64,000 bases of DNA from Dioscorea cayenensis subsp. rotundata. Its lineage: Eukaryota; Streptophyta; Magnoliopsida; Dioscoreales; Dioscoreaceae. The first letter of the stretch is position 1. Every line of letters starts with the position of its first letter. Below are positions 1-64,000 of this stretch, piece by piece. The notes under the pieces are model-generated. The model did not search any database. It saw only the letters and a list, made by a program, of their open reading frames with translations, and was not told where the DNA came from. Position numbers and translations under genes: made by a program. The stretch lies in contig NC_052482.1 of the NCBI RefSeq assembly GCF_009730915.1, positions 248,001 through 312,000 on the forward strand. The letters run 5' to 3'.

Positions 1-2114
1 AAGTTGCAAACATTATACAACGTTTTCAATGTGATTAATTTATTGTTATTTTTTCTCCTATAATATTCTACTGTTTTTTTCCTACTTTTCACATAGGATC
101 GAGTTCTTTCTAATTGTAATTATTTTCAGTCAAAGGTCTACAAATTAAAGGTTTTGTCTGAGGATTGAGATGGTGATAACCTATTGGTTTATGCCGACAC
201 ACGTTAGTCATTAGTTGAAAGAACTAAGAGACAAAAAACAATGGATGTGGATTCCACTAATTAATTAGGTTTAAATCCACATAACAAAAAATCTTGTCAG
301 ATAATAATTAAATGGGAAGAAAGTTTCATACAATAATTGTTTGATGGTTTTTTTTTATATATAATTTTCAGAATTAATTTGCTTTACTAGTTTCATGCTA
401 TGCTGGTGTGTGTAAACTACTTTTTTATTTTAATTTTTTTAATGCTTTTCTGCTCCTTTTTTGTTTGTCTTTGAAATATATGCATTTGCTTCTTAGTAAT
501 TACATAAGCAGCAGATGAACTAGCTAGCTAATACAAACCATATTCATGACCAAACACTACCTAGTAATTAATTAGGACATGTTTATAATGCTATATAATC
601 AGATTGGTAATTAAGTAAATTGGCATCTCATTTAATTAATACTGCATGTAATTAATTGCACTAGAGTTCATTGTCATTCTTATGGAAATGAACTAATGAA
701 GTGATCAACGACAAATCAAATTCATGCATGAAAATGGCTGGGCTAGCTTGATATTGAACAGGTACCCATCTGTATTAATTCTCTGTAGACCACCCATCTT
801 TGACTGACTTGGCCACCATCACATCTATCCCAAAGACTTCATCATGGTCCATAGAGAAGAGATAAATAAATATCTAATCCACTTTCACACTCGATCTGCT
901 TTGGTATATATATTTTTTAGATGATCATAGACAATATCTAATTTTTTAGTTAAATTATATCTTGATGACAATATAGTGACCTATCTATCAATCTAGCTAG
1001 CTAGTAGTCTTGGGACTTGGAAGAGATAAGATGAAAGAGAAATAATCAAAAGGAATCCAAAGGTAAGGACAAGGCAAGATGAAGGAATGAAGTCTCTATA
1101 TGACTATATCTATCTATCAATCAATCTTGTGATCCCTCTCATGTACAACTTGCAATGTTAGCTATATAACTTGTTTGAAAAGGCCAGTAAGCCTCTTTGT
1201 GGTCCTTACAATATTCCAAAGCATCCATTTCCTTTGTGGGAATGCTTTGCCCTTGAATCACTTGAAAGTTGAAACAATATGTGCCTTCTTATTGACTTTC
1301 TTGGGTGAGTACTATTTACTTCTCTCATAACTAATAAAAATATCTAATATATATATATATATGATCTAGATGATACATGAGTATATAGTAGATTAAAGAT
1401 GGATGATGATCAAATTAATTAAGAAGCTCATGTACTTCAAAAGTCTGGTTAAAGAAAAGGTCTAAAAACGACTTCAAATATCTATACAAGGACATGATAT
1501 ATATATAGTCTAGAAAGAGAAATTAATAAGGTCACCAAGAATTCCTTGACATAAAGGAGTGGGTTCCATATATTTAACAACAACTTTGACGCTAGACCTA
1601 AAAAGGGCATTAAAGGTAGGTCCAAGTCCTTGAGCATCTAAACCAATGGAAAATGAAAGACAAGTTATCACTTCCAACAGGTCTGCTTCCAAGTCATACA
1701 TTTATATATATGTTTGAAATATATATATATATATATGCTTAATTGTTCTTTGGGTGAGAAAGAGATTGAACACATGGGCTTCTTTTTCCCATTATTTCCA
1801 TGGTCTCTCTTCTTTCAAAGACCACTGAAAATTATTAAAAAGATGACTAGTAGTAAGCTGTGGGTGGGGACACAACAACAACAACAACAACAACAACTAC
1901 TACTACAACCTCAACTACAACATGAGAAGAACCATTTTATTATCAAAGTGAAGGGCATAAAGGCAAAAGCATCTCTTTGTCATTTCCCTTCACATTTTAG
2001 GAGTATTAAACACGGCAATGCCCAAATCAAACTCCATTTCCCATTTTACCCTTGACGTGAGCACCTTAAACTCCCACCTTTTTTGTTCATACTGCAGCAT
2101 GTGCCTTTGTGTAC

Positions 2115-2158
2115 ATGTGTGTGTGTGTGTGTGTCTCTCTCTCTATATATATATATAT
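2115..2158. repeat. compound (GT)n(CT)n(AT)n microsatellite
   Basis: A run of GT dinucleotides passes directly into CT and then AT dinucleotides. It lies in spacer DNA with no visible gene. Confidence 0.9.
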
Positions 2159-3859
2159 GATAATATTCCATAAAAATAAGTTCAAGTTTGTCTTGTTGAA
2201 CTGTAACCGGTTTTGACTAATCATAATAATAATTATTGATCAATGTACTAATATTGTTTGTTAGCGAAATAGTTCATTGGTTTTCCATGCATGAAGTGTG
2301 AATTGCTGACAAAGTTAATCTCAATTATATATATATATATATCTGCTCTAATTATTAATTACTCTTCTCAATAGTCTTTGGATTTGTCATCTTGGCATCA
2401 TGTTTGCATCAGCGAACTCAAAGTCTTTACAGAAATTTTTTTATTATACAAAAATATATGCGTCATTTGTTTGATTATCACATGCAACTTTAGCACCTTC
2501 ATAATCTTTTAATATTCAAAACCTTTGAATTATTGGCCATGTTATATCTATGCACAAGCTTCACATTAATATCTCCTTAATTTTCCACTGTCGACCATTC
2601 AACAAATTTATTTATTTATTTTTGATAATGTAAATAAATCATAAATTTATTAAAAACAAAAAATAACAAAATATCAAGCTTAGAAATGAATGAGAAAACA
2701 GAGAGCAACCATGCATTCAAAGAATTGGACCGCCTCTCTCTCAATATATATATATATATATATTTATAATTATAGAGATGGAGATTTAAATTTCATGTTA
2801 CGTAAATTTAATATTAATTTAAAAAATGAAGGCAAAATTATGTATTCCTCTTCTAAATAAATATTAATTATAAAATATGGAAAGTAATGATCAAATCATC
2901 AAACAACAAGAAGAGACTTCCACTTGTGAAGAAGGAATAAGGTGAAGGAGTCTAGTCCAAAGACTGACGTAATAAAGATAGAGAGTTAGTGTCTTTTGGA
3001 CCAAGTGGGGGCATTGAATTGACCATTATGTCCTTGGAGTGAGGAGTCCGTCGCCGGATTCGTTTACCACTACTGTGTCTCAATTTGGCTTATTTGGTTG
3101 ACCCTAACCACGTCCCTTCGTGACCTCCTTAAGACCATCTCGTGCTTTAATTTGAACCCAACTTCATAATCATGATCTCTATATATATTATCTCTTCCAC
3201 GTTGGGACAAATCAATCAACATTCTCTTTTGAAAGAGTTTACTAGAGTCTTTATCCCTCATTAAGGACTAACCAACCACTCCAACACTAGATAACTTAAA
3301 ATAATATGCAAAGATGTGTATCAATGTCAGTTTCCTATTTGACAAAGTAATGCAAACAAAACAAGGAAAAGATTCAAAAGAAACGGTGGAAATTCATTGG
3401 ATATAAAAATCTTTTTACATGGCTGATTAAGTTAAGGATCATGCATGAGCTACATATAGATAATAAAACAACGTAGGTACTACAACCTTAAATAGAATGT
3501 AGATATTTTGGCAGCTATGATCTATTCTATGATTTAGATGTACTTCATCTATGAACATAGTGACTATATATATATATATATATATATAAAGGTTAAATTA
3601 AATAACTGAAAGTTTATTCTCTCAAATTTTACTTCTGAGATTTTGTTTGCTTATAATGTTAATATGTTATATATATGTTGTGTGTATATAAATTTTAGAA
3701 AGAAGAGTTATATTATAACTTTTAAGTACTCTCAAAGTTAATTTGTTTCCTTACTGTTGTGTTAAGTGTTAACTAAAGACCACGGAACTTGGAACATCAC
3801 CTTCATCGATCTAGTCACAATCTCTTGGTCGACTCTCCTTCTACGTATATGCACTCACA

Positions 3860-3880
3860 AACACACACACACACACACAC
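3860..3880. repeat. (CA)n microsatellite
   Basis: About ten CA dinucleotides in a row, followed by an AT-rich stretch, in the spacer upstream of the WRKY gene. Confidence 0.85.
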
Positions 3881-4460
3881 ATAAATATATAATTAATAAT
3901 TATATAATAAGCATTCAAGTAGCTTAATTAGGATGCTATAATTAAATATCTTTAATTTTTCTCAAAGTCCTACTCACGAGAAAAAGAAAGAGTTTGAAAA
4001 AGAAGAGAGGATGACCTGTTCGTTTGAATGTTTAGAAATTATATAATATATTCCGAAATAAAGATCAAATTATTGGTTCTTATTTTATGCTAGTCTTCCT
4101 GACTTGCTGACTTTCAAACTTTCTTTGGAGAAGAAGTATATGCCCTCCAGTTAAAGTCATATTGACAAGTTGGTGTAATTCACATGATTTCTGAACCTTA
4201 GTAGCCAGAATCAATGGACCATTCCTTCATGCATCTTCTCATTTGAAGAAAAATAAAACCACCTTTCAATTCTCTCTCTCTGTGGATCACAAAATAATGC
4301 ATATCTATATATTTTATATATATATAGAAGTATAAAATATGAATTAGGTATTGTTGGCAGAAACGTGCATGAATTGCCTCATGAGTGGGTGTCAAACTTG
4401 TCTTTGAATATATATATGATAGCTAGCGGTGGTGGAAAGATGAGATCCTTGTTCATGTAG

Positions 4461-4461
<1 letters not shown>

Positions 4462-4498
<37 letters not shown>
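4462..4498. repeat. (TA)n microsatellite
   Basis: About 18 uninterrupted TA dinucleotides, one of the longest of many TA tracts in the window. Others lie near 1713-1735, 3567-3588, 5157-5180, 12342-12368, 35311-35332, 40309-40331 and 42089-42112. Confidence 0.9.
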
Positions 4499-4501
<3 letters not shown>

Positions 4502-5200
4502 TGAATCTCCTCCAATTAATATGGATTCATACAAATGAGTATGCAGAGAGCTATGCTTAAGCTAGTTAGTTTATTAGTTAATTAATCACATAAAAAACAT
4601 TATAATATATATATACTTAAAACATATAAAAATCAACCCAAATACATGGACAATATTGAGCCAAATATATGAAGAAAACTAGAATAAGGTTAGACATATA
4701 TAGAAGTAGTAGTTGCAACCATGATATTAATTAGATATAAGAAAAAAAATTTAAGAGGAATAAAAAAGGAAAAAAAAAAAATGGAGAAAGGTACAAATGA
4801 CCAACAAGTCACCTCTCATCTACTCAAAGTCTCATATTTCGCCATCAATTTGAATCACAAAATTTATCTCAAAACTTTGAAAGCTCTTTTCTAATTTTTT
4901 GTGATGGATCATCAACCTGGCGTCAACTCCAAGCTCTATTTCGTCAAGCCAGGTCCTAATCACTTTTGTTTCTTTGTCCCCAAAACTCTCTAATCAAACT
5001 TTTTAATTACTTTTTTTTAATTCAATCCTATATATATTATTTGCCGTGTAAATCTCAAATTTCCCCAATTTTTTTTCCTTTTATCTTTCTTCTCCGTTCT
5101 CCCTTCCCACCTATAAATTCCAAAATTTTCCATTTAATTAAATACTCATTCATACATATATATATATATATATATATATTTATTTATTTAAGAAAAAAAG

Positions 5201-5780
5201 GGTAAAAAGTCAAAGAAATGTGAATTTAGTTGTGATAATTAATTAAATAATTAATACTTGTTTTTAATATTTGAGTGGGGCCCAGCTCTCCTAACCACCG
5301 TCATAGAGCCGTGCCGTCGACCTCGTTGACCAAAAGGAGGGGGGGGCACGGGTGACTCGCACAGTCGCACGTGCGGGAAACCAAACCGGAAGAGAGAGAG
5401 AGAGGGGACGGCGTCAAAGGTAACGGCGTGGCGGAAGGAAAAGATCCGCCTTTCTTTCCCGCCGTTTCGCATGCTTTGGCGCCCGCGGGAAACCGCCAGC
5501 TGTCAATAAACAAGGACGTCAAAGATGACGTCACCATCACCCTCCGCCGCAAGAACCGGCCCTTTATTTTAATTGGCCGAACCCCGAGCTTTACTTTGCA
5601 GAGACTCTAATCTAATCTAATCCCAATACCAAAATCCTCCTTCTTCTTCTTCTATTTTTATATTTATTTATTTATTTATTAGATAAATAAATTAATTAAT
5701 TAGTATATATTTATTTCTACACACGCTTTGGTTCTTCTTTCTCAACTTTGGCTTCGTCTTTCCTGTATTTCAACTTTTCA
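5201..5780 (+). promoter_or_regulatory. WRKY gene promoter with W-boxes and a TGACGTCA palindrome
   Basis: Seen: TTGACC at 5326-5331; the reverse-strand W-box TTGACT at 5208-5213; reverse TTGAC cores at 5413-5417 and 5518-5522; and a perfect 8-bp palindrome TGACGTCA at 5526-5533. A TATATAT at 5704-5710 could be the TATA box, giving a short leader before the ATG at 5781. The region around 5280-5600 is clearly richer in G+C than its surroundings. Known: W-boxes bind WRKY factors and TGACG cores bind TGA-type bZIP factors. Inferred: feedback by WRKY proteins and bZIP (defence or stress) input. No site was tested. Confidence 0.45.
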
Positions 5781-6006
5781 ATGGAGAGGCATAGAGAAAT
5801 GGAACTCTTGCACTCCGGTGAGTACTCCGGCAGCGACCCCGGTGGTTCTTCTCGTCGAGACATCATCGAAGAGGTGGATTTCTTCTCTAAGAGCCGCCTA
5901 AGAGATGAGGCTGCCGGCCTGCAGCCGGAGATACCCAACAGTTCTCCTCCTCCTCCTCCTCCTCCCGGCGAGCCTTCCATCAACGTTAGTACTCTTTCTT
6001 GCATAT

Positions 6007-6044
<38 letters not shown>

Positions 6045-8590
6045 TTATCTTTGTTTAAATGAAAAAAAAAAAATTTTCTTAACCTTAATCATCATCATGA
6101 TTATGATCATCATATATTGATTATTTGATTGTATACATGCAGACGGGGTTGAATCTGCTAACCATGAATTCCGGTGGCAGTCAGCAGCATGAAGTGGAAG
6201 AGAAGATGAAGAACAGTAGTAGCAGTAGCAGCAACATCAATAATAACAAGGTTTGAGAATAAGTAGATTGATGGATATCTATTATTATTAATATTATTTA
6301 TAAGGTTTTTAAATTTTCATTATTTTGAGTTTATTGAATGAATTCACAGTTGTTAGCACTTCAAGCTGAGTTAGATCGGTTGGGAGATGAAAACCGGAAG
6401 CTGAGGAGCATGCTTGATCATCTCATGAAGAACTACAATGATCTACAAAACCAGCTTCTTCTTGCCATGCAACAACAAGCTCGCAAGGCTGCAGAAGATG
6501 GCCAAGTATTAATGCTCTTCATCACTTATTTCTTTCCTTTTTTTGTTTTCCTTATCTTCTTTAGATTGATAAGCAAATTTATCTTATTAATACAATTAAC
6601 TAATAACTAGTTTAGAAAAAAAAAAAAAAAAGTCATTCTAGCTTTTCCCAAAATAGGAAGTAGTTGAAATCTCTTGCCACTAAATTCTAGGACATTATCC
6701 ACTTAGATCCAGAAGAATAATGAAGACAAATACAAGCAAAGGCTGAGAAAGCTTGATAGATCGAGCTGAGAATAGATATATCAAAGAAGATATAAAGGAC
6801 CGCATGATCCACATGATCTGGATCGATATACATCTCACGTACTGCTTGGCTAGTATAAATTCATGTATGTTGATCTCTGCCTGTTAATTAAGCCATGCCT
6901 GTATATATTTCATTCCTGACCATTGACCATATATGGTTTTAAATTTGACATGGTCGGGCTACAAGAACTCTCTAGATCGATGTTGAAATATGCATTCAAC
7001 TAATTATTAAGATGATGAGATTCTAGAAAAAAGAACAACTATTATTGAAGAAAGCTTTTCTTAAGTTTGTTGAAGTACATAATTAAGTAGCTTGTCATGT
7101 TGGTTATCTAAATGCATGTAAAAGTCTCATTGATCTTTGAAAATTCTTATTAGTGTTCTTTTTTCTTTTCTTGAATTTGTACATCTTTAGAAGGAGAACA
7201 AGAATGACGTGCAAAGTCCAGCACCGATAACTGCTCGACAATTCATGGATCCTGGTCCTGCCTGCATGCAAGACACAGAAGACCCTTCAAAGTCTGGTGA
7301 GGGTGAAGAAGAGCAATCACCATTGAGAAACCATCCTCATGAACATGGAATAGTTTCATTGGCCAAGAGACGTCTCCCTATGGACTCCATCCCCTCTGAA
7401 CAAACTTCTCCAAGTTGGGGAACCAGCAAGAGCCCCAAACAAGTCCCAGAAAGAACCACTGATCAATCATCTGAGCTCGCATGTCGCAAAGCTAGAGTCT
7501 CCGTCCGTGCTCGCTCTGATGCACCAATGGTACGTAATCCTCTCTCTCTCTCTCTTTATATTTATATATATATATATAGTCATATATTTGGTAACTATAA
7601 AATGATGTTGATACATATACATATGGTGACTAGATAAGTGATGGATGCCAATGGAGGAAATATGGTCAGAAGATGGCAAAAGGCAACCCTTGTCCTCGTG
7701 CTTACTACCGTTGTACCATGGCAGCTGGTTGCTCAGTTCGAAAGCAGGTAAAGCCATGATCTTCTAGTTAACTATATATGTGCATGTATATTATATGCTC
7801 TAGCTAATTAATTACTTCTTGGTAATTAGTTATGCACATAATTATAATCATGTTCATATGATTAGAATACAAGCATGGACATGAACATGAACATGAACAT
7901 GGGGGAGCTAGAATATATATGCATTTACTTATCATCATGTTAATTAATTTGATGCAACAACAGGTGCAGAGATGTGCTGAGGATAAAACAATCTTGATCA
8001 CAACATATGAAGGTAACCACAACCATCCATTACCTCCAGCAGCCATGGCCATGGCCAATACAACCACGGCGGCTGCTACGATGCTCCTCTCAGGCTCTAC
8101 ATCAAGCAAGGACTCTCTCACAAACCCTACTAATGGCTTTTACCAACCAATGCCTTATGCTTCAACAATGGCCACCCTGTCAGCATCTGCCCCGTTCCCG
8201 ACGATCACTCTTGACCTTACACAACCACCAGGTCCTCTGCAGATCCACCGGCAGCAGACTCCGGCAACACCATTCCCTTTGACATTGCCAATGTACATGC
8301 CACAGAAGGTGCCTGGCTTGGTGGTGCCACCAGGGTTGCAGTTTGGCCAGCAGCAGCCATCTTCAGTGATGGATACTGTCACTGCTGCAATAGCATCAGA
8401 CCCAAACTTCACATCAGCATTGGCAGCTGCCATCAAGTCCATCATCAGTACTCCTAGAAGCCCTAATGCTGCTACTACTGCTACCAATGGCCCTAGTACT
8501 CCTCCTGCTGCTGCTGCTGCTCTTCATGCATTCCCTGGATCCCCTCAGTTTCCACAATCTTGCACCACCTTTTCTACAAACACTAACTAA
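5781..8590 (+). CDS. WRKY transcription factor, group IIb (WRKY6/31/42-like)
   Basis: A nuclear DNA-binding regulator of about 515 residues. Exons: 5781-5984, 6143-6250, 6350-6505, 7191-7529, 7634-7747 and 7964-8590; all junctions are in phase 0. An INTGLNLLT-type motif spans exons 1-2. Exon 3 encodes a leucine-rich coiled coil (about residues 105-156, [11 protein letters not shown]...). The single WRKY domain has WRKYGQK at 276-282 and a C-X5-C-X23-H-X-H zinc site. Its intron falls at VRKQ/VQRC, the position typical of groups IIa and IIb. The coiled coil, the single domain and the length fit IIb, whose members (WRKY6, 31, 42) act in phosphate, senescence and defence responses. The C-terminal ~200 residues are rich in Ala, Pro, Thr and Ser. 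Intron 1 has a long (CT)n tract. Which IIb member this is cannot be settled here. Confidence 0.95.
6011..6042. repeat. (CT)n microsatellite in WRKY intron 1
   Basis: About 16 CT dinucleotides just downstream of the exon 1 splice donor of the WRKY gene; likely polymorphic. Confidence 0.9.
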
Positions 8591-8606
8591 CTAACTAACT
8601 AACTAA
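8582..8606. repeat. (CTAA)n tract overlapping the WRKY stop codon
   Basis: Six CTAA units begin in the last codons of the WRKY gene and continue into the 3' UTR. They supply the TAA stop at 8588-8590, and later units give further TAA triplets. Slippage here would change only the last residues. Confidence 0.85.
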
Positions 8607-11236
8607 CCAGGAAGAGAGAGAGAGAAAGATAAGAGTTCATATATAAAGTCTCTTGAAGGAGTATTGTTTAGTATAAGCAATATTTTTTTTTTTAATGATT
8701 TTTGTGAATTAATAATGTTATTTATAAAGCTAAGGCTTGGTACTTGGAGACACGGACACCTTGGTTTTTGTTGGGAGGTAGAAAGGGTTTATTATTGTAC
8801 ATAGATTTTATTGGCTTTATATATTCTATACTTTTTTACACTGTTGTTATTTTCGTTCTGTGTGAGAAACAAAGCTTCCAAAAGATTTCAAGTTATTGAT
8901 TAATCCATCTTTAGTGCCCTGTTTGAATCCTTAATTTTTGGAGTGTACTTATTATGGTTGATGTAGTTAAAACTTGCATTTCAGTGCTCTGTGACTGGTG
9001 AGTGACACCGGTGGTATATATATATATAACAGATACTTGCCATCCAAACGTACTCCTCCAACTCCAAGTGTCCAATGCGACAGAAATGACTTAGAGAGTA
9101 GGTACGAGCTGACTTTATATAGAAGCTGTCTTGCCATGTTTATCTTATTAAGACTTCAAGTTTAAATATATATATATATATAGGTAAAGAGAATTATGAA
9201 GTAATGAATAAAAGAGAAAGAACAAAAGGAGCATTGTACGTCCACAGTTGATATTGCAATATTGAATTGAGTAGCTCCTTTCTACAAATCAGAATATTGC
9301 CGATTTTGTCATTGATTTCTCCTTCCCAGAATACAGATCATATATAATTGAAAGGTTTCACATGAAAGATATGTATTGAATCCATTCCCAAAATCCTTTT
9401 GGATTGGATTGGATTGGATTGATAATGCTTGTTCTTCTGCAGAAGATGAGCAAGGATATCAGGACAAACAGGTAAATAAAGGTTTTGATGAATTTGTAAG
9501 AAAGCAACCACGTATATATCAACACATAATAGGTTGCATGGTTACTCAACCACCAGAAGCATGATGCTTAATTAATTGTGTTGGAGATTAAATCTAATGT
9601 CAATCATGAACCCAATTCTGTTGATTAGTTAATTATGAATCTAGGGAGATGTATGTGCCTGTCAAAAGCAAATTGAACTCTGGTAAGCAAAACTGAAGGA
9701 ATATATATTTTAATTGTTACCTATACATAAATCTCTTTGATTTGGAGATTGATGTGATATATATAACGAAAGAAAGTATTTGAGTACTCGCGGGTTTATC
9801 TTCTTCTTCCTCTCAAATTTATGTTGTTATGTTTATCAAACTGTCTACAGAGCACAATTTCTTGAGGAAATAATATATACTTTTTAGCAGATCCAAAACC
9901 AGTAAAAGATGGAATACAAAGTTCTAACATTCTGCAATGTATGCCGACCTTACACTATTAGGTGTTACATGGATTGTTTGATTTCTCTCTGGTGCATGCA
10001 TGCTCTCAAAGTACATGATAATCAGGTATACTGCTTCAGTCCATTTACTATGGCTTTGTGTCTATATATTAAGACTATGTATATATGTAAAATACATATA
10101 TATATATATATGTCACTGCTACAGGACTTCAGTAACAAAACCAAATCTTACAATTTGAATAAGTAGCATATAGACACTCATGATGATGATTCATGGTTGC
10201 CCACATTTATCAAGTATTAATCAATGAAAACCAGAGGTTGGTCAGAAATTACCCTTCCAATGTCAAGAGGATCTATAATGTGTAGCTAGTTCATGCCTTG
10301 CAAGTTCATTGACCATCTATATATGATTCCATATTAAGCTGCATTCCAAAGACACATTCAACCATGAAAAAAGAAAAATGAATTCATAACCATGACCAAG
10401 AATTAACTTCACAGAAAGAATACAAACCACTGAAAAACATCTCAAATATATAACAAATGTAGAAGTGAATAACCCGCCATTCATTTACTGAAAAGATTTT
10501 CATATATAGAGTACTACTAGGCTACACATAAACAAAACAGCATAAAAACATCAAACTGAACCACAATAAAAAAAGCAATTTTTTTTTTGGTTGCCTAGTA
10601 ATTTCTTATCTACTTCCAATCCAAAGAAGCTTAGAAGACAGCCATAGTACTGAAAATGCAGATGAACCAAAATTAAAAGAGAAAAGATTCAATCTTTGAA
10701 ACAAACCCTTCAATCTGAGAGCTTTTCCAGAGCGAAAAGTTCAACTCAACTGAACTGGAGGCGAGCTGCTGAGAATGAAGAAGCATCATTGGCGCGGAGT
10801 TCCAATGACATTACGAGCTACACAATGGAACGGTGTTCATCTGAGAGCACGGAGAAGAACTGCGCACGAATGGCCGCGGTGGGATCTGTATAGAATTTGG
10901 GCGTGGTGTTCAACTGTTCTATCAATACACATATATTGGTTCTGTATTGCCTCATTATTTTATTATTAAAATAAGGTTTATTTAATATTTTTTAAAAAAA
11001 TCAAACAATTAATTAATTAAAGGAAACTAACACATTTTTTTAATTAATATTTAAAAAGATTTTTGGAGACAAACATAAGCCCAAAAACAAAACCTTATCC
11101 ATGTGTTTTGAGAGACAACAGGGCCGAAGTATATGCTTGCCATGGATTCCCATCCTCCTTCCACACTTCCTCCATTGCTCTACCTCCATTGATCTCTTCT
11201 GCAACTCTGCAAGCATTAACAACACATAGAGCTCCA
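8607..11236. other. spacer between WRKY and the rubredoxin gene
   Basis: The first ~250 bases look like the WRKY 3' UTR. No gene is supported after that. There are four GGATT units at 9401-9420. A compact GC-richer stretch at 10690-10900 stands out from the AT-rich flanks; on either strand it holds only short open frames and may be a transcript leader, a non-coding transcript or a gene remnant. Just before 11237 lies the leader of the rubredoxin gene; its frame is open upstream to 11063, so a longer N-terminus is formally possible. Confidence 0.5.
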
Positions 11237-11845
11237 ATGGCTTCTTCTTCTTCTTTCACTGCTTCAAGGCCTACCTTCCCCTTCCCCCATCTTCCCCTTC
11301 TCCATCCCACCACCAAACCATCCAAAGTTTGCAGCTTTCCAGCTCTCAGTATAAAAAAACCTCACCTTTTGTCTTTCAAACCCACCACCATCTCCTCCGT
11401 TGATGTCTCCAAAGAAGATAAACCCCTTTCAGAGCCTGAGTCATTGGAAAAGGAGAAGGAGAACAAGGAGGAGTTGGAGGAGTTGGAGGAGCAAAGCAGC
11501 AACCTTGACCCTCGTCGGTTAGAGGAGAAGTTCGCCGTGCTAAACACCGGCATCTACGAGTGCCGCTCCTGTGGGTACCGCTACGACGAAGCCGCCGGGG
11601 ACCCTTCCTACCCTATCCCCCCTGGATTCCTGTTCGGAAAGCTCCCTGAAGACTGGCGTTGCCCAACGTGCGGCGCTGCCAAGTCCTTCTTCGAGAGCAA
11701 GAGCGTTGAGATCGCTGGATTCGCTCAAAACCAACAGTTTGGTCTCGGCACCAATACTCTCACTTCAGGCCAGAAGGCTTTGCTCATCTACGGTGGTCTT
11801 TTGCTTGGCTTTATCTTCTTCCTCTCTGGATATTTCTTGCAATAA
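11237..11845 (+). CDS. RBD1: chloroplast membrane-anchored rubredoxin (RBD1-like)
   Basis: A single-exon gene for 202 residues. The Ser/Pro-rich N-terminus (MASSSSFTASRP...) resembles a chloroplast transit peptide; this is why I chose the Met at 11237 rather than an upstream Met in the same frame. An acidic Glu/Lys-rich stretch (about 60-98) follows. The rubredoxin fold has its iron ligands in CRSCG (Cys109, Cys112) and CPTCG (Cys142, Cys145). One hydrophobic helix (about 181-200) sits at the C-terminus. This order matches plant and cyanobacterial RBD1/RubA, a thylakoid rubredoxin needed for photosystem II assembly; the function is inferred from the family. The gene converges with the aspartic protease gene about 800 bases downstream. 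It is richer in G+C than its spacers. Confidence 0.92.
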   Translation: MASSSSFTASRPTFPFPHLPLLHPTTKPSKVCSFPALSIKKPHLLSFKPTTISSVDVSKEDKPLSEPESLEKEKENKEELEELEEQSSNLDPRRLEEKFAVLNTGIYECRSCGYRYDEAAGDPSYPIPPGFLFGKLPEDWRCPTCGAAKSFFESKSVEIAGFAQNQQFGLGTNTLTSGQKALLIYGGLLLGFIFFLSGYFLQ

Positions 11846-12651
11846 TGATGCCATGCTTGGATAAAGGTGACATCTTTGATGAATTGTGTTCATTATACTT
11901 GTAGATTTTTGCTCTATTTCTATTTTTTGTTCCTTTTTGCCTTTAGATATCCTGCTACTATTATTATTATTATTGTCTAATGTGAATAGATGGTTCAGTG
12001 TGATGCTACAATTACACAAAAGGTAAAAAGAAAAATGAAAAAAAGGAGCACCTTTGCTGGTTCTATCTCAATGTTCACCAACTGTTGTTAAGAGCTGCAA
12101 AAGTTCAAGTTCATATTGTTCAATTAAACAATTAATGGGTTTTGATTTGATTTTATCTTTTTCCCATTGTATTCTCATAGCATTGATCACATTTGTTTCT
12201 CTGGTTCTGTTGATTATGGATCTCTTGTATATGTTGTGAATTATTGAAGTCTTTTTGTTCTCGCTGTGTGCAGAAGCCACTCTCTTCAGGCATTTGTTAG
12301 CCTATCTAAAGTTTCCATAATCATGCCATAGCTCTTATAGATTCATATATATATATATATATATATATAGATGTGTTTTAATGGTATTCGGATCACCACA
12401 TCTTTCAAATCTTCAAACTGCCATCAAACTGTCAACATTCAGCATTATGCATATTCAAACATCCAAAACATACATGACACCCATCCTTAGAATTTGCTGA
12501 CATTTCTAAGGGTTTATCCACAAATACCTTGAACAAGTTCAAAGTTCATACTACTTCCAGTTCATTTTACTACTATAAATATATAAATATAGATATGAAA
12601 CTGCACAGATTCACAACACCACATTCTGCAGAAGCATGCAAAGAAATGCTC

Positions 12652-16560
<3,909 letters not shown>

Positions 16561-17984
16561 CAAGGCATTGCAGTTGATATTTTCAATATTCCATTAAATA
16601 TTGGAAATTGACTGGTGATTATATAATGACAAAATTACCCCTCATTTTATAAAATGACCCAAATACCCTTCTAATATGCCTAGTTTTTTTTTTCCTCTCC
16701 TCCAATCCCCACCCTGCCACAACCCAGGACTAGCATTGAATTCCTGTGAATTGTGATGGTATGCTATTAATGAATGAATGAATGAATACCGGTTTCTATG
16801 CTTTGTACTGTAATAAAGTGGATAAATCACGAATTTATTAATGAATAATAGGGTTAATGAATAATGGACGACAATGTCGCTTTTTTTATATGAATACTAA
16901 ACAGATCTAAACAAGATCTGTAACCCTGGGATGTCTAATATATATACGATGATAAAAAAATATTATAAAAATCCCGGGTGAGCAGATGACGGTGAAGCGA
17001 TCTCTGAGGGGACGGATTTGAACTCATGACCTTCTCCTTATACTTTGGTGTTATACCATTGGGTTATCCAATGGTTGACTAAACTGTTTTGTATGAAACT
17101 GTTTTTTTTTTTTTAATGATTTTTCAGGGTCTTTGGAAACATTTTTCTGGATCAATAGATATATTAATAATATCTTTTGGTATGAACTAGACAATGTTTT
17201 GATGTTAAAAGAAACTGTTTTTCATATCTTCAATAAGATGACCCATTCCTGTGGATCATAGGAAATGGTAAACAGATTTTTTATTATATTGCCATTTCCT
17301 TTGGAATTATCCCTTTCAATGTTTCACATTGGTTTTATTATATGATGGTAAAACTTATTGATTTAGATATTCCACCAAGTGGAAGGAGTGCAATTTAATT
17401 ATCGGGTGTATGAAACTGAGGGCAGAGCTTTTTAAGGAGCAAATTAACTGAGACTTTTTAAAGAGATATTATTTATATACATACAAAGTCAAACAAAAGA
17501 TTAATTATTTAATTCATTTACTATTTGAATCAATCTAGTTTGTCAAAGATTTTTTTTTGTAAAATTTTTTTTTTTTATATTCGCTTGATTTTTAAGTTTG
17601 GACATAGATGAGTACCAACTCTTATAGTAAGAATTATTGCTATTATTATTAATGAATAGATAATAAGTATCTATATTTAAATAATTAATAAAAAAATATA
17701 TAAATATAGAAGTGCATAAATTATAGTGATTTACAAACATTTTAAAAAAATTAATGTTCTTTAATTTTAAAGACATGAAACATAGTTTGTGAACATTACT
17801 TATAAACTGTATTGAACTCAAATATACACTCATAAACAGTTAAAAATAAATTATTAAGTAAGAATTATAATTTTAGTTATTTTTTTTGCACTTGTGTATC
17901 ATACCATTGAGTTATGGATGGTCGGCAAAGTTCAATATAATTTTTAAATTATTAAACATTAGACATTGACATCATAATTAAAAA
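16561..17984. other. AT-rich spacer with a SINE-like remnant
   Basis: No coding sequence is supported. The stretch holds a tRNA-like remnant near 16965-17090 and otherwise AT-rich sequence up to the left end of the Mutator-like element. Confidence 0.6.
16965..17090 (-). mobile_element. tRNA-derived SINE-like remnant
   Basis: On the minus strand GAGTTCAAATCC (17025-17014) resembles a tRNA B box. TGGTATAACACC (17058-17047) sits about 22 bases upstream at the place of an A box. A T-rich tail follows after about 16965. A piece of the same unit (ATACCATTGRGTTAT on +) recurs at 17901-17915. No intact tRNA cloverleaf can be drawn, so an old SINE or tRNA pseudogene is more likely than a working tRNA gene. 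Ends are approximate. Confidence 0.35.
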
Positions 17985-18714
17985 AAAGTGAAAATTGCCA
18001 AAAAAAAAACCCTCTAAGTTTGTAAAATTGCCAAAAACACCCCGTTAGTTTTGCAATCCCTAAAAACCCCCTCCTTTTAAACACTATGTTTTTCAAACCC
18101 CCAAAGCCTGTAACAGATGTGAACGGAGTGAGTTTCAAATTTTATGGACGAAAATGCCCTTGCGATGGGGAGTCGTGGTCGCAGCCCATCTCGCGGTTTG
18201 AGAGGAAGTGGGGTGGGTTTCAGTAGGGTAAACCCCAAGAGACAAATTTATTGGAGCCGCTTTACTTTGCTTTTTTTCTCAACTCGCGTCTTGACTTTTC
18301 CATTTCAGTCGTCTCCGAGTTGTCTCTCACGTGAAGCCTCCGTAATTGGAATTTCATCGACTTTTTCCCTTTCCACCCGGTATCTCGAAGGAGAAGTCCC
18401 CCAGCAACTAGTTGGCATTTCATCGCTTTGTAATCTAAGGTATTGAGTATGGTTTTTATGTTAACTATTCCATTCTAAAGAAAGATTTTTTTCGGTTTTG
18501 TTTTGTGCTCCTGCTTTTTGTTGGAAGATATCGAAAGTCCGCAGGGGATTTCTACCGGGGTTTTGTTAGTCTGCAGGGAGATTTCTCGGCTAGGGTTTTG
18601 TTTTGTTTTTGCATTTTCAGTATGTATACACTATCGAAATAGTTTTTTCGATTCTTATGATTTGTGTAATATTTATAATGTACATTTCCCCTTTCATTTG
18701 ATATGGTTGCGTTT

Positions 18715-18895
18715 TACAAAATGAGGTTGACGCTTTAAGAAATGAGATGTTACAGTTTAAAAATTTGTTGTCTCTGCTTAAGTATTCTCGTCTCGCTTTA
18801 AGAAAAATGGGTCTCTGCTTTAACATTTGATATCTCTCGTTTAATAACCGAGAGGTTACCGCTTTAAAACCTTATATTTCCGCTTAAACTTTTTG
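18715..18895 (+). repeat. imperfect tandem repeats built on GCTTTAA
   Basis: Six or so degenerate units of about 25-30 bases, each containing CGCTTTAA, CTGCTTTAA or a close variant, lie in the left part of the Mutator-like element. A similar set with GTTTAA cores lies at 19760-19850. They may be subterminal repeats of the element. Confidence 0.5.
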
Positions 18896-18959
18896 ATCAA
18901 TCTGCATGTCGAATGTGTTGTTATTGTCGCAGCTTGTGATTATGGCGGTCAACCCTAGT

Positions 18960-19756
18960 TAATGGCCGATGCTATTTGACACCCGACTGTGGAGACCTTA
19001 GTCGAATTGAAAGATAACATGACCCCTCGACACTCGGGAGATTATTCGAAGGACACCGTTTAGCGTGCTCATCGAGTGGAAGCTATATACCAAGAGAGGG
19101 CCCTTCTTGATTCTCTTTTGCAAAGCATCGATGGTCGCACCAATAAATTCGGGATCGGGGAAAGCTCGCTGAGTTTGAGACCTCAAGATGTGGCCCTCGT
19201 TCTTGGTCTCAGCGTTGACGATGACGCAGCTTGTCTTTCGAAGAAGAAAACCATGCCAGCGTCGAAGGGCGGTATCTATCAAAAACCCTACGAGAGACAC
19301 GAGACTCCATCAAGAGCATTCCCAGTGCAACTTGTTCGACGGAGGGAGAACAAGATAATTTTGTCAAACTCCCGATGGTGTACCTCATGGGTGCGATCCC
19401 TCATCTCAAACACATCATGCTCGGTTCCGAACTGGATCGCTGATTATGTTGATGATCTACCGACCCATGGGCGATCACGCATGGGCGAGAGCGACATACA
19501 AGCTGGCTTATGGAGGATATTCCATAGCAGCTGCCCGAGTCGCAAGATAGATCGCCAGGGAAGAAGACCAACACGAGGTACATTAAGGGTTGCTCTGGCC
19601 GCGCTTAACGTCCCGGTTTTACAAGTCGACCGGAACGGGGAAGAAAGTCCGCTTTGGAAAGATCCCAAGGATCGTCGTACTACGGTGAAAGTACTTTCAC
19701 GGGAAGCAGTGACGGTAGAAACCGACTTTAGTCATCGCTCGATGGGAAAGATGTAA
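18960..19756 (+). pseudogene. plant mobile domain (PMD/MAIN-like) coding remnant
   Basis: The longest frame (from 19076, 226 codons) contains FGIGESSLSLRPQDVALVLG, which fits the conserved core of the plant mobile domain found in MULEs and in MAIN-like host proteins. Downstream, similarity continues only by changing frame: FVKLPMVYLMGAI is in a neighbouring frame (19231-19443), while VPNWIADYVDDLPTHGR returns to the first. At least two frameshifts are therefore present, and the frame upstream of 19076 is interrupted by a stop codon. It is a broken passenger or transposon gene, not a host gene. The family call is from memory of the domain pattern. Confidence 0.5.
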
Positions 19757-21525
19757 TAAATCATGGACAATGTTTAACATAAGTCTTTAATGTTTAAACA
19801 TATTATTTAGTGTTTAACTTTAGTATTTACCGTTTAAAACTTATTCTGGTGCAACTTGTTCGACAGAGGGGAAAGAGGTAATAAATCATGGACAACATTT
19901 ACAACATTTACAACGTCCTCTCAGACTTTGGACATTCACGACTCGACTCTCGTAGAACGAAACAAGTGTCTGTACATTCGAATGCTCACAACGGTTGCAT
20001 AACATGCGCATCAACTTGAACCTGCACAACGTACAACATTAAAAAAAGGTTAAACAAACACATTCATGAAAACGACTATTAATCAATGTGTCATGGTCGG
20101 ACTTAAGCGAAGATCCTGATAGTTAAACACAGAACGTAATAGTTGTACACTGACGTAATGTTCTTAAACGGTAACAAAAAGTCTTAAGTGATAAATATCA
20201 ACTCCGTCTTAAAGGATGTTTCCTGATCTCCCTCCTCTAGAGAATCCTCCGCAATCACGCGATCACGTGAAAAACTTTCTTTTCTTACCCAAGTGGAAAT
20301 GCTCGCTAATTGCTTTGCCGTCATCCATCACTGGAGAATCCTCTGCATTCAGACAATTATGCGAGTATTTCGACTTGGGCAGGAAAAGATAGTTTAACTT
20401 GTTGCGTGATTACGGCTGATTGATTCTCAAGATAAGGAAGGAGGATCACGAAACATCCTTTCAGATAGAGTTTATCTTCGAACTTTCGTCTGACTCCAAC
20501 GAATATCATACACAGGAAGCAGATGACGAGGAGGAAGAGGAGGAGGAGGATGATGAGGACGATGAGGAGTGGTTGTCCATGGGAAGGGTTCTTCCTGGTT
20601 ATTTATGGTGTGAAGTCCACAAGCAGGCTGACTCTTCATATCCGAGAAAAAAGTTGAATGCACAGTGGACCGACATTGACTGATGACAACGAACGGGTGT
20701 TCGGATATTTATGTTACCGTGTTAATTCTTATGCACGGGATACCATAACCTTGCCACCTGCCACGTGCCACCTGCCAACAATTCAGATCAAACGAAAAAG
20801 ATCACCGTTTTACGCAGAGACTTTGAGAATTTACACGTTAATATGAATAGTTATACATGTAAAGATAAAGTTAAACGGAGATGACAAGTATTAATATTTG
20901 ATGCCACACATTTCACGAGAATATGTTATACTGTGATCTTTTTCGTATTAACGTTAATATGAATAGTTATTTGATGCCACACGTTAATATACACGTTTAA
21001 TACGGTATTAATACAGGGGAAAAATACTGTTCACCCCTCGTATTAATATTCGGATTATTAAACGTTAATATGCCAACAATTCAGATCAAACGAAAAAGAT
21101 CACTGTTCACCCCTCGTAATTAACGTGTTAAACGGAGATGACTTTGAGAAGAACTTTACAACGAAATGAACTCGTTTTCAAACGGAGACGACAATGGCAC
21201 ATGCTCTGCCTCGACAATAAAATCGACTACAGCTCATTTGAAGATGAAGTGCACTTGACCAATCCGATAGAAATCAACTTCATTTTCTGTTGGAGAAACC
21301 GATTTATTTTCTGTTGATGTGATTTGGCGCTTTCCTTTCCCACCATTTTCAAGGCCAAAAATGAGATTTCACAACATGAACCCATTTGAAGTGAACGGTA
21401 GGGGGTAAAAGGGAAGTTAAACACTAACGGAAGGGGTGTCCGGGGTGTGTAAAAGTAGGAGGGGGTTTTTGGGAAGTTTTGAAAATTACGAGGGGTGAAC
21501 AGTATTTTTCCCTAAAATTTTTTTT

Positions 21526-21787
21526 AATATTTTAAAGTTCACATTTATTTGATGCCACACATTTCACGAGAATATATACATTCCCAAAAGTCCAATTTTT
21601 CGTGTTTGTTGGATTAAGATCCAATGGACATAAATCTAGTCGGACGAAAAACCGTGCTTCGTGTATCAAAGATCATCACGGTCCCCTCCCCGCTTTGGAA
21701 TCCCTAGAACTTCGCCAAAACCCTGGCATCTCTCTTGTGGTAGCACAACCCTAGAGTGTCGACAAAGAGGGAGGGAGAGGGATAGTG
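21526..21787 (+). promoter_or_regulatory. promoter and leader of the small two-helix protein gene
   Basis: This short stretch separates the right end of the Mutator-like element from the ATG at 21788. From about 21640 it becomes GC-richer and leader-like. The usable upstream region is therefore only about 260 bases unless the promoter includes element DNA. A 29-base sequence at 21547-21575 is an exact copy of one inside the element (20896-20924). Confidence 0.4.
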
Positions 21788-24700
21788 ATGGCGCTGAGGA
21801 GGGCATTGGGGTGGTCGGACGGCGAGCTGATGCGGTCGGATGCGAAGCCGTGCACTAGATTGATGAGGCACACCGCCGGAATCTCTAGCGTCTGGGGCGG
21901 CCTTTCCTTCTGGATCCTCTGTCGCCTTCACTATGGTCTGCTCTTCTTCTTCTTCTTCTTCTCGATTGAATCTCCCATTTATTGTTTTTTGTGTTGTTTC
22001 ATTTCATGCAAAGTTGTTTCTTTTCATATGTTTCTGATTATTTCAAGGTCTTGAAGATGAGAAAAATTCAATCTTTTTTTTTCTCTCTCTGGAGTACAAG
22101 TTAGGTTGAATTTTAGGCTTGGTATTTGCCATTGATGCAAAAACAGATAAGCTAATCAGTGTTTTTTTTGTGTTAGAAGTTCTCATTAAATGTACAATTT
22201 GTGCATTATGTTCTAAGAAAATGCGTCAATTTGCGGCAATGGAGACAAGTGTTCCTATCTATGGGTTCTGTCAAAGCAATACTCTCAAACTTCTTCAGTC
22301 CTGTTCTGCTTAGTTAGTGAATAATCACATCAATGACTTTATTTTTGAAAGATTAGTATGGATTGATTGTCTTGAATTTACATTACAGAGGGATTTCAAG
22401 TCTGTTGAGACTTTGAGAGATGCATATAAATTCTATGAAACTCTAGCTTTGTTTGGTTTTATTAAATTTATTATTGTAGCATAATAGATTTCTATACTAA
22501 TCTTTGAAAAGGAACATGAAACTAGAGAGGGTGGAGGAGTTGTAACTTTGCTGTATTTCCTTCTGACTAAGTATTTCTCTGATTCAAATGAGATCTTGTC
22601 CATGTCAACCCACTGACTTTCTTCCTAAGTTTTTCTAATCATCCTAATGAGATGTTCCCCAATGTTGACCTGATATCTTTCCTCGATCTTTGTTGTGCAA
22701 ACTATGAGCAGAAAAGAATTTTTAGCTGCAGTCAGTGGCTCTATCCTTTTACTCAATCTTTCTATAATTATTTTGCTTCTTGGACCTTGTGGATGTGCAT
22801 GTTCTGTTCATTGAAGCCACTGAAAAGGACACGCAGGCAGTATTGCTTTCTTTAATTTAGTGATGGATTGAGTTTTAGTTTGAAGCTGTGATTCTAATCT
22901 AGAATTACTTTGAATTATAACTGGGCTTAGAGTATGTCCTCTGATATTCTGCTTCAAAATTTTTTGTAGATGATTTCCATGCACGAGCTAACTGTTAAGC
23001 TGAAAGTAATGACAATGAACAGTGAACAAAACCCAATATGTCCACTGAATAAATTTGCAACTAGTTAAACTCATGACAAAGAACAGTGAACAAAACCCAA
23101 TATGAAACCCTTTCCAACCTGGTACATCATAAATTCCCTTGGTGTATGACTTGGTCAACAATGATCAAGTCAAAACACCAAAGAACATGATTTTAGTATG
23201 TTAGTGGGAGCTCTTGACTTGAAGACCTGTTGCAGAGAACCTGCAGACCAGGGAAGAGAGAAGAAGAAGAGAGAAGAAGAAGAGAAGAGAAAAGAAGATT
23301 CGAGAGAGAAGAAGGATAATTTGGCCAAAGATGTCCTCTCTTTCATTCCTCATTCCACTTATATGCAAATCCTTACAGAATCATAACCGAATTAATGACC
23401 TGGCATTTCATCAAACACGTGATGTGCCAGAACGTTGTGCAGGAATATCACAACCTTCTCAATTAATCTCTCTTTCCTAATTACATCATTCATCAATACT
23501 AAGTAATTAATCATTCCACAAATCCTGTATTCATCCCATCACATAGTCTTCATAAAAGTTGGGTCTCCTTCCATGATTTGGGCGCACACTTCTTCTCACA
23601 ACAGTGCCAAAGATGTCCTCTCTTTCATTCCTCATTCCACTTATATGCAAATCCTTACAGAATCATAACCGAATTAATGACCTTGCATTTCATCAAACAC
23701 GTGATGTGCCGTAACGCTGTGCGGGGAATATCACAACCTTCTCAATTAATCTCTCTTTCCCTAATTACATCATTCATCAATACTAAGTAATTAATCATTC
23801 CACAAATCTCGTATTCATCCCATCACATAGTCTTCATAAAAAGTTGGGTCTCCTTCCATGATTTGGGCGCACACTTCTTCTCACAGCAGATGCCATACCG
23901 TTGATGGAGTCAACCTCCCGTGCATCAATTTCCCTCCCTTTGAATTGTCCTTGTCCTCAAGGGCAAATTCTGGAAAAGTCTTTGTAAAAGCAACCACATC
24001 CTCCCAAGTTGCATCCTCAATAGCCTGATCCTTCCATTGAACTAATATCTCTGCAAACACTTTCCCTCCTTTAATCACCTCCCGATGTTTGAGTATTGAC
24101 TTGGCTCCAATAGTGGATGCTTGATTTATAAATTCTCCGGGTAATCCACCTGTCACCTCGGTGGAGCAGCCTTTTGAAAAGTTTGAGCTTCGACACGTGA
24201 AATACATCATGTATCTTAGCGGAGTCTCGGTAGTTTAAGTCTATAAGCCACCGCACCCACCCTTTCCTGAATTTGAAAAGGCCCAAAGAAAGCGTAGCGA
24301 GAGTTTAAAAGATGATCTTCGCGCCATGATGACTGCCTATATGGGTCAGTAGTTTAAGCCAAACCCAGTCACTGGATTGAATTGAACATCTGTTCTCCTC
24401 GAATTTGCTTGATTACGCATTCGATCTCTGAGCCTATCCGTAGATTCTCGAAGAGAGACCAAAAGTCGGGAGCGATCTTTCGAATCTCATCCACTAGCGC
24501 CACGGATGACGAACCGGCCAGTGATCGACTAGTGAGCGGAGGTGCCCTGCCCAAACACAGCTTCAAAAGGCGACATCTTAATTGCCGAATGCCACGCGGT
24601 ATTGTAGTGCCATTCCGCCCATGGCAAGTATCGAGACCATCTGCGGGGTTATCGCCGACAAAGCTTCGCAAATAGTCCTCCAAGTACCTATTGAGAACCT

Positions 24701-27700
24701 CTGTTTGGCCGTCTGTTTGAGGGTGGTAAGCACTACTGGTGGCGAGCAAAGTGCCTTGAAGGCGGAATAACTCTTGCCAGAATCCTGACATAAACACTGG
24801 ATCTCGGTCGGAGACAATCTGTGCCGGAACCCCGTGTAATTTGATCACGTCTCTAAGCATAATCTCAGCTACCTGAATGGCAGTGAATGAAGACCCCAAT
24901 GCCGAGAAGTGAGCATGCTTGGACAAGCGATCAACTACGACCATTATAGTCGTTTTTCCGTTGGACGGCGGCAGCCCTATGATGAAGTCCATCGATATGG
25001 AGTGCCAAATCTTGCCCGGAATCGGCAATGGTTGAAGCAATCCTTGGGGTGCTCGATTGAATGGCTTGATACTCTGGCAAATGGAGCATTGAGAAACATA
25101 ATCTTGTACCGATCTTCGCAGCGCTGGCCAGAAGAAATTGCTGGCAATACGCGCCAAAGTCCGGCTCACTCCCGCATGTCCCCCTGTAGGAGTTGTGTGG
25201 AATTCTGCCAACAAAAGGGGTTGTAATGCTGAATTTTCTGGAATCCATATTTTCCCTTTAAAGAAGAGCACGCCATCACGAACTGTAAATTCAGTGTGAT
25301 TTCCCGGGTCGTTGGAAACTTCTGTAATCAGTTGTAGTGTCTCAGGATGTGCTTTGTAAGTTGCACGAATCACCTCCCACAAAACTGGTTGTGGTCGCGA
25401 CTCGGCGAACAGGGCACTGCATGATACTCTGTTCAGTCTTGACAAGGCATCCGCCGGGCCGTTGAGCACACCGGGTTTATACTCTATATCAAAGTCATAC
25501 CCAACCAATTTGTAGAGCCACTTCTGTTGCTCTGGCGTTTGAATAGTTTGGTGTAATAAGGCGCGAAGACTTTGATGATCAGTTTGAACTGTGAAACGGC
25601 GCCCCAACAAGTACTGGCGCCATTTCTTGACAGCCTCGGTGATTGCCATCATCTCTCGAGCATATGTAGATGCTGCTTGCTGCCGGCCATTGAGCTGTTT
25701 GCTGAAATAAGCCAATGGATGCCCATTTTGTAACAAGACCGCGCCAATTCCCCACACCGAGATCGTCGATCCCGAATCACAAATAGTGCAGAGAAATCGA
25801 GCGGTTAGAGTACCGGGGTTCGCATTAGAGATTCTTGCAAACTCCTGAAGGCTTCAGTGGCTGCGGGCGTCCAAACGAAGGCGTCTTTCCGGAGGAGCGA
25901 TGTTAATGGAGCTGCCAATGTAGAATAATGTCGCACAAACCTTCGATAATACCCGCATAAGCCAAGAAAACCTCTTAGAGCCTTAACAGAGTGTGGAATT
26001 GGCCATTCTCTGATTGCTTGGATCTTGTTTGGATCAACAGCTACTCCTTCACCTGAAATTACATGGCCCAAATAACCCACTGAAGTACATCCAAATTCAC
26101 ATTTGGATATCTTTGCAAACAGCGAGTGAGTCCGGAGCGAGTGAGTCCGGAGGCGAGTAAATACATCTTGTAAATGTGACAGATGTGACTCCCAATCTGA
26201 ACTATAAACAAGAATGTCATCGAAGAAAATGAGCACAAATTTACGCAATACTTGCCGGAAAGTAGAGTTCATGAGAGACTGGAATGTCGAGGGTGCATTG
26301 GAGAGGCCGAACGGCATCACGAGAAATTCATAATGCCCTTCGTGTGTCTGAATGCCGTCTTCTCGATGTCACTGGGTGAATTCTAACTTTGGTGATAGCC
26401 AGCGAAGATCTAGCTCGAAAAAGACTCGGGCGCCCGACCCGATTCAGTCGAAACGACTCCTCAGCTGTTGGGATCGGGGAACCCGGTCCCTTCACCGTGA
26501 CGGCATTCAAGGCTCGGTAGTCCACACAAAACCTCCAAGTGCCATCTTTCTTCTTCACTAGAAGTCTTTGGAGAAGAAAAAAAGGGCTCGTACTCGCCAA
26601 TTATGCCCTCCACGAGCATCTACGCCCACCAATTTCTCAATCTCCGACTTCTGGAAATGAGGGTAACGGTAGGGTCGGACGTTCACCGGTGCAGCACCTG
26701 GAATCAATGGAATTCTATGGTCTTGAATTCGCACTGGTGGTAACCCTGACGGGGTTTTGAAGATGTCTTCATACTGGGAGAGTAACTCTGATATTCTGTT
26801 GGAGAAGATGACTGGTGCTGCGGGTCCAATTGAAGGATTTGGACTCAAACAAACTGATTCGACCTTGAGGTGATAAAATTGAGCTCCCCCCGCACCCGAC
26901 CTACGAATTGAAGTTGGTCGTGCTCCATTATATTGAGATTGGTTCAGCCCGTGGAGTCTGATCCTTTTACTCTCATATGTAAACTCCATCCAAAGTGCAC
27001 CATAATCAAATAAAACCGGACCCAATTGCCTCATCCATTGAACTCCTAAGACCACATCCGCACCGTAGATTGGCAACAAGAGCAAATCAACGGGGAAGAT
27101 TACGTCTCCCAGCTTAAGCTTGACTGCTGAGCACTCCCCTCCACAAGAGAGCGCGTCGCCATTGCCGACGGTGACTCGCATGTGGGTTGACGGCTGCACG
27201 GTCAAATTTAGATGTGCGGCCAGACGCGACTGAATAAAATTATTAGTCGAGCCCCCATCCACGAGTACGATCACCTCTTGACCGTTAATGGTGCCGGCGA
27301 GCTTCAAGGTCGACGGAACCATCCTTCCCATCAGAGCATGGAAGGATATGCAAGGATCATCCAAAGAAGGTGTGGTCGTTGGAGACGCTTCCTCTAACAA
27401 CGGAAAGGTCACCGGTGGCGGTTCCTCCTCTGGCGGTATCACCTCATCCCCGATCCACCATTAAGCGGAGGAAAAGAGCGGGCTTGCATTTGTGACCGGT
27501 GTAAACTTGGAGTCGCAATTGAAGCAAAGGCCCCTTCTCTCGTCGAGCAGACCATCTCGGTTGGAGTGAGTCGCTGATTGGTAATGAGGCCCGGCTCGGG
27601 ATTCGTTGAGGCGCAATCGGCGCTATCGATCGAGGAAAAGGTGATCGAGTGAAGGTGGATCGCTCAGCCAGGATTTTATCTTCAACAAGCTTAGCCATCC

Positions 27701-29314
27701 CCACCGCGTCATGAAGGTTGTCGGGTTTCGTAATATATAGCTCCCTTTGGATCTCCTCTTTCAACCCCCGAAAGGAAACAATTCAACAAGCTCTGTTGGC
27801 TTAATCCCGTCACTCGAGTAGACAAGCACTCGAAAATCTCGGAGGAATGCCGTGACCGTGGTCGATTGCTTCGACTTGAATAGAGAGGCCTCATGGTTGA
27901 CAAAAGAGGACGGCCCAAAACGTAATTCAAGCTTCCGGACGAACTCATCCCAATTGGTGAGTTGATCTGTCGAGTGGAGCCATCGAAACCATCGCCTCGC
28001 GGACCGATCATATAAAACGCAGCAATGGCAAGGCGTTGATCGGCTGGAATTTGGTTGAAAAGGAAGTAATGATTCATTTGAAACAACCAACCTAGCACAT
28101 CGGGCTCGCCGGCAAACAGGGGAACTTCAATCTTAGGTGTACGGGGAGGTGCATTAGAGGAATTGGAGTGGAGTGATGGAGGAGATAGTACTGAAGAGTG
28201 GTGAATGGAAGTATGAGAACTGGGCGATGGAAGTGGAAGTAATGGTGGCTGAGGGGATGAAAATTGTGCAGTCGATGGAGATGCTACTTTGTCAAGGTGC
28301 TGCAGCTTCACCATCATGTCTGTCATGACCGCCTGCTGCGCAGCGAGGGAGTTGCTGAAGGAAATCAAATGATTCGGAATGACTCTTCCGCAGCAGATCG
28401 AATGATTCAGCATGGAGTTGGACTGTAGAACGTAGAGAGTCTATCTTCGCGAACACGAGTCATGGCGAGCGAGCTGATCGGCCAGTGAGGATAGTTGCTC
28501 GTCGATCGCGGCGTGCGCGTGTCACCATGCCGTCGGTCATGGATTCAATGAAAGCACCAAATTGTTGCAGAGAACCTGCAGACCAGGGAAGAGAGAAGAA
28601 GAAGAGAGAAGAAGAAGAGAAGAGAAAAGAAGATTCGAGAGAGAAGAAGGATAATTTGGCCAAAGATGTCCTCTCTTTCATTCCTCATTCCACTTATATG
28701 CAAATCCTTACAGAATCATAACCGAATTAATGACCTGGCATTTCATCAAACACGTGATGTGCCAGAACGTTGTGCAGGAATATCACAACCTTCTCAATTA
28801 ATCTCTCTTTCCTAATTACATCATTCATCAATACTAAGTAATTAATCATTCCACAAATCCTGTATTCATCCCATCACATAGTCTTCATAAAAGTTGGGTC
28901 TCCTTCCATGATTTGGGCGCACACTTCTTCTCACAACAGTGCCATACCTGTTGATGGAGTCAACCTCCTGTGCATCAAGACCAGTCAGTCCTTTTCCCTG
29001 CAACGTCTAAATGCCAAGGATCTTTAGCTTTGGTACAAGTTGAAGCTTCCGATTTTGAACACGTTAAATTGATTTCTTTTGTTTTCCTTTTGAAAAATCA
29101 TGAACAACCAGCTCTTGCTTATTATTTCACTACAGCTATCAGCTCGGATATCTAATCTCCTTCAAATGCAGGTCCAAGGATAACAATTCCAAGGAGTCTC
29201 AGGTGGGCATCTTGTGGTGCAATATCAATGAGCTCTACTGCTGCTCTGCTAGTCCGTCTTTTCAGTCCAGAGTGTGAGCCCCAGAACATAGCTGCTTATG
29301 ATCTTCGCAAATGA
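21788..29314 (+). CDS. small conserved two-transmembrane protein, intron enlarged by a retrotransposon
   Basis: Two exons, 21788-21935 and 29172-29314, join in frame across a 7.2-kb intron to give 96 residues. Exon 1 encodes MALRRALGWSDGELMR... and a first hydrophobic helix (about 30-47, ending FWILCRLHYG). Exon 2 continues with PRITIPRSLRWASCG, a second helix (about 61-79), and ends EPQNIAAYDLRK. The split falls inside a glycine codon. The layout (two helices, a PC-R motif before helix 1) vaguely recalls the cytochrome oxidase assembly factor COX20/FAM36A, but I do not firmly recognise it. The donor GTCTGC is weak. The intron holds a whole gypsy element in antisense orientation, yet both exons look intact, so the gene may still be expressed. 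It converges with the DGAT3-like gene about 400 bases downstream. Confidence 0.75.
23228..23927 (-). repeat. left long terminal repeat (3' LTR of the gypsy element), with internal duplication
   Basis: The first 378 bases match the right LTR without any difference I can see. A second, slightly diverged copy of about 280 bases then follows (23606-23888), before the shared terminal stretch ending GTGCATCA. This LTR is therefore about 700 bp against about 415 bp for its partner. Confidence 0.85.
28563..28977 (-). repeat. right long terminal repeat (5' LTR of the gypsy element)
   Basis: About 415 bp, bounded by TGTTGCAG and GTGCATCA on the plus strand. It is followed directly by the AGACC target duplication. 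On its inner side the minus strand reads TTTGGTGCTTTCATTGA, where the primer-binding site is expected. Confidence 0.88.
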
Positions 29315-29708
29315 ACCAATTCTTACATTTATACAAGTACTTCTCCAAGATTACTTCATAATATTATTGTCTCGAAAATGTAATTGTTACTCTGTAACCA
29401 AGATTTTGTCACTTTGCAATTCAATGAATCTAAGCTTGTAGCTGAATCAGTTTTTCAATTGAATAGTATTATAACTGTATGTAAAAGAACATGTTACATA
29501 GCATCTCAGCTTACATACCTATTTAAAGTATCTATCTTACTACATCAATCTTGGTGACAAGGTAGAGGACATATTTACATGTGAGAGAGAATTACACCAA
29601 AACAAAACAAATAATAGTTTTGTTTTGATGTAAAAAGAACTAGACATTACAGAACAACTCTCTGTACATACACACAAACACACAGAGAGAAAGAAATGAC
29701 TACTAGTT
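29315..29708. terminator. shared 3' region of two convergent genes
   Basis: This holds the 3' UTR of the small two-helix protein gene (+) and of the DGAT3-like gene (-). AT-rich sequence with AATAAA-like stretches is visible, but I cannot place the cleavage sites. No other gene is seen. Confidence 0.5.
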
Positions 29709-30678
29709 TTAAGCTGATGAGAGAGCCAAATCCTTCTTCTCCACAAAAAAGTTGGACACAATAGCACCCACATCCTCCAACCCAACACCAAGATACAGAG
29801 GATTCCTCCCCTGCTTGAGAATCTCCTCTTCACCACCATCTTTTTTCAAGACCCTCACATTTGGTCCATCTCTACACTTGCCCATGCACTTACACCCAAC
29901 AACAGCACCTTCAACACCAACCTTCTTATCAATCTCTTCCAGCAACTGCATTGCTCCTGACCTCTTGCACTTACCACCCATACAAACCTCAATCTTGTTC
30001 ATGAGACCTGCTTGCTTTTCCTCAATCACCAAATTGCTGATACTGTTATTAGATTCATTTCTTGGCATCAATGTCTCAAGGTTTTTAAGTTCCATTGTTG
30101 CAGAGCAGCAATCTGAACCAGAAGAGCAGGAAGACTCACTATCATCATCCTCTTTTTCCTTCATCATCATCATCTTCTTAGCAGCCTTCTTTACAGCCTT
30201 CTCTTCTTTCCTCTTTCTCTTCATCTCCTCATCTTCAACTCTCAACTGTTTCAATTGTTTCAGCAAAACTTCTGCCGCTTCCTACACCATTAAATTCACA
30301 ACAAACACATCAATCATACAACACTACATGAATTTGCATGGAAATTTTTAACATTAAAACATATGGTTTCAAATAGCTTACAGAGAACATCTTGTTCTGG
30401 ATCTCCCCTGTTAAGCCATGTTCATGCTCAACTCCAAATCCAATGGAGTAAAGTGCTGAAAGGTCCTTCTCCAATCCCTTCACCAATTTGGCCCTCTTCT
30501 TCTTCTCATCCTTCTTCTTTCCTCCACAAGAGACATAGTACCTCAAATGCCCATCATCAACAAATCTCCTACCAGGCACTGATACTATTCCTTTCCTCAC
30601 CATCCCTCTCCTTCCAGACAACCATCCCTCACCGGTGACCACCGTTGATTGCCGGAGAACTGCACCGGAGGCCTCCAT
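29709..30678 (-). CDS. DGAT3: soluble DGAT3-like [2Fe-2S] diacylglycerol acyltransferase
   Basis: Two exons (30678-30382 and 30281-29709) join in phase 0 to give 289 residues. The N-terminal part may include a short targeting peptide. The middle is strongly basic (KRKRKEEKAVKKAAKK) and then acidic/Ser-rich. The C-terminus carries a thioredoxin-like ferredoxin domain with VCMGGKCKRSGA (Cys199, Cys204) and GCKCMGKCRDGPNVRV (Cys229, Cys231, Cys235). That signature is characteristic of plant DGAT3, described as a soluble iron-sulphur acyltransferase in triacylglycerol formation, unlike membrane-bound DGAT1 and DGAT2. The family match is strong; the enzyme activity is inferred. A (CT)n tract lies just upstream of the start (about 30695-30721). 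Confidence 0.88.
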
Positions 30679-31280
30679 ATCTCGCCGGAAAGAGAGACTG
30701 TGAGAGAGAGAGAGAGAGAGAGGGAATCGGAGGTTGCTTCTGGGGAAGAAGAAGTCTATAGCGGGAAAGAATAAATTTTTTTAAGAAATTTATAAGCAAA
30801 ACGAAAGGGAAAAAAAGGTTGATTACGTGGCGTAATATTATTGGTTGTAGGATGACGTGGACCAATGATTATGTTTGGAGTTCGGAGCTCGTGGACGTTG
30901 GTCGTTGGCCACGCCCAGACTTCGTCCTTCCGTTCTCCCGCCACGCTCGTACGAGAATCATGCACCGTTGGATCTTGCTTTGGATGATCGGACGGACATA
31001 GAAGCGACATCTGGTTCGCATGCTGGCTTCAAGCCCGACACGTGGTCCGTATATTTTTTAGATGACGAAAACACCCTTTACATTATTTGTTTTCTCTTTT
31101 GTGTCCTTTTGGATTAGAGTGAAGATGACCTGGTAATAAATAACGAAAAACATTAATTAATCTCCAAATTTAGTGTTTGATAGACTGGATAATTTTCTGT
31201 TTAATAAAAATGACAAGCATTATACATTAGGGTGTAAAGATTAAAAATTAATTATCTAATCTACACCTTGTACTGGAGAC
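30679..31280. other. DGAT3 upstream region
   Basis: The first bases hold a purine/pyrimidine tract and likely the leader of the DGAT3-like gene. Around 30840-31010 the sequence is GC-richer with several ACGTGG or CCACG cores (for example 30833 and 31040), which could bind bZIP or bHLH factors. No gene is supported. Confidence 0.4.
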
Positions 31281-31769
31281 GGGTAAATTTTTCCCGTGAG
31301 CATCTAATTTTGGCCTTATATCAATTTGAGCAATGTATTTCAATTTGTATCAAAATGAGCACCAAATTTTAATTTCAATTCTCCAATAGGGTAATTGGGG
31401 ATTTCCGGTGGATTTTTGGTGACGTGGACGCCGAAAAACTTGTGTGGCTGCCCTGGGTCCACGTCACTGACTTACCTACTTAACCAATGTGGTGTTTTTT
31501 TGTCCACGTAGGATGTACACGTCAGTTATTGTAAATTAATGTAGTGTTTTTTTTGTCCAGATAGGATGAGTTGGTGAGTCGGTGAAATGGACCTAGGGCA
31601 TCTAGACAAGCTTTCCGGCGTCCACATCACCAAAAATCCACCCGAAATCTCCAATTACCCCATCAGAGAAATGAAATTAAAGTTTGATGCTCATTTTGAT
31701 ACAAATTGAAAGTTAGTGCTCAAACTGATATAAGACCAAACTTAGGTACTTACTGAAAAAATTTATCCT
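31281..31769. mobile_element. non-autonomous Mutator-type MITE with long inverted repeats
   Basis: A 489-bp element with terminal inverted repeats of roughly 200 bp each (left about 31281-31480, right about 31570-31769, around 80% identical by eye). It is flanked by an exact 9-bp duplication, ACTGGAGAC, at 31272-31280 and 31770-31778. The 9-bp duplication and long inverted repeats are the mark of Mutator-like elements. It has no coding capacity. Two short direct repeats (GTGTTTTTTTGTCCA-like) lie in its centre. Confidence 0.85.
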
Positions 31770-32379
31770 ACTGGAGACAAAAGATTTGAGTTACGAACTC
31801 GTACTTACACTTGACGAGTCTAGAACCTGAGTCCTTTTAATTATCTCACCCTCGTTTTTCACAATAAAATCAACTACCCCTAAACAAGATAAATTTTTTA
31901 ATTTATTTGTATAATAAGTGATAATAAGTGGAGTAATAGAATGAATAAGAAGGGGTTTAAATGTAATTTCAAAATAAGAATTAACAATAAATAAAATGGA
32001 TGAGATCAACAATGGACGGCTTGAAAGGAATGTCCTCCTCTGAAGGTGGAATATTACTCGGAATATGACTTTTTCAAAGAAGTCGGTCCCCTCATTTTCC
32101 ACGTTAAGTTGATTTGATTTGAAACAAATAAATGATCAGTCAATGATCAACAGTTTCTTCAGAAATTAATGCAAACAACTGCATTTTGATTTGCAGACGT
32201 TTCAATCAAATAAAATAAGACCGCACATTGAAGCACAAAGAAATTCAAACTTCAAATACTGAATGCACAGTAAACACAATATGATAAAATTTTAGTGATG
32301 AATGAGATCAGATTAGAATTATTATTCAATGTATCAATTTGCTAGACAATGTGTGGTAATAAATTTCACAAGATATGAA
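31770..32379. other. spacer downstream of the pseudouridine synthase gene
   Basis: AT-rich sequence without a gene. The right part should contain the 3' UTR of the pseudouridine synthase gene. Confidence 0.5.
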
Positions 32380-34865
32380 TTAATAGAATGGAAGCTTGCA
32401 TTTGCTCACAGTATGAGTCCTGCCAAAACTAATTGCTGGAGAACCAGCAGGAAGCTTCAGTAGTTCAGTGTCATAGTTGATTGACATGAGACACAGTCCA
32501 TGAGGTGGTGCTGATAGAGCGTACCTTGCGAGTGCCCTCCGATCCCGGGCAGCTAAAATCTCCGGTATGATGTCGGGAGGCAGTGCTTCTCTTCCAATTT
32601 GCAACAGCAAAGCTACCTTCAGAAACAAAATCACAAGCCAAAATTATTAAAACAGAAACAATGGTTCAAAACTGGATAATTAATACTTGCAACTTACCAT
32701 GTTCCTTACTTGTCTGAATAAAAAACCAGTTCCGTCAACCTCAAGCTGTAGCATATGTCCCTGCCATAATAGAATCAGATATCCATGTAACTCCACGTAG
32801 AACAAATATGATGAACTAAAAATATATCTTTTACAAGGCTGCATGTCATACCATCTCAACAACATCAAAGCGGAAAATTTCTTTCACAGGATTTGGCAAT
32901 CGATCGTTATGTGATGCATTAGCAAAAGATGAGAAGTCATGCTTGCCCACAAAATGTAATGCGGCCTCCCTCATGACTTCAGGATTGAGTTTGTGAACAC
33001 TATGATATGCATATTGGCATTGAAATGGATCCATAATCGCATTATTATATATCTTGTAATGATAGATCTTGCTCTTCGTGGAGAAACGAGCATGGAATTC
33101 TGGACATGTTGGACCGATTTCCCTTACTCGAATTTCACGGGGAAGAAGCCCATTAACTGCAGCATGAAGACTTTCCAAGCTATCATAGGTGAAAGGAGTA
33201 ACAAAGTGTGCAACCTGAAAATTTTAGCAAAATAACACGACCTTGGTTTCATGGTCATTAGCAGATTCTCACAGAGTAGACTATCATTAAATGTGAAAGC
33301 TTCTGAAGACCATAGGATTTTTAAAGAAGAAAACTGGAAAGTTAGCTAAATTTCACAAGAACATCAGATGGAAGCCTGAAGCAATTGCTCACTTATGTCT
33401 CTCAAACAAACAATAACAAAATGTGATCATGCTATGACATTCTTAAACACCAGTACGAAGTCTGACCTGGCCCCAGGCATGAACACCACTATCAGTCCTG
33501 CTTGCACCAACTAAAGAAAGCTCCTTGCGTTCAAGCTTTGTGATACAAGTCAATGCCCTTTCTATGATGCACTGAATGGTAGGTGGTGATTCTTGATACT
33601 GCCAACCTGAAATGTAATTCTGAAATTTGAGGAATCAATACAGAAAAAAACTAATGGTCATTACATTTAAAATTGAAAAACATAAGAATGCAGCTCATTC
33701 ATCCAGGTAAAAGCTTTAATTTCTTGATCTGAGATGATCAATAGCAGTTGATGCTTTCAGCTTAGATAAGTTTTCTGGGTGCTCTCATGTTTGTATAAAC
33801 CATTCAAGTCCCAAGGGTTAAAGGTGTGTGTTTTAGTCTGTTTAGTGTGATAGCTGTCCATTATCATACATTATCATAATTTGCTTTTAAATATATCTTT
33901 TGATGATGTCAAACCAGTTTGGCTAAAACACATCAAAATTCAACAAATAAAATTACAAGAAGGACATTCGAATACAAGCAACAAGTGGTCAAAAAGCAAG
34001 CTTTACAGTTCATGCAAATAATACTGATGCATCAGTTTCCTTATACATTTTTTTTGTTTGTTCTCTTTTTCAATTACTGAATGGATAAACCAGTGTTAGA
34101 GTCTAAAAACAAAGAACTCCAGTAACCAAGCTCATTTCTCAAGCCGTAATGCCCTAAAGTAAATTAAATTCAGAAACTTTGCTATTGCTATATTATGTTT
34201 ATTTAGACATTTAGAAAACCAGAGCTCTAAAGAGGAAAGGATCCAGAGTCACAGCATAAGGTACTACCATATATCTTACTGTAAACAAGAACAATCCTAT
34301 AAATAATACACTCAAAATTTGATACATGAAACAATTCTTATGGTTTGTCCCCCAAATTATAAGAAAAATTCCCACATATGGCACAGTGATCAAGCATGAC
34401 AAACTACACAAGAGCTTCATAAAATTTAAACATAAAAATCATATCTTGAACACAAACAACAATAATTGCAAACAATCCAAACAGTAATACTCAAGAAAAA
34501 AGCAGGAAATCTATATAATATACATTCACATTTTGGATTTCTAGCAAGCATGATAAGCCAAAACCGAAACAGCGATTCAGTGAGTGAACCTCTGAATTTA
34601 GCGCCATCATACGCAATGACCATCCTCCACTTATGAAAGCTTGGGCGAACCAGCTCGTCCTGCTGGTTCTCCACCTCCAAACCATCCTGCAAATATAATA
34701 GCAACAACAACAACAACAACAACAAAAAATCATCGGCAAGAGCTGGAATAGAGAGAGATAGAGACAGAGGCAAGAAGAGATAGTGAAGAAGTAGAGCTAT
34801 ACTGCGGAGCTGAAGAAGGAGCGAAGAGGAGTGGAAGAGTAGAAGCCAAGGGCCGCAAAACCCAT
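32380..34865 (-). CDS. TruA-family tRNA pseudouridine synthase, likely organellar
   Basis: Six exons, read leftward (34865-34803, 34686-34590, 33606-33467, 33214-32852, 32760-32698, 32616-32380), give 320 residues. The first exon (MGFAALGFYSSTPLRSFFSS) resembles an organelle targeting peptide. The catalytic region starts with WRMVIAYDGAKFRGWQYQ. The conserved motif SRTDSGVHAWGQ carries the catalytic Asp92. FLFRQVRNM near the C-terminus is another family hallmark, and the length is close to bacterial TruA. The enzyme isomerises uridines in the tRNA anticodon arm, classically positions 38-40. Intron 1 contains a (CAA)n tract (about 34702-34726). Plastid or mitochondrial location is inferred from exon 1 only. 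Confidence 0.9.
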
Positions 34866-34975
34866 GGCTTTGCTCTCTCAAGCAGGGTTTATCGAAGAGT
34901 TGGGAGACGATGAAGAAGGACGAGTAGATAATAGTTTAACGGATTCGGGCCTCATCCATGGGCTGGGCTTGCATC
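34866..34975 (-). promoter_or_regulatory. promoter of the TruA gene with adjacent site II elements
   Basis: Two adjoining TGGGCT hexamers lie at 34959-34964 and 34964-34969, with a GGGCC at 34947-34951. Site II elements (TGGGCC/T) are common in plant genes for ribosome, tRNA and organelle functions, which suits a tRNA-modifying enzyme. Position and spacing only; no proof of use. Confidence 0.4.
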
Positions 34976-34978
34976 CGA

Positions 34979-35009
<31 letters not shown>

Positions 35010-37600
35010 TATTTTATTTATTTTTTGAGTGTTTTATCATCATAGATTTGTTGTTTTTATAATTTTATATTTATTTAAAAATGTATTTTTTTTTAATATG
35101 ATCATTTGTTCTTTTTTTTATAATCTATTACGGAAACATCTATATTTTTTATTTTTTTATTTTTACATGTGAAAAAATCAAACTCAAAACTAATTGTTTA
35201 AATTACTTAAATCTAAATTACCACTGAGACCGATCTTATTGGTTTATGTTGTTTGATTTTGTACCTTATTTTATTTTTTTTGGGTTTTTTAAGACAGTTT
35301 GTAACTTATTTTTTAATATATATATATATATATAAATACTAATATGAGAAATGAGCTCAACTATGCTGCTTGGACCAATCTTATTAGTTATGACTTTCTT
35401 CTCTTTCAAAATTAAAGATAAATTTTTATAAATTATTGTAATTCGCCCTTGTTTATTAAAAAATTACAACGGACTCTAGAATTTATCATATTCCACTAAA
35501 AAATTAAAATTATCATTTTTGAGAAAAGTAAGCCAACTACTTTGATAAGAAGCAACACAAATCCTACCAAAGCCTCAATTATGGAGATGATCATTGACTT
35601 ACTATTATAATACACTCTTATGTCACTCATATTTTCAATGATTAACTATATATTAATTCCTCAAACAAATAGGATAACATTTATAATTTGTTAATTGGAT
35701 TCATCACGTACGTCCACCACATAAAATGTCATTAATCCATGTTTTACAACAAATTAATTACATAAAAATTGGAATTTTGAACCATTTGATGGACTATAGA
35801 CACAGCAACTTTATTTGGTGGCAATTGAATTATATATCCTTACTTGCACAACCATATAAAGTATCTACATAGATTAAATTTATTAAAATTTTAAAGAAAA
35901 AATTTATTTTAATTTATTTCCTCAATCATAGGAATCGTCCATATGTTTCCCAATTAGTCACATTAAACTTAAAGATATTATTATAAAATATATCAACATG
36001 TTCTTAAGGTTTAAGGTGCATCAAGATGTATAAATTATTCATCATCATTCTTTTAATAAAATACAAGAAAGAGTTGGTAAGCAATGTCTGTCAATCAGAT
36101 GAACATAGTTGCATCTGTGAACATTGCTTTCACCTTTCCATTCATATGATACGGATTAATTTATTAAATTAAGACAATTTTGAATCTACATAAAAGAACT
36201 CATACTTGAATAATAGACTTTCATAAATTAATTTTCAGAATCCACAGAGAAATTTAATCATTATAACTGTGAAAAGCAGTGAATTATTTAGCAAATAAGT
36301 AACCAATAAAATAATAACGTTTGTAAAATATATAACAATATTAAATCAGTAAAATCACCTATCACCTCTTTAAAGCTTTCAATTTATCCACTTTGTCCTT
36401 ATTTTTTTTTCATGCTTATCAATTTCACTTCTTTTATTATGTTTTTTCACTTAGGATGTATTATAAAACAAACAGTTATAAAAAAACATTAGTTATGATG
36501 ATTTATCTTTAGAGACAATAGACAATAAACATCTCTCACTTAGAATTTGTCAAAAGACAGATGACTATAAAAAAACATTACTTACAGTGATTTATTGACC
36601 CTTACCTTAGAGATTTTTTAACTATATTAAACATCACATAAGATAGTGAAAATCCACATATATACACTAAAAAATTTGTAAAAACTATAGTTAGCTAATA
36701 AACATTTTGATTATTATTTATTTTTAATATATTCATAATTTTTTAATATAAAAACCCCCTTAATTTATTGAAACTAGAGTTGCCCTAAACTGTAGAGGAC
36801 CCCCTTCCCCTTAGCTTTCCATAGGCTTCATGATATTTGATTTTTTTTTAAAAGCAAAATTACCATTTTATATTCCTTCATTCAACCTATCCTTAATGCA
36901 TGATAGATTGTAAGACAAAAGCCTAACAAGCTTAATTTATTAATATTAAATTTCTTTCACGGAGTGTTGTGTCAAGAAAAAGAATGTTAATTTTTCTAAG
37001 TTATAAATATAAAAATGTTAAAGAATTATCTCCACCCTATTGCGCACTTCTAATATAGTCTATTAGTATTTCATAAATTATTTATATTTTTAAATTAATT
37101 TCTTTGAAATATTCTCTATCATTAAGTAGCGTTGAGTGGCATGCGTTTGACATCCATCCTGATCAATCAATTTTCTTCCATAAAATATTAAAATTTAATA
37201 AACTTGCTTTAATTTTTTTTCATAAAAACAATTTTAAACATGTTAACATCCTAATCAATCAATTTTCTTTCATAAAATATTAAAATTCGATAAGCTTGCT
37301 TTAAATTGTTCATAAAAACAATTTCAAACATGTTAACCCACTATGTGTAACCTTGTTTTAATCGTATTTTTATCAATTTTAAAAAAAATTTAAAAAAAAT
37401 CGATAAAAAAAAATAAATTGGTCCACGTCATCCATCACGTAGTGGTCGTTTAGGCGGTCAATTTTTTAGGTGACGTTATTGAATTGGATGACATAAATAA
37501 AAAAAACCCTAATTTTGGGTTATGTTATGCGTCCACGTTTCTCGTCCTTCGATAAATATAACAATCGAGTCAAGATCGCACGCCGGAGCGCTCACTCTCA
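34979..37600. other. AT-rich spacer between TruA and CIPK1
   Basis: No gene is supported. It begins with a (TTA)n tract (34979-35009) and includes a (TA)n tract near 35311-35332 and a 92-bp tandem duplication at 37155-37338. The last ~60 bases look like the leader of the CIPK gene. Confidence 0.6.
37155..37338. repeat. 92-bp tandem duplication
   Basis: Two head-to-tail units (37155-37246 and 37247-37338), each starting CATCCTRATCAATC and ending CATGTTAAC. They share about 90% of positions by eye. Confidence 0.8.
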
Positions 37601-37660
37601 ACCTTCATAGGTTCGAGATCACGTCTCCGGCGATCATCGGAGAAGTGGAGACCTCGCGTG

Positions 37661-40600
37661 ATGATGAGGAAGAGAGGGGAGGAGAAGGAGGCGAGCTCGC
37701 GGGGTTTGAGGCTGGGGAAGTACGAGCTTGGGAAGACACTGGGCGAGGGGAACTTCGGCAAGGTGAAGTACGCCCGTTGTGTTAACACCGGACGGAATTT
37801 CGCCGTCAAGATCCTCGATGTCCGCCTCATCCTCTCCCTCAAGATCGCCGATCAGGTTTCCACTACTCCACATCGCTTCCCTGAATACCCATCTTCTCTT
37901 TGTTCTTAAGCTATTCCCTTCTCTCTCTTCTGGTTGGCAGATCAAGCGCGAGATTGGGAGTTTGAAGCTTCTGCGGCATCCCAACATCGTCCGACTCCAC
38001 GAGGTGAGGATTCCTCACGGTTTCTCTGGAGTTTTTCAGGTGTGTTTTGGGAATTCATATCACGCGATGATGGTTGTTCAGATTCTCTGAAGTTTTGGGG
38101 AGGTGTTTTGGGAATATTTTGGGAAAACAGGGATTTTGGGACGACGACGATGATGGTTGTTCGGATTGTCTGGAGGTTTGGGTTTCGGGGTGTTGGGAAT
38201 TTATGTGTGAATGTTTTGGGAAATTAGGGATTTTGGGACGAGGACGACGATGATGGTCCTTGAGATTCTCTGGAATTTTGGGTTTGGTTGGGGTTTCCTC
38301 AAGAGATTCTGGGACGACGACGTTTGTTATGGCCCACCCCTTTCGTCATTTGGACGGTGGCTTGACTGCTGGTGCTGGTCGTCGGTCCCATCTTAATTCA
38401 ATAAGAAGAAGACGCGTGTAAATATGTATATATATATATTGATATACAACGCATGTTCTGCATGAAATTGAGGAGCTGTTACACGTGTGTGTTTGGTTAG
38501 ACATTAAAAGTTGATTTTTTTTTTTTTCTTTTGCATGATTAAAAAAAAAATTTGATTTTCAGGTTTTGGCAAGTAAAAAGAAGATCTGCATGGTCCTTGA
38601 GTATGTGAATGGAGGCGATTTATTGAAGAAAATTGTAAGGAGCTAAAGGCCTTTTATGTTAATGCTATGGTCACTGCTTTTATGATGTCCTTTGTTTGTA
38701 TAGTTTGAGACCCGTGTAGTTAATTTGTTGTTTCGTTGGATGTGTAAGGATTTGAAGGGTAAATTTTCGGAGAATGAAGGTAGGAAGATTTTTCAGCAGT
38801 TGATTGATGCTGTGAGTTACTGTCATGATAGTGGAGTTCTCCATAGAGACTTGAAGGTTTGTTTGGTTTTTATTTATGGTACACTCTTTATTCCTGTCCT
38901 TTAATTTGTCAGCTTGTACTCTGAGACTGTTGTTGTGATTGCTTCATTTCAGGCGGAAAACATTCTCCTTGATTCAAAAGGCAACATAAAGTTATCTGAT
39001 TTTGGTCTCAGTGCATTACATGAACATGCTGGGGTAGGTTTGCAGATGTTGTGGTCTTCTTGGAAGATCAGATCATTGTTTATGGTTTATGATCATATTA
39101 TTGAATTTCGTACAGTTCCTAATTACTATTCCTATATGCATGTAACTTATCAGAATGATGGATTACTGCGTACAACTTGTGGAAGTCCGTGCTATGTTGC
39201 ACCTGAGGTGAGAGTGAGACCTTACGTTATTCTTCTATTAATATTTTTAGAAAAAGTTTTGGTCATGTGCATGCCTATATATCTATCCTATAATGCCCAG
39301 ATGTTCTGACAATTCCTTTTAGATTCTTGCCAACAGGGGGTATGATGGGGCCATTTCAGATATCTGGTCTTGTGGTGTCATCCTGTATTTCATTCTTACT
39401 GGAAAACTTCCATTTAATGATAGAAATCTTGCGGTTCTTTACCAGAAGGTGCCATCTTTTAAACTAATCATAGTTTCCAATGCTTTCTTATTGTTTAAAT
39501 GAGCTCTTTCTTCAATTTAATATGAGACTGTGGGCTTATATATGTTATGCATGAGTCTCAAATGTTATTGTCATCAAGATTGTGAGGTGTCAGTTTGCCC
39601 AATTGTTTAGATATTCAAGGCAGACACTGAGATTCCAGAGTACCTTTCTCCTGGTGCTCAAAACATCATAAGAAAGATTCTTGATCCAAATCCTACTACA
39701 CGAATTAATGTAGCTATGATCAAAGAAGATGAGTGGTTCAGGCAAGATTATATTCCCGTTATTCCCGTTGATGATGAAGATGAAGATTTGAGCATCATTC
39801 ATGTATCCCCCATCAAAGATCAGGTAGAGCAGCAATAGCCTTAAAATTTGTTTCTGCCTGCTAGTCGTTGTGTTGAATTTTATCTGCCTTCTATTATTGA
39901 TAAAACTAAGAGCAATAACATTTATCAGGTGAAGTCCTTTGAAGGAGATGAAAAAGGAATCAAGTCCACCTGCATAAATGCGTTTCACCTGATTGGAATG
40001 TCTTCTTGTTTTGATCTTTCTGGATTATTTGAAGAAGAGGTGGTTCCTTCTGTTAATTTCCTTGTCTTGTGGCCCATGCTTGATCAGATAGTAAAGTACT
40101 CTTTCTAAAAACTTCTTGTTGTTATTCTATAACAGGTTATTTCTGACAGGAAGATTACTTTCATATCCAAATTTTCTCCAAAAGATATATATGAAAAGAT
40201 CGAGGATATGGTTCAAGAAATGGGCTTGCAAGTCCACAAGAGCCAGGGCAAGGTTTGTTAATTAAACAACTTTTTCTACTTTTGATAATGCCTATACTTT
40301 GAAGAGATATATATATATATATATATATATAGATAGATATATTTGTATACGTATATATATGTCTTTTGAAGTATAAAGAAATAGAACTTTATGAAGATAT
40401 AAACTCAATGCTGTTTCTTTTAAGCTTTACATGTGTATATGTATATTTGGAAAATTTGGTAGTCATATGCATCCATGGATCATTCTATGACACAGCTGAA
40501 ATTCATGCAACAAAGCAAAGGTTCATCAAGCCCAAGAAGTCCCGGATCTCTCTCAGTAACTACAGAGGTAAATGTCATTTAAATATTTAATTCCATGTTA

Positions 40601-40909
40601 TTTTATACTAATTATAATTCAAATTCCATATTGAAATATTATATATATTAGGTGTTTGACCTCGGTCAATCTCTGTACATTTTGGTGCTTACAAAGTCAT
40701 TTGGGAACCCTTCATTGTTTAGACAGGTAATTATTTGTTAATGCCACAATTAAACATCATTTTTTTTTTAAAAAAAAAGAAGAGGATAAACAAACCTATA
40801 CATTAATTTCCAAACTAATTTATTTAACAGTTTATCTTTCTTTTTTATTCCTGATATGCAGCTGTGTACAAAGCTAACAGAGATCTTAGAAACTAGAGAA
40901 AGGCATTAG
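37661..40909 (+). CDS. CIPK1: CBL-interacting protein kinase, CIPK1-like
   Basis: A 444-residue Ser/Thr kinase activated by calcium-loaded CBL proteins. Thirteen exons: 37661-37855, 37941-38003, 38563-38634, 38749-38856, 38953-39033, 39154-39207, 39323-39448, 39611-39823, 39929-40039, 40136-40252, 40496-40567, 40652-40726 and 40862-40909; all junctions are in phase 0. Kinase landmarks: GEGNFG (28-33), Lys50, HRDLK with Asp144, DFG at 162-164, activation loop ending [10 protein letters not shown]. The NAF/FISL motif (NAF at 321-323, [19 protein letters not shown]) binds CBLs; a PPI-type phosphatase-binding region follows. [15 protein letters not shown], the acidic IPVDDEDED stretch and the length point to CIPK1. 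Exon 11 must start at 40496: the later AAAG acceptor would break the frame. Differences from the usual family residues: SPC for SPN in the activation loop and GGDLLKKI for GGELFDRI. Confidence 0.93.
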
Positions 40910-42083
40910 TTCTCACTGCGCGCCAGAACTCAATAAATTTCAACCTTTGATGTAAATAGTGCACCTAACTTAAACTTGTACATATAATTTTGATTTTTTT
41001 TATTTGTTTTAAAATGTTGTTCATAAATAAAAAGTAATATGTACCTGCTCCAAAATGAAAGTAAATAGTTCAATAGCTAAATTAATGACAATGCTGAACA
41101 TCACTACTTCATCTTCAATATCATGATGTAACAATTAATCATTGATTGAAAACTATGTATATATCAATTATAATTTACCCAATATATATAATTATTTAAA
41201 TTGAAAATGATAATTAAAAATTACTGTCTAATTAAGTCTGGTCATTAAAAAAATTTTCTTAAAAAAATTATTTTTTAAGGGCAAAATTATGTAAAAATTT
41301 TAACCTTAACCTAAATTAGCATTACTAGTAATCTAGAATAGATTTTTTTTTTTTTTGAGGTCTTGTAATCACTGAGTTTCTTGGTACTATTTGATTATTG
41401 AAAATTTTAATCCATTAATATTACTTGTGCTACAGCTTCAAATGCAATAATATTTTTGGGTACCTTGTAATTTTTGAAAATATTTTTCAATTTCCCATTA
41501 ATAATGTTTATATAAAATATATTTTATCTTTAAATTAACACGGTAGGGGATAACAAATTGCACTAGTTTGACGGTGTGTGTATATATATATATATATAAT
41601 CAAAATATTAACTTTTTAGGTTAATAACTTCTTAGCTTCCATAGGACTTTTATAAAATTTAGTTTTTTTTTTAATTCCAGTATTAAGAAAAACTTAAAAT
41701 TCTCTATAATTCTCGATCATTATGGTAATTCTCAATATAATTAAGGTATAAAGTTTAATTTAAAATATATATAATTTAAAACACTTTCCACTTTTGAAAA
41801 GGGTTTGGCTTGAAAAATTTAAACAAGTTTGTCTTTTGAAAATTATGTTTTATTTTTTTTCTTTCTAAGGAAACAAATATATTTGTTTTCATAATAATAT
41901 CATATAAATCATGATTTATCCATTTATATATTTTTTTTAAAAAAATCATATTCAAACAGTTTAAGATTTTTATGAATAAATGTCCTAAAATAAATATAAA
42001 TCAAAGACCATATATAATTATTACCTATCCATACCATAAATATCTCTCACTGCATTTAATAAAATCAAATACAAATAATAATT

Positions 42084-42114
<31 letters not shown>

Positions 42115-42305
42115 TTAAAAAAATTACAAAATAAAAAAAAAATCTTTCAATATCCCACTCAAACTCAAACTCAAACTTAAATAAATAAATAAATAAATCT
42201 TAAAAATATACTATAATTAAATAAATACCAGTGTCTATATATATATATATATATAAACTCCAAAATCGAAACATATATCGATCTCTTCTCGAAGACAATC
42301 AATCA
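40910..42305. other. AT-rich spacer
   Basis: The start should be the CIPK 3' UTR. The remainder is AT-rich with several TA and poly-A/T tracts and no gene. Near 42240-42300 lies the likely leader of the next small gene. Confidence 0.6.
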
Positions 42306-42668
42306 ATGGCGAGCATTAGCTTTAGATTCAAAGACGGCGAGCCAACCCTAGAGCTCCGGCGATCGTCGAACGAGCAATGGACGGAGCACAGGTACACTGA
42401 CGAGGATTGGATCGTCACCGATTGGCGGACGTTGCCGGGGATGGATCGGATGGTTTTTGTGACGACGAGTCATGAGAAAGTCGGCGTGGTGGAGCTGATG
42501 CCGGAGGTGAAGGCTACGGTGCTGGAGGCTGACGTCTGTGATGATCCTTACACTGGTGTTACAGTGTACTTCGCCGATGTCTACGATGATGTTGAGAATG
42601 AGATCGCCGGCGTCGTCTTCTCCGTTGAACGTGATCAGAGGATTGTGAAGCTTGAACGCATGTTTTGA
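42306..42668 (+). CDS. hypothetical 120-residue acidic protein
   Basis: A single uninterrupted frame from the ATG at 42306 to the TGA at 42666-42668. I do not recognise the family. The product is rich in Glu and Asp, has no signal peptide or membrane helix, and contains WTEHRYTDEDWIVTDW, DRMVFVTTSHEKVGVVELM and a C-terminal VVFSVERDQRIVKLERMF. Alternating charged and hydrophobic residues suggest a small beta-rich domain. The frame is clearly richer in G+C than its flanks, with third positions biased to G and C, which argues that it is real. An alternative is a remnant exon of a larger gene, but no neighbour exon is seen. Confidence 0.6.
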   Translation: MASISFRFKDGEPTLELRRSSNEQWTEHRYTDEDWIVTDWRTLPGMDRMVFVTTSHEKVGVVELMPEVKATVLEADVCDDPYTGVTVYFADVYDDVENEIAGVVFSVERDQRIVKLERMF

Positions 42669-44400
42669 TGCTTTTATTCCCTAATTTATATATATATATA
42701 GTGTGTGTTTCTTGTAGTGCAAGTAGGGTTTTTATTTATAGAAAACCCCCTCGAATTTATAGTATTTTAAGGATTGTCTTTGTTTATATATATACATATA
42801 TATGGTTTGTTAATTTTGTTGTGAAGTGTTGTGGTATAATTAATGAGAATTTTATGTATTAATGAAGTACTGTGTTATGTTTTTGGTTTGGTAATTTGAT
42901 GGATGTGTACTTGAGATTGAAAGGTCTCGAGTTTGAGTTTTTTATATTACAATTCATTTTTTAGATCTTTTGTGAGAATTTTGTGTGAGATTAAATATCT
43001 CTCGTTCTTTCTTCCATGAGTGCATGATGGGGTGTCATCCTTTGGAGATCAGTCAAGCTATCATAATTGGTGTTTCTCCGTATCTATTTGTTTTTTACTT
43101 TATAGTTTATCGACTTTGTAATAAAAAAAATTATAAACAAAAAGGGAGAAGAAAAATATATATGGAGGAGTTTGAAAGAGAAATTATGGATGTTTATTAA
43201 GTTGTTAATGTCTTTAATCGTGATTATTATTATTATTAAAGTAAATTTTTTTAAAAATAAAACTTTTGAGAGATTTGTGGTGTTTATTTTTTCTTATAAA
43301 TAGATATTTGTCAATTCTACTACAAATATTGAGAGAATGATTGGTTATTATTGAGATTTTGAAGCCATGACTTGTCCTAAATTTTTTTTTTATTACAATT
43401 TTGTAATTTATTGAAAATTCTACTACAAATATTGAGAGAATGATTGGCTTATTTATAAATATTATTTATTTATTATTTATTATTTTTATTTTTTTGAGAA
43501 TTATGGGCCAGTCATAAGCAGGGTTAACTTTCGACATTTAGTAGAGAACAGAAAGAAATAACAACGGCTTTATCATAAGGGTGATCGATCTATTATGAAA
43601 ATAATAGTTATGATAAGTTTTGTGATTTTTTTTAAATTTAATTCAAAACTCATAAAATTAATGTGCTAATAAATAGTGATGTTTTAGAAAATAAATACGA
43701 TGATAGGTTTTTGTCGTTTATTTGTTTCAAAACTGATGGAAATAACATTAACGAATACGACAAAAAAAAGTTTGATTATTTAATAATTTATTTTAAATAT
43801 TCATGATCTACGATCTGCTTTATCTTTTATTTATTCCATAATTGATGAAAATAACGTTAACGAATAAGACAAAAAAAAATTTGATCATTTAATGAAAAAT
43901 TTTATTTAAAATAATCATGATCTACAATAAGTTTTGTCATTCTTTTGAAAATTTAATTCTAAATTCTTAAAATTAACTTGTTAATTAATAATGATGTCTA
44001 AGAAAATAAATAAATTCGATAAAAAAAAAATTCAAGCATTTAATAAAAAAATTTATTTAAAATATTTATGATCAAGACAAATTAAAGAATGTACTAAATT
44101 GTCAATTAAATCCAAACCTCATGACCATAAAACCTTATGACTAATTAGAAATAAAAAAAAAATATTAAATTTTTTCATTTCATGATAAAAATAATTCTAA
44201 AGTCCATCAATGATTACCATCTTTGCAATAAAAAAGTCTTAGTATTTTCTTATTATTCCAATGTTAACATTAACTCCAAAGTATTACCAAATTACATATT
44301 CACTATAAATAAAAGAATAAAGCCTTGAAGTGGAGAAGAAGTCCAAACCCATGGGCCCTTTCAAAGCTTGAGAAATCTTCAAACAAGTCTCAGTCTAACA
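42669..44400. other. AT-rich spacer with degenerate tandem repeats
   Basis: After the short 3' UTR of the hypothetical gene the DNA is AT-rich. There are no genes. It includes a 31-base sequence repeated at about 43315 and 43418 (ending ATTGAGAGAATGATTGG), a GGTCTCGAGTTTGAG stretch near 42922 that resembles a tRNA B box, and a degenerate repeat array at 43600-44085. Confidence 0.55.
43600..44085. repeat. degenerate tandem array, unit about 100-130 bp
   Basis: Three to four diverged units share blocks such as AACGAATACGACAAAAAA, TTTGATTATTTAAT, AATATTCATGATCTACRA and ATAAGTTTTGTSATT in the same order. Boundaries are approximate. Confidence 0.55.
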
Positions 44401-44404
44401 AGAA

Positions 44405-44561
44405 AGAGTACAACTTGTTGTACAAATTGTAACAGTACTACAACCTCTCAATCTGATAGTACAACTGATAAGTTTTCAAACAGCAAAACATGAGGTACTG
44501 CAGCAAGAGAGAAGTACCACACTTAATAATCTCTATGCTCTAATAATCCTTTCTATATAAA
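44405..44561 (+). promoter_or_regulatory. MIR408 promoter: six GTAC copper-response cores and a TATA box
   Basis: GTAC occurs six times within 110 bp: 44408-44411, 44420-44423, 44435-44438, 44459-44462, 44495-44498 and 44514-44517. The second is the centre of the palindrome TTGTACAA. A TATA box, TATATAAA, lies at 44554-44561, about 75 bases before the hairpin. GTAC is the core bound by the copper-sensing factor SPL7, which activates MIR408 and other genes under copper shortage. A six-fold cluster is far above what chance gives in such DNA (about one GTAC per 256 bases at even composition, fewer in AT-rich DNA). Confidence 0.8.
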
Positions 44562-44615
44562 CACATAATAATGGGATGGTGTTTTATAGCTGCATTGAAA
44601 TCAAAGTTTTGATGA

Positions 44616-44740
44616 AGAATGAGAAGAGCACAAAGACAGGGATGAGGTTGAGCATGAGATGGATTCATCAACATGAAACATCAAATTTATTAACTGTTGA
44701 TGTTCCTCCCATGCACTGCCTCTTCCCTGGCTCATTCTCT
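44616..44740 (+). ncRNA. MIR408: MIR408 precursor (miR408-5p and miR408-3p)
   Basis: The 3' arm carries the 21-nt mature miR408 at 44711-44731 (ATGCACTGCC...CCCTGGC), identical to the conserved plant form as I recall it. The 5' arm carries the matching star strand at 44636-44656 (ACAGGGATGAGG...GCATG). The two pair with about three mismatches and leave the usual 2-nt 3' overhangs. Pairing extends below the duplex (AGAATGAG with CTCATTCT) and within the loop (CATCAACA with TGTTGATG). miR408 silences mRNAs of copper proteins, chiefly plantacyanin and laccases, to save copper for plastocyanin. The primary transcript probably starts near 44585. A frame crossing this region at 44576-44791 is incidental. 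Confidence 0.95.
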
Positions 44741-45797
44741 TTTCTTTCATCCTTTTACTTGATTTCATTGGTTCCATATTTCCCCCTTTGATGATGATAA
44801 ACAGATATAATTAATTGTCAAAGAGCATAGCAGCAATTCAGAGCATGATTCAATCTGGTTCAATGGATCTTTAATTCTTGGGAAAAAAAAAAAAAATTGT
44901 TGTTTCATGTTCTTAATTATAGTAATGCAGATTGAGTTTTATTGAACTGCTGACTTGGTTTATGACATTCTCTGTTTGCTTTTGTTTTTCTGAACAGGAA
45001 TGGTGATATGGTTGATAAATAAAGAGAAGGAAATTAAAATTGCTGAATAGAGTGAAGTTCATCCTCTTTGTGTTGTGAAATGTAATTGTTTTTTTTTTTT
45101 GGAGAAAATTGTTGAAATATCTCCACATGTATTTGATTGAATTACTTCTTTTGATCTCAGTTATCAATGATTTAATTATAAATAATTATATATATATATA
45201 TATATAGTCTCTGTTTTCAAAGTTTTAGGGGGTGTTTGGTTAGTGAGCAATCACCAACTAACATGAAGTTATACCACCAGCTCTTATAAAAAATTAATTA
45301 ATTATTTAACTGTATTATTTATCAAATATTTTTTTTAAAAAAAGATATAATATTAATATATGCTTATATTTACTAAAGAAATTATACTTAAAACTAGCAT
45401 TCACATAAATCAAAAATTTATTTTTAAATTATAAAACTCCAATCAAAATCAAACAAAAAAATAAAATTAAAAAACAACAGACAAATAAAGAAGAAGCACA
45501 ACAACAGTAATTTGCATTAATTGGAGACTCTACCATTGATGTAGATATTCTGAAAGTGGGTGTAAGTCAAACTTATACAAAAAAATAAAAATAAAAAAAA
45601 AGGCAATTATTCAGACATTGTTCTCCAGTTACAAGAAAAATGGAGCTAATCTTCTAAGGCCAATAAGAGGCCAACCATTTGATGATCCTGCTGTATCAAG
45701 AAATTGTGATCAAAACTTGGAACAACTTGAATCAAAATTCTCAATTTACTCCATTTCAAGAATGAAATTTCTCTCAAGACTTCAAAAGGGAGATGGC
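44741..45797. other. spacer between MIR408 and the ribosomal protein gene
   Basis: No gene is supported. The left part may belong to the MIR408 primary transcript. The right part (about 45500-45797) is probably the 3' UTR of the uL3m gene on the minus strand. Confidence 0.5.
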
Positions 45798-48687
45798 TTA
45801 ATCAGTCACCATGAAAGGATCAATTTCACCAAGATCAGCAACTAAAGGTTCCAATTCAGATGTTTCCTCACCCTCTGGAATAAAATGCGTCGGAAATGGT
45901 AGCTTCGAACTGTCTGGTTTCGCGTAGACAGCATCCTTGATGAAAACAAAGTTCCCTTCAGCACCTGGAACCTATGAGAAATCACAGAGAAATCAGTTAG
46001 CATGAGAAAACTGTTGTAAGTGTTAAAACTTTTGAAGGTATTGACAGATTTGAGTTAACTTACCTGGCCTTTAACCCACATCAAATTTCTCCCAGGTTCT
46101 ATTTTGTAAACCCAAACATTCTTCACTGTGCATTGCTTCCCACCCATGCGTCCAGGCATTTTCTTGCCTTTAAAAACCTACATATACAAGACATCATAAA
46201 ATCAATGACACCCATTTTCTTCCCTCTAAACAGAAGTGCAATCCTATAAAATATGAGAATACATTCAGAAGGTAGTTAATAAGAAAAAAAGGAGTTTGGT
46301 ACACAAGTTTTCTAATGGACTTATCACATTATCCTATCAAGTAAATCAATACTTTATCATCAGAATATTCCATAAACCCACAAATTATACATATAGGAAT
46401 GAAATATAGATAATTACTAGGCAGATTTTTTCAAGTAAATACATATCAAAAGATCGCTTAAGATGATGAAGCACTAGTCTAATAAAAACATGTAAATGCT
46501 AAAGACTGAAACAAACCAATCAGAAAGTTTTTTTTTAAACTGGTAGCTTATATGAATTAAAAATCATAGCCCGCCCACAATTTATATCAAGCCTGGTCAC
46601 TAAGAAATAACTAGCAAACTATATTAGTGAAAGGAAATGCAACAATAAAACTGTTAAACTGGACAGGGCTCTGATGTACCCTTCCAGGAGCATCTCTTTG
46701 CCCAGTGGAGCCTATACTTCGATGTGATAGTGATGCACCATGTGATGCAGGCATTCCAGAAAACCCCCACCTCTTCATTCCACCCTATAAAAAGCAAACA
46801 CATATCGTATGAAATATGCACTGGAGGTTTATAGTGTCTGAGAGCAAATAAAAAAGCATGTCAAACATCATAAGAAGTCAAACAATACACGAAATTAGAA
46901 GTTCAAACTTGATGGGGGAAGGCAATATCAGATGACACATCAGCTACACTGTGAGATGAAGGGGTAATAATAGAGGAACAAAAATTAGTTTTCACTCAAA
47001 GCTTCAAAAAGAATGATAAGTTGCTGAATGAACACCAAGTTAGTGTGATTTAAATTCTCTTCATAAGTTGTATTTCACAAAAAAAAACTACAAACTAGCA
47101 TTTGAAAATTAACTCACCAAGCATGCTAACATTTTGTCTGAATAAATGGAAAAATCAATAGCAAAAATCACATTAAGTTTGCTGGTTTATCATAAAGCAT
47201 TCCAAATGAGGACTCAAATTTGTCCTTAATCACAATTAGAATTTAGACAAGCTGTTCATGTTCTTCATAATTAATTTTGTACTTTCAAATCATCAGTATT
47301 CCAACTCCGTAATATCTAAAACCTGAGATTTAATGTGAATTTGTTTTTAGACTATATTTTTATTGTAATTTGTTCACAAAAATAAAGTAACAAGAATAAG
47401 TAGATCACTGTAGTTCCTTTCTCAACACTCTATTCAAAAACAAAGAAAGAATAACTTAAAAAGAATCCTAATTATGTAAATGCAATGCATAATTGGGAGT
47501 GGAGCTACCTGAAAACCTTTACCCATTGTGATACCCGTCACATCAACATACTGGCCTGGAATGAAATGGCGAACAGTAATCGGAGTCCCAACTGGAAGAA
47601 GCGCATCTTCAGTCACGGGGAATTCTCTCAACTTCCTCTTCAATGGAACCCCCTGTGCTCTGTAATGACCCACCTCAGGTTTTCTTAAATGCTTCTCCTT
47701 CTTTTGCCCAGCCCCAATCTAACTAACACCACAACAAAATCACAGGTCATAATTACAACTAAAACACATACAACAATTACCTTTCATGAAATTGAAAATA
47801 GTACATCAAATTCCAAATTATATACTCAAAGGCTTTCCATATCAATCAAAGGCAACCATGTCAATCACTTAAACAACTATGACCAACAGTTCTTCAATCA
47901 ATATAATAACAGAAACTAAAACTACATAATCAAATATCCCATTTTGATGTGTCCATACGCACAAGTATATTTCTACAAGAACAAAAAGATCAAAGTTCTT
48001 GAGCGGCTAAATAAAGGAGACACGCATGAATCACCAATACTCCATAGCAAACAGATAATAATTAGGAAAAAAAAAGGTGAATTTTTGTGAGAGTCTTAAA
48101 TATTATGACATGATTCAATCAGCAAGGTGATCAAAGAAAACCATTTAATCATAATTCTGGTTCTACAATAATAAAATACCCATACAGTATACAACAAATG
48201 AGGCATTCAAATTTTTAAAATATTAGAAAAGCTTTCAAATTTTTTGTTTTCCCGAAATAAAACGTTAATGATCTAAAGATCCAGAGAAGCACAAGACCGA
48301 GGCAGCTCCAAAGAAGAATGGAACACTGCAATCTGATAAAAAAGAAAGCTTTCATACCTGCAAGGCGGTGGTACAGTCCTTGTCGGGGGTCTTCACCTGG
48401 CATACAACATTATCATCGATCCACAACACTGTGATTGGAATCCTAGCACCCCACTTGTCCCAAAGCGCCGTCATTCCACACTTGATCCCGATCACCCCAG
48501 TCCTCTTAGAATCCGGCCGCATAACTCTAGGTTTCGCCTCTATTATCCTTCCCCCAAAAGAGCCCTCGACCTCATCATCTCCTCCAGCGAGTAATGTCTC
48601 CGCGCTAAACCATCGGCTGAAGAGCGCCGGCGAGGGTTTGGCGGAGAGGGAGAGGCGAAAGAGGAGGCCTCTCGACGCGGCTGACAT
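45798..48687 (-). CDS. mitochondrial large-subunit ribosomal protein uL3 (L3)
   Basis: Five exons, read leftward (48687-48358, 47718-47509, 46784-46680, 46177-46064, 45971-45798), give 310 residues. The N-terminus ([19 protein letters not shown]...) is rich in Arg and Ser without acids, as in mitochondrial presequences. The uL3 core follows with [77 protein letters not shown] and [20 protein letters not shown]. The C-terminal extension ends [17 protein letters not shown], which I associate with the mitochondrial rather than the plastid or cytosolic form. The product binds 23S-type rRNA near the peptidyl-transferase centre. The start chosen is the first ATG in the frame. The gene is head-to-head with the Cys-rich protein gene. 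Confidence 0.93.
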
Positions 48688-49270
48688 GGAGATCAACACG
48701 ACGGGGCGGAGGGGTTCAGATGGAGTGCATAGTGATGGAGATGGTTGTGGGTGGGGAGTGGAAGGGAGAGGTCGAGAGATCGGCGGCGATGGAGAAGGGT
48801 TTTAGAGACGAAGAATGAAAAGCTCGGCGACGGCGCGGAATGTAGGGTTTTAGCGGCCTTCGAGCATTCCATGAATATTTACTAAACTGCCACTGAGTTT
48901 TACTGGGCCGGGCCTTGTATATAATTAGTTTATAAAAAAGAATTAAAATAAAATTTTAAAAAAAAATCATAAAATATTTACTTGAAATTTTATCTAATTA
49001 TGATTGGTATAATAAAGATATAATAAATAAATAAAAGAGAAAATTTTGCTGAGATATACACATATTTATCAAATCTGAATTTGTACTAGTTTTTTAAATA
49101 AAAAATAAAAAAATAAAAACGCTCAACTCTGTTTTGATTCTTTGTTGTTTTTTCTTTTGTTTTTATCTGTTGGTTATTGGTATATATTTATTTTGTTTAA
49201 TATATATGGTTTATTTATTTTTTTTTAAAAATTAAATAAGTTATTTATTTAAAAGAAACTTTACAAATTT

Positions 49271-49308
<38 letters not shown>

Positions 49309-49611
49309 TAAATTGAAAAATAGAGGAGGGGTGGATCGGGAGCCGTTTGAAGCGATAAAAATAGAAGCCCTAAAAAAGCGCGAGAACGCGAGAGAAAGAG
49401 AGAGAGAGAGAGAGTGGGAAAAAGAAATCCGAAATTTTTCTCTAAAAATTCCTCAAATTTCTCGTCAACATAGTGACGAGAAACCCTAACCTTCTTCTCC
49501 AAACCCTAGTTTTAGGGTTTCTTTCACTCCCGACCCAAACCTTCATCGCAGCACCGTTCTCCGAAGACCTAGGGTTTCTGTCTTTCTCTTTCTCTCGGAT
49601 GCCCACCGGCC
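48688..49611. promoter_or_regulatory. shared upstream region of uL3m (-) and the Cys-rich gene (+)
   Basis: About 920 bp separate the two start codons. On the uL3m side there is a telo-box (TAGGGTTT, 48843-48850) and a site II element (TGGGCC, 48904-48909), a pairing common in plant genes for ribosome and mitochondrial biogenesis. The middle is AT-rich with a (TA)n tract (49279-49303). On the Cys-rich gene side a (GA)n tract (49396-49415) and several telo-boxes lie in the leader (AAACCCTA at 49481-49488 and 49501-49508, TTAGGGTTT at 49512-49520, TAGGGTTT at 49571-49578). Confidence 0.55.
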
Positions 49612-50800
49612 ATGACGACGCGGGTAGGTTGCGGTGGCGATGGCTGTGACTCGCGGGAACCTTGGCCACTCCACCACGTCCGGCATCGCGGCGTATTTTG
49701 CCGGCTCTGCACGTCGTGCGTGCTCAAGTACCACCCGGGTTCCTTCTGCACCGGCTGCTTTGAGGTGCTTGACGTCTCGCCGCCGCCGGAACGGCCCCTC
49801 GTCCACTGCTCTAAGTGTCCTTCCGCATCACACGTCTCCTGCCTTCGTGATCCCGCACTTGCTTCCCAATTTGTCTGTTCTATCTGCGACAATCCCGGTG
49901 GTTTCTCCTACTTCCCTGTTGGCAGTGCTAGTGGTGAGGATGGGCGGCGGCTTGTCGATCTGGCAGCAGCGACGGTGCTTCTGGCTGCTGCTCGTGTCGC
50001 GGCGGCTTCTATGACTCGTGCTGCGGTGGCCGCGAGGGCAGATGCGGAGAGGAAGGCTCGGGAAGCGGCTTTGGCGAGGAAGAGGGCTAGGGAGATGCTT
50101 GAGAGGGTTTTCTCACTCTCAAAGAAGGCTAGACTGGAGAAAAAGGTAGAGACCGGGGTGGGGATGGTTTCAAGTGTGCCAGAGGCCGTGGAGCAGAAGA
50201 AGAAGATGCCAAAGCCCAGTGAGCAGAGGAGAGGACACAGCCGGGAGGCAGAGAAGTGGAGGAGGTTCCAAGAGCCAATTCCGATGGGCCATAGGCCAGT
50301 GGTGGGGAATGGAGACAGTGATAAGTTGAAAAGCACTAATGTTAGTATGAGTGTCTCAAAGAATGACACTGTTAATATGAAGGATAAGGTGGGTGGATTG
50401 CCAAACCCAGCAAATCATCATGCCAAGGTTGAGGAGAAAGGTTCCGTGTTAGGTTCTCAGTTTGTCAGTGTTAAAGAAGAGAAAGGGTTGATGAAAGATG
50501 AGAATGCAGACACAAGGATACCTCAGTCAACGCAAGGTAAAGACATTGACAGTGATGATTTCTCTCCTGATCCATGCTCTTGTTTTGTTATGTGCCGGGA
50601 TGTTTTGATTTCTTGATGGTTGAATGATGAGTTAGGTGCTTATGCTTAAGTTGATTAAGGAAACTGCTCAGTTTGATCTCCAATTGTAGTTATTATCAGA
50701 TACTCATTTGCTTGAAACTATTGCAGATGTACAGGTACCAAGGAATAATACCAGAGCTATACTTACAGGGTCTGCGAACACTGCCAGCTTGCATTCATGA
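49612..50800 (+). CDS. Cys/His-rich PHD- or RING-like zinc-finger protein
   Basis: Two exons (49612-50536 and 50727-50800) join inside an Asp codon to give 332 residues. The N-terminal ~92 residues hold a dense array of possible zinc ligands: Cys7, Cys12, Cys30, Cys33, Cys36, Cys46, Cys49, Cys66, Cys69, His74, Cys77, Cys89 and Cys92, a spacing like PHD or extended PHD fingers of chromatin proteins. An Ala/Arg-rich helix (about 112-165) and a basic stretch (KKARLEKK) that could be a nuclear signal follow. The rest is polar and probably disordered. If intron 1 is retained, the frame instead ends at 50616 after 334 residues. Function unknown; a nuclear chromatin role is inferred. The 5' part is strongly GC-rich. 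Confidence 0.72.
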
Positions 50801-53800
50801 GTTGCTGTATTTTCTTCTTGGTATTTCCTGATTCCTCTCTCTTAGATGCATATGATGCTTTAGAAATTGTCGAGACGTGTTGTATGTACTCCCTCCTTCT
50901 GTAGTGGAACTGAAGTGGCAGTACATAAGTTGTATGAAGCTCTTGTTTTCTATGAATTTCATCCAGTGTTTTGAATCAAGAGTTGTTTCTTTTTTGCCAA
51001 GGCATATTCTACCCGCAGAAGGATCACTTTGTCTAGTTTTATATATCACCTTATGACTTATGTCTGCCATGTAACTCTATGGATCTCCTTAGGTGCCTTC
51101 CTTCACCTTGCAACAATTTGAGAGTGTATAATGTGTTGTTTCATTCATATTATGCTTTGCATTCCCTAACCTTCAAATCATGTCATCTCTGCCAAATTGA
51201 GATTCGGTGAGTTCCTCAAGTACCCCATCTTAATTTCTTATCATATTTTCTGCAGCCTTTTTCTTGTTTACTTAAGTTTCCAAGCCGTAAGAAAGAGCTC
51301 TCTGTGAAGGTTGTAAAGATTATAATATTATGGATTGCTATAATTTCTCTTTTGCAAATTTCTTGTAAATGCTGATATTTATACAAAATTGATGGAAGAG
51401 CCTATCATGTAGTTGGATGCTATTCTTAATGAAAATGTGAAGTTTTTGGTTGGGATAGGCCAGAAATTTCAAATTTAGTGCATTTAAAATGACGAGGGCA
51501 GTGATGAATCTTCATACAATTGTAAAAAAAAAATTTCATCTTCTTCCCTGTTTGCTATTCTAAAAATGGTTATTGCTCTTCCTCTGAATTTTAATTTATC
51601 CAGTCTTGCTTCCATTGGCTGCATTGTGAATAATTCTGTGGCATTCTTCATACTTGTGCTGTTAAATATTGCCAATTATCCAGTGACCAGACTATTTAGT
51701 CTCGAATCTTTTACAAATAGCTTTTATATGTGCGAGAAATGTGCAATCTTATTATATGATGAGTGATCCACAATCAATTACCAAGGTGTACCTGTGAAAC
51801 TAAGAGTATCCTTATCTCTGCTTCATGGTGGCTAATTTTAGTGATATTTTTGCTAATTTGGTGAATTTGTAAAACTGCATGAGGTGATATCTCCCAACTG
51901 CCAGAGGCAAATTACTGGCCATGGGGAACCTGTGCAACTGTAGGATGTTGGTGGATATTTGTCACATTCTACATGCTTTTCTTGATGGTTGATGTTTCTT
52001 GGTGCATCCAGACTTATGTGATTGTAATATTGCAAAAGATTGATGAATAGCATAATTTCTGATAGAGAAGACGAGTTTATGTCCCCTGTCCTTCATTTGC
52101 TTTTAGGCATCATCTTAAAGTTCACTAAGGAAGTGTTTAAATTAATATATCTTAGGTGAACTGGTGCAAAGTTTCAGTGAGCTTTTTTTCCAGAATGTTC
52201 CTGCTAAATTTAAGTGGGCATATAATGTAGGTACTTACATCCCTTAATCTTGGCATTGCGCTATTGCAGTAAAACAATTTTGCTTAGGGTGAACAATCTG
52301 TATTTTTAGCTTTTTACACTATCACTCATTGTATCATATTCTTCTACTCTGGCGTAATGTTGTCAAATGCATGCATTGGAATGGTGTTCTTTGGCGTGTA
52401 CTCTAGATGGTCACATAAGTTGTTGCCCAAATACTAGGTCAATGCCATTTTATCAGGTATAAGGTAATATATGACTTGATTTTGTTTATATTAACATTGA
52501 TCAGAAAGATTGACTTACTTTAAGTTTTGAGGTATTGCTGTTTTAAAACTAGAATATGGTTGATGAACATGAGTGGATTGGGGATTAAAACAATGATCGA
52601 CTTCTGACTGGTAATATCCAAAGAATGGATTAGGGCGCGCATTTATAGAATCAGTTGTCCGCCATAGTACTCTCATATGAAAACTGACATCAGATAGCTA
52701 TGTTTGATGAATTTTTGGGTTGCCCTGCTGTTTTATGTTTGAAGCGATTAGGTTATGTATACTTGAATTTTACTTGGTACTAAATGATCATTGACCTGAG
52801 AACTGGAGTTTGATTTGTGAAGGGAAAGTTAGATTCTATTAAGCAACTAAATGCTGATAATTGTTGCTTGTGCAGTTGTGGTGTATCTTGTGCCCACCAG
52901 CAAAATGCAAGGTTTCATTTGTTCTTTCCGCATATGTTTCAAAAGTCATTATTTGCTTAAATGAACTAATGTTGTCAATAATTTTGCAGGTTTTCAAGCT
53001 GATGGCTTGGCCTTGAATGTTTTGATGTTTCATTGCTCTCTTCTGAATGATTCCTTAAATTTTGATCAAGCGCGCTTTATGAGCTCAGCGGAATGTTTTA
53101 ATCATCAAAGAGAAATTACGTCCTGCTCAATATCATCTCTACAAAACAACTACATATGCCTGAAGAAGCTGTATAAGGAAATCACTGTGAAATTCAAGAT
53201 TGTAACATTGCTCGAAAATTTTGAGTTGCTGACCGTGCATCATTCGGCCCCTCTGAACATGTCTTATGCTTCTGATCACAGAAAATCATAAAGCCGGGAA
53301 TTTGCAATCAAAGTGAGAAAGTCGAACTTGAGACGAGGCTTTGTATGTATATATATTCGTATAAACTTTTTTGGTATTGCTAGTCAACAATTCATAGTAT
53401 TGTCAGTGTGGATGCAATTTGAGTATGTTTTAGTTAAATGATGACAGTAAGTAGTTTCCATATTTGTGTCCAATGTGCTGTGCTGTGCTATGGTCTTTGG
53501 GAATGATTTTATTGTCCTCTTTTGTGTTAATTCAAATCATACACATTATAAACATTTGTAATAAATTACTTGTAACCATTCAAATTACAAGAGTTTAAAT
53601 CTAACCAAATTACCACTAAATAATTAAAACTCAAATATTGAATATCAGCAATTATTATTATTATTATATGGGAAAATATAGCAATTGGTAACATGAGTGT
53701 AGTAAAAATAGAATTCAAGTGTTGTGATTTGTTTAATTACTGTACAGATGAAAATTCAACGGTTGTGATTTGTTTAATTACTGTACAGATAAAAGATTGA

Positions 53801-54337
53801 ATTATTAATATTAAAATACTGCACATTATATTTTTTTTATTGTACAATAATAATCTGAATACTGTTTATCATAGTAATAACTGTTTATTTAATAATCAAC
53901 AAACCATTAAATCTCAATCAAATGGTTCAAATTAATATCCATAGATTATTAATCTATGAACGTCTAGTCTACCGGAGATCGATCCTCTTATTATATTTTA
54001 TGTTATATATATATTCCCTTTCATGGTCCCAGGAGAAACCAGAAATTTTGAAATTTTCCATGTTCTGATAAGGTTAGATTGCTATCCCTATTCATGATGT
54101 CAAGCAGATATTCAATAACAAGCCTTGAACATTTGCAGAACTGCAGAGCTGCAGAATTGAATACATCAAAGTAAAGCACCATTTGCCAAAAGACATATGC
54201 ATTTATTCTCCAGCATCAACAGTTGTACATATAATCAGAAACTCATTAAATCAATTAAATGGTAATCACATGAACTAATGCATTTTTGTTTTTTTTTTTT
54301 AAACCAAGAGTTTTGCTGCTGTGAGTAATGAGAATAA
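50801..54337. other. long downstream region of the Cys-rich gene, then spacer
   Basis: Up to about 53550 the DNA is less AT-rich than true spacers and includes splice-acceptor-like sites (for example TTTTGCAG at 52983-52990), so it may be spliced or unspliced 3' UTR of the Cys-rich gene. A 94-codon frame at 53007-53291 has no recognisable family. After 53600 it is ordinary spacer, with a 29-bp sequence repeated at 53721-53749 and 53762-53790. Confidence 0.4.
53721..53790. repeat. 41-bp-spaced direct repeat (29 bp exact)
   Basis: The 29 bases at 53721-53749, which begin GTTGTGATTTGTTTAATTAC, recur exactly at 53762-53790. Confidence 0.9.
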
Positions 54338-55071
54338 TCAATTCATACTCAGCCCAGCAAACAACCTGCAGAAAAATTATATCTGTCTTAAAGCATTATT
54401 GTATAAAACTCAACAAGTTCTGTCAGAATGATCAGATTAACATGAAATTCAGCAGCAGAAATCAGGTGGGCATTAATTAGTTTTTGTCCATTTAACAAAC
54501 AAAGTTGTTGACAAGTTAAAGCAAATTGAAATTGAAGATAAGATGAAGATATTTAGATAATGACTTGATGAAACATCAGCCATATGATTTGTCAAAGCTG
54601 ATAAAAAGATTAGATTGATGATAAGATATGATTAAAACCAAAGTGGACATCAACATGATATGATGATTAAAGTTAATGCTGATGAAAATGAAATAAAACA
54701 AATACATCAGAAAGAAGAGAGATTTTTTAAACTCTAGTTTTGGTAGTGAGAACTTTTAGAATTGAAAAGAATTAAAACATTTACATAATCAGAGAAACAA
54801 GAACAACTTACTCATGATCATCACCATCATCATCATGAAGAGAAAGATCAAGTTCATGATCAAAGGTACCAGATTCAATGGAATTCAAGTCCTTCAAAAG
54901 GATTTCATAGTGTTCTTCAACCTCCTCTGCACTCTTTGTCCCTCCAATCATGGTTGAAACTTTTTCCCATCTCTCAGGACTCTCCTCATCAATCACAGCA
55001 AGTGCTATCTCAAACTTCTTGTTATCCTCCCAACTCCAAAAACAAGATTCATTCTCACTCTCATGATCCAT
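54338..55071 (-). CDS. RADIALIS-like single-MYB (SANT) protein
   Basis: A small MYB-related protein. Exon 1 (55071-54812) encodes the whole MYB/SANT domain: helix-forming tryptophans Trp14 and Trp35 (WSWEDNKKFEIALAV, SPERWEKVSTMIGG) and EEVEEHYEILLKD, then an Asp-rich tail. The fit is to RADIALIS-like (RL) proteins, short one-repeat factors that compete with other MYBs in floral symmetry and growth. At 54811 a perfect donor, GTAAGT, overlaps the TAA that would end the unspliced frame (54810-54808). Splicing to the acceptor at 54366 adds exon 2 (54365-54338), ending ...HELFAGLSMN, for 95 residues; without splicing the product is 87 residues ending HE. RL genes commonly have a late intron, so I favour the spliced form. 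Confidence 0.85.
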
Positions 55072-56978
55072 AAATCAAGAATTAAACAATCAAAATAATA
55101 ATAAAAAAGATATGTGAAGCTCTCACTATAAACAACTAGCATCATCTTTATATAGTTATATACCAACCATCACAATCCAAGATACCAAAAATGTATTAAT
55201 GTTGACAAGTTTATTGGTAAAACACATCAGCTATGAAAGATTATGACTGAAATTATATTAAAAATAATTAGTATCTGACTAAACTATATATGTACTAATT
55301 TGAAAGATTCTGAAGGATGTCTGATTCTAATGAGTGATCATAATTATAAACTCTTGATTCTGATTAAGATAAGATTATGTTGCCGGCTTATTACAATTGT
55401 TGTGATTAGTAAACAATAATTAATTTTTTTTTAATTTTCAAACAGTGATTTTTTTTGTTTTGGCAGGAAAAAAAAAATATATATATATATATATTGAAAA
55501 GTTATTATGTGTTGCCAGCTATCTTTTTAAATATAGCATTTTAAAGACTTGCAGTTTTGGGTGGGTTGGTGTGTCACTTTCTTTCCGTACTGAGTTCTTT
55601 TCCAAGAATCTTTGGATCTGGGTTTACATAATGGTCCCTTCGGTTTGTGTTTATTATCTTTGTGGTGACATGGCACATGAGGGACCTTTCCTTTTTATCA
55701 TTTTCCTATAAAAATTAAAATTGGATTTTTTTTCTTGATTACATACACATATGAATAAGCTTTGCATGTACCAAGCAACCACTATATTTATTGCTCTTGA
55801 TTTATTGGTACTACCTCCTCTGTTGTTCGTGTTTGGTAAAAAAAAATAAGTTTAAATTTCGATTCATGTATAATAAAAACATATATGTGTTGTGATATTT
55901 ACTTCATATTTGTGCAACCCTGATATGTATCTGACCAAGTCCTTTATATGTGGTTTGTCTGCACTTCATTGAAAAAAAACAAAACATATATGCAATTATT
56001 AGCTGAACATGATGTCCAAACAATAACAACAAAAGCTTACCAAACAGTATGCAAACACAAGTAAACTTGATATATAAAGTATAAGAGTTTCATATACATA
56101 TAAGCTGCATAATAAGATGAATCACAATACAATACAAACAAGAGGACTATTTTCACAAGTCTTTGGTTTAAAGAGAAACAGCAACATAGTTTTAGTTCAG
56201 ATACAAATATCACACTGCACATATTGACTAGCATCTAGCATAACCTGCATTTCGTATCTAAGCCGAAGTACAAGAGCCGGATAATCATCTGGTGGGACGA
56301 AGAAATGAATAAAAGCTAACCAGCCATCATCATTATCAGATCTGATGATAGTTTCAGCCAATTTGTTCCTAGTGATGCATAAGCACTGAACAGAGTTCGA
56401 ATAAACCAAACAGTTTCATCAAAGGATACTTGGTAGTAAGCATCATTCTCCTTCTATTTAAGACTTCCGATCATTCTTATAAATTCTTCAGGTATTACCT
56501 TATCAAGCTTCTAAATATGGCCAGAAGCATGCGCGTGTGTACTCATCATTAAGCAGGAAGAAACAACCAACATGAGAAATACGGTACTCATTCACCCGGC
56601 ATCTGATAACTAGCTCTTAAACACAGTTCAATCAAAAGAAATCGAAACATTCTTCCAGAGTAACTTAACAATCCTCTAGAAAACAAACCAGTCTGTGAAG
56701 CACTCCATTCAGCCTAAAGCAAAAAAGGAGGACCCAAGAATGGCCCTCCAGAGAGGCCTAATGTCTGTGAAACATTACCAATCTTTGCATGAAGACCAGA
56801 TAATTCAGTTCTACTTCTAATACTGTCACTGATAAGGAGAATCCAGTGTAATATAATTCATGGTCGCCGCCATCTTACGCAGAATAAAGTCTTTTAAATT
56901 TTCTAAGTTAGAAAATCCCAGATAACCCACAATTTCCTCTGCTGTAGATTATCTTCAGATTCTTTGCTAAGGATGATA
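55072..56978. other. spacer downstream of the NYN gene
   Basis: The first part is the promoter region of the RADIALIS-like gene (minus strand, upstream to the right) with no clear motif. A minus-strand frame at 56197-56409 (..NKLAETIIRSDNDDGWLAF.., RLRYEMQVMLDAS) has protein-like composition but no family I recognise; it may be part of the NYN gene's 3' UTR or an exon remnant. The stretch 56450-56978 is probably 3' UTR of the NYN gene. Confidence 0.4.
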
Positions 56979-59900
56979 TCATGGATTGGAAGAACCTAAC
57001 TCCGAACTTTCTGTTACAGGTAAATTTATAGACAATGGATGCCAGCCTGAAGAATGAGGGATAATCCACTTCTTCACATTAATCACAGCATGCAAAATCT
57101 GAAGCACATCTCCCACAACAAGATTTTTCAAACATGACCTTTTTAATGCAACTGCTGCTTGGTACCTGCAACATAAGGAAGCCAATAGCATAAAAGACCG
57201 CCACCTAATGATGCAAAACTAGACGAAGCACAACACTAGCGATATTTACCTGCATTGTGATGTCATGATGGCATGGTGGCCATCAGATTGAGACAGAAAT
57301 ACCAATATTGCATCCCAAATTGCTTTTGGATGATTAACATTTGTATCCATAACGTTTACACACTTCCATATTTTAGCATTTTTTGCAATATAGAACGGCA
57401 GGTTGCTTCCAAGCTTGTAAGTCACAACCATCTGATATTCAACCGCATGGTTCAGGGCAATCCTAACATCAAAGTTTGGCATATTGATCTCCCCATAATG
57501 AATGCAATCAGATATATTTGCTTCTGTAGGAGCTATTTTATCAGATTTTAGTGTGTGCAAGGCACGCAATATAGTCCCCATGAGACCTTGAACCACATCA
57601 GATGGTGTAGAACAACTGGGAGAACCCCAGCCACCACTGATAGATGTGTTAATCTCCATCGAATGAGCAGTCGGAGCATTACTCATATTGTTGTCATAAA
57701 GAGGTGGCCCACTTTGTGCATTAGAATGATTCATACATGAACTAACATTAGGTTCATGGTTGGACTGAGAAAAGATGGCATTTTGATGAAAACCACTTGG
57801 ATATTCTGAGGTACTAAAACTATTACTATTAGGTGAGGTAGGTGGAGCACCAGAAGTTGGAGGTTGTGGGCCACTAAGCCTGGCTGTCGATGGATAATGG
57901 CTGAGGTGGAGTGTGCTTGGAGCAGGCAAATTCCCAGGAGCAAAATTTGCTTCAGGTGACACTAGATCATGTGGTCTTGGCATTGGATAAAAAGGCTGTG
58001 TAGGGGGATTGTTTGGTAAGTTGCTCTTGTTAGTACTAAGGAAATCAGAGCTCGGTAAACTGCAGCCAGGAATAGGTTCACTAGACACACCGCATGACAT
58101 AGAACCATGAAATTCATATGGAGCTTCCTTAATGTGATTCTCTTCTGATTGTTGAGAGCAAGCACATTGGGTGAGACTTTTCTGAGAAGATGATTGAGAG
58201 ACGGAAGAGCTCGTGATAGTAACATTCCAGTGACCACAATTTGAACCTGGCATATCTGGTGCAGAAACCAGATTCCCTTGTTGTAAACTTTGCTTAACAT
58301 TCTGATTAAAGTTACTAGAGGTTCCATCTACACGGCCTTGATTTCCTGATAATTTTCCAAATTCATCACTTGTAGTTCTTGGTAAGCTTGAATTTGGTAG
58401 CTTTGGATTTTTCCAAGCCTTCTTACCTTTATACCAGTTATCAGCCTTTCCACAAGTAGCAGAACCATTTCGACTCCCCGGAAATGAGCTATCAGAGGAA
58501 GTATCCACAGGAATAGCAGACTGCAGAGAATCTGAAATATAGTTTTTCATACTATTAGGACCTGATGCACTAAAGTTAGAACTGTCAGAACCTGACACAG
58601 CTGGTGCAGAAACTTGATTTATTTGTTGCCAATCTTGATTCATATTTGGATTAAAATTATGAGTTTCACCAACATAACCTTGATTTCCGGAGACTAGTTT
58701 GGGTTCAGTGCTTGTATTTCTTGGTATGTTTGAATGTGGTTGCTTTGTATTCTTCCAACTCTGTTTACCTTTTTGCCAATTATCAGCTCTTCCACTGCTA
58801 CCATGCACTTTATGATTTCCCAGGGATGAGCAATCAGAAGAATCATCTGCATGTTTATTTGTCTGCATAGTACCTGGAGTGGGGTTTTTTATTGTATCAG
58901 TGTCTGATGCATTCAAGCCAACACTGTCAGAACCTGATATGACTGATGCCATAACTTGATTTAAACCTAGCTTCCCATTGGAATTAAAATTACAAGAAGT
59001 CTCCCTGATGTGACCTTCAATTCCAGAGAGTGGTCTGAATTCATGGATTGTAGTTCTTGGTAAACATGAATTTGGTTGTTTAGGATTTTTCCAAGCCTGT
59101 TTGCCTTGGTGCCAATTATCAGCTCTTCGATTACCACCATACGGTCCATACCCTTTTTGACTTCCCATGAGTGGACCATCAGAAGCACCACTCATGAAAT
59201 TAGTTGTCTGCACAGAATATGGAGAAGGGTTTTGTATTGTCTCAGTGCTGGATACATTAAAGCAAATACTGTCAGAACTTGACATGGCTGGTGCAGTAAC
59301 TTGATCCATTTGTTGCAAACCTTGAATAACATTAGGATTAAAATTACCATAAATTTCAGGAGTATGCCATTGTTTTCCAGGAAATGATCTGAATTTGAAT
59401 TCATTGCTCATGGTTTTCGGTGTGCTTGAATTTGGTTGTTTTAGATTTTTTACCACTTGTTTGGCTTTATATCGATTATCACACCTTCCACCATTACCAC
59501 CATATCCTTTTTTATTTCCCAGACATGAGCTTTCAAAAGAAGAATCCATGGATTTACTTGTCTCTGCAGATTCCGAAATACTTTTTTGGGTCGTAGCAGT
59601 GCTTGATGCATTGGCACTAGCATCAATAAACAGATGAGAAGTTACTGGTAATGGCGGCCCCCCTGACACAAGACTCGTCCAAAGCCAAACAGTTTTAGCA
59701 GCTGCAACAAGTGCTGGGGAGACATTAGCCGGCTGTGCTAGTAATACATTATATCTCCTCATGCGAAGTTGATGAAGTGCATTTGAAAAGTCCCGATCAC
59801 CAGAAATAAGCAAAAAGTTTGCAGGAGGTGGATTATCTACTGCCCAGAATAACATGTCTACAAGAATTTTCTTATCACTAGCATCCTTCACGCCTGCATT

Positions 59901-61197
59901 GTGTCAAACATATATTGATGTTCAGCTGTCATAAAAAGATCAGATCTGATGGAAGCAAAATAAAAGGTATCCTATAAGTCAGAATATGACATGTTGCAAA
60001 TCATTGTAACAACAAAACCTTGAAGGAAACCTCACAGGACTTAACCATCTTATGAGTGAGTCTTGAAAACAAAGAGCAAAAACTCGAGGAAAATAGTAAA
60101 AAATTAAATTAAATTAAAATTTAAAAAATACAGAGAAAAGCAACAGTAAAAAACTGAACAAGCGCAGTTGCAAGCTAATCCAAATAGGCAACAGGCAGTC
60201 ATTCAAAGTAAGTAAATTGGTTGAAGGTGATTGGATAATTCACTGCTTAATCAATTGATATGAAAAAGGAGGCCTTTGGTTCGAAAAAACATGAACGAAG
60301 TGCCAGGCTTCTTTGACTAACCCCAATCCACTTATTTAGCCAAATTACCAAACAAAGGCTCAATTCCCACGATGCAATAAACACAATTACTGACATGCAT
60401 ATCTTGTTCATACGTGCACTATAAGAATATCATTCCAAAAGCAACCTTGCCAAATTTTTGGCATATGGAAAGTACAGAGACAAAGGCAACTCCTTATACC
60501 GAAGATACTAGGTGAAAAATTTTGCTCTTCCGGGAACATCAAAGATTGGCACTTCCATTGGAACTTTGTATGTCTATCTACAACCAAACCAACACCACAT
60601 GTTCTGCCAAAACATAAAACACCAACAAAAACACAGTAATGGACAAACAAATGAGCGTTTCTGCTTTTAATCTTCAGATGTGCTTCCTCGCCCAACCCAG
60701 GAGTTACTAGATTAATAAAAATCCAATTTTTTTCATATTAGTTATCCACTATGCAATGATAATTAAAGAAAAAGAAGTTTTTTTAAAAAAAAAAGAAAAA
60801 AAAAGAAAAGAAAAGAAACACGAGAAAACATCAATTCAACCACATTTTCTCACAATTGAAGCAAATCAAGCGAACTGCAGTCCTGAAACCAAAGCGAAAA
60901 CAAATAGCAATCAAACAAATTAAGAGGAAAAAAACAAGGATCAGTGTGAAGATTTATACCAGCAGGGACGTGATTGAGGGAGACGCCAGTGCTAGAGAGG
61001 GCTTGCTGGATAGCAGCAGGGATGTTACTGGTATCTCCGTAAGCCCAAATCGCCACAGCGCCCTTGTATTCCATGTCCGCCAAGGCCGATCTAATGTTCT
61101 GAGCGATGAGGTGAGGATCGCATCCCTTGGGCACCTGACAGTTCTCGATGTCCCACCACACCGACGTCTTCGCCTCCGCATACTTTCCATCGGCCAT
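56979..61197 (-). CDS. NYN-domain and LOTUS (OST-HTH) protein, MARF1/limkain-b1-like
   Basis: Three exons (61197-60960, 59893-57250, 57165-56979) give 1022 residues. The N-terminal NYN/PIN-like nuclease domain (about 10-165) shows the acidic site: Asp16 and Asn19 in [10 protein letters not shown], Asp92 in [10 protein letters not shown], and Asp112 and Asp114 in LISGDRDF. The middle is Ser/Asn/Gln-rich, low complexity, and built from four repeats of about 115 residues (about 204-632), each with a RADNWxxGKxxWKNxKxPNS-type block. The C-terminus has LOTUS/OST-HTH-type helices ([18 protein letters not shown]..., [20 protein letters not shown]). Related proteins bind RNA and cleave or repress it; here that is inferred. 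The start is the ATG at 61197. Reading on past the exon 2 donor gives a stop one codon later. Confidence 0.88.
58240..59522 (-). repeat. four tandem coding repeats of about 345 bp in the NYN gene
   Basis: Within exon 2 four head-to-tail units start at about 59522, 59165, 58823 and 58478 (minus strand). Each encodes a Gly-rich GSxKGYG-like start, a (A)DNWxKGKxxWKNxKxPNS block, an NFNxN stretch and a (V)xAPAxSGSDS end. The fourth is shorter. They are diverged, so the expansion is not recent. Confidence 0.85.
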
Positions 61198-63005
61198 CTC
61201 CTCCGTCACCGGCTGTCTGGCTTCGCCGATCGAAGCTTGAAAATGCGAGTCTACTGTAGAGTCTTCGTTGGTAATCTCTGGTCATACATGATGTTATTAT
61301 TGTTTAGACTTTGGATTGATGAAATGGTGGGAAAGGAATCTGAATAAGGGCAATTAGGTCATGCTGTCCTAATACTAGGTTTTTCTTTTTAAATACATAT
61401 ATATTTTTTTAGGGTTTAGGGTTTAGACATCCCCAGATTTGAAAATGTAAAGTGAGGATAAAAATGAAAGAGATAGGCACATATTAGTTCATAAACAGTA
61501 TTATAAACTGTATTCAACCATGGTACTCGGGTCATTAGAGTTGTTCTGGTGTCCCTTTATTTTTACTATGCAATTTTTTAGAAGTATAATTATTTTGTTT
61601 ATTGAATAGTGTGGAACGAAATCTAACGGTCTTGATCAATGTAGATTTAAGCAGTGGATTGATTTTCTATATATATATATATATATTTAATATATATTAA
61701 TTTTATTTTGATATCATAAGCTTTTTATGCATTTTAAATGATATATTATCAAGAAAATTTTGTTAACCATAGAATGAAAATTTTTATTGAATATAGTACA
61801 AGATATTAAGATCAATATATATATATATATGTGTGTGTATTATTGAGGAAAGTTGTTAACTATGACAAAAATTGAGGAAAAAAATGGGAAGAAAAAAATA
61901 CACTTTTTTTGATGTGGGAAGGAAATAAAATAAATAAAATAATTCTTAAAAAAATTGAAAAGTTCATGGGTTTAATTACTCAAAACACCTTGAAAACTTT
62001 TATTCTTCTTATTTAATTATTCTTACTTTTCTCGTTATTTTTTAGTCCTTGCTTGATGATTAAGGTATTAACTTTTTATTAATACCCACACGAAGGGCAA
62101 AATCAGCAAGCACCCACACACCTTCTCATCTTCTCCTTTTGTCTATAAAGTAAAAATGAAAAGGTTGAAAAGTATTTATATAGTTATTTATATAATTATA
62201 ATTAGTTTCTCTTTTGATTTCTATTAACAAGTACATAATTATAATTAACTTCTCTGTTGATTTGTAACTGTGATATTCTACATTTTATTCATCAGTGATT
62301 ATTGCACACTGTGACTAATAATGGAATTTCATTTTCTTTTAATTTTAGTAATTTTGTGGAATTCTCAAGTAAGCTATTCTGCATCTGCTGTAAATTTTGA
62401 AAATCATCTGCCTTGTTAACTCTAACAGGAATGTTTCATCTGCTATAGTTCTTGAAAATGAGCTTCCATGCTGTCACTTTTCTTGAAATGTTTTTGTTTT
62501 TATATTTGTACATTCTTCTCACTTTTATCCAAGTTGTTCAAATATCCTACATTTTTACTGAACCTAGTGTGTTCTTGTTCATGAAGCACAATGGCTCTGC
62601 AGTACATGTTGTGAGTAATATGATTGAAAATCAACTGTTTGATGTATTACTCCGATGAGCCTTTCATATCCAGCAAATTCAATGGGTTTTTTTGGGTGAT
62701 ATCTGCAACCACTGGTTGTATCATTTCTGTCTTTGGCTACTCCAATATCCTTCAATGCCGAAGTTCTCTTTTGCAAATCAACAGAGACAGAATCAAGCAC
62801 CCTTTCATCGTTTGCCGGTAAATCATCGCCGAATTTACGCATTAACAAACTACATCAAGCATCATATTTAGATTCACAAACTGATTCTTCGACCGGTCAT
62901 CATCGAGCAAGTCTCATTATACAAACCAAACTACCTTACTGAGTTGTTCATTCATCCAACAGGCAACAACCTCCTGAAGCAAAAAAAAAAAACAACTGTT
63001 ATCAT
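61198..63005. other. NYN promoter and inter-paralogue spacer
   Basis: Just upstream of the NYN gene lies an interstitial telomere-type run, TTAGGGTTTAGGGTTTAG (61409-61426), i.e. overlapping telo-boxes. The rest is AT-rich with TA tracts (61670-61688, 61819-61831). A minus-strand frame at 62579-62848 looks faintly coding (DERVLDSVSVDLQKRTSALK) but has no family I recognise; it may be 3' UTR or a remnant belonging to the second NYN copy. Confidence 0.5.
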
Positions 63006-63055
63006 TCATTTGGACTTTTGCTTCGGATTTTTCGGACCCTGCTTAGCTTTACACT

Positions 63056-63260
63056 GGTTATCTGGCTTTGCATTAGCAGCACACCCTTTTCGACTCCCCG
63101 GAATTGAGCTATCAGAGGAATGTGGTTGCTTTGGTTTCTTCTGACTTTGTTTACACTGGCTATCAGGCTTTCCACTAGGAGCACACCCTTTTCGACTTCC
63201 CGGAGATGAGTTATCAGAGGAATGTGGTTGCTTTGGTTTCTTCTGACTCTGTTTATTAGC
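63056..63260. repeat. two 102-bp tandem units in the second NYN copy
   Basis: Units at about 63056-63157 and 63158-63259 share long blocks (CACACCCTTTTCGACT, TATCAGAGGAATGTGGTTGC). They encode, on the minus strand, KPDxQCKQSQKKPKQPHSSD-type repeats. The pair is about 90% identical by eye. Confidence 0.85.
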
Positions 63261-63269
63261 AGCCGTTCC

Positions 63270-63386
63270 ACTGCTACCATTCCCACTATTAGCTTTGGCA
63301 CTGCTACCATTCCCACTATTAGCTTTGGCACTGCTACCATTCCCATTACCAGCTTTTGCATTGCCACCATGCCCACTATTAGAGGA
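63270..63386. repeat. 30-bp tandem repeat, about four units
   Basis: ACTGCTACCATTCCCACTAT plus TAGCTTTGGC repeats exactly twice from 63270 and then twice more with changes. Being a multiple of three it keeps the reading frame and encodes NSGNGSSAKA on the minus strand. Confidence 0.9.
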
Positions 63387-64000
63387 ATGTGCTTGCTTTG
63401 GATTCTTCTGATTCTGTTTATCTTTTTGCAGATTATCAGCTGTTTTACTGCTACCATGCCCATTAGCAGCTCTTCCATTCACAGCAGGTTTTCCACTGCT
63501 AGTACCATGCTGATTCTTAGCTCTTCCACAGATAATGATAATGGGTCTTCTGCTACTACTACTATGCAGCTTGGAAGCTCTTGTTCTTCTGCTACCATGC
63601 CCTATATAATTTCCCAAGAGCAACCAATCAGAAAAATCATCTGGGTGGTCAATTGTAAACATGGAATTTGGATAAATGAGCATTTGAAATTAGCTGTCTG
63701 CATAATATACCTGGAGTAAAGGTGTTTCGGGGATTCGTATCATCATCGCCTGATGATGTATCATCACTAGCACCATCAGCAATGTGAGAAGGCACTGGCA
63801 CTGATATCGGTCCGCCTCCTGACACAAGACTCGTCCAAAGCCAAACAGTCTTAGCAGCAGCAACGAGTGCTTGGGAAACATTAGTTGGTTGTGCTAGTAA
63901 TACATTGTATCGCCTCATTCGGAGTTGATGAAGTGCATTCGAGAAGTCCCGATCACCGGAAATAAGCAAAAAATTAGCAGGAGGAGGATTATCTACTGCC

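Follow-up and report, generated by a model that had tools for sequence, protein, structure and literature searches.

MicroRNA miR408 is an ancient and well-known small RNA of plants, which turns down dispensable copper proteins. Its published targets comprise plantacyanin, uclacyanin, laccase and others, as given in the available part of the source (PMC8745667). Regulation involves the SBP/SPL factors, which recognise a GTAC core, and under copper shortage SPL7 induces both miR398 and miR408 (PMC8430956, partial text). The rice gene is among the closest described systems: it is a single locus with a GTAC-rich proximal promoter, in which GTAC motifs are enriched near the hairpin, and IPA1/SPL14 binds this promoter and activates it (PMC10958043, partial text). 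The two rice strands are CAGGGAUGAGGCAGAGCAUGG (miR408-5p) and CUGCACUGCCUCUUCCCUGGC (miR408-3p), according to the accessible portion of PMC3161970.

The locus described here lies in a 64-kb stretch of DNA, which we call the window. We conclude with high confidence that it is a MIR408 gene of a flowering plant and, like the rice gene, it is a single locus as far as our search reached, with a GTAC-rich proximal promoter.

The hairpin, its duplex and its surroundings

The sequence ATGCACTGCCTCTTCCCTGGC, which is miR408-3p, occupies positions 44711-44731 of the + strand, and ACAGGGATGAGGTTGAGCATG is found on the same strand at 44636-44656; the original prediction had placed the mature strand and its star at precisely these positions. 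A single foldback holds both 21-nt strands, which face each other on opposite arms, as had also been proposed. When the region 44600-44760 was folded, a stable hairpin was obtained, with an energy of -58.5 kcal/mol compared with a mean of -34.69 (sd 3.74) in shuffled sequences (z -6.37), and none of the 200 shuffles was as stable. In the minimum-energy fold, the duplex leaves unpaired 4 of the first 19 bases of the 5p strand and 3 of the first 19 of the 3p strand. According to the dot-bracket, the main stem-loop of the primary transcript would extend over 44611-44751 (+), and this main stem exceeds the interval 44616-44740 that had been predicted for the gene.

The assignment to the family was supported by the curated Rfam model RF00690 (MIR408), which matches positions 44617-44749 of the + strand, taken as the MIR408 precursor, with 83.1 bits (E 7.6e-20) against a gathering cut-off of 64 bits and over model positions 1-126 of 126. 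This match, together with the sequence, the fold and the promoter and target context presented below, bears out the MIR408 identity first proposed. No Rfam family other than MIR408 reached the gathering level in the 64-kb window, and between 41000 and 48000 MIR408 was the sole RNA family matched at E values up to 1. An antisense hairpin was rejected: the Rfam match on the minus strand at this place reaches 54.8 bits, short of the 64-bit cut-off, and mirrors the + stem. The locus is like the RF00690 family in its arms, in its 3p sequence and in the full length of the match; it differs from the model in a 7-nt insertion in the loop region and in a 5p arm of its own. With respect to rice, the accessible sequences show identity at 18 of 21 positions of the 5p strand (counted in the 44637-44657 register, with differences at positions 12, 13 and 21) and at 20 of 21 positions of the 3p strand, which here begins with A instead of C. 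In a literature search, no paper was found for the 5p strand of the window or for longer stretches of the precursor, and a sequence scan of viral_contigs gave no match to the 3p 21-mer.

Regarding the ends of the duplex, the 2-nt overhangs claimed for the coordinates 44636-44656 and 44711-44731 were off by one. The minimum-energy fold pairs 44655 with 44711 and 44637 with 44729, so that the overhangs are of 1 nt; 44636 is unpaired opposite 44730, and in the Rfam alignment, read by eye, A44636 likewise stands opposite G44730. Overhangs of 2 nt arise at both ends if the 5p strand is taken as 44637-44657 (+), which is also the register of rice miR408-5p in the available text; an alternative route to the same geometry is a 3p strand at 44712-44732.

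The position of the gene in a gap between protein genes held up, the gap being of several kilobases as far as the limited Pfam annotation shows. To the left of MIR408, kinase pieces were found at 37.6-39.3 kb, a pseudouridine-synthase piece at 32.8-33.2 kb, a rubredoxin frame at 11.0-11.8 kb and a WRKY piece at 7.9-8.6 kb, while on the other side an NYN/DUF7625 frame lies at 57.2-59.9 kb on the minus strand. Pfam gave no match for 4 of the 10 frames submitted, including the two nearest to MIR408 (42225-42668 and 48352-48801). The second of these, on the minus strand, looks by eye like the start of an organelle ribosomal protein L3, with no Pfam match at 0.001; by eye as well, the broken frames at 24369-28440 (-) resemble a plant LTR-retrotransposon polyprotein. 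The gene had been described as hidden, and this is true of an annotation based on proteins only, which would miss it, but a standard Rfam scan finds it at once.

A GTAC cluster and a TATA-box-like element upstream of the hairpin

Six GTAC motifs, which are candidate copper-response or SPL-binding elements and to which no strand is assigned, were located at 44408, 44420, 44435, 44459, 44495 and 44514, that is, within 110 bp (44408-44517). In dinucleotide shuffles of 44300-44580, six GTAC were reached in none of 5000 copies (mean 0.94). When the whole window was shuffled 300 times, the six-motif cluster did not appear either, and the densest cluster of the same span contained two motifs in 80 copies, three in 205, four in 14 and five in only one. 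Across the entire window the tetranucleotide occurs somewhat more often than chance predicts (138 occurrences, 111.4 expected), and this excess does not explain the cluster. Just below the motifs, the sequence CTATATAAA at 44553-44561 (+) resembles a TATA box and would act as part of the promoter. Transcription is expected to start some 25-35 bases downstream of such an element.

A GTAC-rich proximal promoter, which is a feature of the SPL7/GTAC copper-microRNA regulon, is thus present at this locus, and the factor acting on the cluster is most likely SPL7 under copper shortage. Instead of SPL7, the cluster could serve another member of the SPL group, for example IPA1/SPL14 in its role in growth and auxin signalling; we consider this assignment unlikely, though it deserves some weight. 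The GTAC core does not discriminate among SPL factors (PMC8430956, partial text), and the rice MIR408 promoter is bound and activated by IPA1 (PMC10958043, partial text); against this, the accessible part of PMC8430956 reports, as the general mode for miR408, that SPL7 induces it when copper is short. Furthermore, SPL7 and another SPL factor may act together.

Complementary sites in phytocyanin genes and copy number

The plastocyanin-like family PF02298 has 43 matches in the genome, 30 of which were read in gene orientation together with flanks of about 1.5 kb, as far as the contig extended, and searched using our own psRNATarget-like score, in which lower values mean a better complement. Three of these 30 phytocyanin loci carry a complement to miR408-3p scoring 5 or better: L018 (2.5), L025 (4.5) and L013 (5.0). 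In a control with shuffled versions of the microRNA, none of 1000 gave three sites at this level (mean 0.004, maximum 1). Weaker sites were observed in L011 and L012 (both 6.5) and in L010 (7.0), the shuffle control having been made at 5. The sites of L011 and L012 fall within the conserved copper domain, and we do not claim them as targets; the score of L010 is worse than theirs.

The site of L013 corresponds to codons 2-9 of a plantacyanin-like protein that starts with MAMGRGSAK. In Arabidopsis, too, the miR408 site of plantacyanin is at the start of the protein. In the uclacyanin-like genes L018, L025 and L010, the last of them with the weak score mentioned, the complement lies on the stop codon or just past it. 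In L018 and L010, the site contains the TAG that terminates the uclacyanin-like frame. In L025, the frame that carries the copper domain stops at base 1875, ahead of the site at 1917, and another frame, with a hydrophobic tail, reaches a TAG in the site; a frameshift or an assembly error is apparent here (G000:C16:22505368-22508544, approximately bases 1850-1940), and the miR408 site is kept. Among the three genes, agreement within the 21-base site amounts to 20, 15 and 16 positions, compared with 4-13 of 21 in five ungapped flanking blocks of 21 bases. This greater likeness of the site is what would be expected if its nucleotides had been kept, three genes being few for such a comparison. Judging from these complements, the plantacyanin-like and uclacyanin-like genes are likely targets of miR408.

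Taken by itself, a scan of the whole genome for complements, in which at most 3 mismatches were allowed, is weak evidence for targeting: it gave five places besides the gene, and a reversed control pattern gave one. The five are an uclacyanin-like gene on contig C4 (C4:1135205-1135225), three near-identical copies of a repeat and one place on C816. The repeat copies (L004, L006 and L007, on C1, C6 and C12) are apparently a dispersed repeat with the same 21-base near-complement, with 3 mismatches and a score of 5; being copies of one repeated sequence with such a score, they are not claimed as targets, and neither is L008, whose complement also scores 5. The laccase family has 120 matches in the genome, mostly single exons, and the same scan found no complement with up to 3 mismatches at any listed laccase place.

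The search for further members of the family covered the whole genome (584,211,761 bases in 2249 contigs), and scores were computed for 42 of its 25,350 first-look candidates. Among these 42, no second MIR408 place appeared; only the present + locus and its mirror on the minus strand were recovered, and this locus is the only copy found. It could be argued that this MIR408 locus is a relic, dead or not transcribed, whose hairpin is kept by recent descent, and the 3 of 21 positions at which the 5p arm differs from that of rice would fit this. We regard it as highly improbable, given that the 3p strand is perfect, that the family match is full-length, that a dense GTAC cluster and a TATA box stand in the right place, and that no other MIR408 place was found for the job among the scored candidates, yet the complementary sites are kept.

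The open frame and the proposed working of the gene

As the original prediction had noted, an incidental frame of 71 aa is present in the ORF list at 44576-44791 (+) and runs through the hairpin; a putative short protein-coding gene with an incidental hairpin deserves next to no credence as the main reading and is refuted as such by the curated microRNA family match at the same stretch, the length of the frame being unremarkable, since 68 ATG-started frames of at least 71 aa are found in the window (genes included; mean 12.6 in base-shuffled copies). The ATG at 44576, some 20 bases downstream of the TATA box, probably precedes the start of transcription. Translation from the following in-frame ATG, at 44612, would yield 59 aa in a frame that spans the whole hairpin; of the ATGs in the predicted transcript, this one would come first. 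That the primary transcript of this MIR408 gene could encode, besides the microRNA, a small regulatory peptide of these 59 codons is a very improbable extension. In Arabidopsis, miPEP408 has 35 aa and its frame is upstream of the mature miR408, whereas the frame described here overlaps the mature strand itself (PMC10231350, partial text).

For the MIR408 gene observed here in its sequence, fold, family match, GTAC cluster and complementary sites, we infer transcription, factor identity, processing, cleavage and copper response from the established knowledge of the family. When copper is short, an SPL factor, most likely SPL7, would bind the GTAC elements, and RNA polymerase II would be recruited at the TATA box just below the cluster. 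The transcript would fold into the hairpin, from which Dicer-like 1 would excise the 5p/3p duplex; loaded in Argonaute, the 3p strand would cleave the mRNAs of dispensable copper proteins, here plantacyanin and uclacyanins. This cleavage would spare copper for the essential copper proteins.

The locus is a routine new member of the known MIR408 family and looks like an ordinary, intact gene, of a family and a mechanism already known, whose expression and cleavage activity are presumed from them. What the analysis contributes is that the place, the strand and the probable promoter of a copper-economy microRNA are now fixed in this genome, and its likely targets are named. A small addition to this picture is the conserved complement that three uclacyanin-like genes carry on the stop codon or just past it.
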